A stretch of DNA of 64,000 nt, taken from Coriobacteriia bacterium. GTDB lineage: Bacteria > Actinomycetota > Coriobacteriia > WRKU01 > WQUG01. Shown piece by piece: positions 1-64,000 of this stretch. The position numbers and the translations under genes are program-made. Below the pieces are notes generated by a model that saw only the letters and a list, made by a program, of their open reading frames with translations, had not been told where the DNA came from and made no database searches. Each line of letters begins with the position of its first letter. The stretch's first letter is position 1. The stretch covers positions 1 to 64,000 of the forward strand of contig WRFR01000006.1 in NCBI GenBank assembly GCA_009778715.1, given 5' to 3'.

Positions 1-1185
1 TACGGAAACGTCTCCTCGGTAAGCCGCAGCAATCTGCCGGCTGGAACCTATAAGGCTTTAGTCTTTGCCGGCAACGCGTATGGCTGGCATCTTCCGGGAG
101 CCTATTCCAATGTCTTTACGGTCGGGATTGTTGCTCGAGTCGTGTTTTCTGAAAACCGAAGTCCTGCTTGAACTTTTTCAGGACCTTGGGGAATAAATAC
201 TGGTCCTGCCTATTCTTTTGGGAACACAAGTAGGGTGCTATCAGCCGGGGCCACGATAACATTCAAATTCACAGGGACTAACATAGGCTTTATTTCCACG
301 AAGGGCCCAAATTATGGTTCGATCGCCATTTATGTAGACGGCGGTACTAATCCCGTGGCCACATTCAGCGAATATGCTTCAACGATAAGTTATCAGAAAC
401 AGGTTGGCGCAGTGATCGGACTGCCTCAAGGCGATCACACTATAGTTGTCAAAGCAGTATCTTCTGCGCTTGTTGAACTTGATCGAGTTGACATTGGGGG
501 CGCTCCCTCGAAAGCAAGGGTCTTTCCAGTCAAACCAAAAACTTCGATCTCGATCGATCGCTCAAGACCTTCCCCCAATAAAGGGGACGGACCGTTTGAA
601 GGGTATCTGTTCACCGTTCTTCATCATACTGGCACAAATAATGTCTCATCGGTGCTTAATCACCTCACGACCCCCGGAACAGACGTGTCGGCGAATTATG
701 TTATTACCAAAGCGGGCCATATTTACGAATTGGTCCCTCCGTTGCAGCGTGCCTGGCATGCAGGCGCCGGAAGCGGTTTTGGAATACCAGCCAATAACAT
801 GAATGCATATTCTGTTGGCATAGAACTCGTGAACCTGGGAGATGGAAAGGATCCCTACCCTGAGACACAGCTTACCGCACTCCAGAACCTGCTGAATTAT
901 CTCGAAGAGAATTATGCGACAACCTATCTCATCGATCACAAGATGTGGGCGGGAAGTCGGAAGACTGACCTCTCTGCGAATTTCCCCTTTGCGCGCTTTG
1001 GTGTTGGCAAGTACCTGCCAACGACCACCTCTGCACTATCTGCTGATCAGTTGCTTCCAAAAGCTTCAATCACTTGGGAAGATATAGTGGGTAATGGCGG
1101 TGAGAAGGGCGATGAGATTTGGGTTCCTGTGCCTAATCCTGATGCTGGCGTCAGCTCAAAAACAGACAAGGCGTCTCGTTACTAG
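1..1185 (+). pseudogene. N-acetylmuramoyl-L-alanine amidase (Amidase_2/PGRP type) with N-terminal accessory domain, 5'-truncated and interrupted by TGA
   Basis: The reading frame is open from base 1 to the TGA at 169-171 and continues in the same frame to the TAG at 1183-1185. The accessory beta-domain spans the stop: FSGPW lies just after it, and FKFTGTNIGF and AIYVDGG follow. A GTG at 235 gives a 316-residue remainder but would cut that domain, so 235 is unlikely to be the native start. The catalytic half has the Amidase_2 pattern, numbered from 235: LHHTG (His130/131), AWHAG (His175), GIELVN (Glu197), DHK (His235) and KTD (Asp245). These are the expected zinc-site and catalytic residues. 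The family cleaves the amide bond between muramic acid and the stem peptide. The gene may be a pseudogene, or the TGA may be a sequence error; the intact catalytic half argues that any mutation is recent. Confidence 0.75.
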
Positions 1186-1226
1186 TATCAAAAGAAGATC
1201 AAGTATCAATTCGTTACAAGTATCAA
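1184..1226. repeat. Three copies of AGTATCAA
   Basis: The octamer AGTATCAA occurs at 1184-1191, 1202-1209 and 1219-1226, with periods of 18 and 17 bases. The copies lie between the amidase stop codon and the terminator stem, and the last one overlaps the foot of that stem. No function is evident. Confidence 0.5.
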
Positions 1227-1254
1227 GAAGAGGGGGCATTTGCCCCCTCTTCTT
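1225..1254. terminator. Bidirectional terminator between amidase and L,D-transpeptidase
   Basis: A perfect 14-bp inverted repeat pairs 1225-1238 with 1241-1254. The stem begins AAGAAGAGGGGGCA and the central bases are TT. The A-rich foot and T-rich opposite foot would let it stop transcription of both converging genes. Confidence 0.85.
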
Positions 1255-1276
1255 TGTAATGCTATTGCATACCTTT

Positions 1277-3061
1277 TTACTGGTGGACGATGACTTTAGT
1301 CCCAACTGAGACCATCCCATACAGGGCACGCGCCTTATCCAAGGGCATGTTAACGCAGCCATGGCTGCCGTAACCCTGCTTGTAGCGCTGGCCGCCGAAC
1401 TTCGCCTGCCAGACCGCATCATGAAGGCCGTAGCCCTTGTAGAATGGCATCCAGTAACTGACCAGGGTGTGATAACCGGGGCCGTTAAGATACGTGTTGC
1501 GTGATTTCAGATAGATCGCGAAGGTACCTTGAACAGTCGGCATGCTTGGACGACCAGTGACAACAGGTGACGAAAGAACGACTTTTCCGTTCACATAGTA
1601 GCGAAGGGTCTGCTCGGAAATATCCACGTCAACATAAGAAGCGGCAGCTGGCTTCGGGGGAACAATTGCTGTTCCGTGGATCACGATGCGGTCAATGGTG
1701 ACAAGCTTTGGTGCGGCAGAAGTGACTGTGACCTTAAGCACATGGGTTTTGCCGATGCTCAACCCCTCACGGTGAAAGAGAGCCTGCTTATACTGAGGCG
1801 ATGAGGTGGCCAGGTTGATGGATTTTTGTGTGATCCCATCTATAGCAATAGAGGCAGTGCCATAGGTCGAGGCAGTGATCCCTATCCACTCAATGCTGTC
1901 ACCCTTGAAGGAGACCTGAAAAGAAGCGCCCTTTGTACTGCTGCTTTTTATTGCTCCATCATAGGATCTGGAAGAGGACACCTTAGTCCAGGTGCCTGAA
2001 TACACGATGGAGGAATGCAGCTCGTAATAACCGTTCCAGCCGTTGCCCGATTCTGTGGCCGGTGCAAACGTAACAGCAGAGCCATTATGCACCATGATGC
2101 GATCAACACAAGCTAAGGTAGGTGTGGCAGAGGCGACCGTGATAGTCAAGGTATGGACTTTTGACGCATCCAACCCCGTTTTTCTGTACAGAGCCTGCTT
2201 GTAATATGTGTTACCGGTTGTCAGATCGATAGTACCCCGGCCGACGCCATCGAGAGTTATGTGCGCTTTCCCGCAGGTTGCAGCGCGGATGCCATCCCAC
2301 TCGACTGCGTCGCCAGTGAAACGGATCATGGCAGCAGCTCCTGGTTGCTTACTGTATTTGAGTGCGCCGCCGCTGTTAGCAGCGTTAGTCGCGACCCCCC
2401 AAGAGCCAATGAAGGTGATATGGCTATTGGTCTCTTCGTAACCGATCCAACCGTTACCGGCATTTGTTGCAGGACGTGGTGCGGGATCAGGAGGACCAGC
2501 ATATCCCTGAACTTGAAAAGCGTCGATGCCGACAAACTTCGGCGCAGAAGAAGTAACGGTGATCTTAAGCTTATGAGCAGTGTTTGATAAGCCTTCTTTG
2601 TGAAACAGGGTCTGCTGATATTGCGGAGATGAAGTTGTCATACTGACGTTGGCCGCTGTGCCACCATCAATGGTCACGGCCGCTTGCCCATAGGTGGTCG
2701 CAGTGATACCTAACCACTTAACGCCGGTTCCGGTGAAAGTAAGGGTGGCAGTTGTCCCTTTTGCTGAAGTGAGTTTAACTGCTCCGCCGGAGCTGCGAGA
2801 AGAAGAGGCATTGCTCCAAGTGCCCGTATAAGAGATGTTGCGGTCAGTTTCCTGGTAGGTCTTCCAAGGAAGGGTGGCAGAGGCAGAAGCAACAGGGTTT
2901 GGGGTTAATGTTTGTGAGGGAGCTGTTTGTGATGCAATGAGTGCGGTGCTTGTGGTTGTAATCGAATCTGCAGTCGCTGCTCCAGCGCTACTTTGCGGCA
3001 GTATGCCACATACTAATAGGGCTGAAAAAATATACAGTACAATTCTTGAATGGCGCCTCAT
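1277..3061 (-). CDS. Secreted L,D-transpeptidase (YkuD domain) with three repeated accessory domains
   Basis: This 594-residue protein begins with a signal peptide (basic MRRHSR, then a hydrophobic stretch). Three homologous beta-domains of about 120 residues follow at roughly 64-186, 202-325 and 338-460. Each carries a (Y/F)xGxW motif, an SGGA- or DGA-type turn, a WxGI motif, and in two copies IDG. The C-terminal YkuD domain (about 476-594) ends with SHGCVN, which holds the catalytic His and Cys near 567 and 569. The family makes 3-3 cross-links in peptidoglycan outside the membrane. The same accessory domain occurs in the convergent amidase, so it may bind wall glycan or a surface polysaccharide; that role is inferred. 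The start is supported by the signal peptide and a weak GGAT upstream. Confidence 0.9.
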   Translation of the reverse strand: MRRHSRIVLYIFSALLVCGILPQSSAGAATADSITTTSTALIASQTAPSQTLTPNPVASASATLPWKTYQETDRNISYTGTWSNASSSRSSGGAVKLTSAKGTTATLTFTGTGVKWLGITATTYGQAAVTIDGGTAANVSMTTSSPQYQQTLFHKEGLSNTAHKLKITVTSSAPKFVGIDAFQVQGYAGPPDPAPRPATNAGNGWIGYEETNSHITFIGSWGVATNAANSGGALKYSKQPGAAAMIRFTGDAVEWDGIRAATCGKAHITLDGVGRGTIDLTTGNTYYKQALYRKTGLDASKVHTLTITVASATPTLACVDRIMVHNGSAVTFAPATESGNGWNGYYELHSSIVYSGTWTKVSSSRSYDGAIKSSSTKGASFQVSFKGDSIEWIGITASTYGTASIAIDGITQKSINLATSSPQYKQALFHREGLSIGKTHVLKVTVTSAAPKLVTIDRIVIHGTAIVPPKPAAASYVDVDISEQTLRYYVNGKVVLSSPVVTGRPSMPTVQGTFAIYLKSRNTYLNGPGYHTLVSYWMPFYKGYGLHDAVWQAKFGGQRYKQGYGSHGCVNMPLDKARALYGMVSVGTKVIVHQ

Positions 3062-3180
3062 GAACCGATCCTAACCTTTGGAGAAACAAAGCGTATTAAT
3101 TATAGCAGGGACACCTGGCCAACGTTTGCATAATCAACTGAAGCTAAATGATATTAATAGGAGCATCCAGATCCGCGTTA

Positions 3181-3186
3181 TATAAT
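3181..3186 (+). promoter_or_regulatory. Possible -10 box (TATAAT)
   Basis: A perfect TATAAT ends eight bases before the ATG of the first glycosyltransferase. No clear -35 element is visible. If used, transcription would begin about at the start codon and the message would be almost leaderless. A GGAG ribosome site also fits in the gap, so this may be chance. Confidence 0.35.
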
Positions 3187-3194
3187 TGGAGCAA

Positions 3195-4448
3195 ATGAAT
3201 TCTTATACGGTGCTACATTACCCTAACAACACGGCGTCGCTGGCGTCAGTAAATAATGCTGCGCTAATAGCGATCGGCGTATCGAGTAAAGCGTATATCA
3301 GAAGTCTCTATGCGGATGTTGTGGTGCAATCGAACGAAGGTGTCAACATCCTTTCGTTCAGTCATTTGGATGAACCACGGGGGATCGATCCTCATTTCTT
3401 TCCGCTGTTTTCAAGGGCAACCGCGCGAAAGATGCTTGATGCCTATGCGACTTCTCAATCGCGGCCAGTCATACATTTCTTGTCTGTGTGGAGTAGCGAG
3501 TTCATTAAACGGGTCATCAATCGTTTACCGGGAGGCGCCCAGATTCAGATGCTGATAAAACGATGGAAAGGCCGTCATATTGCACCCCAGTTACGCTTTA
3601 TTGACGGGGCCGACATCATCCACTGTTATTCGGGAGATCTGGCAGGTTCTGCACCCGAGCGCTTAGTGCGCGAACGCCAGATACCCGGCCTGGCAGCCTG
3701 GCAGGGTTCTGAGATCCGGATGCCATCAATCGAATCTCAGACCAACCCTTATTATCACCTGATACTCGACGAGGACGGGATATCACCTTTTGGCGACGAT
3801 GGTCTTTCCCGCATACGCCAACAGAAGATGTATGAACTGGGATTCGAACCTTTGGTTACCGCTGGCATGCGCCAGTATATCCTGCCAGAATACACCGGCC
3901 CGATCCACCAGATATTTCATCCTGTTTCCCTTGATTCTGAGCCAGCTTACCCAGAGCTCAACAACTTGCGCCCTTTGATCGTACACATTCCAAGCAAGGA
4001 GAGGGTAAAAGGCTCTCTTTACGTGCGCCGTGCTATCGAGCGTATTCGGCCACTTGCGGACTTCGAGTATATCGAGGCTACAGGGATCCCGCGTACGGAA
4101 GTTCTTGATCTCATGCGGCGCTGTGATATCTACATCGACCAAATGATTCTCGGCGACCATGGCATGGCGTCGCTTGAAGCGATGTCTTATGGCAAGCCGG
4201 TCGTCTGTTATCTGAAGCCTTCGGTGCTGGAGCTTCTCCCGGCAGATATCCCAATCGTCAATGCAACTATTGATGATCTTTCAGAGAAGCTGCTTGAGCT
4301 GATCAAGGACCCGCAGATGCGCTGCGATCTGGGGCAAGCTTCCCGCGCTTATGTAAAGAAGTATCATGACCCATACAAGTTAGCTGTCCGGCTCGATGGG
4401 ATCTATCGCGATGTTTTATCTCGGAAAGGGCATAACGCAGTAGCGTGA
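3195..4448 (+). CDS. Glycosyltransferase, GT4-like (GT-B fold), 'SYTVLH' subfamily
   Basis: The protein has 417 residues. The ATG at 3195 is chosen over an in-frame TTG at 3186 because the paralogue at 12011 starts with the matching MSSYTVLHFP (here MNSYTVLHYP), and GGAG lies just upstream. The C-terminal nucleotide-sugar domain shows LIVHIPSKERVKGS and EAMSYGKP, the latter being the EX7E-like donor region. The central IPGLAAWQGSE motif is shared with the paralogue. The substrate cannot be read from the sequence. As the first gene of the glycan locus it may add a sugar to a lipid-linked intermediate at the cytoplasmic face. Its stop overlaps a 13-codon ORF that echoes the subfamily N-terminus. 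Confidence 0.8.
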   Translation: MNSYTVLHYPNNTASLASVNNAALIAIGVSSKAYIRSLYADVVVQSNEGVNILSFSHLDEPRGIDPHFFPLFSRATARKMLDAYATSQSRPVIHFLSVWSSEFIKRVINRLPGGAQIQMLIKRWKGRHIAPQLRFIDGADIIHCYSGDLAGSAPERLVRERQIPGLAAWQGSEIRMPSIESQTNPYYHLILDEDGISPFGDDGLSRIRQQKMYELGFEPLVTAGMRQYILPEYTGPIHQIFHPVSLDSEPAYPELNNLRPLIVHIPSKERVKGSLYVRRAIERIRPLADFEYIEATGIPRTEVLDLMRRCDIYIDQMILGDHGMASLEAMSYGKPVVCYLKPSVLELLPADIPIVNATIDDLSEKLLELIKDPQMRCDLGQASRAYVKKYHDPYKLAVRLDGIYRDVLSRKGHNAVA

Positions 4449-4483
4449 AGTCGTATACGGTACTATGTAAATCAGGATGCTGA
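4445..4483 (+). pseudogene. 13-codon remnant resembling the start of the SYTVLH glycosyltransferases
   Basis: A GTG overlapping the previous stop (GTGA) opens a frame that reads MKSYTVLCKSGC and then stops. The SYTVL segment matches the starts of the genes at 3195 and 12011 in both residues and codons. The rest of a glycosyltransferase gene is missing. It may be the scar of a deleted third paralogue, or a coincidence. Confidence 0.35.
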
Positions 4484-4506
4484 ATAATGATTTTGAAGGG
4501 ACTACG

Positions 4507-5247
4507 ATGACTAACTTGATTTCTGGGCAGTCAAACATCGACGCTTCGGTATTGCTGGGTGAAAGCATCATCGTCGAAGAGGGGGTCGTGATCGAAGCGG
4601 GTACGACTATCGGTAACCACGTCACCATCAAAACGGGGACGCATATCGGTAAGAACTGCACGATCTTCGACTTTGCGATGTTAGGTAAACAGCCCAAGTT
4701 GGGTAAATCATCAACAGCAGGTGGCGGCGGCCTCTCAGGGCTTACGCTGGGTGATGGCTGTTCGGTTGGCTCACATACGGTGCTTATGGCGGGTACGAGT
4801 TTTGGGGTTGAGTGCATCATTGGTGACAACGCAGGAGTGCGAGAACGGTGCGTTATCGGTGATAGCGTGATCGTTGGGCGCAGTGTCACGGTCGAAAATG
4901 ATACCACAATCGGATCGCATACCCGTATCCAGTCCGGAGCCTACGTCACTGCTTATGTCACCGTCGAAGAAGATGTGTTTATTGCGCCGATGGTCGTCAT
5001 GACTAACGACAACTACATGGGTCGGACTGAAAAGCGCCTGACTGAAATGCGCGGGTGCACAGTGCGCCGCGGGGCGCGAGTTGGTGGCGGAGTGCATATT
5101 CTGCCAGGTATCGAGATAGGCGAGGATAGTTTTATCGCGACAGGGTCGGTAGTCACGCGTGATGTCGAGCCGCGCATGCTCGTGATGGGGGTACCTGCCA
5201 AACCGATTCGCCCGGTAGCCGAGGAGGAACTCCTCGAAAACCAATAG
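4507..5247 (+). CDS. Left-handed beta-helix (hexapeptide-repeat) acyltransferase, WbpD/VioB-like
   Basis: A 246-residue protein starts at the ATG at 4507, which follows GAAGGG; an upstream in-frame ATG at 4477 has a poor ribosome site. Nearly the whole chain is hexapeptide repeats (for example IIVEEGVVIEAGTTIG and CVIGDSVIVG). The end is typical of sugar N-acetyltransferases: VTRDVEPRMLVMGVPAKPIR. With the DegT aminotransferase at 7607 and the Gfo/Idh enzymes at 13439 and 14462, it could acetylate an amino group on a nucleotide-linked amino sugar, as WbpD does for UDP-2,3-diamino-glucuronate derivatives. The exact sugar is inferred. The gene converges on the GT2 gene, leaving only 14 bases between stops. 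Confidence 0.8.
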   Translation: MTNLISGQSNIDASVLLGESIIVEEGVVIEAGTTIGNHVTIKTGTHIGKNCTIFDFAMLGKQPKLGKSSTAGGGGLSGLTLGDGCSVGSHTVLMAGTSFGVECIIGDNAGVRERCVIGDSVIVGRSVTVENDTTIGSHTRIQSGAYVTAYVTVEEDVFIAPMVVMTNDNYMGRTEKRLTEMRGCTVRRGARVGGGVHILPGIEIGEDSFIATGSVVTRDVEPRMLVMGVPAKPIRPVAEEELLENQ

Positions 5248-5261
5248 GCTGGGGGGGGCAA

Positions 5262-6242
5262 TCAGGAGCGTTTGATCCTTTGGGCGAACGCTGAGGCGCG
5301 CTTTTCTCCCAGAAAAGTTGCCGCAAGATGATAAAAGGCCTGTTTCCAGTGGGGGGCGTCTGCAGAAACCGTCCGGCTTGAGCGGTATCCATCAGTCGTT
5401 TCCAGGGCAGTTATCTTGGGGTCACGCGAAGCAATGACTTCAGTAATCCGTATGATCTCCTGGCAAAGGCTGTGGATCTGGTTCCCGGTCAACTGGTCAG
5501 TATGTTCATCGAGGAAGCGCCCGAAGATCTTTACTTCAGATTTATATTGGGGCATAAGATTGCCAGATTTGCGATCTTCATGCTCTTGATGGCAGATGAA
5601 GAGGGCTTCGGGTATCTGGATCCCCTTCTCTCCAAGGATCAAGATGCGCAGTAAAAGATCGAGGTCTTCGGCGTATTCAGACTCATCGAAATAGCCGATC
5701 TGCTCATAGAGCGACTTTTTTGCCACGGCGCCCGCGAAGCTGAAGGGGATCTTACGGAGGTAGGCATCCAGGTCATAAGAGATGATCTTCTGAGAATCTG
5801 ACATCAACATTGTTTTTTGGGGAGAGATGATCTGGAGGTTACAGGCGTAGAACAGAGAGTCGGGGATCTGTTCTATGGTTGTGCGCATGGTTTCAACATA
5901 ATCTGGGGTGAATTCGTCATCGGCGCCCAAGTAAGCGACCCATTCGGTCTGCAAGGCGCAAAGGCCGGTATTAAGAGCGGAGGCAGTACCTCCATTCTCC
6001 TGGTGGATAACGGTGATGCGAGGATCTTTCTCTGCGAATTGCGAGAGTATCTCTAACGAATCATCAGTTGAGCCATCATCTACAACGACCAGGCGCCAGT
6101 ACTCATCGGTCTGGTTTTCAATCGAAGATATCGTACGATCAAGAAACGCCGACGCATTATAGGCAGGGATAGCGATACCGATGGTCAGGCTACTATCGGC
6201 CCACAGTCCTGGATGGCTCTCTTTATGTTGCGCTGCCTTCAT
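5262..6242 (-). CDS. Family 2 glycosyltransferase (GT-A fold)
   Basis: The start at 6242 (326 residues) follows AAAGGGATCGACC on the minus strand, a better ribosome site than the in-frame ATG at 6278 (338 residues). The N-terminal half has standard GT2 motifs: IAIPAYNAS, VVVDDGSTD, HQENGGTASALNTG and the LGADDE metal-binding motif. The later part has EYAEDLDLLLR, an ED(x)2L-type acceptor-side motif. It is a paralogue of the GT2 gene at 16761, which shares NGGTASALNTG and LGADDE. It is one of only two minus-strand genes inside the glycan locus. Confidence 0.85.
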   Translation of the reverse strand: MKAAQHKESHPGLWADSSLTIGIAIPAYNASAFLDRTISSIENQTDEYWRLVVVDDGSTDDSLEILSQFAEKDPRITVIHQENGGTASALNTGLCALQTEWVAYLGADDEFTPDYVETMRTTIEQIPDSLFYACNLQIISPQKTMLMSDSQKIISYDLDAYLRKIPFSFAGAVAKKSLYEQIGYFDESEYAEDLDLLLRILILGEKGIQIPEALFICHQEHEDRKSGNLMPQYKSEVKIFGRFLDEHTDQLTGNQIHSLCQEIIRITEVIASRDPKITALETTDGYRSSRTVSADAPHWKQAFYHLAATFLGEKRASAFAQRIKRS

Positions 6243-6344
6243 GGTCGATCCCTTTCTTAAAACGACCGGTTTGACCATGATACTATGATAACGAACTTAC
6301 AGAGAAGTCGATGAATCTTTCTCAGATAGAAAGCGAGCATCTGG

Positions 6345-7556
6345 ATGGCGACATCTGAAACCCGACCATTGCAGGGCATGCGTATAGCGGCGCTTGTCAA
6401 TAATGATACGTATCGGGATTCACGCGTTAAAAAGGAGTGCGCTGCGCTCGTTGAGGCTGGGGCAGATGTTACGCTTGTCGGATGGGGGAGCAAGTATCCA
6501 GGCGCTCTTGATGAGTTACCTTATCGGCTGGTGCTTGTCGAACCAAAGTCTCCTCCGGTATGGTATAGGAGTCTTGGGCGTGAGACAGTCTTCTATCCGC
6601 TTCGCGTTGCGGTGAACCTTTCGCTACGCCCTTATTACAAAAAGAACTTCGCCTCAGTCCATACTCCGATAGTCAAGGCACTGCGCAGCGAACACTTTGA
6701 TGCTATCCACGCTAATGATTTTGATATGCTCGAGACAGGCGCCTATCTCGCAAGGCGCATGGGCGCGCGGCTTGTCTATGACTCGCATGAGATATTTCTC
6801 GCTCCAGGTCGCTGGGAACTTGCGCCTGCAGTGCAAGAACGGTTTGAACATGATGAGCAGCGACTTTTCCAGGATCTTGATGGCTTCATTACTGTCAATC
6901 CACAAATCGGCGACTATCTTGTCTCGCGCTATGGTTCGTCGATCGAACCGGTTATCGTTTATAACGGCTCCACGCATGCTGTGCCAGAAGCACAACCGGC
7001 GCATACGCCCCTCCGGGTATTTTTCTTGGGGATCTTTCAGCCATTCTATCACTTTTCTCGCCTGATTCCTCAACTGACGCGTTTTCGGGGCAGAATGGAG
7101 CTGACACTACAGGGGTATGGAGGCGAAGAAGATGCGATCAGGGAGGCGATATCGGCAAGCCAAACGGAGGATTTTATCCGGATACTTCCCCCGGTGGATA
7201 CCTTTTCGATCATCGATGCGAGCAAAAATCATGACGTTGGGCTTATAAACCTTGAGGCAGGCAATCTTAATCAAGTCATGGCGTCACCCAATAAGTTTTT
7301 TGATTATCTTTCTGCAGGGCTGGCAGTAGTAGCGCCCCTGCAACTTGAGTTTGTGCAGTCGATCATAGAGCAAACAGGAGCAGGTTCTTGCTATGATCAG
7401 CAAAAGCCCGAGGATATTTTGCCCGTACTTGATCACCTTATCGGCAATCCAACAGAGGTATCTGCCATGAAACGTAATGCTTTAGCAACAGCACCTCACT
7501 TCACCTGGGATATCCAGAAGCGCAAACTGGTAGAATTATATAGTTCGTTGAGATGA
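6345..7556 (+). CDS. Glycosyltransferase family 4 (GT-B)
   Basis: This 403-residue protein opens with IAALVNNDTYRDSRVKKE, the N-terminal Rossmann fold of a GT4 subgroup also seen at 10749 and 15562. IHANDFDMLETG and VYDSHEIF mark the acceptor side. The donor side has MASPNKFFDYLSAGLAVV. The region around LPYRLVLVEP and GRETVFYP matches the gene at 10749 closely, so the two are likely duplicates. It lies divergent from the GT2 gene with a 102-base shared gap and starts the run to 13363. The substrate is unknown. Confidence 0.85.
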   Translation: MATSETRPLQGMRIAALVNNDTYRDSRVKKECAALVEAGADVTLVGWGSKYPGALDELPYRLVLVEPKSPPVWYRSLGRETVFYPLRVAVNLSLRPYYKKNFASVHTPIVKALRSEHFDAIHANDFDMLETGAYLARRMGARLVYDSHEIFLAPGRWELAPAVQERFEHDEQRLFQDLDGFITVNPQIGDYLVSRYGSSIEPVIVYNGSTHAVPEAQPAHTPLRVFFLGIFQPFYHFSRLIPQLTRFRGRMELTLQGYGGEEDAIREAISASQTEDFIRILPPVDTFSIIDASKNHDVGLINLEAGNLNQVMASPNKFFDYLSAGLAVVAPLQLEFVQSIIEQTGAGSCYDQQKPEDILPVLDHLIGNPTEVSAMKRNALATAPHFTWDIQKRKLVELYSSLR

Positions 7557-7606
7557 ATCTTTCTATCAGCACGCTTCCATAAGGTATCTAGTAAGGAGAA
7601 AATTCC

Positions 7607-8710
7607 ATGGCTGTTCCTCTCTTGGATCTCACACTTCAATATCACGCGCACAAGGATGAGTTCGATGGAGTGATTTCGGGCATTTTTGAGCGTTCTTCTT
7701 TTATCGGAGGTGCGCCGGTCAAACAACTGGAGGCCGATATCGCTGCTTTCTGCGGCACGGAGTACTGTGTTGCTTGTGGAAATGGTACCGATGCCTTGTT
7801 CTTGATTATGTTCGCTGCAGGGATCGGCAAGGGTGATGAAGTCATCACAACGCCGTGGACGTTTTTCGCGACGGTCGAAGCCATCCAACACGTGGGCGCC
7901 ACACCGGTGTTCGTTGATATCGAACCCGGCACATTCAATATCGATGCGAGCAAGATCGAGGCTGCGATCACACCAAAGACTAAGGCGATCTTGCCGGTGC
8001 ATATCTTTGGGCAATGTGCCGATATGGATGTTATCAATGCTATTGCCAAGGCCCACGGTCTCCTGGTATTCGAGGATGCCTGCCAAGCGATCGGCGCTAC
8101 CTACAAGGGCAAACGAGCTGGCTCTCTGGCGCATGCCGCGGCGTTCTCGTTCTTCCCGAGTAAGAACCTCGGTTGCGCGGGTGACGGTGGGTGCGTTACC
8201 ACTGATGACAAGGAGCTTGCCGATAAAGCACGCCTATTCGCGGCTCATGGCGCGTCATCTAAGTACCATCATTCGATCTTTGGGGGTAACTCTCGCCTGG
8301 ATACCCTCCAGGCAGCCCTGCTCTCGGCGAAACTTCCCTATCTGGATGAGAACAACAGCCAGCGTCATGACGCGGCGAAGTATTATGATGCAGCGTTCGC
8401 GGATGTTGACGAGATCGAGACCCCGGTCGAACGAGACTATGGCACGATGGTCTATCATCTCTACATCATTAAGTCCCAGAAGTGCGCAGAGGTACAGGCG
8501 GCTCTCAAGGATGCGGGTATCGGCAATGCCATTTACTACCCGTTATCCCTTCACCTTCAAGAGGCCATGAAACTGCTTCCTGATTGGAAGACTCCCAGTT
8601 TACCGATCAGTGAAAGTTGCGATAACCGATGCCTGGGGATCCCTTGTTTCCCGGGAATCACACAAGAGCAGCAGGATGAGGTCATCAGGGTCATTCTGGG
8701 TATCCTTTAA
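7607..8710 (+). CDS. DegT/DnrJ/EryC1 family PLP-dependent nucleotide-sugar aminotransferase
   Basis: A 367-residue protein begins at an ATG preceded by AAGGAG. Family motifs are GNGTDALFL, TTPWTFFAT, FEDACQAIGA and AFSFFPSKNLGCAGDGG, where Lys of PSKNLG should form the aldimine with PLP. The family adds an amino group from glutamate to a keto sugar bound to a nucleotide. A WbpE-like role at C3 would fit the Gfo/Idh oxidoreductases and the hexapeptide acetyltransferase in the same locus; that assignment is inference. Confidence 0.9.
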   Translation: MAVPLLDLTLQYHAHKDEFDGVISGIFERSSFIGGAPVKQLEADIAAFCGTEYCVACGNGTDALFLIMFAAGIGKGDEVITTPWTFFATVEAIQHVGATPVFVDIEPGTFNIDASKIEAAITPKTKAILPVHIFGQCADMDVINAIAKAHGLLVFEDACQAIGATYKGKRAGSLAHAAAFSFFPSKNLGCAGDGGCVTTDDKELADKARLFAAHGASSKYHHSIFGGNSRLDTLQAALLSAKLPYLDENNSQRHDAAKYYDAAFADVDEIETPVERDYGTMVYHLYIIKSQKCAEVQAALKDAGIGNAIYYPLSLHLQEAMKLLPDWKTPSLPISESCDNRCLGIPCFPGITQEQQDEVIRVILGIL

Positions 8711-8793
8711 TATGAGGCCGGGGGTTCTGAATAGGGATGCTTGAGGTAGGTCCATTAAGGCTCGTCTGCGTTGCAGCTGTTTTCTAGGAGAAG

Positions 8794-10734
8794 ATGACCG
8801 CGAAACAAGCCATAACTAATGTCAAGGATTCTATCCTTGAGTTTACCAGGATCAATGCGATCAGGCGCTTGTCTCATGGTGTTGACGTCAAACGGACTGA
8901 AGTCTTCAATCTCATCGTCTTAGGCGTGTTCTTCGCCTTTTTGGACGGCCTTGGCCTGACGCTGTTACTGCCAGTCCTGCAGTACATTCAGAGTCTCCAG
9001 AGTAAGAAAGCCTATCAGATAAGCGGAGGCTTTATCTGGGATGTACTTTCAAAGTTCATGGGGTTCTTCCATATACCCATTACCCTTGTCAGCCTACTGA
9101 TCATGGCTTTTGCACCGATTGCGCTGCGACAGGTCATCTATTTCATCAACGCTTGGTATTCTGCCCGTGTTTCTGGAAAAATCGCGATCCGTGCCCGGAT
9201 GAAAGCGCTTGATACGTTCTATAATGCCGATCCAGACTTTTATGATCGCTATGGAGTGGGCGAGCGCGTTAATGTGGTGATGAACCTTTCAACAGCTTCA
9301 GGCGGCGCTTTTGTATCGGTCATCTCGTTCTTCATGACGATATTACTGGTGTTGATCTATGTAGCGATCCTCTTAAAGATGTCGGTATTGGTGACGCTCT
9401 GTACTCTGGCAGCAGGAGTGCTTGTTATGCTGGTAACGCAGGCCAACATCCGGCGAATAGGCGCTTTCAGCCGCTATGCTGCCCGTCGCACCCAGGAGAT
9501 GTACTCAAAGATCGTTGAGCGCATGAATCTGATCCGCCTCGTGAAGATGCGCGATCAAAAAGCCCAGGAAAAGAAGTTTATAGAGGACTTTAGTTGGGAG
9601 ATGTTCGGGGTCAGCGTAAAAACTGCGATACGCGCAGCAACGATGGAAGTCACCTCGCAGCCGCTGATGATGATCGCAGCTTTTATCACACTATTCGTCT
9701 GTGTGACTCTGACGAAGATGGGTCTGCCGCAGATCATTTTAATCGTGTATATCCTGACTCAGATCCAGGCGAAGATCAGCCAGATAAATTCGAATCGGCA
9801 GGCAATCACTTCAAATATGGCAAGCGTGAAGCTCCTCAATGAAACGATCAATGTCGCCGCGAAATGTAATAACATCCGGAGTGGAGAACTCTCCTTCACT
9901 AATTTGGAACAAAGCATTGAGCTTTCCCATGTTGAGTTCTCATATCCTGAACTGCACCGGCCAGACGGGACGCTACTCTCCTCAGGAACCGATGTACTTA
10001 AAGACATTACCTTTACTATTCCTGCGGGATCCTTTACCGCATTTGTGGGCCGCTCAGGTGCGGGTAAGTCGACACTGGTAGAGTTGTTTGCCCGTATGCG
10101 GGATGCAAACGGAGGAACAATTCTTTATGACGGGCATAGCATCAAAAGCTATCAACTGGGGCAACTTCGTCGGTCGATCGGATACCTGACCCAACAGGCT
10201 ATGCTTTTCAATGACACGGTATATAACAATTTGATCTACGGTCTGGGTTTTGATCCGACCGATGAACAAGTGCGGTCGGCTCTTGAGGGCGCCTATGCAA
10301 GCTTCGTGTATGATCTGCCACAAGGGCTTGAAACGAACCTCGGGGATTCGGGTGTACGTTTTTCTGGCGGCGAGCGCCAACGCATCGGGCTTGCGCGGGT
10401 ACTTCTGGAAGATACGCCGATCCTTGTTCTTGATGAACCGACTTCTGCTCTGGATAGTGAGTCAGAAGGCTATATCCAAAAGGCGCTCGAGAAACTCCAT
10501 GGCAAGAAAACGATCATCGTGATTGCGCATCGACTGGCTACGGTGATGAAAGCTGATCAGCTGTTCGTGATGCAGGATGGCGAGATTGTTGAACGCGGAA
10601 CTCATAGCAAGCTCATAGAACAGGGCCAGGTGTACGCAAAGCTCTTCAGTAGCCAGCTGCTGGTTCTCGATGGTCTTGATACTGAGGCTTTGGGAACGAT
10701 CAATGACCAGGGATCCAGCCAGCAAAGCGACTAG
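8794..10734 (+). CDS. ABC exporter half-transporter (MsbA/PglK-like flippase candidate)
   Basis: The 646-residue protein has an N-terminal membrane domain with about six helices (to residue ~340) and a C-terminal ATPase. Visible ATPase motifs are Walker A GRSGAGKST (~419), Q-loop YLTQQ, signature FSGGERQR (~523), Walker B ILVLDEPTS (~547) and the H-loop IVIAHR. The start follows AGGAGAAG. Its place among glycosyltransferases suggests it flips a lipid-linked oligosaccharide or exports a glycan; no Wzx-type flippase is seen in the window. The substrate is inferred from context only. Confidence 0.9.
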   Translation: MTAKQAITNVKDSILEFTRINAIRRLSHGVDVKRTEVFNLIVLGVFFAFLDGLGLTLLLPVLQYIQSLQSKKAYQISGGFIWDVLSKFMGFFHIPITLVSLLIMAFAPIALRQVIYFINAWYSARVSGKIAIRARMKALDTFYNADPDFYDRYGVGERVNVVMNLSTASGGAFVSVISFFMTILLVLIYVAILLKMSVLVTLCTLAAGVLVMLVTQANIRRIGAFSRYAARRTQEMYSKIVERMNLIRLVKMRDQKAQEKKFIEDFSWEMFGVSVKTAIRAATMEVTSQPLMMIAAFITLFVCVTLTKMGLPQIILIVYILTQIQAKISQINSNRQAITSNMASVKLLNETINVAAKCNNIRSGELSFTNLEQSIELSHVEFSYPELHRPDGTLLSSGTDVLKDITFTIPAGSFTAFVGRSGAGKSTLVELFARMRDANGGTILYDGHSIKSYQLGQLRRSIGYLTQQAMLFNDTVYNNLIYGLGFDPTDEQVRSALEGAYASFVYDLPQGLETNLGDSGVRFSGGERQRIGLARVLLEDTPILVLDEPTSALDSESEGYIQKALEKLHGKKTIIVIAHRLATVMKADQLFVMQDGEIVERGTHSKLIEQGQVYAKLFSSQLLVLDGLDTEALGTINDQGSSQQSD

Positions 10735-10748
10735 ATCGGGACGATTCG

Positions 10749-12011
10749 ATGGATAAGTCTCTTCGGGTGCTGATGCTGGTGAGCAATAACCTTGCTTATG
10801 ATGCGCGTGTCCGCAAAGAAGCGCAAACTGTGGCAGAGGCGGGTTTCGACACGATCGTGATCGGCGCGGGCACTGAGGTACCTACGGATCTTGAGGATGC
10901 GCCTTACCGCTTTATGCTTGTGGAGCCCTGGTATAAAGGGAGACCTTTGGCGCCGAAGTGGGGGAGGGAAACGGTCTGGTATCCTGTTCGGGTACTGATA
11001 AATAGGACTGTTGCCCCCTGGCGTAGGCGGCGCTGGAACGCCGAGTTTGTGAATGATTCTCCTTACATCCCGTTTATTAGTCGTCCCGATATCGAATCGA
11101 TGGGTGTGGCCCAAAATCCCGCTATTGTTCACTGTCATGATCTTGACACCTTGTGGGCAGGTTGGCGTATCGCGCAACGATGTGGGTCGGTCCTTATCTA
11201 TGATTCGCATGAGCTTTATCTTGAGCTGGAGTATCTACCGGAAGAGCGGCGCAGGCAGTTTGCTCAGATAGAGGCTCGGGTGTTTCCTCTTGTGGACGCT
11301 TTTATAACGGTAAGTCCTGAGATCGCTGATGCATTGATCCAAAAATATCAGAGCACTATAACGCCAGTGATCCTTTACAATGGTGGCACCCATGTGGTCG
11401 CCTCGACCAAGCCGGTCTCGAAACCAGTTAAGCTTTTTTTCCAAGGGAAATTCGCATCAAACCGCAATAATGTTGAGCTTATCTGCGCAATGCAACATCT
11501 TCACGGCAGGGCCACATTGACTTTGCAGGGCTGGGGTCCCGATGAGAAAAATTATAGGAATGTGATCGTCCAATCAGGTCTTGAGAATGTTGTCACCATC
11601 CTGCCTCCGGTGCCGATCTCTCAAGTCGTTGACTCAGCAAACGACTACGACGTGGGGGTAATCAATATACCTCCTTTGAGTGAGCATTTGACGCACACGC
11701 TTCCTAATAAACTTTTCGATTATATGTGCGGAGGCCTGGCAGTCGCCTCGACTTCACTGGCGGCCATTAAGGGAGTTATCGATGAGGCCGGTTGTGGTAT
11801 CACCTATGAGTCAGAGAGCGTTGATTCTACCGCACACGCTCTTGAAAAGCTGGTATCCGATCCCGCGCGCATCCAGTCGATGAAAGAAGCAAGTCTTGCG
11901 GCTGCTCCCCGATACGCCTGGCCTGCTCAGGAGAAAAAACTCATTGCGCTGTATAAGGAGCTTGCAAAAAAGGTGCAAGAAGAGAGTTGCCGGAGAGCGA
12001 GGGAGCATTGA
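10749..12011 (+). CDS. Glycosyltransferase family 4 (GT-B)
   Basis: A 420-residue protein opening with VLMLVSNNLAYDARVRKEA, close to the gene at 6345 (both have PYR-MLVEP/LVLVEP and GRETVWYP/GRETVFYP). IVHCHDLDTLWAG, IYDSHELY and LPNKLFDYMCGGLAV are the acceptor and donor site segments. It follows the ABC exporter by 14 bases. Its TGA overlaps the ATG of the next gene, so the two are probably translationally coupled. Confidence 0.85.
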   Translation: MDKSLRVLMLVSNNLAYDARVRKEAQTVAEAGFDTIVIGAGTEVPTDLEDAPYRFMLVEPWYKGRPLAPKWGRETVWYPVRVLINRTVAPWRRRRWNAEFVNDSPYIPFISRPDIESMGVAQNPAIVHCHDLDTLWAGWRIAQRCGSVLIYDSHELYLELEYLPEERRRQFAQIEARVFPLVDAFITVSPEIADALIQKYQSTITPVILYNGGTHVVASTKPVSKPVKLFFQGKFASNRNNVELICAMQHLHGRATLTLQGWGPDEKNYRNVIVQSGLENVVTILPPVPISQVVDSANDYDVGVINIPPLSEHLTHTLPNKLFDYMCGGLAVASTSLAAIKGVIDEAGCGITYESESVDSTAHALEKLVSDPARIQSMKEASLAAAPRYAWPAQEKKLIALYKELAKKVQEESCRRAREH

Positions 12012-13363
12012 TGAGTTCTTATACCGTGCTCCATTTTCCGGAGAACACGGCATCGCTTGCAGCGGAAAACAATGAGGCTCTTCAGGCCATCGGAGTTTCC
12101 AGCAAAGCCTGTGTCAGGAAACTTTATAAGAATATTCCTATCGTTTCAAATAAGGGAGTATCGTTTCTGCCCCGAAATGCCTTCATTATCTCAGAAGGAT
12201 TTCTGCCAGAAGGCCTTCCGCTCCTTTCACTCGCTCGCCTCAAACAAACGGTTTTCCCGAGGGGGATGTCAACGTTTAAAAATCGTCTGGTGCTTGTTCG
12301 GGTTTGGATGATCGAGTTCATCAAGCGTGTTATCAATGTGTTGCCGTTCCATCAGCGCATCCAGCACGCTTTAACTGCGCGGGGCAACCGCGCACGCGCA
12401 AAAGAGATGATGTTTCTCTCAGGTGTCGATATTATCCATTGCTATACAGGAAACTTGGCGGGCTCTGCTATCGAAGCGGTTGTCGAGTATTTCCAGATCC
12501 CCGGTCTGGCAGCCTGGCAGGGTTCGGAAGCGCGCATTGCAGAGGTTGAATTGCAAGATAATCCTTACTTCCATTTCCTGTTGGATGATTCTGGCCATAC
12601 CGCTACGGCTCAGACTGCTCGCTCGATCCAGCGACAGAAAAGATGTGCAGAGCTTGGTTTTGAACCTGCGGTCACCCGCGACATGCTTCAGTATGTTCTC
12701 CCTGAGTATCGTGACCAGGCGCACCTCCTTACTCATCCCATCAAGATTGACCATCAGCCCTCCTATCCGGACCCACAGGCAACGCGGCCGCTTATCCTGC
12801 ATGCCCCCAGCAAGCCTTATATCAAAGGCACCGCCTATGTTGAGCGCGCGCTGAACAGGCTCAAGGATCTGGGGGTTGAGTTCGAATATCTTTATCTTAC
12901 GGGAGTCCCTCACGAACAGGTCCTTGAGGCCATGCAACGATGCGACATCTTCCTTGACCACTTTCTTCTGGGTAACGTCTGTGTTGCTGCGCTTGAGGCG
13001 ATGTCGTACGGAAAACCGACCGTGTTTTTTCTAAAGGAGAGCATCCAGAAGCTCTACCCGGATGAGCTTGCATTTGTGAATGCCAACCCTGACAATCTGG
13101 CAAGCCGGTTATTCTGGCTTATTAAGGACGGCCAGGCACGAGAGGATATCGGCCGACGCGCCCGGAGCTATATTGAAACGTATCACACACCCGAAAAGGT
13201 GGCGCACGAATTGGATGAAGTGTATAGAGACGTGCTCGCGCGGAAGAACAAAAGAGGCGGTCCTGGTTCTGTGATTAGTGAGGCTGATATTGAATCCTGT
13301 CTTCAGGTTGCTACAGAGTGTCAATTACAACAAATGAAAGAAGCTGGAGCGAACAGTCGATAG
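12011..13363 (+). CDS. Glycosyltransferase, GT4-like, 'SYTVLH' subfamily
   Basis: The ATG at 12011 overlaps the preceding TGA (TGATG) and follows GGGAG, giving 450 residues. It begins MSSYTVLHFPENTASL and matches the gene at 3195 along its length, including IPGLAAWQGSE, HAPSKPYIKGT and EAMSYGKP. A roughly 40-residue hydrophilic tail, absent from the paralogue, ends the protein. The sugar and acceptor are unknown. Confidence 0.8.
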   Translation: MSSYTVLHFPENTASLAAENNEALQAIGVSSKACVRKLYKNIPIVSNKGVSFLPRNAFIISEGFLPEGLPLLSLARLKQTVFPRGMSTFKNRLVLVRVWMIEFIKRVINVLPFHQRIQHALTARGNRARAKEMMFLSGVDIIHCYTGNLAGSAIEAVVEYFQIPGLAAWQGSEARIAEVELQDNPYFHFLLDDSGHTATAQTARSIQRQKRCAELGFEPAVTRDMLQYVLPEYRDQAHLLTHPIKIDHQPSYPDPQATRPLILHAPSKPYIKGTAYVERALNRLKDLGVEFEYLYLTGVPHEQVLEAMQRCDIFLDHFLLGNVCVAALEAMSYGKPTVFFLKESIQKLYPDELAFVNANPDNLASRLFWLIKDGQAREDIGRRARSYIETYHTPEKVAHELDEVYRDVLARKNKRGGPGSVISEADIESCLQVATECQLQQMKEAGANSR

Positions 13364-13422
13364 GGGTAAAATAGATTCCCGAAGAACGTAGAGTTGACTT
13401 GGCAGCAACAGAATAACGGAAA

Positions 13423-13444
13423 GACGAAGGGGTCAGATATGTCA
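13423..13444 (+). repeat. Possible degenerate arm of the GGGTCAGGT palindromic element
   Basis: The stretch covering the ribosome site and start codon of the next gene contains AAGGGGTCAG and then TATGTCA. It can be aligned with an arm of the elements at 33181 and 45475 with a 3-base gap and a few substitutions. The match is short and could be chance. Confidence 0.2.
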
Positions 13445-14461
13445 GCACAACTGAAGATGGGCATGGTCGGATTTGGTTACTGGGGCCCAAACATTGCGCG
13501 GAATCTTGCAAAGAACACTGATATCGATTTTGTGGTGCTGGCCGATATGTCTGAAAGCAACCGGGCGAAGTTTGCGGCGCTCTATCCTGAGGTCGCTACC
13601 TGTACTTCGGTTGAGGAGTTGTTAAGCGGCTATAATGTCGACGCGGTGGCGATCGCCACGCCAGCACCTGTGCACTATGTCGTTGCTAAACAGGTGTTAG
13701 AGGCGGGTAAGCACTGTTTTGTTGAAAAACCGCTCACCCTGTCCTCTGCAGAAGCTCGTGAGTTGGTTGAGTTGGCTGAGGCGCATGGCCTGACGCTTCA
13801 GGTTGATCATCTGCTCAAATATCACTCGGCCATCCAGTGGATAAAAAGCTACATCGATTCCGGCGAGCTGGGCGAGGTGCGCTATCTCTACATGCAACGC
13901 CTGAACCTGGGCGTGGTGCGTCAGAATGAGAACTCATTCTGGTCGCTGGCGCCCCATGATGTCTCGATCGCGCTCTATCTGCTGGATGAGACGCCGACCA
14001 GCGTCTCAGCATCCGGCGCTTCCTATATTACGCCAGGCATTGAGGACGTGGTTTTTGCCAACCTTTCATTTGCCAGTGGCAAGATGGTCAACATTCACGT
14101 ATCCTGGCTCGATCCGCATAAAACGCGCAAATTCACGATCGTGGGCACGAAGCGGATGCTCGTGTTCGATGATATGGCGCCTTCGGAAAAGATCATTATT
14201 TATAACAAGGGAGTTGAGGCTCCTGCCCAGTCAGAGACGTACAATAGCGCACCGGCCTTGCGCTTTGGGGATGTTGAAATGCCCTATGTACCGCTGAAGG
14301 AACCACTCTCGGCGGTCGTCGCGCAGTTCGTGATGGCTTGTCAACAGCACACAACGCCGCTTTCTGATGGGCGTGATGGCCTTCATGTGGTACAAGTGCT
14401 CGAAGCCGTTGATGCTTCGATCAAAATGCAAGGCGCACCGGTCGCGATCACGCAACCCTAG
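13439..14461 (+). CDS. Gfo/Idh/MocA family NAD-dependent sugar oxidoreductase (WbpB-like candidate)
   Basis: The ATG at 13439 follows GAAGGGG, giving 340 residues; a TTG at 13394 is an unlikely start. The Rossmann fold opens with MVGFGYWGPNIARNL. VEKPLTLS is the family EKP motif, with the catalytic lysine. LAPHDVSIALYLL carries the usual His of the substrate domain. The family oxidises or reduces sugar hydroxyls, often on nucleotide sugars. Here it may make the keto sugar used by the DegT aminotransferase. Its stop abuts the stop of the opposite gene with no gap. Confidence 0.85.
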   Translation: MSAQLKMGMVGFGYWGPNIARNLAKNTDIDFVVLADMSESNRAKFAALYPEVATCTSVEELLSGYNVDAVAIATPAPVHYVVAKQVLEAGKHCFVEKPLTLSSAEARELVELAEAHGLTLQVDHLLKYHSAIQWIKSYIDSGELGEVRYLYMQRLNLGVVRQNENSFWSLAPHDVSIALYLLDETPTSVSASGASYITPGIEDVVFANLSFASGKMVNIHVSWLDPHKTRKFTIVGTKRMLVFDDMAPSEKIIIYNKGVEAPAQSETYNSAPALRFGDVEMPYVPLKEPLSAVVAQFVMACQQHTTPLSDGRDGLHVVQVLEAVDASIKMQGAPVAITQP

Positions 14462-15412
14462 TTATGCCGTAGCAAGCTTTTCGATCTGGTCTACAAGCTT
14501 AACGGCACGCAGCCCATCGGCGCCAGTGACGGCAGGATCACCGCCGCTTCTGACAGCGCGGTAGAAGTCTTCCTGTTCTTTGCGCAGGGGTTCTCCTCCG
14601 GCGGCGATCGTAGGGATCTCACTGATGGTTTCTTGCGTAAAGGTGGCCCGTCCCTCTTCTGTCTTATTCTCAACCCGGGCGCTCCGCTTGATCTCGATGT
14701 TTTGCTTAAGCATGTCGACGTTAAAAAAGCGCTCGGTTTCAGATATTTCGATACGCCGAACTTTATCCTGCGTGATACGCGAGGTTTGTAGGGTGGCGAT
14801 GCAGCCGTTAGCAAACCTGAGCTGAGTTGAAGCAATGTCAACCTTGTCACTGAGTACTTTTGTTCCCATAGCATGTACGTCTACGGGTTCACTTTCCGCT
14901 AACCAGCAAGCAAGATCGACGTCGTGTACGGTCAGATCATAGATCACACTGTCTTTGATGCGCGTTGGAAAGGGGGAGAGGCGTTCGATCGAGATCATCT
15001 TCGGACTTTTCAGGCGGCGTTTAAGCTCCTGAATAGCAGGGTTAAAACGCTCTACATGCCCGATCGCCAGCGTAACACCTGCTTCTTGGGCTGCGTCAAC
15101 GATACGCTGTGCCGCTTCCGGGCTGTCTGCAAGGGGTTTCTCTATCAGAAGGTTGATCCCGCGATCGATCAACGTCAAGGCTATCTCCTCATGAAGTTGG
15201 GTTGGAACCGCAATAATGGCGACATCAATGGGTGAAAGCTCATTGATAGAGGGGAGCGCTTCGCCGCCCCATTGCCCACAAAGCTCACGTGCGGTAGTGA
15301 CATTCGAGTCAACGACATAGGCAAGCTCGACGTCTTCGCACTGAGACATGATCCGTACATGATGGCGCCCCATGTTTCCAGAACCGATCACCGCGCCCCG
15401 CAACATATCCAT
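14462..15412 (-). CDS. Gfo/Idh/MocA family NAD-dependent oxidoreductase
   Basis: A 316-residue protein starting after AAAGGACAGGCAT on the minus strand. It has a Rossmann motif AVIGSGNMGRHHVR, the EKP motif in LLIEKPLADS, GHVERFNPA and LTVHDVDLACWL. It belongs to the same superfamily as the previous gene but is clearly divergent, so the two may act on different sugars or steps. It is transcribed against the neighbours, and its TAA (14462-14464) directly touches the TAG of the plus-strand gene. A separate promoter must lie in 15413-15560. Confidence 0.85.
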   Translation of the reverse strand: MDMLRGAVIGSGNMGRHHVRIMSQCEDVELAYVVDSNVTTARELCGQWGGEALPSINELSPIDVAIIAVPTQLHEEIALTLIDRGINLLIEKPLADSPEAAQRIVDAAQEAGVTLAIGHVERFNPAIQELKRRLKSPKMISIERLSPFPTRIKDSVIYDLTVHDVDLACWLAESEPVDVHAMGTKVLSDKVDIASTQLRFANGCIATLQTSRITQDKVRRIEISETERFFNVDMLKQNIEIKRSARVENKTEEGRATFTQETISEIPTIAAGGEPLRKEQEDFYRAVRSGGDPAVTGADGLRAVKLVDQIEKLATA

Positions 15413-15480
15413 ATGCCTGTCCTTTCCGCTGTTTTACCAACGCTCTTGCATCATCTAAGCTTAACATTCTCTCTATCCAT

Positions 15481-15486
15481 TATAAT
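15481..15486 (+). promoter_or_regulatory. Possible -10 box for the second glycosyltransferase run
   Basis: TATAAT lies 75 bases before the ATG at 15562, in the AT-rich gap between divergent genes. TTAACA at 15461-15466 could be a -35 box, but the spacing of 14 bases is short. Confidence 0.35.
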
Positions 15487-15561
15487 GTGAAGTTGGAATT
15501 TCATTAAACTCTTATTGATAATATGAGGCTGATATTCGGATGCAGAAGCAGAAAGTGACGT

Positions 15562-16764
15562 ATGCCAACAAAGGACCTTACCACTAAGATCGCAATCCTC
15601 GTATTCGGTGACCTTGTAAGCGACCCGCGGGTCGAACGTGAGGCTCAAGCCTTATCAGAAGCGGGCTATATGGTGCGCATCTTTGCGCTGAAACGGAGCG
15701 ATTTGCCAGAACTTGAACAGCGTCATGGTTTTGAAATCCAGCGCTGTGCAGAGTTTACCACGGCTCCAGCCTGGCGTCTTCTCAAAAAATGGACGCAGCT
15801 AAAAAAGCGTCGGCGCGACTATAAAGAGGCTTTAACGTCCTGGCGCCCTGATGTGATACAGGCTTGCGACGTCGATACGCTTGCAATAGCCGACCAGGCG
15901 GCTACCTTGCTCGATATCCCGTACATCCTTGACGCGCATGAACTCTATTCGGATCGGCTGCAAGTCTCGAAGTGGTCAGGCAGCTGGCCGGTCCAGTTCT
16001 TCTGGAAGCACCTTGAAAATCGTCTTATCCCAAAGGCTGCGCGGGTACTTACTGTGAGCGAGCCGCTTGCAGCGATTCTTGAGAAGCGCCATGGCATCAG
16101 TGTGATCGTACAGCATAACGTACCTCCGTTGGCGCCGCTGATGGTTACGGGGCGCCTGCGTCGTGAATTGGAGCTCCCGGATTCTGAGATCATCGTGTTG
16201 TATCAGGGAGTCCTGAATGCGGGCCGTGACCTCTTCCATATGGTCAAGGCGTTTAAGGGGGAGCCGCGCGCCCATCTGGTGATCCAGGGTTTTGGCGCAT
16301 TGTCAGATGAGATCGAGGCTCTGATTGCGCGAGAGGAGCTGAAGGAGCGCGTGCGTTTCATGGGCCGTGTTCCCGCTGCCGACCTCCATGAGTACGCCTG
16401 TGACGCGACCTTTGGCATCATCTGTTGTGATGATTTGACCTTGCATAACCGTGTCATGGCCCCAAATAAGCTCTTCGGCTATTTGATGGCGGGACTTCCT
16501 GTGATTGCTACGCGGATGCCGTTTCTGCAGCAGGTGGTCGAGGGGGAGCAGGTCGGGCACTGCTTTGAGCCAGCGGGTGATCTCAAAGCTCTGACCGCGG
16601 CGGTATCTGAGATGGTCACTCTTGCAGTTGAGGAGCGCGACAATCTCTCAGGAGGCGCCTATAAGGAGATGTCGACCCGGGCACGCCAGCTCGCTGAACA
16701 GCGCTATAACTGGGAAGCAGAAAAGCACATTCTGCTTGATCTCTACAAAGAGGTGCTTGCGTGA
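15562..16764 (+). CDS. Glycosyltransferase family 4 (GT-B)
   Basis: The protein has 400 residues and opens with IAILVFGDLVSDPRVEREA, the same N-terminal signature as the genes at 6345 and 10749. Further segments are VIQACDVDTLAIAD, LDAHELYSD and MAPNKLFGYLMAGLPVIA. It is the first gene of a tightly packed run to 19933. Its TGA overlaps the GTG of the next gene (GTGA), indicating coupling. The substrate is unknown. Confidence 0.85.
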   Translation: MPTKDLTTKIAILVFGDLVSDPRVEREAQALSEAGYMVRIFALKRSDLPELEQRHGFEIQRCAEFTTAPAWRLLKKWTQLKKRRRDYKEALTSWRPDVIQACDVDTLAIADQAATLLDIPYILDAHELYSDRLQVSKWSGSWPVQFFWKHLENRLIPKAARVLTVSEPLAAILEKRHGISVIVQHNVPPLAPLMVTGRLRRELELPDSEIIVLYQGVLNAGRDLFHMVKAFKGEPRAHLVIQGFGALSDEIEALIAREELKERVRFMGRVPAADLHEYACDATFGIICCDDLTLHNRVMAPNKLFGYLMAGLPVIATRMPFLQQVVEGEQVGHCFEPAGDLKALTAAVSEMVTLAVEERDNLSGGAYKEMSTRARQLAEQRYNWEAEKHILLDLYKEVLA

Positions 16765-17609
16765 CGATCTCGATCATCATCCCCGCCTATAACGCAGAGA
16801 AGACGTTGGCGCGTACTCTGGACTCGCTGCTGGCACAGACCGATGATCGCTGGGAAGCAGTGGTCGTAAATGACGGTAGCATGGACTCAACATTTGAGAT
16901 CGCCATTGACTACGCGCAGCGCGACAAGCGTATCGCGGTGGCACATCAGGACAACGGCGGCACAGCAAGTGCGCTCAATACAGGCGTGAGTCGCAGCAGC
17001 GGTGAGTTCATCACGCAGTTGGGTGCTGATGATGAGCTCATGCCCGGCTACATCGCTTCTACCAGAAAGTTGATGCTTGACTATCCCGACTTTGATATTT
17101 ATGCGTCGAATGCGAGTGTGCAGGCCCCCGGGCAGAAAGCCGAGCATTTCAATACGGGTCCGCGCTTTGCGCAGCTTACCTCACTGACGCTTGTTGACGA
17201 GATCGAGAAGCCGCAGATCTATGGGACGGCTGCATTCAGGCGCACGTTTTATGATGCGGTCGGGGGGTTTCGCCAGCGCACGTATAATGGCGAAGATTAT
17301 GACTTCTGGTTACGTATCATGGCTGCTGGTGCGCGCCATATCTACCAACCCGAATCGCTTGCGATCTATCATGCAAGCGCTGGCCAGAAGACCAGTAATG
17401 TCTTACGCGCCCGTCGCTGTGATCTGGTGATTATGCGTGACTTGGAAAAGGCCAAGACTTTGAATTCAGTTGAGCGCGAAGCAGTAAAGATACGGATCAC
17501 CAGGTTGAAGCATAACATCCGGCTGCGCAGTATTTTGTATAAACTGCTCGGACAGCAGCGTGCCGAGCGGCTGATACGCCGCTCGAGCGAGAGAAAAAAG
17601 GATGCCTGA
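16761..17609 (+). CDS. Family 2 glycosyltransferase (GT-A fold)
   Basis: A 282-residue GT2 protein with IIIPAYNAE, VVVNDGSMDST, HQDNGGTASALNTG, LGADDE and YNGEDYDFWLR. The GTG start overlaps the upstream stop. It closely resembles the minus-strand GT2 gene at 5262. The strongly basic C-terminus (RLIRRSSERKKD) could sit at the membrane surface. Confidence 0.85.
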   Translation: MTISIIIPAYNAEKTLARTLDSLLAQTDDRWEAVVVNDGSMDSTFEIAIDYAQRDKRIAVAHQDNGGTASALNTGVSRSSGEFITQLGADDELMPGYIASTRKLMLDYPDFDIYASNASVQAPGQKAEHFNTGPRFAQLTSLTLVDEIEKPQIYGTAAFRRTFYDAVGGFRQRTYNGEDYDFWLRIMAAGARHIYQPESLAIYHASAGQKTSNVLRARRCDLVIMRDLEKAKTLNSVEREAVKIRITRLKHNIRLRSILYKLLGQQRAERLIRRSSERKKDA

Positions 17610-18783
17610 GAAGACTATGGCCGACCCTATGCGCATCCTGTTGGTGGCAGCTGCCACTGCAACTACTGGTGGCGGGGAGCGCCATACGGCCGATTTGGCA
17701 CAGGCTCTGGCACGACAGGGCGTTGAGCTTGGGATAGCAGCTCCTAAGGGCGGCGATCTTGCCCATATTGCGGCAAATATTGGCGCAACCTATTACTCTG
17801 TTCCACTTGATGGGGCGCTTCGTTTGAAGACTATCCGGCAACTACGCCACGCGATCCGTCAGTTTGCACCAGATATCGTGCATGCCCAGGGCGCTCGTGC
17901 GGCCGCATTCGCGCGTCCTGCTGATCCGCGAGCTGCCGAGCGCCTGGTTTATACCGTCCATGGTATCCATGCGGATCGTGGTCCGGCGCGCTTTTTCAAA
18001 TTGACCCTGGAACGAACGCTTCGCAGGCGCGCCGCGTTCTTTATTACGGTCTGTAAGGCCGATAAGGAGCATGGCGCTCAATTGCGTATCCTTGACCCGC
18101 AACGGACGCGTGTCATTTATAACGGTATCGCCGTGCATGATGAGGAGAAGTTTCAGGCAAAACACCCAGACGCGGCTGCGTTTAGGGCGGAAGCAGGAGT
18201 ACCGCCAGAGGCGTCGTTGCTCCTTCATGTAGGGCGCATCAGCCCACAGAAGAACCAGCTTCAGCTACTGGAGGCCTTCGCGGCGCTTTCTGCCCAGGCG
18301 CCTGTGGCGATCCTCGCGCTTATTAGCGCTGGAACGGAAGACCAGCAAACAGCGCTCAGAGCGCAGATCGAGCGCCTGGGACTGGCGTCATCCGTGCGTC
18401 TGCTGCCGTCACGTCCCGACCTGACAGCGGCCTTCGTAGCGGCTGACCTGTTCGTTCTGCCTTCGCTTTGGGAGGGCTTTCCCTACGTGATCCTTGAGGC
18501 CGCGGATGCAGGCTGTGCGATCGTGGCGACTGACGTGGGGGGCATACGTGAGGCGATCTTGTCCCCACAGGAAGGGTGGCTGGTGAGGCCGGGGGACCAG
18601 GCTGCGCTCACAGCTGCGCTGCAGGAAGCGATCGAGGATCCAGGCCAGCGCCAGCAGCGCGCCGAGCAAGCCAAAGCTCATGTTGATACTGCGTTTACCC
18701 TTGAGGCGATGGTGGAGCAGACCGTTGCCCTTTACCAAGATGTCGTCAACTCGATACCGGGGGAAAGGAACGCCCATGCCTGA
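17602..18783 (+). CDS. Glycosyltransferase family 4 (GT-B)
   Basis: This 393-residue protein has the glycine-rich acceptor loop ATTGGGERHTADLA and the segments IVHAQGARAA and LLHVGRISPQKNQ. The donor site is SLWEGFPYVILEAADAGCAIVATDVGG, a clear EX7E motif. It overlaps the GT2 stop by eight bases; in-frame ATGs at 17617 and 17629 are alternative starts. The later glycosyltransferases here show more regular GT4 motifs than those in the first part of the locus. Confidence 0.9.
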   Translation: MPEKTMADPMRILLVAAATATTGGGERHTADLAQALARQGVELGIAAPKGGDLAHIAANIGATYYSVPLDGALRLKTIRQLRHAIRQFAPDIVHAQGARAAAFARPADPRAAERLVYTVHGIHADRGPARFFKLTLERTLRRRAAFFITVCKADKEHGAQLRILDPQRTRVIYNGIAVHDEEKFQAKHPDAAAFRAEAGVPPEASLLLHVGRISPQKNQLQLLEAFAALSAQAPVAILALISAGTEDQQTALRAQIERLGLASSVRLLPSRPDLTAAFVAADLFVLPSLWEGFPYVILEAADAGCAIVATDVGGIREAILSPQEGWLVRPGDQAALTAALQEAIEDPGQRQQRAEQAKAHVDTAFTLEAMVEQTVALYQDVVNSIPGERNAHA

Positions 18784-19933
18784 TCTACCAGTGCCGGGGT
18801 TGCCGGTCGTGATCGAGGCGGCTTCTGCTCATTTGGGCGCCACCCGTTATGCACGGGGGCTTGTCAGCGGGCTGCTCCAACTACCCCTGGAAGTTCGCCC
18901 GCGGCTCACGCTCGTCGTGGCTCCTGGGCAGACATATTTCAGTGAGCGGCGCCAGAAGGTCCGGGTCGTCACCCTGGCCAGGGATCCGCGCTCGGCGGCG
19001 GGGCAGCGCGAGCTCTCCCAGGCCGTCCGTCAGCTTGCCCCTGCCGTGTTGCATTGCACCAGCCCCCTCTTTGGCAATCCGCATGTGAAGGTCCCTCTTG
19101 TAACCACTCTGCAGAGCCTGGGTCCCCTTATTGTGAACGACCCGGTGATGCCTGCTGCTTCACGGCGTGCCTTTTTACGAGCGGTCACGAGGACGGTGAA
19201 GGCTTCCCGGGCGCTCATTGTCGCTTCACGATATCTGTCAGATGACACGGCACGCCTGTTCCCGGCGGCTGCTGACAAGTTGAGTGTTATCCCCCAGGCA
19301 GCTGATGACTTCGTCATGGGCGAAAAACAGACGATGCCCGATCTCATGCACCGGCTGCCTCCGACCCAGTTCTTCCTGGCGATGGGTAACCCACGCGCAC
19401 ACAAGAGCTTGCCGGTTGCGCTGCATGCTTTCGGGCGTTTCTTCCAGTTGGCGAGCGCGCTTCCTGGGTTCGATGCGCAGGCTTGTCCGCGGTTGCTTCT
19501 GATCGGGAAGGATCGGCCTGGTTACCTGAAGGCACAGCTCACAGGACCATCGTTGGATATGATCCACTTTACCGGCCCGGTCAAAGATGAGGAGTTACGC
19601 TGGTTTTATGCCCATACGCTTGCGTTCATCGCTCCCTCCAGCCATGAGAGTTCTGGCCTGTCCCCTCTTGAGGCGGCGAGTTTCGCGACGCCAGTCCTGG
19701 CGGCGCACGCAGGCTCGTTACCGGAGATCTTCGGGGAGGATGCTCAGGCGGGGGCGGCCTACTTCACGCCTGATGACCCTGAGGAGCTTGCTCTGCTCCT
19801 GTTGCGCATCGCGCGCGATCAGGACTTCGTTGACAAGCTTTCTGCCGCGGCCTACCACAGCGCGGAACGCTTCACGTGGCGGGCGAGCGCTGAGGCGACC
19901 CTTGCGCTCTACCATCACGTTTCTGCCACGTAA
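18776..19933 (+). CDS. Glycosyltransferase family 4 (GT-B)
   Basis: The ATG at 18776 follows AAAGGAACGCCC and overlaps the previous gene by eight bases, giving 385 residues; a start at 18680 would overlap much further. Segments include AMGNPRAHKSLPVALHAF, FIAPSSHESSGLSPLEAASF and VLAAHAGSLPEIFG. The substrate is unknown. A gap of 84 bases, with TACAAT at 19975-19980, follows and may hold a promoter for the next genes. Confidence 0.85.
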   Translation: MPDLPVPGLPVVIEAASAHLGATRYARGLVSGLLQLPLEVRPRLTLVVAPGQTYFSERRQKVRVVTLARDPRSAAGQRELSQAVRQLAPAVLHCTSPLFGNPHVKVPLVTTLQSLGPLIVNDPVMPAASRRAFLRAVTRTVKASRALIVASRYLSDDTARLFPAAADKLSVIPQAADDFVMGEKQTMPDLMHRLPPTQFFLAMGNPRAHKSLPVALHAFGRFFQLASALPGFDAQACPRLLLIGKDRPGYLKAQLTGPSLDMIHFTGPVKDEELRWFYAHTLAFIAPSSHESSGLSPLEAASFATPVLAAHAGSLPEIFGEDAQAGAAYFTPDDPEELALLLLRIARDQDFVDKLSAAAYHSAERFTWRASAEATLALYHHVSAT

Positions 19934-20017
19934 CATCAAGCTATAGACAGTCCATGGAGCAGGTATCCGGATGTTACAATGATAGTCGAGAAGTCAGTCA
20001 TGACAGAGAGGTGAACC

Positions 20018-21202
20018 GTGTCTGATCAGTCAGCTCAAAACCTGCGTGTCGTTATCGTGAACAGCTTTTCCGGTCCCAACATCGGACGCTATGGCACACG
20101 GGCCATCCCGCTCATCAAGGGGCTGCTTGCTGCCGGCGCCCAGGTGGGGGTCGTCGCAGCGGCGGGCTCAGGTTTTGCGCACGCGGCAGTCGAGGCCGGC
20201 GCCAAGGTCGATGCGGTCGCGATGGGCGCATTTCATATAGGAAGGCTCAAGCGGAGTATCCGCCACATGGCCTGGCGCATGAACGCGAACCTGGTCGTGG
20301 GCACGAGTTTTTTCTCCAATATGCTGGTGCGACGCGGCGCGCCGGACAGCGCGCATGTCGTCAATATCGTGTCGCGCATCCCCTCTTCAGCCTTTGATTT
20401 TTCTGGTGGCAAAGTCTCCTTCTCGCCCAAGGAACTCGTGGGCCAGACCAAGCGAAAATATAACGACATTTATGTGGCGCTTTCTCAGGCGGTCTCTGAC
20501 GCGCTGATCGAGAATGGTGTCCCCGCCGAAGAAGTCGTGATAATCCCAAACGGTATCGACGCTGATGCCTTTGTTGACGCTGCGATCAATGTGACGGGTT
20601 CGGGCGCGCCGAAGATGCCCGAGGACGACCCCCGGCTCCAGGACCATCCGCTGGTGTTCACCGTCGCGCGTAACCTGGTCGAAAGCAAGGGCGTCGATAT
20701 CCTCGAAGAAGTTGCAGCCAAGGTCCTGCATGAGTGGCCGGTCGACACCACGATCGCGGCCCCGAACTTCCGGGTGGCTGGAACTGGCTTCGACAAAGAA
20801 GCACTTATCGAAAGCCTGCACGAGAAGGGGATCGACGACCGCTTTGAGATCATGGGTTTCGCGCCGCAGATCTCACGCTGGTATCGCGCCAGCGATGTCG
20901 TGGCGATGCCCTCGCGTTCTGAGGCTGTGGCGGTCGTTGCCCTTGAGGCGATGGCCCATGGTAAACCGGTCGTCGCGTTTGAGGTTGGCGGTATTCCGGA
21001 AGTAGTCGTTGATGGCGAGACCGGCGTCCTGGTGCCACCGGAGGACAGTGGCGCCTTCGCTGCTGCTCTCACCGAGCTCCTGCTTGATCCCGAGCGTGCT
21101 CAAAGATTGGGCGCGGCGGGCCAGAAGCGGGCCCGTGAGTGCTTCAGTGAGAAAAAGATGCTTGAAAGCTATATCCAGTTATTCAACGAGTTGGTCGGGT
21201 AA
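20018..21202 (+). CDS. Glycosyltransferase family 4 (GT-B)
   Basis: A 394-residue protein with GTG start preceded by GAGAGG. Motifs are NSFSGPNIGRYGTRAIPLI, IPNGIDADAF, ARNLVESKGVDI, MPSRSEAVAVVALEAMAHGKPVVA and VGGIPEVVVDGETG. These are classic GT4 donor-site motifs. The acceptor and sugar are not evident. It precedes a phosphohexomutase by only seven bases. Confidence 0.9.
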   Translation: MSDQSAQNLRVVIVNSFSGPNIGRYGTRAIPLIKGLLAAGAQVGVVAAAGSGFAHAAVEAGAKVDAVAMGAFHIGRLKRSIRHMAWRMNANLVVGTSFFSNMLVRRGAPDSAHVVNIVSRIPSSAFDFSGGKVSFSPKELVGQTKRKYNDIYVALSQAVSDALIENGVPAEEVVIIPNGIDADAFVDAAINVTGSGAPKMPEDDPRLQDHPLVFTVARNLVESKGVDILEEVAAKVLHEWPVDTTIAAPNFRVAGTGFDKEALIESLHEKGIDDRFEIMGFAPQISRWYRASDVVAMPSRSEAVAVVALEAMAHGKPVVAFEVGGIPEVVVDGETGVLVPPEDSGAFAAALTELLLDPERAQRLGAAGQKRARECFSEKKMLESYIQLFNELVG

Positions 21203-21209
21203 GGGCTAC

Positions 21210-22658
21210 ATGGGCAGCGAACAAGCGCCGATCCATTTTGGGACCGACGGCTGGCGAGCGGTCATCGGTGATGACTTCACGAGCGAGGCGCTCGCCCGCC
21301 TGTCTCAGGCGACCGCAGAGGTCTTTGCGGCGGAAAACCCGGGTGCGACTTTGCTGGTGGGTTACGACGCGCGCTTCCGCGCTGATGCGTTCGCGCGCCT
21401 GGCGGCTGAGGTGATTGCCGCCCACGGTATGAAAGCGATCCTATCCGATCGTATTCTCCCGACGCCGACGCTGTGTTGGACTGCCTCTCAGCGCGACGAG
21501 GTCGCCGGTGCGGTGATGCTGACGGCCAGCCACAACGACAGCAGCTATCTTGGCTATAAAGTGCGTCTGGCTGATGGGGGCGCCGCTCTGCCTGAGTTCA
21601 CGAGCCGCATCGAAGCGGCGCTGCCTGATCAGGCCGATCCCGCGCGAGCTGCAATCACCGTCGAGGATATGCTCAGCCCCTACTTGGCTTCACTGCGTGG
21701 ATTGCTTGATACCCAGGCGATCTGTGCCTGGCCTCTTGATGTTGTGGTCGATCCGCTCTACGGCGCGGGCCAGGGCTATCTGGCAGAACTTTTGTGCGAA
21801 GCGGGCGTGACGGTCCACGAAATCCACCGTGAGCGCAATCCTGGCTTCGGCGGCCTGCATCCCGAGCCGATCGAGCCCTGGGTCGCAGCGGCACGCGAGG
21901 CGGTACTTGCAACCGGCAGCGTGGCAGCGCTCGTCACTGATGGCGACGCCGATCGTATCGGCGCGCTGGACGAGACTGGCCTTTGGATCTCACCGCCTAA
22001 ACTCATGGCGCTTCTGGCGACCTACCTCAAAGTTGACAAGGGGCGCGATGGTGCGATCATCAAGACCCGCGCAGGCTCAGTCCTGGTGGACCGTATCGCG
22101 CGCGAGCTTGGCTGTGACTGTATCGAGACGCCCATCGGCTTCAAATGGGTCTATGAGCAGATGATCACCCGCCCGGTCCTCATCGGGGGCGAAGAGAGCG
22201 GGGGCATTGGGGTCCCCTGGCACCTGCGTGAACGAGATGGCCTGCTCATGGCGATCCTGCTGGTAAACATGATGGCTGCGCGCAGAAAGCCCCTGGCTGC
22301 GTTGATGGAAGAGCTTTATGCCCGTGTCGGGGATATGAAGTACCGGCGCATCGACGTACGGATTGCCCATGAGCAGATGGAGGCCTTTCTGGCGCGCATC
22401 TCCACGCTCAGGCCGACCCGTGTCGCGGGACTTGAGCTACAAGACGCCAACGATATTGATGGCTTGAAGTTGTACTTTGATGATGACCAGTGGTTGCTGT
22501 TGCGCCCCTCGGGGACTGAGCCGCTGGTACGCATCTATGCTGAAGCGTCCACGCAGGAGACCACGGATCGTTTGCTGAACGCTGGGTATTGGCTGGTCAC
22601 AACGGGCGTCGAACGCCCGGAAGCTGCCGATATCCCGGGCACAGGCCGCATCCTTTAG
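21210..22658 (+). CDS. Phosphoglucomutase/phosphomannomutase (alpha-D-phosphohexomutase family)
   Basis: The ATG at 21210 follows AAGGG, giving 482 residues; the open frame extends upstream into the previous gene but only as overlap. Domain motifs in order are FGTDGWR, the phosphoserine loop TASHN (~104), the metal loop DGDADR (~242), the sugar-binding GGEESGG, and the phosphate-binding RPSGTEP (~431). It interconverts hexose-6-phosphate and hexose-1-phosphate. In this locus it would supply precursors for GDP- or UDP-sugars. Confidence 0.93.
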   Translation: MGSEQAPIHFGTDGWRAVIGDDFTSEALARLSQATAEVFAAENPGATLLVGYDARFRADAFARLAAEVIAAHGMKAILSDRILPTPTLCWTASQRDEVAGAVMLTASHNDSSYLGYKVRLADGGAALPEFTSRIEAALPDQADPARAAITVEDMLSPYLASLRGLLDTQAICAWPLDVVVDPLYGAGQGYLAELLCEAGVTVHEIHRERNPGFGGLHPEPIEPWVAAAREAVLATGSVAALVTDGDADRIGALDETGLWISPPKLMALLATYLKVDKGRDGAIIKTRAGSVLVDRIARELGCDCIETPIGFKWVYEQMITRPVLIGGEESGGIGVPWHLRERDGLLMAILLVNMMAARRKPLAALMEELYARVGDMKYRRIDVRIAHEQMEAFLARISTLRPTRVAGLELQDANDIDGLKLYFDDDQWLLLRPSGTEPLVRIYAEASTQETTDRLLNAGYWLVTTGVERPEAADIPGTGRIL

Positions 22659-22676
22659 GGGCCGGACAGAGAACTG

Positions 22677-23840
22677 ATGCGCGTCACGATGGTCAACAAG
22701 TATTATCCTCCGCATATCGGAGGTATCGAGTTCCACGTTCGTGATCTGGCGGAGGCGCTGGTGCGTGCGGGGCATCAGGTGCGTGTCATCGTTTGCAACA
22801 ACGAGCACCTCTATACCGAAGAGGTCATCAACGGCGTCGAGATCGTGCGCCTGCCACGCCGTACGGAGCTCGCATCGACCCCCATCGCGCATAACTTCGG
22901 GCGGGTGCTCGCCTACGAAGCGCGCAATGCTGACGTGCTGCACTTCCATTTTCCCTATCCCTGGGGAGAGGCGCAGTGGGTCCTCCAGCCTGACTCGAAG
23001 GTAAGTCCCTACGTAGTGACCTATCATTCCGATATCGTCCGCCAGAAGCTGGCTCTGCGCTTCTACCAGCCCTTTCTGAATCGTTTCCTCGACCGGGCGC
23101 GACTGATCATCGCATCCTCCCCCCAGCTGATAGAAGGCTCGCCGAACCTTGCGCCGCGTGCGAACAAGTGCCGCCAGGTCAACTTTGGCCTGCCGGTCAA
23201 CGCTATCGCGCATGATCCAATCGCAATCAGCAGGGCCAAGGAGTTGCGCGAGCGCTTCGGCGATGCGCCGATCGTGCTCTTTGTGGGGCGCCTGGTTTAT
23301 TACAAGGGCATCGAGGTGCTCGCGCATGCGCTGCCCCGGGTACCGGATGCACAGTTCGTAGTCATCGGAACAGGGCCGCAGCGTGAAGTGCTGACTGGGA
23401 TTGTTGCCGCGGCGGGCGCACGTGATCGCTTGCACCTCATCGACTACGCTGATGACGCGGAGCTTATCGCCTGGTATCATGCGGCTGATGTGTTGACCTT
23501 GCCCTCGACCTCTCCTTCGGAGGCCTTCGGCTTGGTCCAGATCGAAGCCCACGCGGCTTCGACGCCGGTCGTAAGCAGCGATCTGCCCACGGGCGTGACC
23601 TACGCCAACCTTGACGGGGTGACCGGCTTGACGGCCCCCGTCGGCGATGCCTCTGCCCTGGCCACAGCGATCAATCGCCTGCTGGCTGATGACAGCCTGC
23701 GTGAAAAACTCGGCTCCCAAGCCCAGGCCCGGGCGCTTGCAGACTTCAGTGTCGAAGCGATGGTCGCCTCGACGGTGCGGGTCTATGAAGAGGCGCTTGG
23801 GCGACCTGCGCAACCCCTGACCAGGGCGGTGAGCAGCTGA
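22677..23840 (+). CDS. Glycosyltransferase family 4 (GT-B)
   Basis: A 387-residue protein with the standard opening NKYYPPHIGGIEFHVRDLA. Further motifs are VLHFHFPYPW, VTYHSDIVRQ, FVGRLVYYKGIEVL and STSPSEAFGLVQIEAHAA, the donor EX7E site. It fits mannosyl- or glucosyltransferases of exopolysaccharide loci, but the sugar is not determinable. A long open frame on the opposite strand (22437-23849) is a GC-driven shadow. Confidence 0.93.
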   Translation: MRVTMVNKYYPPHIGGIEFHVRDLAEALVRAGHQVRVIVCNNEHLYTEEVINGVEIVRLPRRTELASTPIAHNFGRVLAYEARNADVLHFHFPYPWGEAQWVLQPDSKVSPYVVTYHSDIVRQKLALRFYQPFLNRFLDRARLIIASSPQLIEGSPNLAPRANKCRQVNFGLPVNAIAHDPIAISRAKELRERFGDAPIVLFVGRLVYYKGIEVLAHALPRVPDAQFVVIGTGPQREVLTGIVAAAGARDRLHLIDYADDAELIAWYHAADVLTLPSTSPSEAFGLVQIEAHAASTPVVSSDLPTGVTYANLDGVTGLTAPVGDASALATAINRLLADDSLREKLGSQAQARALADFSVEAMVASTVRVYEEALGRPAQPLTRAVSS

Positions 23841-23842
23841 CG

Positions 23843-25162
23843 ATGTCACGGTTCCGCTTCTATATCCTCTCGGTATTTCTTGATGCGGTGTTTGCCAACG
23901 TCGCGCTTTTTACCGCGTTCGCGCTCCGTTTTCTGGGGGCTATCCCTGCGCGCAACTTCCAGGCTTATGTCATCATGGCGCCGCTTGTCACTCTCCTCTA
24001 TCTGATTACCGGCTGGATCTATGGCCTCTATGAACCCGAGAATATCGATACCCCCTGGGGGGTCAGTTCCTCGGCGTTCAAAGCGGTCACCCTGGCCGTT
24101 ATCCTGAGCGTGGCGGTCGCGTTCCTCGGAGGGACCGCTACTACAGCGTTCCCGCGCTGGACCTTCCCGCTGGTCTGGGTGTTCTCCCTGGTATTGGCCG
24201 TCGGCTGGCGCTTGCTGTTCCTGCGCTTTGGGCATATCCGCTGGCCTGAGCAGCGCACGCTCATCATCGGGGATTCTCCGCTGGTCGCAGAGATCGCGCG
24301 CTACCTGGGAGAGCGCCAGAAGTGGGGCTGGACACTGGTTGGCTCCCTGGACGGGCCCGCCTTAGATGAGCTCCATGAACGTATCGTGGCCGATGAGGTG
24401 AACCGTATCATCGTGGCTGACCCAGCAGGCCAACGTGAGTTCATTGAGCAGATCGTCCTGACCGACGAGCTCCGCCTGACGGTCGATGTGGTGCCGGAGC
24501 TTTATGAGACCTTCATTGGGCGTACTGACGCCATCTTAGGCGATATTCCCCTTATGAGGATCGCCTCATCGGGAATGAAACGTTATCAGCGTGCCATTAA
24601 ACGTCTCCTTGACCTAATCCTTTCGGTGCTGTTCCTGATCATCGCAAGCCCTCTGCTGCTGATTGCTACGATCGCTCTGCTGATCGATGATGGCAGGCCG
24701 GTCCTCTATCGGCAGGAGCGGGTCGGGCGGGATGAGCGGCCTTTCAGGATCATCAAGTTCCGCACGATGAAGCGCAACGCGGAACAACTCTCAGGACCGG
24801 TGCTTGCCACGGAGGACGATCCGCGCATCACACGCGTGGGGCGCGTCCTGCGGCGTTATCGTATCGATGAGATCCTGCAGTTGGCCAACGTTGTGCGGGG
24901 GGATATGAGTTTCATCGGTCCGCGCCCGGAGCGGCCGGTCTTTGTAGCTGAGTACCTGGAGAGCATCGCGGGTTATGGTGAGCGTTTCCACATCAAGCCG
25001 GGAGTCACGGGATTAGCGCAGGTCAATGGTGGCTATGCCACCACTCCAGAGCGTAAACTGAAATATGATCTTATGTACCTGTACCATCAAAGCTTTATGA
25101 TGGATATGCAGATTATGGTCGAAACGGCGAAAGTGGTTCTGACGGGAAGAGGAGCACAGTAA
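23843..25162 (+). CDS. Polyprenyl-phosphate sugar-1-phosphate transferase (WbaP/CpsE-like large monotopic PGT)
   Basis: This 439-residue protein has about four N-terminal membrane helices, a central Rossmann-like CoA-binding domain (RTLIIGDSPLVAEIARYL) and a C-terminal Bac_transf catalytic domain. The last contains the re-entrant helix after KRLLDLILSV, YRQERVGR, IIKFRTMK, YRIDEILQLANV, FIGPRPERP and KPGVTGLAQV. The family moves a sugar-1-phosphate from UDP-sugar to undecaprenyl phosphate and so starts glycan assembly. It begins two bases after the previous stop. The sugar may be glucose, galactose or a modified one. Confidence 0.92.
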   Translation: MSRFRFYILSVFLDAVFANVALFTAFALRFLGAIPARNFQAYVIMAPLVTLLYLITGWIYGLYEPENIDTPWGVSSSAFKAVTLAVILSVAVAFLGGTATTAFPRWTFPLVWVFSLVLAVGWRLLFLRFGHIRWPEQRTLIIGDSPLVAEIARYLGERQKWGWTLVGSLDGPALDELHERIVADEVNRIIVADPAGQREFIEQIVLTDELRLTVDVVPELYETFIGRTDAILGDIPLMRIASSGMKRYQRAIKRLLDLILSVLFLIIASPLLLIATIALLIDDGRPVLYRQERVGRDERPFRIIKFRTMKRNAEQLSGPVLATEDDPRITRVGRVLRRYRIDEILQLANVVRGDMSFIGPRPERPVFVAEYLESIAGYGERFHIKPGVTGLAQVNGGYATTPERKLKYDLMYLYHQSFMMDMQIMVETAKVVLTGRGAQ

Positions 25163-25165
25163 GGT

Positions 25166-27424
25166 ATGGCAAAGAAGAAAAAATCGAAATCAAAGCAGCA
25201 CGGTTCTCCCGCGCAGGTCAGCGCACAGAAACAAGCTGAGTCTCCTGAGCAGGCGCCCAAGCCGGAGCGGAAAACCTCAGATAAGAAGTCCGCGCGCGCC
25301 ACGTCCAGCGCCCATGGCTCAGAATTTGCGCCGGAGATCGGCGATTTTTCCATGCGCGAGATGTCGGCCGAAGGCCGCTTCACCTTCTATGCGCTCCTGA
25401 CGCTCGTCTTTCTTGTACCGATCGCGATGAACTTCTTCTTCACCAACCAGGGCATGGTGACCTACGACGCCTTCGATACCATTAAGGTTTGGGTCCTGAG
25501 GATCGGTTCGCTGGTGCTTCTGGTCTCCTGGTTGATCGACCTGCTCAAGAACGGGGGAGAGATCCGCTATCACAAGATCTATCTTCTGGTGGCATTCCTG
25601 CTGATCTGGATGGGTATCAGCACGGTCGTATCAGTCTCGCCTCTGACGGCGTTCTTTGGTAAGTATAAGCGCTACGATGGCTTGTGGTCCTACTTGATCT
25701 ATGCGATCCTGTTCTTCGTCACGATCCAGTATGTGACGACCTACGAGCGCATCAAACTGTTTGCCCGTACCTTAAGCCTCTCCAGCTTGTTTGTGGCCTT
25801 CTATGGCCTTCTGCAGTGGTTACCTTCAATCCTGAACCCGGCGTTTACTTTCATCGGCAAGCATGTCTTCAATCTCAAGTCAGCGGTTCATCTTAATCTC
25901 GATCTTCTGCCCTGGGGAAAACTGCCCTTCGAGCAGTATCGATCGTTTTCCACCTATGGCAACCCTGACTTGCTCGCTGGATTTCTGGCGTTCGGGGTCT
26001 TTGTTACGCTGGGCCTGGTCCTCTCCGAGGAACGCAGGAGCTGGCGCGTCTTCTACTGGATCGTGCTGATCATCAATGGCATGGTGATGATCACCGCCAA
26101 GTCACGTTCGATATGGGTCGGCGGAGCAGTCGGCCTGATTCTGGCGGTGATCCTGCTTGTCAAGCAGAAGCCGCGCTGGATGAAGCTCGACTACGGTTTT
26201 GCCGGAGGGGTTGGTTTAGGAGCGATCCTGGTGGCGCTCACCTCGCTTGGGTCGAAGTCCGTGGTCATGAACTTCTGGAGCCGGGTGACTTCGATCTTCC
26301 AGTTCAACTCAGGCAGCGCTCTGACCCGTTTCCAGATCTGGGGCGCGGCGGTGCGTGCGATCAAGGCACGGCCGATCTTCGGATGGGGCTCTGATACGTT
26401 CCGGCTTGTGTTTCGTCGGTTCGAGCCATTCGCCTACAACCAGAGTGCGGGCTACCAGAACGTCGCTGATAACGTACATAATTTTCTCCTGCAACTTGCG
26501 GCGGGCATCGGTATCGTAGGGATGCTGGCGTTTTATGCCATCATGTTCTGGGTCATCGTCCCGGCAGTCAAACTCTGTGTGTCGCCCGATGAGGAGCATA
26601 AGGGCGAGCGTATGATATTTATCGGATTACTGGCGGCGGTTGTTGCCTACAACGTCCATCTTTTCTTTGGTATATCGATCCCGGGCGCCAGCTTCCTGCT
26701 GTGGATAGTGCTTGGCGTTCTTATCGTGCCTCGTACGAAAGCGGTCGTGATCGACCCGGTTCCCTGGGTGGTGCCGGCCTCAGCCGCTGCGATCATGATC
26801 GCACTGGTTCCAGCCGCCTTCTCCTGCCGTTTCCTGGCAGCCGATCATCACTACTATTTGGCAAGCGCCTATGGTACTGACAGTGCGAGCGCCCTGCAGA
26901 CTTCCCTCGCTGAGGCGCAAGCCGCCTGCAAGCTTAATCCAACGATCGAAATCTATCGTGCCCAGGAAGTCAGTTTGCTGACCCAGAAGACGTTGTCGGC
27001 AGTTCAGCAGAAAGCGAAAAATGCCGGAGCTCTGACCGAGCAGACGGAACAATCCATCACGGCCATGCTCAATCTTTCACCCTATGAGTATGACAGCTAC
27101 CTGTATGCGTCCTTCTTCTGGAATGGGATGGGGCAGCAGTACCAGTCCCTGGGCGATACGAAGCAGGCAAGCTATTACTTCGACAAGGCCGCGAACCGGT
27201 TATCGCCCCAGATCAAAGCGATGCCCAACGGGCTTGCGCTGCGTCTTCAGTATGCCCAGGCTCTTCAGGGACAGGGCAAGATCGACGAGGCGTTGCGCCA
27301 GTTGCGTTATTGCATCAAGGGCGATCCGAAATTCACGGAAGCTAAGCAGGCTTATGACGCACTGATAAAGGTTCAGTCGCAGGAGGCTTCAGCTGCTGCG
27401 GCCACTCCCGCGGTGAAGAAGTAA
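25166..27424 (+). CDS. O-antigen ligase/polymerase-like protein (Wzy_C family) with TPR-like C-terminus
   Basis: A 752-residue protein. Residues 1-55 are highly basic and low in complexity (MAKKKKSKSK). About ten to twelve membrane helices follow to ~545. The Wzy_C loop region includes FSTYGNPDLLAGFLAFG, TAKSRSIWVGG, GWGSDTFRLVFRRF and DNVHNFLLQL, where the His may be catalytic. The last ~190 residues look like TPR helices (YYLASAYGTDSASALQTSLA, LRYCIKGDPKFTEAK). The family polymerises or ligates lipid-linked glycans outside the membrane. In a wall-bearing organism a ligase could join glycan to a wall or protein acceptor, with the TPR-like tail as a docking site; that is inference. Confidence 0.88.
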   Translation: MAKKKKSKSKQHGSPAQVSAQKQAESPEQAPKPERKTSDKKSARATSSAHGSEFAPEIGDFSMREMSAEGRFTFYALLTLVFLVPIAMNFFFTNQGMVTYDAFDTIKVWVLRIGSLVLLVSWLIDLLKNGGEIRYHKIYLLVAFLLIWMGISTVVSVSPLTAFFGKYKRYDGLWSYLIYAILFFVTIQYVTTYERIKLFARTLSLSSLFVAFYGLLQWLPSILNPAFTFIGKHVFNLKSAVHLNLDLLPWGKLPFEQYRSFSTYGNPDLLAGFLAFGVFVTLGLVLSEERRSWRVFYWIVLIINGMVMITAKSRSIWVGGAVGLILAVILLVKQKPRWMKLDYGFAGGVGLGAILVALTSLGSKSVVMNFWSRVTSIFQFNSGSALTRFQIWGAAVRAIKARPIFGWGSDTFRLVFRRFEPFAYNQSAGYQNVADNVHNFLLQLAAGIGIVGMLAFYAIMFWVIVPAVKLCVSPDEEHKGERMIFIGLLAAVVAYNVHLFFGISIPGASFLLWIVLGVLIVPRTKAVVIDPVPWVVPASAAAIMIALVPAAFSCRFLAADHHYYLASAYGTDSASALQTSLAEAQAACKLNPTIEIYRAQEVSLLTQKTLSAVQQKAKNAGALTEQTEQSITAMLNLSPYEYDSYLYASFFWNGMGQQYQSLGDTKQASYYFDKAANRLSPQIKAMPNGLALRLQYAQALQGQGKIDEALRQLRYCIKGDPKFTEAKQAYDALIKVQSQEASAAAATPAVKK

Positions 27425-27481
27425 GGCCTTCTGGAAGGTTTGGCCGGGTGGAAAAGATCAGGGGCTTAACTGATGTTGAAC

Positions 27482-27511
27482 CCCCGTTCTTAAGAAAGTG
27501 CTGAAACGGGG
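27482..27511 (+). promoter_or_regulatory. Stem-loop upstream of the cytochrome gene
   Basis: CCCCGTT (27482-27488) can pair with AACGGGG (27505-27511) around a loop that holds the short palindrome TTCTTAAGAA. It lies in the 172-base gap after the Wzy-like gene. No T-tract follows, so a terminator is doubtful. The gap also holds TACACT, a possible -10 box. Confidence 0.3.
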
Positions 27512-27596
27512 CTGCACAGCAGGCTGGATTTCTGCTACACTTTTATCGATATGAGTTACAGCTTTGTAACGTCCGGAAGATGTTGTGAGGAACCAT

Positions 27597-28799
27597 ATGA
27601 AATTGATCGAGGCTTTTCGTAATCCGGTGACGCGCCCACGCGCCATCATCTGGACGGGCGTCGTGCTCGTTGCCCTTCTCCTGTTCGTGTTTGTCGCAGT
27701 CGCTGTGTCATCTACGTACTGGTTCTGCGCCAGCTTCTGTCACTCAGCTCAGGCTGACACGATCGCGTCATATAACAACTCGACACACAAAAACGTCGCC
27801 TGCATCTCGTGCCACGAGCCCGTGAATGCTAACCCCATTGAGTTTCTCTACCTGAAAGTCGAAGCTGCTGTTGGTGAGATCCCGATGATGCTCACCAGCC
27901 CGAAAGGCTTCGAGATACCCCTGAATAAAGACAGCCATGTGGCCATGGGTGGAGGGCATATGACTTCGGCCCAGTGCACCCAGTGCCATGACCTGAAGAC
28001 CCAGAAAGTGACGCCTCCGCCTGGCTTGAAAATCAACCATGATGTTCACGAGAACCTCAATATAGCTTGTACGGTGTGCCATAACCGGGTCGCTCACAAC
28101 GAGCAGGGCATCGTCTTATCGAATGTCGATCCGAAAACAGGCCAGCACAACCAAGGGCATGCGAACTTCATGACCATGGATGGCTGCTGCCGTTGTCACC
28201 GTCTTGCTGATGATGGCCAGGCTGAACCTTCGCCGTTCTCCTCGGCGTCAGGCACCTGTTCGACCTGCCATACCGCTAACTTCGATCTGAAGCCCGCGAA
28301 TCACAATTCGCCTAACTTCATGGCCGAACATGGCGAGTTGGCGAAGGAGCAGGCTGATCAGGTCGCAGAGGCTCAGGCTGAAATCGCAAAAGAGCCTGCG
28401 CGCAAGGTGAGTCCTGATAAGTATGCGCAGGCGGTCAAGGATGTTCCTTCGATCAGGACCATCAATGAATGCTATACCTGCCATGATAAAAAGTTCTGCT
28501 CTGACTGCCACGGTGGCATCGAGATGCCGCATCCGGCTGACTTTGTCTCGAACCATAAAGCAGAAGCTCAGGCGCATCCGGCGTCCTGCGCAAAATGCCA
28601 CAATTCGGGCGCAGCCGTAAGTGACTCCTGCTCAAGCTGCCATCACAGTGCTCCGAACGTCCCTGGTTATCAGTTCACGACGGCAGCCGCTTGGCTCAAG
28701 GGGCACGGAGCAGCTTCCCAGGCAAGCGGAGTTTCGAGCTGCTTCAAGTGCCATGGTCCTTCTGACTGTGCAAAGTGCCATACCACTGGGAGTTTCTAG
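27597..28799 (+). CDS. Membrane-anchored multiheme c-type cytochrome (NapC/NirT-like N-terminus), up to 12 hemes
   Basis: The ATG at 27597 follows GAGG, giving 400 residues. One N-terminal membrane helix (about 18-42) is followed by extracytoplasmic sequence. I count eleven CXXCH sites: CISCH, CTQCH, CTVCH, CCRCH, CSTCH, CYTCH, CSDCH, CAKCH, CSSCH, CFKCH and CAKCH. The first heme site reads CASFCH, a CX3CH variant directly after the membrane helix. NapC/NirT/NrfH proteins take electrons from menaquinol and pass them to outer reductases; the extra hemes suggest a longer wire. A low-complexity Glu/Ala-rich linker (~245-275) separates two heme groups. No terminal reductase lies next to it. Confidence 0.9.
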   Translation: MKLIEAFRNPVTRPRAIIWTGVVLVALLLFVFVAVAVSSTYWFCASFCHSAQADTIASYNNSTHKNVACISCHEPVNANPIEFLYLKVEAAVGEIPMMLTSPKGFEIPLNKDSHVAMGGGHMTSAQCTQCHDLKTQKVTPPPGLKINHDVHENLNIACTVCHNRVAHNEQGIVLSNVDPKTGQHNQGHANFMTMDGCCRCHRLADDGQAEPSPFSSASGTCSTCHTANFDLKPANHNSPNFMAEHGELAKEQADQVAEAQAEIAKEPARKVSPDKYAQAVKDVPSIRTINECYTCHDKKFCSDCHGGIEMPHPADFVSNHKAEAQAHPASCAKCHNSGAAVSDSCSSCHHSAPNVPGYQFTTAAAWLKGHGAASQASGVSSCFKCHGPSDCAKCHTTGSF

Positions 28800-28804
28800 C
28801 ACTA

Positions 28805-30157
28805 ATGCTGATCAAGGCGCATTATGTACTTCCCGTTTCTGCGCCTTATATTGAGAATGGCGCCGTCGTTGTCCGTGACGATAAGATCGTGGCGGTCGGC
28901 GCGGCGTCCAAACTCGAACAGGACTACCCCGCTGAACCCGTCTATGACTATGGGTTGGCAGCTCTGATCCCGGGTTTTGTTGATGCGCATACCCACCTTG
29001 AATACACCGCGCTGCGGGGGATCGTCGATGACGTGCCCTATGCGCAGTGGAAATCAGCGGTCATGTCCCATGAATCGACCTTTACCGCTCGCGACTGGGA
29101 GGATTCAGCCCACCTGGGAGCCTTAGAGGCCCTGGCTTCCGGTATCACGACCATTGCCGACATCACTCAGTCGGGAGCGTCAGGGCGCGCGGCCCAGGCA
29201 GCCGGTCTGAGAGGTATCATCTACCGAGAAGTCGAGGGCATGGACCGTTCGCAGCTTGATGCGGTAATGGATGCCGCTTTATCAGATATCTCAGATTGGG
29301 AATCTGCGTTTGACTCCGAGCGTCTTGAAGTCGGCATTGCGCCTCACTCGCCTTACTCCTGCCACCCACAACTCTTTGGCGCGGTTCGTGACTATGCAGC
29401 TGACGGTCGTCCGGTGGCTATGCACCTGGCGGGTAGCCGTGAAGAGTATCAGTTCGTGAAATATGGCTCATCGATGCTGGGCTTCGATGTGCGCGAACAG
29501 TATGACGCGCAGGCGCCACTCTGGTTGCCGACGGGTGTATCTCCGGTCCGTTACGTGGATCAATGGCAGATATTCAGTGTTCCGCGCTTCATGGCGATCC
29601 ACTGCACCCAGGTCGACGAAGAGGATATCGCTATCCTGGCGCGCGCGCAGGTGTCTATCGCTCATTGTCCGCGCTGCAATGCCAAGCTTGGCATGGGGAC
29701 TGCTCCTGTTGATGAGTTCCTCGAAGCTGGTCTGGTTATCGGCTTGGGGACGGACAGCCCGGCGGCGACGAACACCATGGGCATGTTCGCTGAGATGTCC
29801 AGTGGCCTGCTGATCCAACGCAGCCAAAGCACCCAGACGCGGAAGCGCTTCTTCAGCGCTCACCAGTATCTTCAATTCGCGACCCTGGATGGGGCGCGGG
29901 CGCTCGGTCTCGATGATCGGATCGGCTCACTCGAACCGGGAAAGCTTGCGGATCTGGTTGTTGTTGACCTGACCCATTCCGCCCAGGTACCGACCCGTGA
30001 GCCCGAGAGCGCTCTTGTGCACACCTCGCATCGTTCTGACATCGTGCTGGTGATGGTTGGTGGCAAGGCCTTATTTGTTAATGATGACTGGACTGAGCAG
30101 GACGGCGTAGCTGTCAAAGCACAGGTCGAGGTTATCAGGGATAAACTTCGGGCCTAG
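28805..30157 (+). CDS. Amidohydrolase-family deaminase (SAH/MTA deaminase or aminodeoxyfutalosine deaminase candidate)
   Basis: The ATG at 28805 gives 450 residues; GGGAG lies 12 bases upstream. Metal-site motifs are DAHTHLEY (HxH), AMHLAGSREE, AIHCTQVDEED and GLGTDSPA, as in metal-dependent TIM-barrel deaminases. The C-terminus LDGARALGLDDRIGSLEPGKLADLVVVD is the usual composite beta-domain. The closest known types act on S-adenosylhomocysteine, methylthioadenosine or 6-amino-6-deoxyfutalosine. The last would tie it to menaquinone synthesis and so to the cytochrome next door, but the sequence alone does not decide. Confidence 0.82.
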   Translation: MLIKAHYVLPVSAPYIENGAVVVRDDKIVAVGAASKLEQDYPAEPVYDYGLAALIPGFVDAHTHLEYTALRGIVDDVPYAQWKSAVMSHESTFTARDWEDSAHLGALEALASGITTIADITQSGASGRAAQAAGLRGIIYREVEGMDRSQLDAVMDAALSDISDWESAFDSERLEVGIAPHSPYSCHPQLFGAVRDYAADGRPVAMHLAGSREEYQFVKYGSSMLGFDVREQYDAQAPLWLPTGVSPVRYVDQWQIFSVPRFMAIHCTQVDEEDIAILARAQVSIAHCPRCNAKLGMGTAPVDEFLEAGLVIGLGTDSPAATNTMGMFAEMSSGLLIQRSQSTQTRKRFFSAHQYLQFATLDGARALGLDDRIGSLEPGKLADLVVVDLTHSAQVPTREPESALVHTSHRSDIVLVMVGGKALFVNDDWTEQDGVAVKAQVEVIRDKLRA

Positions 30158-30164
30158 ATTCTGA

Positions 30165-30170
30165 TATACT
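30165..30170 (+). promoter_or_regulatory. Possible -10 box (TATACT)
   Basis: TATACT lies 45 bases before the ATG at 30215 in the short gap after the amidohydrolase. No good -35 hexamer is visible. It could drive the run 30215-33927. Confidence 0.3.
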
Positions 30171-30214
30171 CAATAAGTTGACCGTCCATCCCAAATTCTT
30201 TCCAGGAGGAACAT

Positions 30215-30673
30215 ATGAGCACGCAGGATGACTTCTTTTTCGATGACGAAGAGCAGGCAGTAAAGGCCGCATCACCCAAAAAAGCGAAATCGGGGACAAA
30301 GCAACACCCCACGAACCAGCCAGCGAAAAAATCGAGTGGTAAGGCTCCCGCCTCATCTGGCGGAAAGAAAAAATCCACGCCTGCACCACGTGATAATGAC
30401 GAAGGCCTCATTGTCTCGACGACGGTGGTTGTCCTTGTTGCGATCATCACGTTGCTCATCGGCTTCCTCGGCGGGATTTTCTTGGGCCGCAGTATTGCGC
30501 CCCCGACGACACAACAGACCCAGACTGCGACGACCGACACTTCGGGCATGGGTTCTACCACAACGACGGGTACAGGCGACATGGGCGGCATGGGCAGCAT
30601 GGGCGGCATGGGTGGCAGCACAGCCAACCCGCATGCACGTACCGGCACGGGCACCTCGACTACCGGCCAATAA
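30215..30673 (+). CDS. Small single-span membrane protein with Lys-rich cytoplasmic and Gly/Met-rich outer tails
   Basis: A 152-residue protein with a strong AGGAGG ribosome site. It begins with an acidic patch (DDFFFDDEEQ), then a Lys/Pro/Ser-rich stretch to about residue 65, one membrane helix (STTVVVLVAIITLLIGFLGG) and a tail of Thr, Gly and Met with MGGMGSMGGMGG. The Met/Gly tail is low in complexity and could bind metal or be a flexible tether. I do not recognise a family. Its place between an amidohydrolase and a TPR protein, near cytochrome and Tat genes, suggests an envelope electron-transfer or export role without proof. Confidence 0.7.
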   Translation: MSTQDDFFFDDEEQAVKAASPKKAKSGTKQHPTNQPAKKSSGKAPASSGGKKKSTPAPRDNDEGLIVSTTVVVLVAIITLLIGFLGGIFLGRSIAPPTTQQTQTATTDTSGMGSTTTTGTGDMGGMGSMGGMGGSTANPHARTGTGTSTTGQ

Positions 30674-30693
30674 CCCTATAAGGACTGGGCTTT

Positions 30694-31359
30694 ATGGCAA
30701 TTGATAAGAAAAACAGCCCTGGCTGGTACAAGGTCGTTGTCTGGATCGTCCTGATCGTGTTCGTGGTCGGCATGGCAGCTGGGGGACTGTGGCAGGTCTT
30801 CACTGGTGGGCTCTCAGGCCAGGATACCAGCACTTCAAGCTCAAACACTCAGAGCACGTCGAACCAGGCTGCCATCGATAAGACCCATCAGGCGCAAGTG
30901 ACAGCGGCACTGGCCGCGCTGAAAGCTCAACCGAATGATTTCACTGCCAACAAGAATGTGGCGCAGGCCTATGCCCTGTGGGCGCAGACGTTGATGGATC
31001 AAAATGACAGCCAAAGCCAGGCCGCCGCTCCGGCGCGCTTTAAAGACGCTGTGCCTTACTTGAGGAAGGCATATAGCCTGAAACCAACTGATACCAGCGT
31101 TGCCAACAGCTATGTACTTGCTTTAGCCTATAGTGGCGATCCGACGCAGGCTCTGGCCGTGGCCCGCGAGGTCACCACAAAGAACCCAAACGATGCTGAA
31201 GCCTGGTTGAACCTGGGCGTCCTCCTGGCGAACTCGGATACGCAGAACGCGAAGGCAGATGCGATCGCAGCACTCCGTACAGCGATACAAAAGGATACGT
31301 CGGGTACTTTAAAGGCCACGGCTCAGCAAGAGATAGATACACTGAATAAGACGCAGTAA
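30694..31359 (+). CDS. Membrane-anchored TPR protein (NrfG/CcmH-like TPR region)
   Basis: A 221-residue protein. One membrane helix (about 9-32) is followed by a Ser/Thr/Gln linker and then at least three TPR units. Clear examples are AVPYLRKAYSLKPTDTSVANSYVLAL, split here as AVPYLRKAYSLKPTD and SYVLALAYSGDPTQAL, and EAWLNLGVLLANSDTQ. Similar proteins help assemble c-type cytochromes, but no heme-lyase domain is present. With the 12-heme cytochrome upstream, a role in its assembly is possible. It follows the previous gene by 20 bases. Confidence 0.75.
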   Translation: MAIDKKNSPGWYKVVVWIVLIVFVVGMAAGGLWQVFTGGLSGQDTSTSSSNTQSTSNQAAIDKTHQAQVTAALAALKAQPNDFTANKNVAQAYALWAQTLMDQNDSQSQAAAPARFKDAVPYLRKAYSLKPTDTSVANSYVLALAYSGDPTQALAVAREVTTKNPNDAEAWLNLGVLLANSDTQNAKADAIAALRTAIQKDTSGTLKATAQQEIDTLNKTQ

Positions 31360-31398
31360 ACAAAGTGTGCTGGAAAACAGGCACAAGAAGGGTCGAGC

Positions 31399-31929
31399 GT
31401 GTCGTTTTTTGGGATAAGCAGTTGGGAGTTCGTGATCATCGCGCTTTTTGTGTTGATTGCGTTTGGCCCCGATAAGATTCCCGAGATATTCAAGCTGTTG
31501 GGAAAAGCTGCCAAGATGTTTCGGGAGGCGAAGTCCCAGGTTGAGCAAGTGACTTCGCAGGTCATCCGCCCAGAAGATATCGAAACACTGAAATCGCTGA
31601 AGGATCCGTTGGGCACCCAGGAGTTAAAACGCAATGTTGCGACGTTGCTCGACCCCCTGAAAGAGACAACGGCGCCGCTGCGGGAAGCTCGTTCTGCGAC
31701 AGCTGATGCTTCAAGCATCTGGTCTTCCTTGTCCAACCCTGCCACCTCAGATACTCCGGCCGATCCGGCTCAGCCTGCTGACGGCGCTCAGCCGAAGGCG
31801 CAAGCCGAGAAGAAGCCTGCTGGCACAGATTCATCGAAACCTGAAAAGCCGGCCGGTATAGGCTCCATCAAACCTGAAGAATCTGCCGACAAAAAGGCCG
31901 AGGAGGTACGCGATGCCGATCCAAGCTAA
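31399..31929 (+). CDS. Twin-arginine translocase subunit, TatA/TatB family (TatB-like)
   Basis: The GTG at 31399 follows AAGGG, giving 176 residues. The N-terminus has ISSWEFVIIALFVLIAFGPDKIPE; the FGPxK(I/L)PE hinge is more like TatB than TatA. An amphipathic helix (LLGKAAKMFREAKSQVEQV) and a long Pro/Ala/Lys-rich tail follow. It forms the translocase with TatC, whose start overlaps this gene by 17 bases. The pair would export folded cofactor-bearing proteins with RR signals. Confidence 0.9.
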   Translation: MSFFGISSWEFVIIALFVLIAFGPDKIPEIFKLLGKAAKMFREAKSQVEQVTSQVIRPEDIETLKSLKDPLGTQELKRNVATLLDPLKETTAPLREARSATADASSIWSSLSNPATSDTPADPAQPADGAQPKAQAEKKPAGTDSSKPEKPAGIGSIKPEESADKKAEEVRDADPS

Positions 31930-32830
31930 GCGCGCGCCGTTCTTCGACCATGTGGTGGAGCTGCGCAAACGCTTGACTATCTGCATTGTCGCAGTGATCG
32001 CAACTACGCTGATTTGCTATCAGCACGTCATCTATGTTTTCACGTTCAACCTGTTGTTGAAGCCATTGCATCCGTACCTGCCGAACAACGGTCACGTGTT
32101 CGCGATGGGGCCTTTTGAATCGATGACGTTGCGGTTCCAGATAGCTTTTATCGCAGCGCTCGTTGTGATGAGCCCGCTCCTCTTGTATCACATTTTCGCG
32201 TTCTTCCTTCCAGCGCTCAAGAAACGTGAACGCAAGTGGCTGATTCCCACGGTCGCTGCAGCGATCCTGCTTTTTTTAGGCGGCGTCCTGTTCGCGTACT
32301 TCGTTATTATGGGCCCGGCATTCAAGTGGTTGATCGCGCAGGCGGTGGGACCGGTGCAGGTTCTGCCGGCGGCAAGCGACTATCTCTCGGGGATAACCCT
32401 GTTGCTGCTGGGCTTTGGTATCAGTTTTGAGCTTCCACTGGTGGTGTTCTACCTGATTGGGTTTGGTATCCTCAAGTATCACGCGATACGCTCGAACTGG
32501 CGTTATGTTTATGTGATCCTGTTCGTGGTCGCGGCAATCGCGACGCCGGACTGGTCTCCCTGGCCGATGCTCGGCCTGACTGCGGCGCTCATTATACTTT
32601 ATGAGACAAGTCTGTTTATGACACGCCGTGTGTTTTATAGGCGCATCTGGGGACAGGAAGTCGACGCCTGGGAGGACTTCCAGTTAGAGTATGATCCGGA
32701 CAACGACGACGTAGTCTATCAAGCCAAGTATAAGCGGCTTAAGAAGCTCGGAGAGCGCGCAGCTAAGAAGCTCGCTGACCTTCCTGAAAAGCCGGATGAC
32801 GATGATGACGACGAAGAAGAGGACATCTAG
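31913..32830 (+). CDS. tatC: Sec-independent protein translocase TatC
   Basis: A 305-residue protein with start ATG after GGAGG. The N-terminus FFDHVVELRKRLTI is the RR-signal binding region. Six membrane helices follow, with FAMGPFESMTLRFQIAF and GISFELPLVVFYLIGFGILKY as typical segments. The C-terminal ~60 residues form an unusual charged tail ending DDDDDDEEEDI. It is the core of the Tat translocon in the cytoplasmic membrane. Confidence 0.95.
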   Translation: MPIQAKRAPFFDHVVELRKRLTICIVAVIATTLICYQHVIYVFTFNLLLKPLHPYLPNNGHVFAMGPFESMTLRFQIAFIAALVVMSPLLLYHIFAFFLPALKKRERKWLIPTVAAAILLFLGGVLFAYFVIMGPAFKWLIAQAVGPVQVLPAASDYLSGITLLLLGFGISFELPLVVFYLIGFGILKYHAIRSNWRYVYVILFVVAAIATPDWSPWPMLGLTAALIILYETSLFMTRRVFYRRIWGQEVDAWEDFQLEYDPDNDDVVYQAKYKRLKKLGERAAKKLADLPEKPDDDDDDEEEDI

Positions 32831-32832
32831 TT

Positions 32833-33174
32833 GTGCATGAGATGTCGATCATGGAGTCGGTGTTTGACAACGCCTATGAGGCGTGTAAGTCTTCCGGCTA
32901 TACCACGATCACGCGTATCGAGTTGACCTTTGGCGAGATGACCGAGATATCCGAGGACTCCCTGCGCTTCGCGTTTGACGCGCTTAAAGAGGGCGGCCCT
33001 GCCGCCAACGCCGAGCTGGCGATCAATGTCTTAGCGCCACGTTCGCAGTGCCTGGAGTGCGGTGCCGAGTACGATCACGATCGGTTTTCCGTTAAATGCC
33101 CCGAATGTGGCTCGGTCATCACGAAGCTCCTGCAGGGACGCGAGATGCAGATCGACGCCGTAGAAGTAGAATAA
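32833..33174 (+). CDS. hypA: Hydrogenase/urease nickel chaperone HypA
   Basis: The GTG at 32833 gives 113 residues starting MHEMSIMESV; His2 is the conserved nickel ligand, which fixes the start. RIELTFGEMTEIS is the family core. The zinc site is CLEC plus CPEC. It delivers nickel to metalloenzymes with HypB, which lies 84 bases downstream. No hydrogenase or other hyp genes are in the window. The gene starts two bases after tatC. Confidence 0.95.
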   Translation: MHEMSIMESVFDNAYEACKSSGYTTITRIELTFGEMTEISEDSLRFAFDALKEGGPAANAELAINVLAPRSQCLECGAEYDHDRFSVKCPECGSVITKLLQGREMQIDAVEVE

Positions 33175-33180
33175 CAAAGG

Positions 33181-33237
33181 GTGACAAGGGGTCAGGTACT
33201 TTGTCACGTAGTGACTAAGCACCTGACCCCTTGTCAC
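33181..33237. repeat. Nested palindromic repeat element, intergenic copy
   Basis: A 57-base imperfect palindrome fills most of the hypA-hypB gap. The outer 17 bases, GTGACAAGGGGTCAGGT at 33181-33197, pair perfectly with 33221-33237. The inner part, TTTGTCAC/GTGACTAA around GTA, pairs imperfectly. Each arm also has TGACAA and TTGTCA near its ends, so each arm is itself a palindrome. The same element occurs at 37488 (one arm) and 45475 (perfect copy). Confidence 0.9.
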
Positions 33238-33258
33238 TAGGATTGGAGTGCAAAGAAA

Positions 33259-33927
33259 ATGGCTCATCTGGACCTGGAAAAACCGCTGCTGGAGCGCAAC
33301 GACCGGCTTGCCGCAGAAAACAAGAAACTCACAGACGACGCGGGCGTGTTCATGGTCGATTTGATGGCGAGCCCAGGCGCTGGCAAGACCTCGACGATAC
33401 TTGCGACGATCGAGGCGTTGCGTGAGAGCTATCGCATCGCGGTCATTGAAGGTGACATTGCCTCTGACGTTGACTCGCAAACGATCAAGTCCAAGGGCAT
33501 CACAGCGGTACAGATCAATACCGGCGGCGCCTGTCACCTGGAAAGCGACATGATCGCGCGCGCCCTTGGCGTGCTTGACGTCGAGGCGCTCGATCTGATC
33601 ATCATCGAGAACGTCGGCAACTTGGTCTGCCCGACCGATTTCTACCTGGGTGAGGATGCGAAAGTCATGATACTTTCCGTGCCTGAGGGTGATGATAAGC
33701 CGCTCAAATATCCGGGCATCTTCCAGATCTCAGATGCGATTATCTTGAACAAAGTTGACACGACGCCGGTTTTCGACTTTGATAGAGAAGCGTTTCTTTC
33801 ATCGGTGCAGGGGCTGAACCCCACAGCGCCGGTCTTTGAGATCGCAGCGACCACCGGCCAGGGTGTCGAGTCCTGGATCGATTGGTTGACCGCGCGCGTC
33901 GATAAGAAGAAGAAACCTTTGCGGTAA
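33259..33927 (+). CDS. hypB: Hydrogenase nickel incorporation GTPase HypB
   Basis: A 222-residue P-loop GTPase. Motifs are Walker A SPGAGKTS, VIEGDIASDVD, the metal-site segment GGACHLE, IIENVGNLVCP, and NKVDTT for guanine recognition. It lacks the His-rich N-terminal nickel store found in some HypB proteins. With HypA it loads nickel into hydrogenase or similar enzymes. The palindromic element just upstream could affect its expression. Confidence 0.95.
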   Translation: MAHLDLEKPLLERNDRLAAENKKLTDDAGVFMVDLMASPGAGKTSTILATIEALRESYRIAVIEGDIASDVDSQTIKSKGITAVQINTGGACHLESDMIARALGVLDVEALDLIIIENVGNLVCPTDFYLGEDAKVMILSVPEGDDKPLKYPGIFQISDAIILNKVDTTPVFDFDREAFLSSVQGLNPTAPVFEIAATTGQGVESWIDWLTARVDKKKKPLR

Positions 33928-33956
33928 CAGGAGGAGTCACAAGGAGGCCCGCTGGC

Positions 33957-36527
33957 GTGAAGCTCATTATTACAGAAAAGAACATCGCCGCGCGCCGGAT
34001 CGCCGAGATACTGGCGGAGGGCAAATCCAAATCAGACAAAGTCTATACCACCCCGATCTACCGCTTTACGTGGCAGGGCGATGACTGTATATGCGTTGGT
34101 TTGGCTGGTCATATCTTGAAAGTTGACTTCCCGGTGGAACTTACCTATGTGGCGAAGAAGAAAGCCTGGGAGGCGGTTACTTCAGAAGGTGAGATCATCA
34201 GCGCTCATCTGCCCGCCGACCTGCCAACGCCGCCCTGGGAGAAGACCCGGAAGCCTTTCTCGAAGACAGGACTTGCGCTGGAGACCTGGAAGATCGAAGC
34301 GCTTCCTTATCTGACGTGGGCGCCAGTCCTCAAGCTTCCGGACAAGCGAGACCTGATCCGCTCGTTGAAGAATCTTGCGAAGAAAGCTGACGAGATCGTC
34401 ATTGCGACCGACTTCGATCGTGAGGGGGAACTGATTGGTTCGGACGCCTCGGGAGTGGTGCGTGAGGTGAACGCGAAGGCCAGGATTTGGCGGGCACGTT
34501 ACTCAGCGCTGACTAAAGGCGAGGTGACGCGCGCTTTTGACGAGCTAACAACGGTCGACGACGATCTGGCGCAGGCAGGCGAGGCGCGTCAGGACATCGA
34601 TCTGATCTGGGGCGCCGTGTTGACGCGCTACCTGACGAAAGTCCGCTTTTCCGGCTTGGGCAAAACCAGAAGCGCCGGGCGCGTGCAGACGCCGACCTTA
34701 AAGCTCATCGTTGACAAAGAAGCCGAGCGCGACGCCTTTACTCCCGAGGATTACTGGGTGGTTTCTGCTGAATTGCAGACTCGGGCAGGCGAGGCCTTCA
34801 CCGCGCGCCATATTCAGGACCACTTCAAAGAGGGCGAGGCGGCTGCGGCGGCAGTCAGCGCGGTCCGCGAAGCGATCGCGACAAATACACCGGCCCGCGT
34901 AACCGAGCTCGAGCAAAAGGAGCGCGTCGTCAAGCCGCCCGTACCTTTCAACACCACCACGCTCATGGCGGTCGCCGCGGGCGAAGGGCTCTCGCCCACA
35001 CGTACGATGCGCCTGGCAGAATCGCTCTATATGAGCGGCCTTATCAGCTACCCGCGCGTGGACAATACGGTCTATCCGGCGTCGCTTGACCTGGCCGGTA
35101 GCCTGCGCAAGCTTGCCCAGGTGCCCGAGCTGGCAGAGCATGCCAATGCGCTCCTTGCCCAGGGCGCGCTGAAGCCCACGCGGGGAAAGATGGAGACCAC
35201 AGACCATCCTCCCATCCATCCGACCGATACCGCGGTTCGCTCAAAACTACGTGATGACGAGTGGAAGCTCTACAACCTGATCGCGCGGCGTTTCATGGCG
35301 ACGCTTTCTGTGGCGGCGGTCTACCGCGACCAGAAGGCCAGCTTCGACGTGGCGGGAGAGATGTTCTTCGCCAAGGGCCAGACCCTCGTGAAGCCAGGTT
35401 TCCGGGCGTTTTATCCCTACGGGGCAAAAAAGGAGGACTACCTTCCGGCGCTCGAGCGCGGCGATGAGCTCAAGGTCTTAGACTGTTCAAGTGACCAGCG
35501 CCAGACCAAGCCTCCCGCACGTTACAGCGAGGGTGGCATCATCACGACGATGGAGAAGCTCGGCCTGGGGACCAAGGCGACGCGCGCCGATGCGGTGCAA
35601 CGCCTGGTCGACCGTGCCTATGTGCAGATCGAGAACAAATCCCTGAAGCCGACCCAGCTGGGCCGGGCGGTCATCGATGCGCTCTCGCGCTTTGCCGCGC
35701 ACATCACGTCGCCAGACATGACCGCGCAATTGGAAGGCGAGATGGACGCGATCGCCAGCGGCGTGCGCGCGCGCCGCGACGTGGTGACCCACTCACGTGA
35801 GCTGCTTGCGGGCAGCATGAAAACCCTGCTTGAGAAGACCGATGAAGTGAGCGAGATGCTCAAGGATGCGAGCCACGCTGACTCAGTCATCGGGACCTGC
35901 CCCAAGTGTGGCAAGGACATCGTAGTGCGCAGCAACATGAAGACGCGTGGGCAGTTCGCGGGCTGCAGTGGCTGGAACGCCGAGGGCACGGGCTGTGACG
36001 TGAGCTATCCGTTGCCGGAGGGCAAGATTGAACCGCTGGAGGGGGCATGCCCGGCCTGCGGGGCGCCACGGGTACGCATCATACAGTTTCGCCGCAAGCC
36101 GGTCGAGCGTTGCCTGAACCCCGCGTGTTCGACCAATTATGAGGCGCCGATCGACCTGGGAGCTTGCCCGACTTGCGCTGCTGCGGGAAAGGTTGGCCGC
36201 ATCATCGGGCAGCGCAATCCGCGCTCCCTGAAGCGCTACGCGCGCTGTACCAACTACGAGGAGTGCCAGACGAGCTACCCTCTGCCGCAAAACGGTGAGA
36301 TCAAGGCGACGGGCGAGTACTGCGAGGCCTGCGGCTCACCGGAGATCGTCGTGACGACGCGACGCGGCCCCTGGCGCATCTGCATCAACATGGATTGCCC
36401 TGCCAAAAAAGAGGCGGAGGCCAGGAAAGCCGAGCGGGCGGCAGCCGCGGCTGAGAATAAGGCGGCAGGCAAGAAGCCTGCGGCGAAAAAGGCGGCGCCC
36501 AAGAAGAAGGCCGCGGTAAAGAAATAA
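33957..36527 (+). CDS. topA: DNA topoisomerase I (type IA), archaeal-like core with four zinc fingers
   Basis: The GTG at 33957 follows AAGGAGG, giving 856 residues. The TOPRIM part opens KLIITEKNIAARRIAEIL and has ATDFDREGELIG (~155). The active-site segment is SLYMSGLISYPRVDNTVYP, with the catalytic Tyr near 365. These motifs resemble archaeal TopA more than the usual bacterial form (ATDPDREGEAI, ITYMRTDS). Four CxxC zinc ribbons follow, beginning CPKC, CPAC, CPTC and CEAC. The end is a Lys/Ala tail (KPAAKKAAPKKKAAVKK). The enzyme relaxes negative supercoils. It heads a run with mdh and the fumarase alpha gene. Confidence 0.93.
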   Translation: MKLIITEKNIAARRIAEILAEGKSKSDKVYTTPIYRFTWQGDDCICVGLAGHILKVDFPVELTYVAKKKAWEAVTSEGEIISAHLPADLPTPPWEKTRKPFSKTGLALETWKIEALPYLTWAPVLKLPDKRDLIRSLKNLAKKADEIVIATDFDREGELIGSDASGVVREVNAKARIWRARYSALTKGEVTRAFDELTTVDDDLAQAGEARQDIDLIWGAVLTRYLTKVRFSGLGKTRSAGRVQTPTLKLIVDKEAERDAFTPEDYWVVSAELQTRAGEAFTARHIQDHFKEGEAAAAAVSAVREAIATNTPARVTELEQKERVVKPPVPFNTTTLMAVAAGEGLSPTRTMRLAESLYMSGLISYPRVDNTVYPASLDLAGSLRKLAQVPELAEHANALLAQGALKPTRGKMETTDHPPIHPTDTAVRSKLRDDEWKLYNLIARRFMATLSVAAVYRDQKASFDVAGEMFFAKGQTLVKPGFRAFYPYGAKKEDYLPALERGDELKVLDCSSDQRQTKPPARYSEGGIITTMEKLGLGTKATRADAVQRLVDRAYVQIENKSLKPTQLGRAVIDALSRFAAHITSPDMTAQLEGEMDAIASGVRARRDVVTHSRELLAGSMKTLLEKTDEVSEMLKDASHADSVIGTCPKCGKDIVVRSNMKTRGQFAGCSGWNAEGTGCDVSYPLPEGKIEPLEGACPACGAPRVRIIQFRRKPVERCLNPACSTNYEAPIDLGACPTCAAAGKVGRIIGQRNPRSLKRYARCTNYEECQTSYPLPQNGEIKATGEYCEACGSPEIVVTTRRGPWRICINMDCPAKKEAEARKAERAAAAAENKAAGKKPAAKKAAPKKKAAVKK

Positions 36528-36541
36528 GTGAGGGACAGATC

Positions 36542-37480
36542 ATGAGCAGGACATCATCCAAGGTTACGATCGTCGGCGCCGGCTTTGTGGGCTCGACTGC
36601 CGCGCTGCGCTGTGCGCAGAAGGGTATCGACGAGGTCGTGCTGATCGATGTGGCCGGCGGTATTGCACGGGGCAAAGCGCTCGACATGCGCCAGATGCGC
36701 GCGATCGACCAGTTTGAGTCGTGCGTAACGGGCACTGATGACTATGCAGAAACAGCGGGCTCTGACATTGTGGTCATCACGGCAGGCATCGCCCGCAAAC
36801 CGGGCATGCTGCGTGAAGAGCTGGTCTCCATCAACGGCGGCGTAGTCTCTGAGGTTATCGAGCGCGCCCGTGAGGCGTCTCCTGACGCGCTGTTCATGTG
36901 CGTGACCAATCCGCTTGATGTGATGACCTATCTGGCGCAGAAAAGGTCAGGCATCGCGCCAGAGCGCCTTTTTGGCATGGGTGGCGTGTTGGACAGCGCG
37001 CGCTTTGTCGCAAGCATCGCGGCGGAGCTTGATGTAGCGCTGGGCGAGGTCGACGGCCTGGTGATCGGCGCGCATGGCGAGGGCATGGTGCCCCTGATCG
37101 ACGAGGCGCGGGTGAGCGGTCGGCTGCTTCGTGAGGCAGCGACGCCCGCACAGATCGAGTCTATCGTTGAGCATACGGTAAACGGTGGCGCCGAGATCGT
37201 GAACTTCCTGCAGACAGGATCTGCCTACTTCGCGCCAGGCGCGGCGATCGCTCATATGGTCGAGGCTTGCCTGAAGAACTCAGGCGAGCTGATGTCGGTC
37301 TGCGCGTACCTGGATGGCCCCTATGGCCAGCATGACCTGTACATGAATGTGCCGGTTCGCCTGGGGCACGGCGGAGTGCGCGAGATCGTTGAGCTGGATA
37401 TCAGCGCGGAGGAGCGCGCAGCGCTTGACGCCTCAGGCGCCAGCATAGCAACCCTGTTAACTGAGGCTGGCCTGCGCTGA
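36542..37480 (+). CDS. mdh: Malate dehydrogenase (LDH-like family)
   Basis: A 312-residue protein with the NAD motif VTIVGAGFVGSTAALR, VLIDVAGG, ITAGIARKPGMLREEL (active-site Arg residues), CVTNPLDVMTYL and the catalytic His in VIGAHGEGMVPL. It interconverts malate and oxaloacetate. The next gene, fumarase alpha, starts on the last base of this stop codon, so the two steps malate-fumarate are linked. Confidence 0.95.
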   Translation: MSRTSSKVTIVGAGFVGSTAALRCAQKGIDEVVLIDVAGGIARGKALDMRQMRAIDQFESCVTGTDDYAETAGSDIVVITAGIARKPGMLREELVSINGGVVSEVIERAREASPDALFMCVTNPLDVMTYLAQKRSGIAPERLFGMGGVLDSARFVASIAAELDVALGEVDGLVIGAHGEGMVPLIDEARVSGRLLREAATPAQIESIVEHTVNGGAEIVNFLQTGSAYFAPGAAIAHMVEACLKNSGELMSVCAYLDGPYGQHDLYMNVPVRLGHGGVREIVELDISAEERAALDASGASIATLLTEAGLR

Positions 37481-38355
37481 TGGCACGTGACAAAGTACCT
37501 GACCCTTTGTCATATCTTCAGGCAACTGACATCGCAACGCGCGCCGCGGAGCTGCTGACCCAAGCGGCGACCCAGCTGCGCCCAGATGTGCGCGGCGCAC
37601 TGACTGCTGCCCTGGCGCGCGAGCGCACGGAGCGCGGTCGCGCGGTGCTGAAGGCACTGCTGGATAACGACGAGATCGCGCGACGTGACGGGGTACCGAT
37701 CTGCCAGGATACGGGCACCACGTGGATCCGCCTTGAGCTGGCGGCAGGGAACTACGTTGCCGGAGACTTACAAGCAGCCTGCGACACATCCTGCGGCGAG
37801 GCCAGCCAACGCGCAGGCCTGCGCAACTCGCTCGTCTTCGATGCGTACGGCGATCGGCGCAATACCCAGACGAACACCCCGGTCTTCATCGATCTGGTGC
37901 AGACCACCGCGGAAGTGACCTGCCTGCACGTCATGCTGAAAGGCGCCGGTAGCGACAACGCCTCGCGTATCGTCATGCTCGACCCGGATTCCACGGACGA
38001 TGACATCGAGGCAGCAGTGCTGGCAGCAGTCAGGGAGAAAGCCTCGATGGCCTGCCCGCCGCTGATTATCGGCATCGGCATCGGGGGGACTTTTGACACG
38101 GTGGGCAAGCTGAGCAAACGCGCCCTGCTGCGCCCGCTGACCGCTGCGCCGTCCGAGCCCCGCGTCGCGGCGCTTCAGGAGCGCCTGTTGGCGGCGGTCA
38201 ACGCGACCGGCATCGGTCCGGCCGCACTCGGCGGCGACACGACCGCGCTGGCCGTCCAGATCCAGACGGCCCCCTGCCACATTGCGGCCAAGCCGCTCGC
38301 GATCAACCTCTGCTGCAACGCTCTGCGCTCCCAGACGATATCTTTTTCCGCCTAA
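37480..38355 (+). CDS. Class I fumarate hydratase, alpha subunit, with N-terminus partly encoded by a repeat element
   Basis: A 291-residue protein with the Fe-S ligand motif VPICQDTGTTWIRLE and later cysteines in MACPPLIIGIGIGGT and NLCCNALR. The family hydrates fumarate to malate with a [4Fe-4S] cluster. The ATG at 37480 overlaps the mdh stop (TGATG). Codons 4-11, DKVPDPLS, are one arm of the palindromic element, so the native N-terminus was probably replaced or extended. The beta subunit is at 40059, beyond an MFS gene. The family also includes tartrate dehydratase, but mdh next door favours fumarase. Confidence 0.9.
   Translation: MARDKVPDPLSYLQATDIATRAAELLTQAATQLRPDVRGALTAALARERTERGRAVLKALLDNDEIARRDGVPICQDTGTTWIRLELAAGNYVAGDLQAACDTSCGEASQRAGLRNSLVFDAYGDRRNTQTNTPVFIDLVQTTAEVTCLHVMLKGAGSDNASRIVMLDPDSTDDDIEAAVLAAVREKASMACPPLIIGIGIGGTFDTVGKLSKRALLRPLTAAPSEPRVAALQERLLAAVNATGIGPAALGGDTTALAVQIQTAPCHIAAKPLAINLCCNALRSQTISFSA
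37488..37512. repeat. Single arm of the palindromic element inside the start of the fumarase gene
   Basis: The 25 bases match one arm of the perfect element at 45475 exactly, with core AAAGTACCTGACCCTTTG. They begin eight bases after the ATG and are translated DKVPDPLS. The other arm is absent. Confidence 0.92.
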
Positions 38356-38371
38356 GCCACTCAGAGCGATC

Positions 38372-38395
38372 CGCATGGGCTTTAAGCCCAATGCG
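38372..38395 (+). repeat. Stem-loop with GGGCTT-AAGCCC core
   Basis: CGCA and GGGCTT pair with AAGCCC and TGCG, with a small bulge. It lies 16 bases after the fumarase alpha stop. There is no clear T-tract, so terminator function is doubtful. The same GGGCTT...AAGCCC core appears at 48145 and 48247, and a related GGGCT-AGCCC at 62572. The rest of the 196-base gap up to 38551 shows only a possible -10 box. Confidence 0.55.
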
Positions 38396-38539
38396 AATCA
38401 CCCTTCATGTCTTACGCAAAAAAATCTTATCGTCTGGCGCCAGCTGCGAACTCTAACGTTTCGTTCGCATTGCTCTGCTGAAGCATGTAGCCGCTCTGTT
38501 CTTTATGGGATGTCAGTTCTGCTGCTGAGGTCGATACGC

Positions 38540-38545
38540 TAAAAT
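38540..38545 (+). promoter_or_regulatory. Possible -10 box (TAAAAT) for the MFS gene
   Basis: TAAAAT ends six bases before the ATG at 38552, which would place the transcript start near the start codon. The -35 region is weak. An independent promoter would fit the idea that the MFS gene was inserted between fumarase subunit genes. Confidence 0.3.
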
Positions 38546-38551
38546 GGAACA

Positions 38552-40075
38552 ATGAGCGAAACGACTACGGTAGATACCGGGACCGAACAAGCAGTAGATC
38601 AGGCCTCCAGCCCTAAGGGTGGATTTGGGCGGCTTCTGCGTAATCCGGAGTTCGTGAAACTCTGGATCGCCCAGTTCGTCTCCGCCATGGGCGACTGGCT
38701 CATTATCGGCATTCTGATCCCGACAGTCACCAAACTTTCCGGCGGCTCAGCGATGGCGGTCGCAGGCATCCTGATCGTCAAGATCGTGCCGTCGCTCTTC
38801 CTTTCGCAGTTCACCGGGTCGCTGGTCGACCGCTTCAGCCGCAAAACGATCATGCTGGCGGCCGATGCGATACGTTTCATCCTGGTATTGTTTTTGCTGT
38901 TCACGAACTCACTGTTCGCGATCTATGCGGTCGTCCTGCTGATGGAGACCTTCTCGCTCTTCTTCTATCCGGCGCGCAACGCCCTGGTCCCGCACATCGT
39001 GCACGACCACGACGTCAGCCTGACCAACGGGTTCATGTACACGACCCAGCAGGTCGCGATGATCGTCGGTCTGGCGACTTCGGGCGCGATCATGGCCGGC
39101 TTCGACTGGCTGGTGCGCATGATCATCGCGCTTCCGCTCGGGACGCTCTATCATGCCTTCGTCCATTCGCTGACGCCGGTGCTTCTGGGCTCTAAGGCGG
39201 GCTACTTCGTCGACGCGCTCACCTTCGTGATTTCGGCGACCTGTATCGCGCTCATGCACATCGACGCGAAGCCGCCACGCGCGGGCGAGCCGATCTCGTT
39301 TAAGGTCATCGGCAAGGATGCGATCGACTCGCTGAAGTTCATGGTCCACTACGAGGAGCTGCGGGGGATACTGGTCTCGATGTTTATTGGCATCGTGGGC
39401 GGCGGCGCAGTGGTCGCCGTTGGCCTGAACTATATCGCGTCGCTTAACGGCCAGATGCCGCTTGCCAGCAACATCCTTTGGCTGCAGCGCTTCAGTGCGT
39501 CGCGCCAGATATTTATCCTGACGTTTTTGGCGATTGGAATGGCGGCGGGCGCGGTCATTGTGCCCCGGATCGAGAAGCGCCTGAATGCGCGCTATTTGTT
39601 CCCCTCGTCGCTTGCCGTGTTCGCCGTCGGCATGGTGGGGTTTGCGTTTACCGGGCGGCTGTTCATCGCGACTTTGTATGCTATCGGGGCCGGGGCCTGC
39701 ATCGCGCTGGTCTATGTGACGGGCACCAATTACATCATCCAGAACGTTTCTGACGACTTGCGGGGACGCGTATTCACCTCAATGGAGGCGGTGATCCGCA
39801 TCGCGCTGCTGGTCTCGATGATCGTGACCGCGCCCGCATCTGACTTCATCGGGAAGTTCCTGCGCAACTTCCTGAACAGCCATGGAATGACCACGGTCCT
39901 CGGTCTGCCACTCACGGGCGAGCGCCTGACGCTCCTCCTTTCCTCATTGATCGTGGGCTTTGCTGCCTGGTACGGCTTCAAAAAGCTGGTCTTTGAGGAA
40001 GGCCGCTCCCACCCAAAAGGAGTGGTGGTCGCCGGATCGACGACAGAGGACGCTACTGATGACGCGCCCCATTAA
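38552..40075 (+). CDS. Major facilitator superfamily transporter
   Basis: A 507-residue protein with about 12 membrane helices. The opening LLRNPEFVKLWIAQFVSAMGDWLIIG and the motif FTGSLVDRFSRKTIMLAADA (MFS loop 2-3) resemble MFS_3 exporters of the EntS/macrolide type. An extended central loop lies near residues 225-260. The substrate is unknown. It sits between the alpha and beta fumarase genes and overlaps the beta start by 17 bases. No clear ribosome site precedes the ATG. Confidence 0.88.
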   Translation: MSETTTVDTGTEQAVDQASSPKGGFGRLLRNPEFVKLWIAQFVSAMGDWLIIGILIPTVTKLSGGSAMAVAGILIVKIVPSLFLSQFTGSLVDRFSRKTIMLAADAIRFILVLFLLFTNSLFAIYAVVLLMETFSLFFYPARNALVPHIVHDHDVSLTNGFMYTTQQVAMIVGLATSGAIMAGFDWLVRMIIALPLGTLYHAFVHSLTPVLLGSKAGYFVDALTFVISATCIALMHIDAKPPRAGEPISFKVIGKDAIDSLKFMVHYEELRGILVSMFIGIVGGGAVVAVGLNYIASLNGQMPLASNILWLQRFSASRQIFILTFLAIGMAAGAVIVPRIEKRLNARYLFPSSLAVFAVGMVGFAFTGRLFIATLYAIGAGACIALVYVTGTNYIIQNVSDDLRGRVFTSMEAVIRIALLVSMIVTAPASDFIGKFLRNFLNSHGMTTVLGLPLTGERLTLLLSSLIVGFAAWYGFKKLVFEEGRSHPKGVVVAGSTTEDATDDAPH

Positions 40076-40601
40076 CCTCCCTTTTACTGAAGGCGACCTG
40101 CGCAGTCTGCGCGCCGGAGATGAGCTGCGTCTGAGCGGCCCGGCGTTCATGGTCCGTGACGCGACGTGTATGCGCTTGCTCCAGGAGGCCCGCTCGCAGC
40201 AGGCTCTGCCCTATGGGCTGTCCGCCAGCTTGCTCTGCTACATTGGGCCGACACCATCTGTCGCGGGACGCCCGCACGGCGCCGCAGGCCCCACGACGGC
40301 GCGGCGCATGGATCGCGCAACGATCGAGCTGGCGCGGTTCGGCGGCCTGGCAGCCACCTTTGGAAAAGGCGAGCGGAGCGAGGAGTTTCGCCAGGCGTGC
40401 GCAGGTCAGGGCATGGTCTATCTGGTAGGCATCGGGGGAGCGGCGGCACTGGCGGCCACTCATATCACCGCCAGCGAGGTCATTGCGTATCCTGAGTTGG
40501 GCCCCGAAGCGCTGCGGCGCATCGAGCTGGATGAGTTCCCGGCGTTTGTCGCCTACGACACCTGTGGCGGCGACTTATACCAGGAGGTGCGCGATGCCTG
40601 A
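40059..40601 (+). CDS. Class I fumarate hydratase, beta subunit
   Basis: The ATG at 40059 gives 180 residues and overlaps the MFS stop; GAGG lies upstream. Family motifs are GPAFMVRDATCMRL, CYIGPTPSV, GPTTARRMDRAT and GKGERSEEF, followed by ELDEFPAFVAYDTCGGDLY. It should form the active fumarase with the alpha subunit at 37480. Its start lies 1704 bases past the alpha stop, with the MFS gene in between. Confidence 0.9.
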   Translation: MTRPINLPFTEGDLRSLRAGDELRLSGPAFMVRDATCMRLLQEARSQQALPYGLSASLLCYIGPTPSVAGRPHGAAGPTTARRMDRATIELARFGGLAATFGKGERSEEFRQACAGQGMVYLVGIGGAAALAATHITASEVIAYPELGPEALRRIELDEFPAFVAYDTCGGDLYQEVRDA

Positions 40602-41304
40602 GCGGGAGCGGGAGCAGCAGCGGCAGCGGATACAGGAACGGCAGCGGCAGCGGGGAGTGTTTATCACCTTCGAAGGCGGCGAAGGCTGCGGCAAGTCCTC
40701 GCACATGGCCTGGCTCGCTGAGGTGCTGGAGTGCGCCGGGCACACGGTCCTTGCGGTGCGCGAGCCCGGATCCTCGCCGATCAATGAGGCGATCCGGGTC
40801 ATCCTGCTCAATCCAAAGAATACCGAGATGGCCCCGCTCACGGAGCTTCTGCTTTATGAAGCGGCGCGCGCCCAGCTGGTCGCAGAGACGGTGCGCCCGG
40901 CTCTTGAGGCGGGGCGTGTCGTGCTTTGTGACCGCTTCTTTGATTCCACAACGGCTTACCAGGGCTATGGCCGCGGCCTCGACCTTGGTCATATTGACAA
41001 CCTGAACCTGGTCGCGACCGGTGGGCTGATCCCCGACCGCACGCTCGTGCTTGATGTGCCGATCGAGATCGGCCTGTCACGCGCGTCAAAAGACCTGGAG
41101 CCTGATCGCCTTGAACGTGAGGATCGCGCGTTTCACGAGCGGGTCCATGAAGGCTTTCATGCGATCGCGGCCTCCCAGCCGGGTCGCGTGAGGCTGATCG
41201 ATACCAGCGGCACCAAGCAGGACACACGCGCCCATATCGCGCGCCAGCTCCAAGATATCCTGCCGGAGCTTGCCACGTGGACTGAGACCAGCGATGCTTG
41301 CTGA
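40594..41304 (+). CDS. tmk: Thymidylate kinase
   Basis: The ATG at 40594 follows AGGAGG and overlaps the previous stop, giving 236 residues. The P-loop is FEGGEGCGKSSH; the DR motif is CDRFFDSTTAYQGYGRG. It phosphorylates dTMP to dTDP. The first ~18 residues, EREREQQRQRIQERQRQR, form a low-complexity Gln/Arg extension not usual in the family, encoded by a short CAGCGG-type repeat. It overlaps the delta' gene. Confidence 0.93.
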   Translation: MPEREREQQRQRIQERQRQRGVFITFEGGEGCGKSSHMAWLAEVLECAGHTVLAVREPGSSPINEAIRVILLNPKNTEMAPLTELLLYEAARAQLVAETVRPALEAGRVVLCDRFFDSTTAYQGYGRGLDLGHIDNLNLVATGGLIPDRTLVLDVPIEIGLSRASKDLEPDRLEREDRAFHERVHEGFHAIAASQPGRVRLIDTSGTKQDTRAHIARQLQDILPELATWTETSDAC

Positions 41305-42403
41305 CCTCATCGGCCAGGAAGAGGCGACGACGCTGCTGAATGCGGCGCTCAGGATGCGGCGCCTGTCTCATGCCTACCTGTTTGTGGGCCCAGCAGGCCT
41401 GGGTAAACTGGATGCGGCGCGTGGCTTGGCGGCCGGGTTCCTCTGCGAGCGAGGAGGCTGTGGGACTTGCTCGATCTGCCAGCGCATCGCGCGCGACACC
41501 TACCCTGACTTCCGGATCCTTGAGCCTGACGGAGCAACCGGCTACCTGATCGACCAGGTCCGCGAGCTCACGCACGACGCGACGCGCGCTCCCCATGAGG
41601 GGACGCACAAGTTCTATGTCCTGTTGGGTGCAGACCAGCTGGGTGGCGCCGCTGCCAACGCCCTGCTCAAAACGCTTGAAGAGCCGCCTGAGGCGGTCAC
41701 GTTCATCCTGATCGCTCACAGCCTCACGTCCCTGTTGCCGACGGTGCTCTCCCGCTGCCAGGTCCTTCGCTTCAAGCCGCTGCCGACCGAGAAGATGGTC
41801 GAGATCATCTGCGCTCGAACGGGCGCTGATGCGAAAGGCGCGCGAATCTCTCTTGCGGCTACGGGCAGCGTGCTGGCCGATGCCTGCTCATTCTGGGACT
41901 CCCCAAAGCGCCGTGCGACTCGGGGCGAGGTGGTGCGCATCGTGCGCGACCTCGCAAGTTATGATGATCGTGAAGTGCTGGCAGCAGCGCTTGCGTTAGT
42001 GTCAAGCCTTGAGGGAGTGAATGCGGAACTCAAAAAGCAACAGGAAGCTGAGTTGGCGGCTCAGGCGGAATTGCTCAGCAAGGTCGCACGAACGCGGCTT
42101 GAGCAGTACAATAAGAAGAAGTTGACTGCTGCCACCCGCCGCTCTACCAGCGAGGTGTTTTCCGTTATCTCCGGGCTTTTGCGAGACGCTTTGGCGCAAC
42201 GCAACGGTGCGGCTGAGGTGATTTTGAACGTCGATGCGCTCGACTTCATCACCCGTATCGCGGCTTGCCTGACGCCTGATGCGGCGCGTCGTGGCCAAGA
42301 GGCGATCATGCGGGCTCGTCGGCAGTTAGGACAAAATGTTGGAGTGCAGCTGATCTTAGAGACGCTGCTATTTAGCCTACGTGAGGTGCTTACATGCCAG
42401 TAG
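41294..42403 (+). CDS. holB: DNA polymerase III delta' subunit
   Basis: The ATG at 41294 gives 369 residues. Motifs are MLADLIGQEEA, HAYLFVGPAGLGKLDAARGLA, a zinc-binding stretch CERGGCGTCSIC, ALLKTLEEPPEAVTFIL and LPTVLSRCQVLRF. The loop GLGKLD lacks the usual Thr/Ser after the Lys, which fits a clamp-loader subunit that does not hydrolyse ATP. The tmk-holB-ricT order is common in Gram-positive bacteria. Confidence 0.92.
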   Translation: MLADLIGQEEATTLLNAALRMRRLSHAYLFVGPAGLGKLDAARGLAAGFLCERGGCGTCSICQRIARDTYPDFRILEPDGATGYLIDQVRELTHDATRAPHEGTHKFYVLLGADQLGGAAANALLKTLEEPPEAVTFILIAHSLTSLLPTVLSRCQVLRFKPLPTEKMVEIICARTGADAKGARISLAATGSVLADACSFWDSPKRRATRGEVVRIVRDLASYDDREVLAAALALVSSLEGVNAELKKQQEAELAAQAELLSKVARTRLEQYNKKKLTAATRRSTSEVFSVISGLLRDALAQRNGAAEVILNVDALDFITRIAACLTPDAARRGQEAIMRARRQLGQNVGVQLILETLLFSLREVLTCQ

Positions 42404-43668
42404 TGACCGGAGTTCAACTCCGTTATTCAAAGACCCTCTGGTTCGATCCTGCGGGAACCACGCCTGAAGTTGACGATCTGGTCGTGGTCAAGACCAGCCG
42501 CGGTGAGGAACTGGGCCGCGTGCGCAAACCTCCTTTCGAATTGGAGGATTCGGCGTTCGAGAAAGATCTCAAGCCGGTGCTGCGTATCGCCAATGAGCGC
42601 GACCTGAACTATCAGCTGGAGCTCGGCGAGAAAGAGAAGGACGCGATGCCGGTCTTCTACGAGCTGATCGAGAAGTATGAGCTTGCCATGCGCCCGGTCG
42701 ATATCGAGTACCTGATCAGCGGCGACAAGATCGTGTTTTACTTCAGCGCTGACGAGCGCGTCGACTTCCGCGAGTTGGTCCACGAGCTGTCCTCGCGTTT
42801 CCAGTCCCGCATTGACGTGCGCCAGGTGGGCGTACGCGACGAGGCACGCATGATCGGGGGGCTGAGCCATTGTGGGGAGCAGCTCTGCTGCGCGCGCCTG
42901 GGCGGTGAGTTCATGCCGGTCTCCATCAAGATGGCAAAAGACCAGGGCCTGCCGCTTAACCCGGTCAAGATATCGGGCCTGTGCGGGCGGCTCATGTGTT
43001 GCCTGCGCTATGAAGTCGACGCCTATAACGACTTCAATGGTCGCGCGCCCCGCAAAGGCAGCTTCGTTGAGGTAAGCGATGGGACCAAGGGCAAGGTCAG
43101 TGATCTTGACGCCGTGCGCGAGCTGGTTTCGCTGAGGTTCCCACGCGAGGACATGCCTGACGAGACCATCACGGTCAAGCTCTGTGATATGAAGTGTGAG
43201 AAGAGCGGCAAGCAGTGCCATTGCACGCTTGATTCAGAAGTGCTTGAGGAGCAGCGCTTGCAGGCACAGCAGCATAACAGCGCCCTGTTGGTTGGTAACG
43301 CGCGTTTCCTGGATGCGTCAAAGCTGGTGGGCAATGCCTCTGCCTCAGGAGGCCCGCAACCGCACGGAGATGCGCAAGCGGGGTCACGCGCAGGATCGGG
43401 TACGCCAGCGCGCAAGGACGGCCAGAGCCGGCAGCGCTCAGCGCAGGGTTCCGGCGCGGGCTCAGGTTCAGGCGGCAAGGAAGGCGACAAGCGTCGCCGC
43501 CAGCGTCGCCGCCGCCCGCCCGCGGCGTCTTCAGCTTCCGACGCCTCAGCTAAAAAGGATCAGAAACCACGTACGTCGAAGCCAGGCGTTGCCTCAGGCT
43601 CCCGGCCTGCTTCCCGGCCCTCCACACCTCCGGTAGATGATCGGGTACCGCGCCGCAGGCATCGCTGA
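42394..43668 (+). CDS. ricT: PSP1-domain protein (RicT/YaaT family) with long disordered tail
   Basis: A 424-residue protein whose N-terminal 280 residues match the PSP1 family: [41 protein letters not shown] and [16 protein letters not shown]. The paired Cys clusters bind an Fe-S cluster with partners in Bacillus, where the complex affects RNA processing. The last ~130 residues are Gly/Ser/Arg/Pro-rich ([17 protein letters not shown]) and likely disordered. It overlaps holB by ten bases. Confidence 0.9.
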
Positions 43669-43681
43669 ACAAGGAGTCTTT

Positions 43682-46600
43682 GTGGCACATCCCGCGCTGC
43701 ATATCGGTATCGATGTCGGTTCGACGACCGTCAAGCTCGCCATACTTGACGGGGAGCGTAACTGCCTCTATGCGCGCTATGAGCGCCATCATGCCGACAT
43801 CCGCCAGACGATCCGCGAGATCATCGCAGACGCGGCCCAGAAGTTCCCGGGCGTCGAGATGACGACGATGATCACGGGATCGGGCGGGCTGCTTTTGGCA
43901 AACTGGCTTGAGGTGGCCTTCGTGCAGGAGGTCATCGCAAGCAAGGTGGCCGTCGAGACCTTCATTCCGCAGACCGACGTCGCCATCGAGCTGGGCGGCG
44001 AGGACGCCAAGATCATCTACTTTGACGCCGGCATCGAACAACGCATGAACGGCACCTGCGCGGGTGGCACGGGAGCGTTTATTGATCAAATGGCGACGCT
44101 GCTACATACCGACGCTGGCGGGCTTGATACCCTGGCCGAGGGATTCAAGGTGCTCTATCCGATCGCCTCGCGTTGCGGGGTGTTCGCAAAATCTGATGTT
44201 CAGCCGCTGCTTAACGAGGGGGCGCGCCGTGAGGACGTCGCGGCCTCGATCTTCCAGTCGGTCGTTAACCAGACCATCGCGGGGCTTGCCTGTGGCCGCC
44301 CGATCCGGGGCCATGTGGCGTTTTTGGGCGGGCCGCTCCAGTACCTGCCGCAACTGCGCCAGCGCTTCATCGAGACCCTGGGTCTTGACGACGATCACGT
44401 TATCGCGCCGGCCGACGCCCACCTCTTTGTGGCCCGTGGGGCGGCGCTTGCCGCGCTGCGTCCGGGGGTCCAGGAGGCAACGGTCGTTACTCTTGAGGAG
44501 ATACTGGCGCGCCTCGATGAGCTGGGCTCGACGCAGGCCTCCGAGGTCCTGCGCCTCGATCCCCTCTTTGCTTCGCCGGAGGACTACGCGGCGTTCTGTG
44601 AGCGCCATGACCAGGCACGGGTCGCGCGCGCTGTGTTCGCGGACCATACCGGTCCGGTCTATATCGGCATCGACGCGGGCTCGACCACGCTTAAGGCGGT
44701 CGTCATCGACGAGGACGGCGCCATCCTTGACAGCTGGTATGGCAACAATCGCGGCGATGTGATCAACACGGCGCGCGAGGTCCTTGCCGGTTTCTACGAG
44801 CATATGCCGCCGGGCGCTTATGTGGCGCAGGCGACCGTGACCGGCTACGGGGAAGGCCTGCTCAAGGAAGCGTTATGCGCTGACCTTGGTGAGGTCGAGA
44901 CCGTGGCCCATCTGCGCGGCGCTGAAGAATTGGTCGAAGGCGTCGATTTCATCTTAGACATCGGCGGGCAGGACATGAAGTGCCTGCAGGTCAAGGACAC
45001 GGTTATCGAGCACATCATGCTCAACGAGGCCTGCAGCTCGGGATGCGGATCGTTCATCGAGACCTTCGCGACCTCGCTCAACATGAAGATCGAAGACTTC
45101 GCGCAGGCGGCGCTTTTCGCCGAGGCCCCGGTCGACCTGGGCTCGCGCTGCACGGTGTTCATGAACTCACGGGTCAAGCAGGCGCAGAAAGAAGGCGCCA
45201 CGCCCGGAGACATCAGCGCGGGGCTCTCCTACTCGGTCATCAAGAACGCGCTTTTCAAGGTCATCAAGATCCGCGATACGCGCGAGATGGGGGAGCGCAT
45301 CGTCGTGCAGGGCGGCACGTTTTTAAACGACGCCGTGCTGCGCGCGTTCGAGATCCTGACGGGACGCGAAGTCGTTCGCCCCGATATCGCCGGCCTGATG
45401 GGCTGCTATGGCGCGGCGCTTCTGGCGCGCGACGCCGCCCGCGAAGCGGCGACGCTGCTGGCTGGCAGCGGCGCTGACAAAGGGTCAGGTACTTTGTCAT
45501 GCGCGCATGACAAAGTACCTGACCCTTTGTCATCTGCGGTCACTTCCACGTTGCTCTCTGCTCAGGAGCTGGCGGACCTGACCGTGTCGCATCGCACGAC
45601 GCACTGCAAGAAGTGCGCCAACCAGTGCCTGCTGACCATCAACAGCTTCGGCAAGGACCCGGTGACGGGCCGGCCGCGGCATTTTATTACGGGCAACCGT
45701 TGCGAGCGGGGTGGCAGCATCGTCGGCGAGCAGGAGAAGGACCCGACGCAGGCTCCCCCGAATCTTTTCGCCTACAAGACCAAGCGGCTCTTCGACTTCG
45801 AGCCGCTGACGCGCGAAGATGCGCCGCGCGGGACCGTCGGCATTCCACGGGCGCTCAACATGTACGAGAACTATCCCTTCTGGTTCACATTCTTCACAAA
45901 GCTGGGCTATCATGTTGAGCTCTCGGCGGCTTCAGACAAGTCGACGTTTGAGGCGGGCATGGAGTCGATGCCTTCAGAGTCGGTCTGCTATCCGGCCAAG
46001 CTTTCTCACGGCCACATCATGCGCCTGATAGAAACGGGCGTGGACTTCATCTTCATGCCCTGTGTGGTCTATGAGCGGATGGAAGACCCGACGGCGGGCA
46101 ACCACTACAACTGCCCGATCGTCATGAACTACTCGGAGGCGCTGCGCCTTAACATCGATGAGCTGCAGGATGGCAGCACGGTGTTTTTGAACCCCTTCGT
46201 GCCCTACGACCAGCAGGCCAAACTTGCGCGCCGCATGTACGACGTGCTGCGCGAGAACGCTGATAGGCTGCCTGACACCGCGCCGACGCTTGCTGAAGTC
46301 AAGCGCGCTACGGCGGCTGCCTGGGCAGAGGACGAGCGCTTTAAGGCTGACGTCCAGCATGCTGGCGAGGAGGCGCTGCGCTGGATCGAGGAACACGAGG
46401 GCCACGGCATTGTTTTAGCCGGGCGCCCCTATCACCTTGACCCGGAGGTCAACCACGCGATCCCGGAGCTGCTGGTCTCCTCAGGCCTGGCCGTGCTGAC
46501 CGAAGACTCGGTCTCGCACCTCAAGAAGCCCGAACGTCCCATCCGCGTCGTCGACCAGTGGATGTATCACTCGCGCCTGTTTGCCGCGGCACGCTTCGTG

Positions 46601-48124
46601 ACGATGCGCGATGACCTCGACCTGATCCAGCTCAACAGCTTTGGCTGTGGGCTCGATGCGCTCACGACCGACCAGTGCCAGGAGATCTTAGAGAAGTCAG
46701 GCAAGATCTACACCGTGCTCAAGATCGACGAAGTCAGCAATTTGGGAGCGGCGCGTATCCGCGTGCGCTCGCTGCTCGCCGCGCTGCGCAACCAGGCGGT
46801 CGAGCGCAAGCGTCTGCTGGCGCAACATCCCGGCCAGCCCACACGGGTCGCGCACAGCGCGGCCTTCCCGCGGGCGTCCTTTACCAAGGAAATGAAGCAG
46901 GCGGGCTACACGATCATCTGTCCCCAGATGGCGCCGATCCATTTCGCGCTGCTGCTGCCGCTCTTCAAGCACTATGGCTATAACGTTGAGATCCTGCCTT
47001 CGGTCGACCGCGGCGCGGTCGAGGCGGGCCTGCGCTACGTGAACAACGACATCTGCTACCCCTCGATTTTGACCTCCGGCCAGATCATGGAGGCAGTTGA
47101 TTCGGGCCACTACGACCTCAGCAAGCTCGCCGTCATCATCTCGCAGACGGGTGGGGGCTGTCGCGCGACCAATTACATCGCGCTCATCCGCAAGGCGCTG
47201 GCAGACGCCGGACATCCTGAGATACCGGTCATCTCGCTGCAGTTCCAGCCGCTGGGCGAGTCCAATCCCGGCTTCAAGCTGAGTCCTGCCATGCTGAAGA
47301 GCGCTTCCTACGCGCTGCTGCTCGGCGACTTGCTGATGCAGGGGCTCTATCGCACGCGGCCCTACGAGGCGACGCCCGGCGCGGCCGACGCCCTGCACAA
47401 GCAGTGGGAGGCGCGCCTGGCCGAGGAGCTGGCTGGCATGGGGCAGGCGGGCTACAAGCGTGCGGTCAAAGGCATCGTCCATGATTTCGACGTACTCCCG
47501 CTGGAGGGTGATCGCAGCAAGCCGCGCGTCGGCGTGGTGGGCGAGATACTCGTGAAGTATCACCCAACGGCCAACAACAACCTCGTCGAGGTCATCGAGA
47601 GCGAGGGCTGCGAGGCCGTGGTTCCCGGGCTGGTCGATTTCTTCCTCTATTCGATGAGCGGTGGCATCAACAAGCGCAATCCCGTGGGTACGCCCGCGAT
47701 CAACGAGCTGCTGATGCGCACGGCGATCAAGGCGGTTGACTGGCTGAGAAGCCCAATCGTAAAGGCTCTGGCTGCAAGCGAGCGCTTCGATCCGCCCGCG
47801 CAGATATTTACGCTGGGCACGAAGGCCTCCGAGGTCGTCTCGCTCTGCAATTCCTGCGGCGAAGGCTGGCTGCTGACGGCCGAGATGATGGAGCTGATCG
47901 AGAGCGGCACGCCCAACATCGTCTGCACGCAGCCCTTCGCGTGCCTGCCTAACCATGTGAGCGGCAAGGGTGTCATCAAGGAGCTGCGCCGCCGTTACCC
48001 GCAGTCCAACATCGTGCCCGTCGACTACGACCCGGGCGCCTCTGAGGTCAACCAGCTCAATCGGATTAAGCTGATGATCGCCGTCGCCTTCGAAAACTTC
48101 CAAAACGCGCTAGACGCCCGCTGA
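43682..48124 (+). CDS. Giant fused acyl-CoA dehydratase activase / HgdB-like protein (BadF/BadG x2, DUF2229)
   Basis: The GTG at 43682 follows AAGGAG, giving about 1480 residues; an ATG at 43637 is possible but overlaps ricT. Two activase ATPase domains occur in tandem: [18 protein letters not shown] with [11 protein letters not shown], and [18 protein letters not shown] with [10 protein letters not shown]. The two Cys sites should hold a shared [4Fe-4S] cluster. A Cys cluster ([10 protein letters not shown]) and the HgdB/DUF2229-type half follow ([37 protein letters not shown]). Relatives couple ATP hydrolysis to low-potential electron transfer, but the substrate of the fused form is not known. 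A perfect palindromic element lies in frame at the linker between the two halves. Confidence 0.88.
45475..45532. repeat. Perfect 58-bp palindromic element inserted in frame in the activase gene
   Basis: Bases 45475-45503 are the exact reverse complement of 45504-45532, with no loop. Each arm carries TGACAAAG and CTTTGTCA, so it is also a palindrome; the core is GGGTCAGGTACTTTGTCA. In the reading frame it encodes [19 protein letters not shown]. It lies exactly at the linker between the second activase domain and the CKKCANQC segment. Confidence 0.95.
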
Positions 48125-48330
48125 CAGCGTTGGCGAAAAGCTCACGGGCTTGAAGCCCGCTACGCTTTCCGCCGCCTTGTCAGCGAACACCGATCGCGTT
48201 TTGCGATGCGCCGGGCGCCATCTGGACTGCGTTGCCGCGCGGCTCACGGGCTTAAGCCTGCATCGCCCCACGGCGCCTTGCCAGATGACGTTGATCGCAT
48301 CTGGACAAAACGCGCCAGGCGCCCGCTGAC
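48101..48330. repeat. Repeat cluster including a duplicated 3' end of the activase gene
   Basis: The last bases of the activase gene with its stop (48101-48125) recur at 48306-48330 with 23 of 25 identical. Between them are two related units, each starting CTCACGGGCTT with a GGGCTT-AAGCC hairpin (48141-48183 and 48243-48283) and ending near GCCTTG-CAG. TCTGGAC and GCGCC(A/G)GGCGCC also repeat. The cluster has no open frame. It occupies most of the 349-base gap before the surface-protein gene; the last ~140 bases are AT-rich and probably hold its promoter. Confidence 0.75.
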
Positions 48331-48473
48331 GTTGTTCCCATAAAACTTAAGTACTGCGAATAATCCTATCGAGATATGAAGTAACGGTATTTTTTTATTT
48401 AAAATTTGCGCGACTTTCTTTGATTTTTGCAGTAAAATTTGAGAGTAGGTTTCTTAAGAGGAAGAAGGGATCC

Positions 48474-50453
48474 ATGAGAATTATTGCAAGAAAGATCCTG
48501 TCCCTGCTGCTGTCAGGCGCAATGATATGCGCGTTGATGGCTGGAGCTCCGCTTTCCGCCTATGCGGCAAGCGAGGAGACGACGGGCACCGCCTCAACCA
48601 AGGCAGCTGACCCGGCAGGTGGGAAGGGATCGAGCGCGACCACGACGGGGACACCCGCCCTGAAGTCCCTTTTGGCGCCCATCTCCACTCTTCCGGGTGA
48701 TGTCTGCTTGATCGGTGGCACCGGCTATACTTCACTTGATGATGCATTGAACGCTATCATTGACAGCACGCCGACCACGATCAAGCTGCTGACGAACATC
48801 AACGTTGATGACCAGGTGACCATCGTTGACCGCAACGTCACGTTTGACCTGAACGGTTTCAATCTTGTCATTTCAAACACGACGAATGCCAGCGGCGGCG
48901 ACGGTCTCCATCTCGAACAGAACAGTTCGGTCGATTACATGAACCCAGGCAGCTTCACGGTCTCTTCAGAATATGGCCAGGCGCTCAGTGTCGATGGCGG
49001 TTCTTGCAAAGTGACCGGTGTATCACTTGACGCGGACGGCTCTACTGCTGTTGATGTCTACAATAATGCAGTTGTCACCGTCAGCGGCAACATCATGGTA
49101 TCCAGCGCAGACAACATCGCCGTCTACTCTCATTCCGGTTCGAAAGTCACGGTGGATGGGAACATCTCTGCGACGGGCGACAGCAGCGTCGGGGTTGTCG
49201 CAGAAGACGGCTCTACGGTGGCCGTGAACGGCAAAATCACCACAGACGGTGATGGCGTCGATACCTTTGATTCGGGTACCTCGGTAACCGTGGTCGGAAG
49301 TATCAAATCAGTCAATGGCTACGGAATATGGGCAGGTGACAGCTCAACGGTAAAAGTGACAGGCAACGTCGATGGTCGTTATTGTGGCGCTTATGCATAT
49401 GATGGCGCAACGGTCATTGTGAAAGGCAACATCACTTCTGCTGATGGTGTTGGGGTAGATGCCGAAGACAGTGGCACGACCGTTACAGTTATTGGTGACA
49501 TTAGCATTGCTGGTGTGCACTGTGACGCAATCTATAACGATGGCTCCATCGTCAAAGCTATGGGCAATCTCATCGCGACGGGTCAGTCCGGCTGGGGCGT
49601 CGAAGCCTTTGGGGGCTCTACGACGACCGTCAACGGCAACATCAAGACTTCAGATGGCGCGGGAGTTTTCGCGAGTGACGGTGGCACGGTGGTAACGGTC
49701 AACGGAATGGTAGACGCCGCGTTCGCTTCAGACGAAGCGTACACGTACGGTGGCGTCGATGCCGAGTCCGGCGCCGCAATTACGATCAACGGCAACGTTA
49801 AAGTGGCCACCAATGGGCTGAGTAGCTCGAGCACCAACTTCGCCTATGCCGGGGCTGCGGCAGTCGATGGCGGTACCGTCAAGATCAACGGCCTATTCAG
49901 CGCAGATCCCTATATCGCGCTGGTTAATGCCAATGGCATAGTCACCTACCTAGCTCCCGCAGACTTCACAACCCCTACGACCCTGAAAGGGTTCAAGACC
50001 TACACCAATGCGGTCTCGACAGTCTGGGTGCTCAGCCCGATCGCTCCGGCTATCACAGGCCCACAGGCTCTGACGGTCACGGTGGGCTACAAAGCACTCT
50101 CCGTGGGGCCCTTCACCGTGACCGGCGCTCCTGTGCCGACAGTAACCAAGGTCAGCGGTAACACAAAGATCACCTGGAATGCGGCGACCGGCATGCTCGA
50201 CATTGCAGCTGGCCTTGCGCCGGGTACCTATCCGGTTACCCTGAAAGCCAGCAACGGGATCAGCCCTGATGCAACGATCACCTTTGTACTGACGGTCAAG
50301 GCTGCTCCCAAGAAAAAGGTCGCCACCCCTCTGGGTCTGCCAGCTACCGGCGACAGTGCCACAGGATTATGGATCGGCGCCGTGGCGATCCTGAGTATGG
50401 GCGTACTGGCTTTGGCCGACGCCAGGCGCCTGCGCACTCTGGAAGTTGAATAA
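48474..50453 (+). CDS. Sortase-anchored surface protein with right-handed beta-helix repeats (LPATG)
   Basis: The ATG at 48474 follows GAAGGGA, giving 659 residues. It has a signal peptide (MRIIARKILSLLLSGAM, ending near AYAAS). Residues ~80-490 contain many ~20-residue beta-strand repeats with Val/Asn/Gly patterns, such as VNGKITTDGDGVD and VKVTGNVDG. A putative Ig-like domain (~525-615) follows. The end is LPATGDSATG, a hydrophobic helix and a basic tail ARRLR, the sortase signal. The protein should be covalently fixed to the wall. Beta-helix proteins of this kind often bind polysaccharide or act in adhesion; the ligand is unknown. Confidence 0.88.
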   Translation: MRIIARKILSLLLSGAMICALMAGAPLSAYAASEETTGTASTKAADPAGGKGSSATTTGTPALKSLLAPISTLPGDVCLIGGTGYTSLDDALNAIIDSTPTTIKLLTNINVDDQVTIVDRNVTFDLNGFNLVISNTTNASGGDGLHLEQNSSVDYMNPGSFTVSSEYGQALSVDGGSCKVTGVSLDADGSTAVDVYNNAVVTVSGNIMVSSADNIAVYSHSGSKVTVDGNISATGDSSVGVVAEDGSTVAVNGKITTDGDGVDTFDSGTSVTVVGSIKSVNGYGIWAGDSSTVKVTGNVDGRYCGAYAYDGATVIVKGNITSADGVGVDAEDSGTTVTVIGDISIAGVHCDAIYNDGSIVKAMGNLIATGQSGWGVEAFGGSTTTVNGNIKTSDGAGVFASDGGTVVTVNGMVDAAFASDEAYTYGGVDAESGAAITINGNVKVATNGLSSSSTNFAYAGAAAVDGGTVKINGLFSADPYIALVNANGIVTYLAPADFTTPTTLKGFKTYTNAVSTVWVLSPIAPAITGPQALTVTVGYKALSVGPFTVTGAPVPTVTKVSGNTKITWNAATGMLDIAAGLAPGTYPVTLKASNGISPDATITFVLTVKAAPKKKVATPLGLPATGDSATGLWIGAVAILSMGVLALADARRLRTLEVE

Positions 50454-50479
50454 CTCCTCCAACGAGGGATAAGTAAAAA

Positions 50480-50512
50480 GCGCCCGTCGCACTCATCTGC
50501 GGCGGGCGTCTT
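50480..50512 (+). terminator. Probable terminator of the surface-protein gene
   Basis: CGCCCGTCGCA (50481-50491) pairs with TGCGGCGGGCG (50498-50508) with one G-T pair, and is followed by TCTT. It lies 27 bases after the stop codon. Confidence 0.75.
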
Positions 50513-50540
50513 CATGCGGGGTCGGGGGCCGTGGTCAAAG

Positions 50541-50579
50541 AAAAAACAGGCCAGACACGGGGTCTGACCTGCGTTTTTT
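50541..50579. terminator. Bidirectional terminator between surface-protein gene and tRNA-Thr
   Basis: CAGGCCAGAC (50547-50556) pairs with GTCTGACCTG (50562-50571). A-rich bases precede it and a run of six T follows, so it can act on both strands. On the minus strand it lies just after the tRNA. Confidence 0.85.
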
Positions 50580-50581
50580 CC

Positions 50582-50657
50582 TGGAGCCAACGAGCGGACT
50601 CGAACCGCTGACCTGCGCATTACGAGTGCGCTGCTCTACCAACTGAGCCACGTTGGC
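50582..50657 (-). tRNA. tRNA-Thr (anticodon CGT)
   Basis: A 76-base cloverleaf on the minus strand, including encoded CCA. The acceptor stem is GCCAACG/CGTTGGC, the D-arm GCTC/GAGC, the anticodon stem GCGCA/TGCGC with loop CTCGTAA, and the T-arm AGCGG-TTCGAGT-CCGCT. The anticodon CGT reads ACG threonine codons. A terminator follows directly. Confidence 0.95.
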
Positions 50658-50832
50658 GCGTAGATGCCTGATTATTGTAGCATAGCTGGCTTTGGAGGCG
50701 ATAGGCGACATCGGGCACGTTTTGTGGACAACTTTGTCCTCATTTGGCCCGGCAAAGAGCAGATTGCCCTGAAAAATCAGCGCCAACATCGAACTTTTTG
50801 CTTTTTACCCTGTATTTTCTGCGCTCATACTC

Positions 50833-50838
50833 TATAAT
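50833..50838 (+). promoter_or_regulatory. Probable -10 box of the nuo operon
   Basis: TATAAT lies in the AT-rich region upstream of nuoA. A -35 hexamer at the normal distance is poor, so an activator or other contacts may be needed. A strong hairpin lies between it and nuoA. Confidence 0.5.
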
Positions 50839-50849
50839 AGTGGAATAAA

Positions 50850-50887
50850 ACTTACGGGCGCGCCCGCTCGTAAGCGTTTTATTTTTT
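50850..50887 (+). terminator. Terminator-like hairpin in the nuo leader
   Basis: CTTACG (50851-50856) pairs with CGTAAG (50869-50874), enclosing GGCGCGCC, and the stem is followed by CGTTTTATTTTTT. It looks like an intrinsic terminator placed about 12 bases after the -10 box and some 35 bases before nuoA. It could attenuate the operon. Alternatively the true promoter may lie after it. Confidence 0.6.
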
Positions 50888-50919
50888 AGTGTATATCAAA
50901 ATATGGAGGAGATGAGCGT

Positions 50920-51279
50920 ATGTTCCAGCAAATCATCATCGCCTGCTTCCTGGTGTTTGGTATAGCGTTCATGCTCCTGGCGCTTGGCCTGTCCTGGTTG
51001 CTTTCGCCCACGAGGCCGACCAAAGGCAAGGGCATCACGTTTGAGTGTGGCATGGAGCCTTTGGGCTTACCATGGGTCCGCTACCGGAGCGGATTTTTTG
51101 TCTACGCGATCCTCTACGTCATCTTCGATATCGAAACAGCGTTTCTCTATCCATGGGCCTTGTCCTTTGGCAGGATGGCGACGAACTGGTTCTTGCTCGT
51201 CGAGATGCTTATCTTTGTGGCGATATTGATGGCGGGTCTTTTATACGCCTGGAAAGAGAAAGCTCTCTCATGGCATTAG
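50920..51279 (+). CDS. nuoA: Complex I-type quinone oxidoreductase subunit NuoA
   Basis: A 119-residue membrane protein with three helices and a GGAGGA ribosome site. The conserved loop is FECGMEPLG, followed by FVYAILYVIFDIETAFLYPWA. It is part of the quinone-binding membrane arm. It overlaps nuoB by ten bases and heads an operon without nuoE, nuoF or nuoG. Confidence 0.96.
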   Translation: MFQQIIIACFLVFGIAFMLLALGLSWLLSPTRPTKGKGITFECGMEPLGLPWVRYRSGFFVYAILYVIFDIETAFLYPWALSFGRMATNWFLLVEMLIFVAILMAGLLYAWKEKALSWH

Positions 51280-51758
51280 ACAGTGTAGTGGGCGAAAACT
51301 CGATCGTCTTTTTGAAGAGCGAGCAGTTCTTCGACTGGGCGCGTGGCCGCAGCCTCTGGTATATGGCTTTCGGTATCGCCTGTTGTTCCCTGGAAGGGCT
51401 GATCGCCGCGGCAGGGCCACGTTTCGACTTCGACCGCCACGGCATTTTCTATCGCGGGGTTCCGCGCCACTCGGATGTCATGATCGTGGCCGGTACGGTG
51501 AATCGCAAGATGGCAGTCATCGTCAAGCGCCTCTATGAGATGATGCCAGAGCCGCGCTATGTTATCAGCATGGGAGCCTGCGCTAACGCGGGCGGCCCGT
51601 TTCGCGAGTACCCCAACGTAGTGACCGGCGTCGACAAGATCATTCCGGTCGACATCTACATTCCCGGATGCCCGCCTCGTCCAGAGTCGGTGCAGTATGG
51701 CTTCTTGCAGCTTCGCAAAAAGATAAATGATGAGGCAAAGGCACGCCTTGATAAGTAG
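51270..51758 (+). CDS. nuoB: Complex I-type subunit NuoB
   Basis: The ATG at 51270 gives 162 residues; the longer frame upstream is overlap with nuoA. The N2 cluster ligands appear as IACCSLEG, MGACANAGG and IPGCPPRPE. The protein passes electrons to quinone at the junction with NuoCD. Confidence 0.96.
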   Translation: MALDSVVGENSIVFLKSEQFFDWARGRSLWYMAFGIACCSLEGLIAAAGPRFDFDRHGIFYRGVPRHSDVMIVAGTVNRKMAVIVKRLYEMMPEPRYVISMGACANAGGPFREYPNVVTGVDKIIPVDIYIPGCPPRPESVQYGFLQLRKKINDEAKARLDK

Positions 51759-53487
51759 TGACTACATAACTAAGCTTTTACACAAAGCCTCTGTGGCGCC
51801 GATCTCCCTGGAGGAGGAAGGCCATTTGGGCCTGGTATTACGGATCGAGGTTGACGACCTGCTCGCGACTTTTAAGGCCTTGCGCAGTAGCTTCGAGCAG
51901 CTTATCGACTTACTGGGCGCCGACCTGCTCGAACGTGATAATAGCATTGAGATCACCTACCGCCTGCGTAGCTTGGGCGAAAACGACGATCTGGTTATCA
52001 AGGTCAAGCTGGCGCCTGGCGCAACGCTGCCGTCGGTGACCGACTCTTACCTCTCGGCGCTTCTACCCGAGCGGGAAGCTTGTGAGATGTTCGGCCTGAA
52101 GCTCTCGGGCCACCCCAATCCCAAGTACCTGTTGCTGAGCGAGGGGATCCCTCCAATGCTGTTAAAATCAGTGCCGATCCGCTCGCATGAAGAAGCTCAG
52201 GCAGCTGAGCTACCATCAGACGACCTGTCGCTTCAGATGCTCAACGATCTCAATGAGCGCGGTATCGAGCCTCCGGAGGATCCAGACGATCCGTTGCAGA
52301 ACTACCTGTTCGCGGGCTGGCTGTCGCCTGAGCCGCCCGAAGGCCCGTTGGTCCCGCGCAATATCCGGCGTGTTTCTGATAACCCGGAGGCGCTTGCCAC
52401 CGACCACTACCTGCTGCAAATGGGGCCACAGCATCCTTCGACCCATGGGGTACTCAATGTAGCCTGTGAGATGGATGGTGAGACGATCATCTCCAGCGAG
52501 GTACACGTGGGTAATCTGCATCGTGGCATCGAGAAACTTGCCGAGAACCGGCGCTATAACCAGCTGGCGACGCTGGTCGATCGCGGTGACTACGTGGGCG
52601 GTTGCAACACGGAGCTTGCGGTTGCGCTGTCAGTTGAGCAGCTTGCTGGGATCGAAGTCCCTGAGCGCGCCAGTTGGATCCGCGTCATGATGGCCGAGAT
52701 CAACCGCCTGGCCAGCCACTACATCTGGTTTGGTCCCTCTGGTCTTGACTCGGGCGCGATGGGAATATTCCTGTTCTGCTTATATGATCGCGAGCTGTGG
52801 CTTGATGTTCTTGAGGAGATCACGGGACAGCGCATGATGTTTAATTATGTACGCCCTGGCGGCGTCGTCGCCGACATTACGCCGAGGTCTATCGCGATGA
52901 TCGAAGACATTCTCAAGATCGCTGACAGCCGCCTAGATGAACACTACGAAGCACTGATGGCTTCCGAGATCTACCAGCAACGCGCTTGTGGTGTGGGGGT
53001 CGTCTCAAAAGAGGACGCGCTTTCACTGGGAGCGACCGGCTTTGTTGCCCGCGCTTCGGGCGTTGACTGGGATCTGCGACGTGATCGACCCTATGCTGCC
53101 TATGACAAGATGGACTTCGACGTGATGGTGGCCGATACGGGCGACATCTGGGCGCGCATGGTTTGCCGTCTTGATGAGATGCGCCAGTCGCTGCGCATCA
53201 TCAGGCAGTGCCTTGATGGCATGCCGAAAGGTGACTTCACGGCGAAGCTGCCCCGCGTACTGCGGGTGCCAGAGGGTGAGTGTTATGTCCCCGTCGAGTC
53301 GACCCGTGGCGAGATGGGCGTGCATATCTACAGTGATGGGACTGATAAGCCTTATCGTATGCGCTATCGTCCTCCGACGCTCTACTCGTTGATGACAGCC
53401 GATTTGACCTTGCCGGGATTGTTTCTGGCAGATGCGATCGTGACACTTGGTTCGTTTGACTTCTGTTTTGGGGAGATCGACCGATGA
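51727..53487 (+). CDS. nuoCD: Complex I-type fused subunit NuoCD
   Basis: A 586-residue fusion. Residues ~1-150 are the NuoC (30-kDa) domain with LLPEREACEMFGLKLSGHPNPKYLLL. An acidic linker (about 155-215) follows. Residues ~215-586 are the NuoD (49-kDa) domain with MGPQHPSTHGVL, HVGNLHRGIEKL and DRGDYVGGCNTE. NuoD lines the quinone pocket. The start overlaps nuoB by 32 bases; either of two adjacent ATGs (51727 or 51730) could be used. Fused CD is known from other bacteria such as E. coli. Confidence 0.95.
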   Translation: MMRQRHALISSDYITKLLHKASVAPISLEEEGHLGLVLRIEVDDLLATFKALRSSFEQLIDLLGADLLERDNSIEITYRLRSLGENDDLVIKVKLAPGATLPSVTDSYLSALLPEREACEMFGLKLSGHPNPKYLLLSEGIPPMLLKSVPIRSHEEAQAAELPSDDLSLQMLNDLNERGIEPPEDPDDPLQNYLFAGWLSPEPPEGPLVPRNIRRVSDNPEALATDHYLLQMGPQHPSTHGVLNVACEMDGETIISSEVHVGNLHRGIEKLAENRRYNQLATLVDRGDYVGGCNTELAVALSVEQLAGIEVPERASWIRVMMAEINRLASHYIWFGPSGLDSGAMGIFLFCLYDRELWLDVLEEITGQRMMFNYVRPGGVVADITPRSIAMIEDILKIADSRLDEHYEALMASEIYQQRACGVGVVSKEDALSLGATGFVARASGVDWDLRRDRPYAAYDKMDFDVMVADTGDIWARMVCRLDEMRQSLRIIRQCLDGMPKGDFTAKLPRVLRVPEGECYVPVESTRGEMGVHIYSDGTDKPYRMRYRPPTLYSLMTADLTLPGLFLADAIVTLGSFDFCFGEIDR

Positions 53488-54479
53488 ACCCGTGGTTAGT
53501 TGCCCTCCTACGTGCTCTGCTGATCCTTCTGGTCATGCTGCTCAATGGTGCGATGGCCATCTACATGCTGCGCAAAGTACTCGGCCATGCCCATCTACGT
53601 CTGGGCCCGACCGAACTAGGTCCGGCTGGTCTGGCTCAGTTGCTTGCTGATATCGTCAAACTGCTGGTCAAGGAGGATCGCCATCCCAATCGCTCGGATC
53701 GCTGGCTCTACATCATCGCGCCCTTCATCGTGTTCGTACCCTCGTTTATGACCTTCGCGTTCATTCCGTTCTCAAACAAGTTAGTTGCGGCTAATCCTGA
53801 TTTGTCCTTGTTGATGATGCTCGCGTTTATGTCGATCCCGCCGTTGGGGATCTTCGCGGCGGGCTGGGCGTCGCGTTCGAAGTTCGCGACCATCGGGGCA
53901 GTGCGCGCAGTCGGTGGCATGATCACGTATGAGATCCCGCTGTTGCTTTCGGCTTTGCCGCCGGTCATGCTGGCGGGCAGCATGAACCTGCAGGCGATCG
54001 TAGTGTCGCAATCGACCTCGATCTGGTATGTGTTGCCATGCCTGCCCTCGTTCATCATGTTCCTTATCTGTGCCCAGATGGAGACAAGCCAGACACCTTT
54101 CGATATGACCGAAGCTGACCAGGAACTGGTCGCCGGTTTTGCTACCGAGTACTCAGCGATGCGTTTCGGCTTCATGTATCTGGCTGAGTTCGCGGAGAAC
54201 TTCGTGATGGCAGCGCTTGCTGTTACCCTGTTCTTAGGTGGTTGGACACTGCCGGGGATCTCGGCTGCAGCGCTTGGCCCCTTTGCGGTCCTCGTGTTCG
54301 TTGCCAAGTGTTATATCCTGATCTTCTTGTTCATGATGATCCGCGGTACCTACAGCCGCTATCGTGTTGACCATTATATGGAGGTAGGCTGGAAGCGCCT
54401 GCTGCCCATCTCGGTCGTCTGGATCATGGTCTTTGCGGCGGCGCTCAGGGTGATCGCAATGCTGAAGGGTGGCGCATGA
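53484..54479 (+). CDS. nuoH: Complex I-type subunit NuoH
   Basis: A 331-residue membrane protein with about eight helices, starting on ATGA overlap. Typical segments are RLGPTELGPAGLAQLLADIVKLLVKED and QTPFDMTEADQELVAGFATEYSAM, which belong to the quinone channel. In most operons nuoG lies before it; here nuoCD is directly upstream. Confidence 0.96.
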   Translation: MNPWLVALLRALLILLVMLLNGAMAIYMLRKVLGHAHLRLGPTELGPAGLAQLLADIVKLLVKEDRHPNRSDRWLYIIAPFIVFVPSFMTFAFIPFSNKLVAANPDLSLLMMLAFMSIPPLGIFAAGWASRSKFATIGAVRAVGGMITYEIPLLLSALPPVMLAGSMNLQAIVVSQSTSIWYVLPCLPSFIMFLICAQMETSQTPFDMTEADQELVAGFATEYSAMRFGFMYLAEFAENFVMAALAVTLFLGGWTLPGISAAALGPFAVLVFVAKCYILIFLFMMIRGTYSRYRVDHYMEVGWKRLLPISVVWIMVFAAALRVIAMLKGGA

Positions 54480-54943
54480 TGACACAAGCACCGCCACGCC
54501 CCCAGAGCAAATGGCCCTTTGGCCTGTTTCGTGCAGCACGTATCGCGGCGAAGAATCTTTTTCGCCATAATGTGGTCATCCAGTATCCGAAGGAGCGCTA
54601 CAATCAGCCCAAACGTTCTCGCTGGGCAGTCGAGCAGATTTTCGCCGATGATGGATCGATCAAATGTACTGCGTGCAAAATATGTGAGCAGAGTTGCCCG
54701 GATCACTGTATCGAGATCGATGTTGAGACTCGTCAGGATAAGACGAAGTTCATCCACTCCTGGCACTATGAGCGCGCGGCCTGCATGATGTGTGGGCTGT
54801 GCGTTGAGGCCTGCCCCTTTGGCGCGATCCGCATGGGGCATGACTACGAGCTCGCGCATCGTGAGCCGGGCCTGAAGAGCATTGACCTGCTTACCGAGGT
54901 CGAAGCTGCTGGCGCTCGGAAGAAGGAGGCGGAAGATGCTTAA
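54476..54943 (+). CDS. nuoI: Complex I-type subunit NuoI (two [4Fe-4S] clusters)
   Basis: A 155-residue ferredoxin-like protein with CTACKICEQSCP and CMMCGLCVEACPFGAIRMG, the two tetranuclear cluster motifs. With no NuoEFG, this subunit is the likely entry point for electrons from ferredoxin or another carrier; that is inference. Confidence 0.95.
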   Translation: MMTQAPPRPQSKWPFGLFRAARIAAKNLFRHNVVIQYPKERYNQPKRSRWAVEQIFADDGSIKCTACKICEQSCPDHCIEIDVETRQDKTKFIHSWHYERAACMMCGLCVEACPFGAIRMGHDYELAHREPGLKSIDLLTEVEAAGARKKEAEDA

Positions 54944-55433
54944 TGCCATCGCCTTTGTGATCCTGGGCTGTGCCATTATCCTCGGCGCATTTTCGGTGGT
55001 GACGGTACGAAACGTCATGCATGCTGCCTACTGGCTGCTTGAGGTCGCGGTTGCAGTCGCGGGCCTGTACTACTTCATGTCAGCTGAATACATCGCGATT
55101 ATGCAACTGTTGATTTATGTAGGCGCAGTAGGGATGCTCGTAATATTCACTGTTATGATCACACAGCGGAGCCAGGTCGACAATGAGCGCCCGGGTGTGT
55201 TCTCGCTGTTTGCGTTCATTGCTTCAGGACTGCTCTTTGCGGCGATCGCTTACGGTGTGATAAAGAGCCCCTCGCTGGTGGCAAGCGCACCACAGGCGCC
55301 GATGAGCCTTCTGACCTTTGGCCAGCAGTTATTCAGCACTAATGGCTGGGTCCTCGCGTTTGAGATCGCCTCGCTGCTCTTGACGGTTGCGCTGGTCGCG
55401 GCTGTCTGGTGGACAAAGGATCGTGATAACTGA
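54936..55433 (+). CDS. nuoJ: Complex I-type subunit NuoJ
   Basis: The ATG at 54936 follows AAGGAGG, giving 165 residues with five helices. MQLLIYVGAVGMLVIFTVMIT is the conserved third helix. Its stop overlaps nuoK (TGATG). Confidence 0.95.
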   Translation: MLNAIAFVILGCAIILGAFSVVTVRNVMHAAYWLLEVAVAVAGLYYFMSAEYIAIMQLLIYVGAVGMLVIFTVMITQRSQVDNERPGVFSLFAFIASGLLFAAIAYGVIKSPSLVASAPQAPMSLLTFGQQLFSTNGWVLAFEIASLLLTVALVAAVWWTKDRDN

Positions 55434-55750
55434 TGCATCTGACGGTGAGCTATACGGCGGTCATCCTGCTTGCGGCGGCATTGTTTGTCATTGGCTTGTA
55501 CGGAGTCCTGGTGCGGAAGTCTGCAATCGGTATCCTCATGTCCCTTGAGCTCATGAGTATGGCGGTCATGATCAATCTGATCACCTTTGGGCGTTTCGTG
55601 CACCAAAGTCCTCTCAACAGCTGGTTTTTCACGGTCTTTTTAATGGTGATCGTTGCCGCTGAGGTCGGTATCGGACTCGCGCTGGTGATTGCGATCTATC
55701 GCAATGACCGTACGAGCGAGGTTGACGACCTTGATAGGTTGAAGGGCTAG
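55433..55750 (+). CDS. nuoK: Complex I-type subunit NuoK
   Basis: A 105-residue membrane protein with three helices. Conserved segments are GLYGVLVRKSAIGILMSLELM and VIVAAEVGIGLALVIAIYR, which hold buried Glu residues of the proton path. Confidence 0.95.
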   Translation: MHLTVSYTAVILLAAALFVIGLYGVLVRKSAIGILMSLELMSMAVMINLITFGRFVHQSPLNSWFFTVFLMVIVAAEVGIGLALVIAIYRNDRTSEVDDLDRLKG

Positions 55751-55752
55751 AC

Positions 55753-57744
55753 ATGAGCGTATTCTTTCTCATCCCGGTCTTTCCTGCGCTCGGCTTTCTG
55801 GCGTTGTTATTCCTGCCCAGGGCGCGCCGTAACCGGCTGATCGCCCTCGGCCCGATTCTGGTCGGGATTTCGGCTGTGCTGGCGGTCGTCGGCTTCATCC
55901 GCTACTTCCCGGGGCGCGCGATTGGCCAGTCCTTTGCAAACGTTTCCTGGACGCTCGCGCGTCTGGGCGGCACGAAGCTCACACTGTCGTTCGGGCTGGA
56001 TTCGCTCGCGCTTGTCATGCTTACGATGGTATCGGTCGTGGGCCTTTGTGTTCAGATCTATTCACTGTTTTATATGAAGGATGACGAGCGGCGCGGTTGG
56101 TATTTCTGTGTGCTGCTGCTGTTTACCGCCGCCATGCTCGCGCTGGTGACTTCCGGCAATCTTCTGCTGATATTTGCGATGTGGGAGATCATGGGCGTGT
56201 GCTCGTATTTGCTCATCGGGTTCTGGTATAAGGATGAGGCGCCGCGTCGCGCTTCTGTCAAGGCGTTTTTGGTCACGCGCGCCGGCGACTTGGGATTCTT
56301 CATTGCGTTGGCGGCGATCTGGCAGGCCTGCGGGTCTTTCCAGCTAGAGACGATCATCAAGGCCGCGCCCCAGTTCTCTGCGGCGACGGTGCTCGTGATA
56401 GGGATCGGGCTGCTGTGGGCGGCAGCAGGCAAATCAGCCCAGCTCCCGCTATCAGTTTGGCTTCCTGACGCGATGGCGGGACCCACGCCGGCTTCGGCTA
56501 TTATTCACGCGGCCACGATGGTCGCGGCAGGCATCTTCGTCATCGCGCGCATGATGCCCGTGATCAGCCTTTCTCATGTAGCGCTTTCCATTGCGCTGTG
56601 GGTCGGCATCGCCACGGCGGTCTTCGGGGCGTTTCTGGCCTGCTTCCAAACTGATATTAAGCGCATGTTGGCGTTTTCCACGATCTCCCAGCTGGGCCTG
56701 ATGTTTGCGGCTCTGGGAACCGGCGCTATCGACGGTGCGCTCTTCCATCTCATCACGCACGCATTCTTCAAGTCGCTGCTCTTCCTTGCAGCCGGCACGA
56801 TCATCCATGTGACGGGTACCCAGGACATGCGCAAAATGGGTGGCCTGGCAAAGCACATGCCGATCATGACAACGATATTTTCTATCGGCGCGTTTGCGCT
56901 TGCTGGCATCGTGCCTCTGTCAGGCTTCTTCAGCAAGGATTTGATCCTTGAGGAGTTTCTCACGCACGGGCACCCCGTGGCCTTCGCCCTGGCGCTGGTC
57001 ATGGCGACATTGACCGCGCTCTATGTGGTCAAGGCCTGGTTCACGATCTTTGTTGGGAAATACCGCCAGGAGGGGCATGTTCACGAGGGCACGCTTCTTG
57101 AGATCATCCCGACCGCGATCCTGGCATGCTTCACCCTGTTGCTGGGCATCTTTAACCAGGGTTGGCTGGGTTGCCTGGGATTTAAAGTCGAGATGCCGAC
57201 GATGGAGATGGCGTCGATCTCAACGGGCGTGATGCTCGTTGGCGCGACCCTCGGCTACTTGATGTACCGGTTCCACATTGATAACGACTGGCTGGCCGAA
57301 CACGCGCCCGGTTTCCTGCGCGCCACCGAAGCGCGTCTTTATACCGATGCCTTCTACGAGTATGTCATCATCAAACCCTACTTTGGGATTTCCAAACTGC
57401 TCTGGAATATCGACACCCACGTTATCGACGGGGCAGTCAACGGAGTGGTCGCCCTCTATGGGCGGGTGACGAAGGTGGCCGACAGTGCTGATGCCCACGT
57501 TATCGACGGGGCAGTCAACGGAGTGGCTGCAGGCTATAAACATCTGACTGCGGCTGCCTGGGTCGCCGACGCCAAAGGCATCGACGGAGCAGTCAACGGG
57601 ATCGGTACCGGGCTTAAGCAGACGAGTCAGATTGCCCGGAAAGCCCAGGCTGGGCGTATCCATGTCTATCAACGCGCCATCGTCGGCGCTGTCATTGTTT
57701 TGTTGATCATCGTACTTTTCGTGGTCTTGAAGGGAGTAGCATAG
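55753..57744 (+). CDS. nuoL: Complex I-type antiporter subunit NuoL with triplicated C-terminal linker motif
   Basis: A 663-residue antiporter-like subunit. The core has WEIMGVCSYLLIGFWY, AGKSAQLPLSVWLPDAMAGPTP and HATMVAAGIFVIARM. The C-terminal amphipathic region carries three tandem 26-residue units centred on (V/G)IDGAVNG(V/I), before a last membrane helix. The first two units share 33 identical bases. Related NuoL proteins often have one such motif, so the extra copies would lengthen the linker. Confidence 0.95.
   Translation: MSVFFLIPVFPALGFLALLFLPRARRNRLIALGPILVGISAVLAVVGFIRYFPGRAIGQSFANVSWTLARLGGTKLTLSFGLDSLALVMLTMVSVVGLCVQIYSLFYMKDDERRGWYFCVLLLFTAAMLALVTSGNLLLIFAMWEIMGVCSYLLIGFWYKDEAPRRASVKAFLVTRAGDLGFFIALAAIWQACGSFQLETIIKAAPQFSAATVLVIGIGLLWAAAGKSAQLPLSVWLPDAMAGPTPASAIIHAATMVAAGIFVIARMMPVISLSHVALSIALWVGIATAVFGAFLACFQTDIKRMLAFSTISQLGLMFAALGTGAIDGALFHLITHAFFKSLLFLAAGTIIHVTGTQDMRKMGGLAKHMPIMTTIFSIGAFALAGIVPLSGFFSKDLILEEFLTHGHPVAFALALVMATLTALYVVKAWFTIFVGKYRQEGHVHEGTLLEIIPTAILACFTLLLGIFNQGWLGCLGFKVEMPTMEMASISTGVMLVGATLGYLMYRFHIDNDWLAEHAPGFLRATEARLYTDAFYEYVIIKPYFGISKLLWNIDTHVIDGAVNGVVALYGRVTKVADSADAHVIDGAVNGVAAGYKHLTAAAWVADAKGIDGAVNGIGTGLKQTSQIARKAQAGRIHVYQRAIVGAVIVLLIIVLFVVLKGVA
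57416..57649 (+). repeat. Three 78-bp tandem units inside nuoL
   Basis: Units begin at 57416, 57494 and 57572. The first 33 bases of units one and two are identical (57416-57448 and 57494-57526). Unit three is degenerate but keeps IDGAVNG. The rest of each unit has diverged. Confidence 0.9.
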
Positions 57745-59216
57745 TGCTCAGCCTCATCATCTTTCTGCCCCTGGTCGGTATACTGCTGATCGCGCTTCTG
57801 CCAAAGAAGTTCGAAGCGGCGTCAAAGTGGATCGCGCTGGTGACAAGCGTGGCGGACTTCGGTCTTATCGTCTGGTTGTTCACGCAGTTCAAGCTCGGTT
57901 CTGGTGCGATGCAGTTTGTCACCAAGATCAAGTGGATACCCCAGCTCAATATCTTCTATCACCTGGGGATCGATGGCCTCTCATTGCCGCTGTTGGCGCT
58001 CTCAACTCTGCTGATCGCCGTCGCGACCGTCGCGAGCTGGAAGACCGAGGTCAAGCCACGCCTGTATTTTTCAATGATCCTGTTGCTTTCAGTGGGGCTT
58101 TCTGGGGTGTTTTTGTCACTGGACCTCGTGCTGTTCTATTTGTTCTGGGAGATCGTGTTGATCCCGATGTATTTCCTGATCTCGCAGTGGGGCGGTCCAC
58201 GTCGGCAGTATGCGGCTCTTAAGTTCTTCCTTTACACGTTCTTTGGGTCGGTGTTCATGCTGGTCGGCATCGCCGCGCTCTTCATCTATACGGGCAGCTT
58301 CGATATGATCGCGCTGCGCCAGATGACGGCGGGCCTGGGCAGTGGCGCCTTTGGCACGGCTGCCTGGTGGATCTTTGCTGCTCTGGCGCTTGGGTTCGCG
58401 GTCAAGATCCCGATCTGGCCGTTTCACACCTGGCTTCCGGATGCCCATGTCGAGGCGCCAACGGCGGGCTCAGCCCTGCTGGCTGGCATTATGCTGAAGA
58501 TGGGACTCTACGGGTTCTTGCGTATTGCGATTCCGATCTTGCCTCAGGCTTTCCACCACTGGCAGCTGATCATCGCGATTTTGGCGGTCATCTCGATCGT
58601 GTATGGGGCGGCGGTGGCCTTTGCCCAGACCGATATCAAGAAGCTCATTGCCTATAGTTCGGTCTCGCACATGGGCTTTGCCATGCTCGGTATCGCCGCG
58701 GGCACGGCGGCAGGTTTTAATGGCGCGATGGTGGTGGCGATCAGCCACGGCCTGATTTCAGCGATGCTGTTCCTGCTGGTTGGCGTCGTCTATGAGCGAA
58801 CCCACACGCGAGAAATTTCCAAACTGTCCGGGGTGGCGGCCGCAATGCCGCGCTACGCGGGCCTGTTCTGTTTCGCGAGTTTTGCCGCGATGGGGGTCCC
58901 GCTCTTATCCGGCTTTGTGGGGGAGTTCCTCTCGCTTGTGGGTGCGTGGGGTTCTTCGGCGGTGCCGCATATATTAGTGATCCTTGCAGCTTTGGGCATT
59001 CTTCTGGGAGGCGCCTACATGCTCTGGCTCATGCAGCGCTTCATCTTCGGGACCCCATCGCCGGCCGTCGAGGGGCAGCCGGAGATCAGCGTACGCGAGG
59101 TATCGATGATCGTGCCATTGGCGGCCTTCGTTGTTGCGATCGGCGTCTACTGGGCGCTACTGTTGCAGTATACTGATCCGATTGCGAAGGTACTCCAGAA
59201 ACTGGTGGGAGCCTAG
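57744..59216 (+). CDS. nuoM: Complex I-type antiporter subunit NuoM
   Basis: A 490-residue protein starting at a GTG that overlaps the nuoL stop by one base. Segments include GIDGLSLPLL, FWEIVLIPMYFLISQWGG, KIPIWPFHTWLPDAHVEAPTAGS and VSHMGFAMLG. It is one of three proton-pumping subunits. Confidence 0.95.
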   Translation: MLSLIIFLPLVGILLIALLPKKFEAASKWIALVTSVADFGLIVWLFTQFKLGSGAMQFVTKIKWIPQLNIFYHLGIDGLSLPLLALSTLLIAVATVASWKTEVKPRLYFSMILLLSVGLSGVFLSLDLVLFYLFWEIVLIPMYFLISQWGGPRRQYAALKFFLYTFFGSVFMLVGIAALFIYTGSFDMIALRQMTAGLGSGAFGTAAWWIFAALALGFAVKIPIWPFHTWLPDAHVEAPTAGSALLAGIMLKMGLYGFLRIAIPILPQAFHHWQLIIAILAVISIVYGAAVAFAQTDIKKLIAYSSVSHMGFAMLGIAAGTAAGFNGAMVVAISHGLISAMLFLLVGVVYERTHTREISKLSGVAAAMPRYAGLFCFASFAAMGVPLLSGFVGEFLSLVGAWGSSAVPHILVILAALGILLGGAYMLWLMQRFIFGTPSPAVEGQPEISVREVSMIVPLAAFVVAIGVYWALLLQYTDPIAKVLQKLVGA

Positions 59217-59219
59217 CTT

Positions 59220-60728
59220 ATGCTGCAGTTCCATGGCGTTATACCAGTCATCTTCAAAGGCTACGCGCTGATCGTTCCCGAGCTGCTGCTCATCGTAGCG
59301 GCGCTCTGGTCGTTGTTCTCTGATCGCCTGCCGGGCAAGAGCCGGGGAGCGGCGGCAGTCGCAGCGTTCCTGGTACTCTGCGCCGGTTTGATCACTGCGT
59401 TTTGCGCGAAGGGGATAGCGCTCTTCGGATCCAAGTTGATCCTTACCAGTGACGCCCGTTTCGGGGGAGTGGTCCTGTGCCTGCTGGCTCTGGTCTGGCT
59501 GGTCTGGACAGCAGCGGCTGGGCGCGGGCGTACGGCAGAAGCCAGCGCGCTGGTCTGCCTGTCGCTTGCAGGCGCCCTGTTAGCGACTCAGGCCGGCGAC
59601 CTCATCGTTTTGCTCCTGTCCCTGGAGCTCTGCTCGATGCCGGTGTATGTGCTGATAGGCTATCGCCATAGCCGCGCAAAGGGCCTTGAGGGCGCGCTCA
59701 AATACTTCCTGCTTTCGGTGCTGACCTCGCTGTTCATGTTTTATGGTGCAAGTTTCGTCTTCGGGCTGGCGCAGACGACGTCTTTCGGGGGTCTGCAGAC
59801 CCTTTCAGGCGAACCCCTGGCGATCATTGCGATGCTTTTCCTGCTTATTGGGATTTTCGCCAAGATGAGCGTTGCGCCCTTCCACTTCTGGGCGCCGGAT
59901 GCCTATGAAGGCGCTGAGCCCTGGGTGGTTGCCTTTGCCGCGACGGTCCCCAAGATCGCCGGAGGTTTCGTGCTGGTTCGCCTGATAGCGGTGCTGAACG
60001 CACAGATCGTGATCCTGAGGTGGCCGATACTTATCGCGTCAGTGCTCTGCATGCTTCTGGGGAGCCTCTCGGCCCTGACTCAGAAGGATATCCGGCGCAT
60101 GATGGCCTATGGCGGAGTCACGGTAATGGGCTATGCGTTGCTGTTGCTGGGGATCACTGACAGCCAGGTCGTAGCAATCGGTTGGTACTTCGCGATGTTC
60201 TTCCTGGCGACCTATGGCCTGCCGACGATGGGCATCCTGCTGATATCGGCGAGCGAAGGCGGCAAGATCTCTGACCTGGCCGGATTATCGCATCGCCGCC
60301 CGGTTGCCGCCGCGGCCCTGGTCGTATTCGCCCTTTCGTTGATCGGCATTCCGCCGCTGATGGGGTTCTTTGGCAAGCTTTTCATCGCGCTGGCCGGTAT
60401 CAGGGGCTCTCTCATCCCCGGTGTCATCCTGATGGTCGTCGTCAGTGCGATATCGGCGTTCTATTATTTGCGCCTGGTGAAAGCGGCGTTCTTCGACCAG
60501 CCTCAGGAAGCGGAGCTTCCGGCTACAGTGCCAGAGACGGCGCTGGAGGCAGAAGCCGAGACTGGAAATGAGGTCGAGGTCGAGGCTGCAACAGCGGCCG
60601 ACGATGAGCCAACGCGCAAAGTCGCCTGGGGAGCCGAGCTGGCGATTTTGCTGTGCGCGATACTGACGTTTGTCGCCGGACCTGCCGCTGGCTACCTCAT
60701 GACCTGGATGCGTACTCCTCCGTACTGA
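59220..60728 (+). CDS. nuoN: Complex I-type antiporter subunit NuoN
   Basis: A 502-residue protein with about 14 helices. Conserved segments are LLSLELCSMPVYVLIGYRHS, GIFAKMSVAPFHFWAPDAYEGA and PPLMGFFGKLFIAL. A Glu/Ala-rich hydrophilic insert (~430-475) separates the last two helices. It ends the nuo operon. Confidence 0.95.
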   Translation: MLQFHGVIPVIFKGYALIVPELLLIVAALWSLFSDRLPGKSRGAAAVAAFLVLCAGLITAFCAKGIALFGSKLILTSDARFGGVVLCLLALVWLVWTAAAGRGRTAEASALVCLSLAGALLATQAGDLIVLLLSLELCSMPVYVLIGYRHSRAKGLEGALKYFLLSVLTSLFMFYGASFVFGLAQTTSFGGLQTLSGEPLAIIAMLFLLIGIFAKMSVAPFHFWAPDAYEGAEPWVVAFAATVPKIAGGFVLVRLIAVLNAQIVILRWPILIASVLCMLLGSLSALTQKDIRRMMAYGGVTVMGYALLLLGITDSQVVAIGWYFAMFFLATYGLPTMGILLISASEGGKISDLAGLSHRRPVAAAALVVFALSLIGIPPLMGFFGKLFIALAGIRGSLIPGVILMVVVSAISAFYYLRLVKAAFFDQPQEAELPATVPETALEAEAETGNEVEVEAATAADDEPTRKVAWGAELAILLCAILTFVAGPAAGYLMTWMRTPPY

Positions 60729-60748
60729 TCGCGTCTTACCCGCTCTCA

Positions 60749-60891
60749 GATTGTGTTCTGATCTTTGTGCTGACGGCGCCCCAGCTGCTCCCGGATTGTG
60801 TTCTATTTTTTTGTTCATCATGGACAAACTGTGAAGGCTCCCGTGTGTTCGCCGCACGGTTGTATCGTTTAGGTGTAGCGCGTAACGCGCT
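60749..60891 (+). promoter_or_regulatory. Upstream region of htrA with direct repeat and palindrome
   Basis: GATTGTGTTCT occurs at 60749-60759 and 60794-60804, 45 bases apart. A 15-base palindrome AGCGCGTAACGCGCT lies at 60877-60891, about 27 bases before the htrA start. Either could be a regulator site, as htrA genes are often stress-induced. No clear core promoter is assigned. Confidence 0.35.
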
Positions 60892-60917
60892 TTGTTGTTC
60901 GAGGAAGGAAATAATCC

Positions 60918-62459
60918 ATGGATACAACTCGTCCTGATGATTCAGTAGAGCAGCCTCTTCCCGTCGCGATGCCGATAACTCCTGCACCTGACCCAGAGCC
61001 AGAATTTGCGCCGTCCGAACCTGTCGCGCCTGCTCCCGAGCCGATGCCGGTAGCGCCTGTAGAACCTCTATCGGCCTCAATAATGACTCCGATAGCGCCC
61101 TCGCCCTCGCCCGTCGTTATCCCTGACATAGTTCCCCCAGCAGGGCCTGTCCCGCCAGTCCAGAAAGCAGCGAAAAAGCCCGCCTCAGGACCGAAGGTAT
61201 GGCTCATGGTCCTGATCGCGATCGTGGTAAGCGCGCTGGTGGCCGCCACTATGGCTGCCGGTGTCACATTCCTGATCATGTCGCGTAAGGGTGTCACGGT
61301 TTCCGGATCATCTTCAGGTTCACAGATTACGGTCAAGGGCGAATCGACCAGTTTGTCTGAAGCGGTAGCGAGTAAGGCCCTGCCCTCAGTGGTCAGCATC
61401 ACCGTCGATGTCACCTCCCAATCGACCGATCCATTTTCAAGTGGCACCCAGACCACGCAGGATAGTGGGTCGGGCGTTATCATCAAACCTGATGGCTATA
61501 TCATCACGAACAATCATGTGATCTCGGGCGGTACCAAGATTACGGTCAACGCTGGTGGCAAGAACTACACGGCAAAAGTCGTGGGCTCTGATACAGGTAC
61601 TGATATCGCGGTGCTCAAGATCGATGCGACTGGTCTGCCTGCGATCCAGATCGGCACATCCAATGACCTGCGGGTTGGCCAGTATGTCATGGCAATCGGT
61701 TGCCCCTTTGGTCTTGAGAAGTCTGTAAGTACGGGAGTGGTTTCTGGCCTGGGGCGCAGCGACCTGATGGCGACGCAGACCTATGTGACCGCTTATACCA
61801 ACCTGATCCAGACCGATGCCGCGATCAATCCCGGGAACTCCGGTGGTGCGCTAGTCGACCAGAACGGCAAGTTGATTGGGATTAATGCGTTGATCAATTC
61901 GACCTCGGGGAGTTCCGCAGGCGTCGGCTTTGCGATCCCGATCGATACCGCCATCGATATCGCGAACCAGATCATGTCCACAGGCAAGGTTGTGCATCCC
62001 TTCCTGGGGGTCAGCACGCAGACTATTACCAGTGATGTCGCCCAGGCGTACAATATGCCGGTCGATCAGGGTGCTTATGTTATCGAGATCAGCAGCGGAT
62101 CACCTGCGGCCTCAGCCGGACTCAAGCAGGGCGATATCATCACAAAAATAAACGGATCGACGATCACCAGCTCCGATGATGTGTTCAAAACAGTACGTGC
62201 ACAGAAGATCGGCGATACTATTTCGATCACCTATTACCGCGACAATAAAGAGCAGACGACGACCGCTAAGTTGGTCTCAGACGCTGCGAACCAGTCTCAG
62301 CAGCAGCAACAGCAGCAGCAATTGCAACAGCAGCAGCAGGACTCTTCTGGTAGCAGCGGCGGAAGCGGCAGCGGTAGCGGTAGCACGACCGACCCACACC
62401 AGGGCTTTACTCCGCAGCAGCTTCAGGATCTCCTGAAGCAATACGGTTTGGGGAACTGA
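60918..62459 (+). CDS. htrA: HtrA/DegP-type membrane-anchored serine protease with PDZ domain
   Basis: A 513-residue protein with an AGGAAGG ribosome site. The first ~90 residues are Pro/Ala-rich and cytoplasmic, followed by one membrane helix (~95-118). The trypsin-like domain has TNNHVISGG (His~200), TGTDIAVLKID (Asp~229) and NPGNSGGALVD (Ser~308). A PDZ domain follows (SGSPAASAGLKQGDIITKING). The tail has a poly-Gln tract, a Gly/Ser linker and FTPQQLQDLLKQYGLG. It should degrade or refold damaged proteins outside the membrane. Confidence 0.95.
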   Translation: MDTTRPDDSVEQPLPVAMPITPAPDPEPEFAPSEPVAPAPEPMPVAPVEPLSASIMTPIAPSPSPVVIPDIVPPAGPVPPVQKAAKKPASGPKVWLMVLIAIVVSALVAATMAAGVTFLIMSRKGVTVSGSSSGSQITVKGESTSLSEAVASKALPSVVSITVDVTSQSTDPFSSGTQTTQDSGSGVIIKPDGYIITNNHVISGGTKITVNAGGKNYTAKVVGSDTGTDIAVLKIDATGLPAIQIGTSNDLRVGQYVMAIGCPFGLEKSVSTGVVSGLGRSDLMATQTYVTAYTNLIQTDAAINPGNSGGALVDQNGKLIGINALINSTSGSSAGVGFAIPIDTAIDIANQIMSTGKVVHPFLGVSTQTITSDVAQAYNMPVDQGAYVIEISSGSPAASAGLKQGDIITKINGSTITSSDDVFKTVRAQKIGDTISITYYRDNKEQTTTAKLVSDAANQSQQQQQQQQLQQQQQDSSGSSGGSGSGSGSTTDPHQGFTPQQLQDLLKQYGLGN

Positions 62460-62480
62460 TCGAAGGAGTTATTCAAAACA

Positions 62481-62509
62481 AAAAGGCCGGACATGACGTC
62501 CGGCCTTTT
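62481..62509 (+). terminator. Intrinsic terminator of htrA
   Basis: GGCCGGAC (62485-62492) pairs with GTCCGGCC (62498-62505) and is followed by TTTT, with AAAA on the other side. It lies 21 bases past the stop. Confidence 0.9.
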
Positions 62510-62516
62510 AAGTTAC

Positions 62517-62635
62517 GGCACTCTGTCATTTCGTCTGAGGGTGTCAAACTACACTCACCAAAAACGCCCAAGGGCTAAAGCCCGAGGGCGTTTTGTTTCG
62601 TTTGTTTTCCTACTCAGACAAAATGACAGAGTGCC
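62517..62635. repeat. 119-bp inverted-repeat element with nested hairpin
   Basis: The first 23 bases (62517-62539) are the reverse complement of the last 23 (62613-62635) with one mismatch; the ends read GGCACTCTGTCATTT and AAATGACAGAGTGCC. Between them is the terminator hairpin 62561-62594. The element lies between convergent genes and has no ORF of note. Confidence 0.85.
62561..62594. terminator. Terminator-like hairpin inside the 119-bp element
   Basis: AAAACGCCC (62561-62569) pairs with GGGCGTTTT (62586-62594), and GGGCT pairs with AGCCC inside. A T-rich stretch follows on the plus strand. It may terminate both htrA and the slipin gene. Confidence 0.8.
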
Positions 62636-62665
62636 TCTCCTATCCTGCGTATCTACCGATTGTTG

Positions 62666-63463
62666 CTACTCTTTTGCTCCCTGTTGCCTGAAGTGGCTCG
62701 ACAGGCTTTCTGCCATCGAGACGAACTCGCTCGGCATGAGCACGATCGTCGTGCTGTTCTGCTCGGCGCCGACCTCCTGGATCATCTGCATACGGCGCAG
62801 CTCCAGGCCCAGCGGATTCTTTGCGATGAGCTCGGACGCCTCGGCCAGCTTCGCGGAGGCTTCAAACTCGGCGTCAGCTTTGATGACGCGAGCGCGGCGC
62901 TCACGGACGGCCTGGGCCTCCTGCGCCATGGCGCGCTGCATGCCGGTCGGGATCTCAACGTCCTTCATCTCGACGGACTCGACTTTGACGCCCCAAGGCT
63001 CGGTGCTCTCATCGACCATGGCCTGAAGGGCCTGGTTGATCGTGGTGCGCTCTTTAAGTACCTCGTCGAGCTGATGCTGTCCGATGATGTTGCGCAAAGC
63101 GGTCAGCGCGATCTGATACGAAGCGCTGTAGTAATCGGCGACCTCGACGATCGATTTGATCGGGTCGACGATTTTAAGCCACACGACCGCGTTGACCTTG
63201 ACGGTGACTGAGTCCTTCGTGATGGACTCCTGTGACTCCATCGCGATGGTCTTTGTACGCAGGTCGACCTTGCGCTGGCGCTCAACCCCGAAGGGGATCA
63301 GCAAGTACAAGCCTGGCCCTCGCACGCCCTTCAAACGCCCAAAGCGGAAAATGACGGCGCGTTCGTATTCATTGGCCACCCGAATGCTGCTGAACAGCAT
63401 GATGATAATAATGAAGACGATGACAACAATAAATCCGGTAAGTGCTCCTGCGACTGCTCCCAT
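62666..63463 (-). CDS. SPFH/Band 7 protein, slipin (stomatin-like)
   Basis: A 265-residue protein starting after AAAGGAG. One N-terminal membrane helix (~7-27) precedes the Band 7 domain: VANEYERAVIFRFGRLKGVRGPGL, LRTKTIAMESQESITKDSVTVKVNAVVW and MQRAMAQEAQAVRERRARVIKADAE. A C-terminal coiled region follows. Slipins form oligomers in membrane microdomains; an associated NfeD gene is common but is not in view. Confidence 0.92.
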   Translation of the reverse strand: MGAVAGALTGFIVVIVFIIIIMLFSSIRVANEYERAVIFRFGRLKGVRGPGLYLLIPFGVERQRKVDLRTKTIAMESQESITKDSVTVKVNAVVWLKIVDPIKSIVEVADYYSASYQIALTALRNIIGQHQLDEVLKERTTINQALQAMVDESTEPWGVKVESVEMKDVEIPTGMQRAMAQEAQAVRERRARVIKADAEFEASAKLAEASELIAKNPLGLELRRMQMIQEVGAEQNSTTIVLMPSEFVSMAESLSSHFRQQGAKE

Positions 63464-63490
63464 AGTTTTCTTTTCTCCTTTCTTGCGGCA

Positions 63491-63518
63491 TTGCTGCCGC
63501 TTCCTGATTAGCTATGAT
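63491..63518 (+). promoter_or_regulatory. Probable promoter of rlmH
   Basis: TTGCTG (63491-63496) and TATGAT (63513-63518) are 16 bases apart. The -10 box ends 11 bases before the rlmH ATG, and no ribosome site is visible, so the message may be nearly leaderless. Confidence 0.55.
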
Positions 63519-63529
63519 ACTCTGAAACG

Positions 63530-63997
63530 ATGAAAACAACCATCATTGCAACAGGAAAGCTGAAGGAGCGGTACTGGCGCGAGGCCTGCGCGGAGTATGC
63601 CAAGCGCCTGTCAGCCACCACGACGCTTGCTGTCGTCGAGGTCGGCGACCGGAATCCGGCGCGCGCAGGCGTCGAGCGAGCGCTACAGGCCGAGGGTGCT
63701 GATATCCTTAAGGCGGTGCCTGCCCAGGCCTGGTGTGTTGCGCTGACGATCACAGGGCGACAGCGCAGCAGCGAGGAACTTTCTGCGCACCTTGGAGAGC
63801 TGAAGCTTGCGGGCCGCAGCCATCTGTGCTTTGTGATCGGCTCGTCGCATGGGCTGGCGCCGGAGGTGCTGGCGCGCGCAGACGAGCAGCTCTCTTTTGG
63901 CCCGCTCACTTTGCCGCATAACCTGGCGCGCGTGGTGCTGCTTGAGCAGCTCTACCGCGCCGCCTGCATCTCACAAGGAGGCCCCTACCACAAATGA
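63530..63997 (+). CDS. rlmH: 23S rRNA (pseudouridine1915-N3)-methyltransferase RlmH
   Basis: A 155-residue SPOUT methyltransferase. Features are the opening TIIATGKLKERYWREACAEY, the SAM-site segment CFVIGSSHGLAPEVL, LPHNLARVVLLEQLYRA and the C-terminal GGPYHK. It methylates a pseudouridine in helix 69 of 23S rRNA. It is divergent from the slipin gene. Confidence 0.96.
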   Translation: MKTTIIATGKLKERYWREACAEYAKRLSATTTLAVVEVGDRNPARAGVERALQAEGADILKAVPAQAWCVALTITGRQRSSEELSAHLGELKLAGRSHLCFVIGSSHGLAPEVLARADEQLSFGPLTLPHNLARVVLLEQLYRAACISQGGPYHK

Positions 63998-64000
63998 ATC

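Follow-up and report, generated by a model that had tools for sequence, protein, structure and literature searches.

Palindromes read in frame within proteins are mainly known from Rickettsia and Wolbachia, and a few other species provide REP cases. The Rickettsia palindromic elements (RPEs; Ogata 2000, 2002) are described, in the passages of two papers that cite them (PMC10969869, PMC2229807), as in-frame palindromes established in Rickettsia, with figures of 44 integrations and 19 reading frames. Intragenic REPs with GTAG or CGTC ends, and dimers of them, have been reported in ORFs of O. terrae, R. conorii, Thauera and others, in which they encode 20-30 aa (PMC3733652). The same work associates the GTAG types with RAYTs, presents a Xanthomonas recB case in which the element positions of two species approximately coincide, and warns against N-terminal misannotation of REPs. 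The words Coriobact and Actinobacteria are absent from that paper.

Our analysis indicates that a termite-gut lineage of Coriobacteriia harbours in-frame palindromes at a similar scale: one species contains at least two families, and others are found in the same loops of its sister species. Small mobile DNA appears to have been written repeatedly into proteins in these bacteria, since more than 20 ordinary genes other than that of fumarase carry the palindrome.

The mdh-fumarase junction in the window and in relatives

The ORF at 37480..38355 (+ strand) of the window, i.e. the whole stretch of 64,000 nucleotides analysed, encodes a 291-residue fumarate hydratase class I alpha subunit, with matches to the Pfam Fumerase signature (PF05681, 258 bits) and to the Fe-S tartrate/fumarase alpha domain (TIGR00722). 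It follows the malate dehydrogenase gene mdh (36542..37480, + strand; NF004863, 367 bits). As the first-pass annotation of this DNA had pointed out, the two genes overlap in a TGATG motif, with the mdh TGA at 37478-37480 and the fumarase ATG at 37480-37482 (junction sequence ...CTGCGCTGATGGCACGTGACAAAGTACCTGACCCTTTGTCATATCTTCAGGCAACTGAC). Positions 37488..37512 (+ strand) correspond to a solo arm of a palindromic repeat, hereafter called family A (TGACAAAGTACCTGACCCTTTGTCA), with an 8-bp stem and a 9-nt loop. Fumarase codons 4-11 (GAC AAA GTA CCT GAC CCT TTG TCA, coding for DKVPDPLS) account for 24 of the 25 arm bases, the remaining one being the last base of codon 3. That these codons represent an exact arm of the repeat was borne out, as the same 25 bases recur at 45508-45532 and, as the reverse complement, at 45475-45499.

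Relative to the congener, the arm is part of a 33-nt in-frame insertion (37483..37515, + strand) located between the ATG and CTTCAG, in which GCACG (5 nt) precedes the 25-nt arm and TAT (3 nt) follows it. The fumarase of this congener (MAG Emb289P4bin29, L001, apparently the same genome as G002 below) is 86% identical, aligns from window residue 12 and begins with MLQATDIA, coded by ATG CTT CAG GCA ACT GAC ATC GCC (ATG followed by CTTCAGGCAACTGACATCGC; ATGCTTCAGGC). In a second relative (L052) the fumarase gene starts straight after the mdh stop, TAG g GTG CTT CAG GCC, i.e. GTG followed by CTTCAGGCC. Most Coriobacteriia relatives have abutting mdh and fumarase genes, and in the other relatives with adjacent mdh the fumarase start is found -1 to +18 nt from the mdh stop. 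The present ATG thus occupies the ancestral position (+2 relative to the mdh stop), and because abutment is the rule in the class, we prefer an insertion after the ancestral ATG to the creation of a new start. The mdh-fumarase spacer of G002 is 136 nt long and contains a repeat with a AGGGCGCGACGACC core; as this repeat recurs at three other fetched G002 loci, the spacer looks acquired. The locus is present in one congener only, with a different spacer, so that the 8 nt flanking the 25-nt arm lack an empty-site match.

Residues 2-12 of the window fumarase were found in no relative examined, and neither of the other two genomes of the genus contains the element; repeat-free relatives sharing these residues were sought and not found. 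A conserved fumarase N-terminus was rejected, since the congener protein begins at residue 12 without them. The initial proposal that the element had made or replaced the N-terminus is therefore supported, as the residues are element-coded and absent from relatives, with the refinement that an insertion is preferred to a new start. Before residue 37, which is already inside the conserved domain, the only in-frame ATG, GTG or TTG codons are codon 1 and codon 10, a TTG within the arm. Since no start codon separates the element from the conserved domain, translation would yield an element-coded N-terminus whichever start is used. In an AlphaFold2 model, the mean pLDDT of residues 1-10 is 47, compared with 84-92 for the six ten-residue blocks that follow, consistent with a peptide that would form a short flexible tail.

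Palindromic families and the genes that carry them

Over the whole genome (1.73 Mb, 48 contigs), the family A 25-mer occurs at 74 places with at most 3 mismatches, 45 of them exact, and the arm in the fumarase gene is identical to 44 others. The reversed pattern gave 0 matches in the same genome, which excludes a chance match as the source of that arm. Our census of family A, composed of pattern matches and fetched stretches with their flanks, distinguishes 24 solo and 25 doublet sites (n=49); 23 of the 25 doublets have a spacer measuring 5 or 8 nt. Regarding the suggestion that the lone arm was a solo insertion or a deletion product, solo copies are thus ordinary and a deletion, although conceivable, is not required. 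The units end in TGAC...GTCA with variable flanks and measure 25 nt (arm), 55 and 58 nt (doublets), or 27, 57 and 60 nt with one flanking base, often complementary to its counterpart, on each side. The main base difference within the family, AAA/AAG and CCT/CCC, is synonymous on both strands.

Two further family A sites are found in the window. The full doublet at 45475..45532 (no strand assigned), with an 8-nt spacer (TGCGCGCA, 45500-45507), is in frame within the ORF at 43637..48031 (+ strand), which encodes a 2-hydroxyacyl-CoA dehydratase activase-type protein (TIGR00241, PF01869, PF09989). It covers approximately residues 613-632, in the linker that joins the activase domain (343-597) to DUF2229 (733-959). 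The doublet at 33182..33236 (no strand assigned), with a 5-nt spacer, is intergenic, between ORFs 31913-32830 and 33259-33927; its first arm (33182-33206) differs from the fumarase arm by one mismatch, and the second is decayed, with 3 mismatches. It lies 22 nt upstream of the latter ORF, which we take by eye to be hypB-like, and after the former, presumably tatC-like. The TGCGCGCA spacer is common to five family A sites and to a different G002 family (RlmN copy, L143). Two solo sites (L105 at 1513 and L106 at 1570) are hybrid palindromes, TGACAAAGTACCAGGTACTTTGTCA, with two like half-arms.

High-copy family A is confined to the window's genome among the 400 class genomes sampled, in which stray relatives with 1-2 mismatches were found in 9 other genomes only. 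Family A was not found in G001, G002 or other relatives within the family and the order, except for one 18-mer match with 2 mismatches in one family member.

Approximately 24 of 47 family A sites are in frame inside identifiable genes. Carriers supported by family signatures include aspartate kinase (LysC), 5-formyltetrahydrofolate cyclo-ligase, HemC, a GNAT-TsaD fusion (twice), a PafC/WYL regulator, DinG, a dihydrolipoamide-dehydrogenase-like protein, MetH (twice), two P-type ATPases, a FolC-like Mur ligase, an ABC ATPase, RlmN, a spermidine-synthase-like protein, CbiM/Q, AzlC and RsmI. One more carrier (L089) has no Pfam match and a G002 orthologue with 67% identity. Internal carriers were confirmed by Pfam and by alignment to congeners. 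The inserts are located between domains in the activase, CbiM/PDGLE, MetH and RlmN, and at termini in LysC, the ABC ATPase, AzlC, RsmI and fumarase. Comparison with solved homologues places the HemC insert in a variable turn, at which the homologue has a shorter stretch, and that of RlmN between two aligned segments. In RsmI (L094), as in fumarase, all possible starts upstream of the domain lie within or next to an element. The N-terminus of RsmI derives from an element both in the window's genome and in G002 (L145), where the palindrome is a different one. The CarA copy (L071) was dropped from the coding list because ATGs are found downstream of the element, which is probably in the 5' untranslated region.

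At every carrier site the frame is kept on both sides and the insert is in a stop-free phase. One of the three phases of the arm contains a TGA and two are stop-free. In the preferred phase, which is also that of the fumarase arm, a family A arm reads as T plus eight codons, giving DKGSGTLS or DKVPDPLS depending on the strand, and the 5- or 8-nt spacers hold both arms in phase. In the tested carrier set, this phase (phase 3) was found in 23 of 23 family A sites, including the probably untranslated CarA site (22 without it), and in 17 of 18 family B sites, with L090 as the exception. ORFs in the common phase had been scanned before those of the other phase, and the latter scan yielded two more family A carriers, namely a prepilin peptidase (L101) and the C-terminus of FabD (L077). 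Of the approximately 24 in-frame sites, 22 thus use one phase and 2 the other. Of the two stop-free phases, the preferred one is hydrophilic and the other hydrophobic and Cys-bearing; one exception is a membrane protease. The phase bias is strong without being absolute, and either selection or insertion chemistry might account for it.

The second family, B, TGACAAAACGGTGCCTGACCCCATTCTGTCA, reads DRMGSGTVLS..DKTVPDPILS and occurs at 50 places in the window's genome and 2 in G002, with spacers mostly of 5 or 8 nt, as in family A. Its carriers with Pfam support are UvrD, HemD, IspE, NAD kinase, CoaX, PurL, an RluD-type synthase, a PGI-like protein, an aminotransferase and PyrD, the last of which may be a case of N-terminal misannotation. 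In L159, around position 906, a family-A-like palindrome (TGACAAAGGGTCAGG ... CCTGACCCTTTGTCA) has a family B doublet nested at its centre.

The sister species G001 lacks palindromic inserts at most aligned carrier sites, thus providing near-empty sites. In G002, other in-frame palindromes are present in many of the same loops, namely in RlmN, PafC, DinG (decayed), the first TsaD site, formyltetrahydrofolate ligase, the spermidine-synthase-like protein and RsmI. They belong to families TGAGACAGGGGGACGGTTCTTCTGTCTCA (92 arm matches), TGTGTCAGGGGGACGTATAACTTGACACA and TGACAAAATTACCCCTGGGGTAATTTTGTCA. In G001 MetH (L140), a direct repeat, GGCGACAGCACCCCCGGCCCCCTGTC, occupies the position of the insert, suggesting that another element may exist in that species.

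Proposed mechanism and alternative explanations

Two Coriobacteriia genomes link such repeats with transposases. G002 encodes a 249-residue protein that matches the REP-associated tyrosine transposase (RAYT) model with 77 bits and is flanked by TGAGACACGGGGACGGTTCTTCTGTCTCA-type repeats, its own main family, and G090 encodes a 259-residue RAYT-like protein with 71 bits, both below the NCBIfam cut-off of 80 bits. The latter gene is flanked (L167, 2311-2335 and 3148-3172) by repeats with 0-2 changes from TGACAAGGTACCTGTCCCCTTGTCA, an element very close to family A. The upstream repeat of L167 (2311-2335) also provides the gene before it with its C-terminal codons (..NFVTKGQVPCHK stop). These flanked RAYT genes support a REP/RAYT assignment. 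Neither a RAYT or other Y1 transposase nor a cognate RAYT flanked by the same REP (TGACAAAG..) was found in the 48 contigs of the window's genome; as this assembly is approximately 95% complete, the gene may be missing from it or lost. By analogy, family A would have been mobilized by a RAYT in that genome as well.

We consider it likely, with a probability of roughly 0.8, that a solo copy of a REP/REPIN-like element inserted between codons 1 and 2 of the fumarase gene and is translated, and that in-frame copies survived in tolerant positions. The repeat would be a palindrome of the kind moved by RAYT (Y1/HUH) transposases, occurring alone or as inverted doublets with a 5- or 8-nt spacer. Insertion of one solo copy would have kept the overlap of the mdh stop and the ATG and added 33 nt (11 codons) in frame, and its translation, which is predicted from the reading frame, would yield the short flexible N-terminal tail. 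We infer a survival filter, such that in-frame copies in tolerant loops, linkers and termini would have passed purifying selection, leaving dozens of proteins with inserts. This reading builds on what is directly observed, namely the sequence, copy number and frame of the element, its carriers, its absence from relatives and the RAYT association in G002 and G090. No target-site duplication was seen. The bases adjoining the element are complementary in 28 of 46 cases, compared with 17.7 in shuffled pairs (P 0.0014); together with the nesting in L159, this hints at a preference for palindromic targets, which is a lead rather than a conclusion.

It is unlikely, though conceivable, that a deletion removed an older spacer and start, so that one arm of a previous doublet and a new ATG remained, in which case the N-terminus would still be element-coded. 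The 136-nt spacer of the congener and the possibility that a solo arm is half a doublet would fit such a replacement, but the two genes abut in other relatives, the congener spacer looks derived, the present ATG is at the ancestral position and solo arms make up 24 of the 49 sites. An extragenic element, with the true start downstream and the repeat as a leader or regulatory hairpin, would agree with the start of the congener protein and with the frequent misannotation of N-terminal REPs elsewhere (PMC3733652). It is nevertheless quite improbable, as the sole alternative start up to residue 37, the TTG at codon 10, is itself within the element and the RNA fold at the fumarase start is no stronger than that of shuffled sequences (z -0.56), on which ground we rejected an RNA hairpin as a control element.

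In mitochondria, ribosomes bypass the inserts known as byp elements. Bypassing by ribosomes or removal from the RNA might be envisaged for short hairpin inserts in conserved genes, but it would need neither a kept frame nor a stop-free phase, both of which are seen at every carrier site, and we regard it as highly improbable. An assembly or binning artefact is likewise highly improbable: the assembly is in 48 contigs and incomplete, but each copy has its own unique flanks, many carriers have congener orthologues and the mdh-fumarase order is that of relatives.

Insertion of a solo copy after the ancestral ATG thus remains our preferred explanation. The occurrence of several families in one species and its sister makes it possible to test whether such inserts are spread by transposition, with a filter that retains harmless frames. 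The carriers naturally map the positions at which core enzymes tolerate insertions, and the element-derived N-termini of fumarase and RsmI are a warning for annotation. More tentatively, and with considerable doubt, successive REP-like families in the genus might be protein-coding selfish elements, whose unit lengths and synonymous difference keep a stop-free hydrophilic phase and which recolonise the same permissive loops, their niche being protein tolerance rather than intergenic space.

Comparison with known palindromic elements

Families A and B resemble RPEs, as far as the citing papers describe these, in being palindromes in frame in many unrelated conserved genes, in numbers of the same order and with a translated peptide insert, translation being predicted here. 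In contrast, RPEs are ~100-150 bp long (105-146 bp taken as the length range for membership), occur in Rickettsia and include CGTC-tagged types in R. conorii, whereas our elements have arms of 25-31 nt and units of 25-58 nt, TGAC/GTCA ends and a Coriobacteriia host.

As imperfect palindromes of 20-40 nt at high copy (25-nt arm at 74 places for family A, 31-nt arm at 50 for family B), forming inverted doublets with a short spacer (25 of the 49 family A sites) as well as solo units, and as species-specific families, they resemble REPINs (PMC3116915), and RAYTs are flanked by their own REP in a congener, G002, and by a near-identical element in a class relative, G090. However, REPs are by definition mainly extragenic, whereas approximately half of the family A copies are in genes, and no RAYT was found in the window's genome. 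The singles and dimers within ORFs recall the intragenic REPs of PMC3733652, but the present families have neither the GTAG nor the CGTC tetranucleotide end of those superfamilies, and about half of all copies are in frame in genes. Moreover, the same loops harbour elements of different families in the sister species. Although a prior description elsewhere is possible, the families, the host phylum, the share of copies in genes and this reuse of loops by different families are new as far as the open-licence literature was searched.
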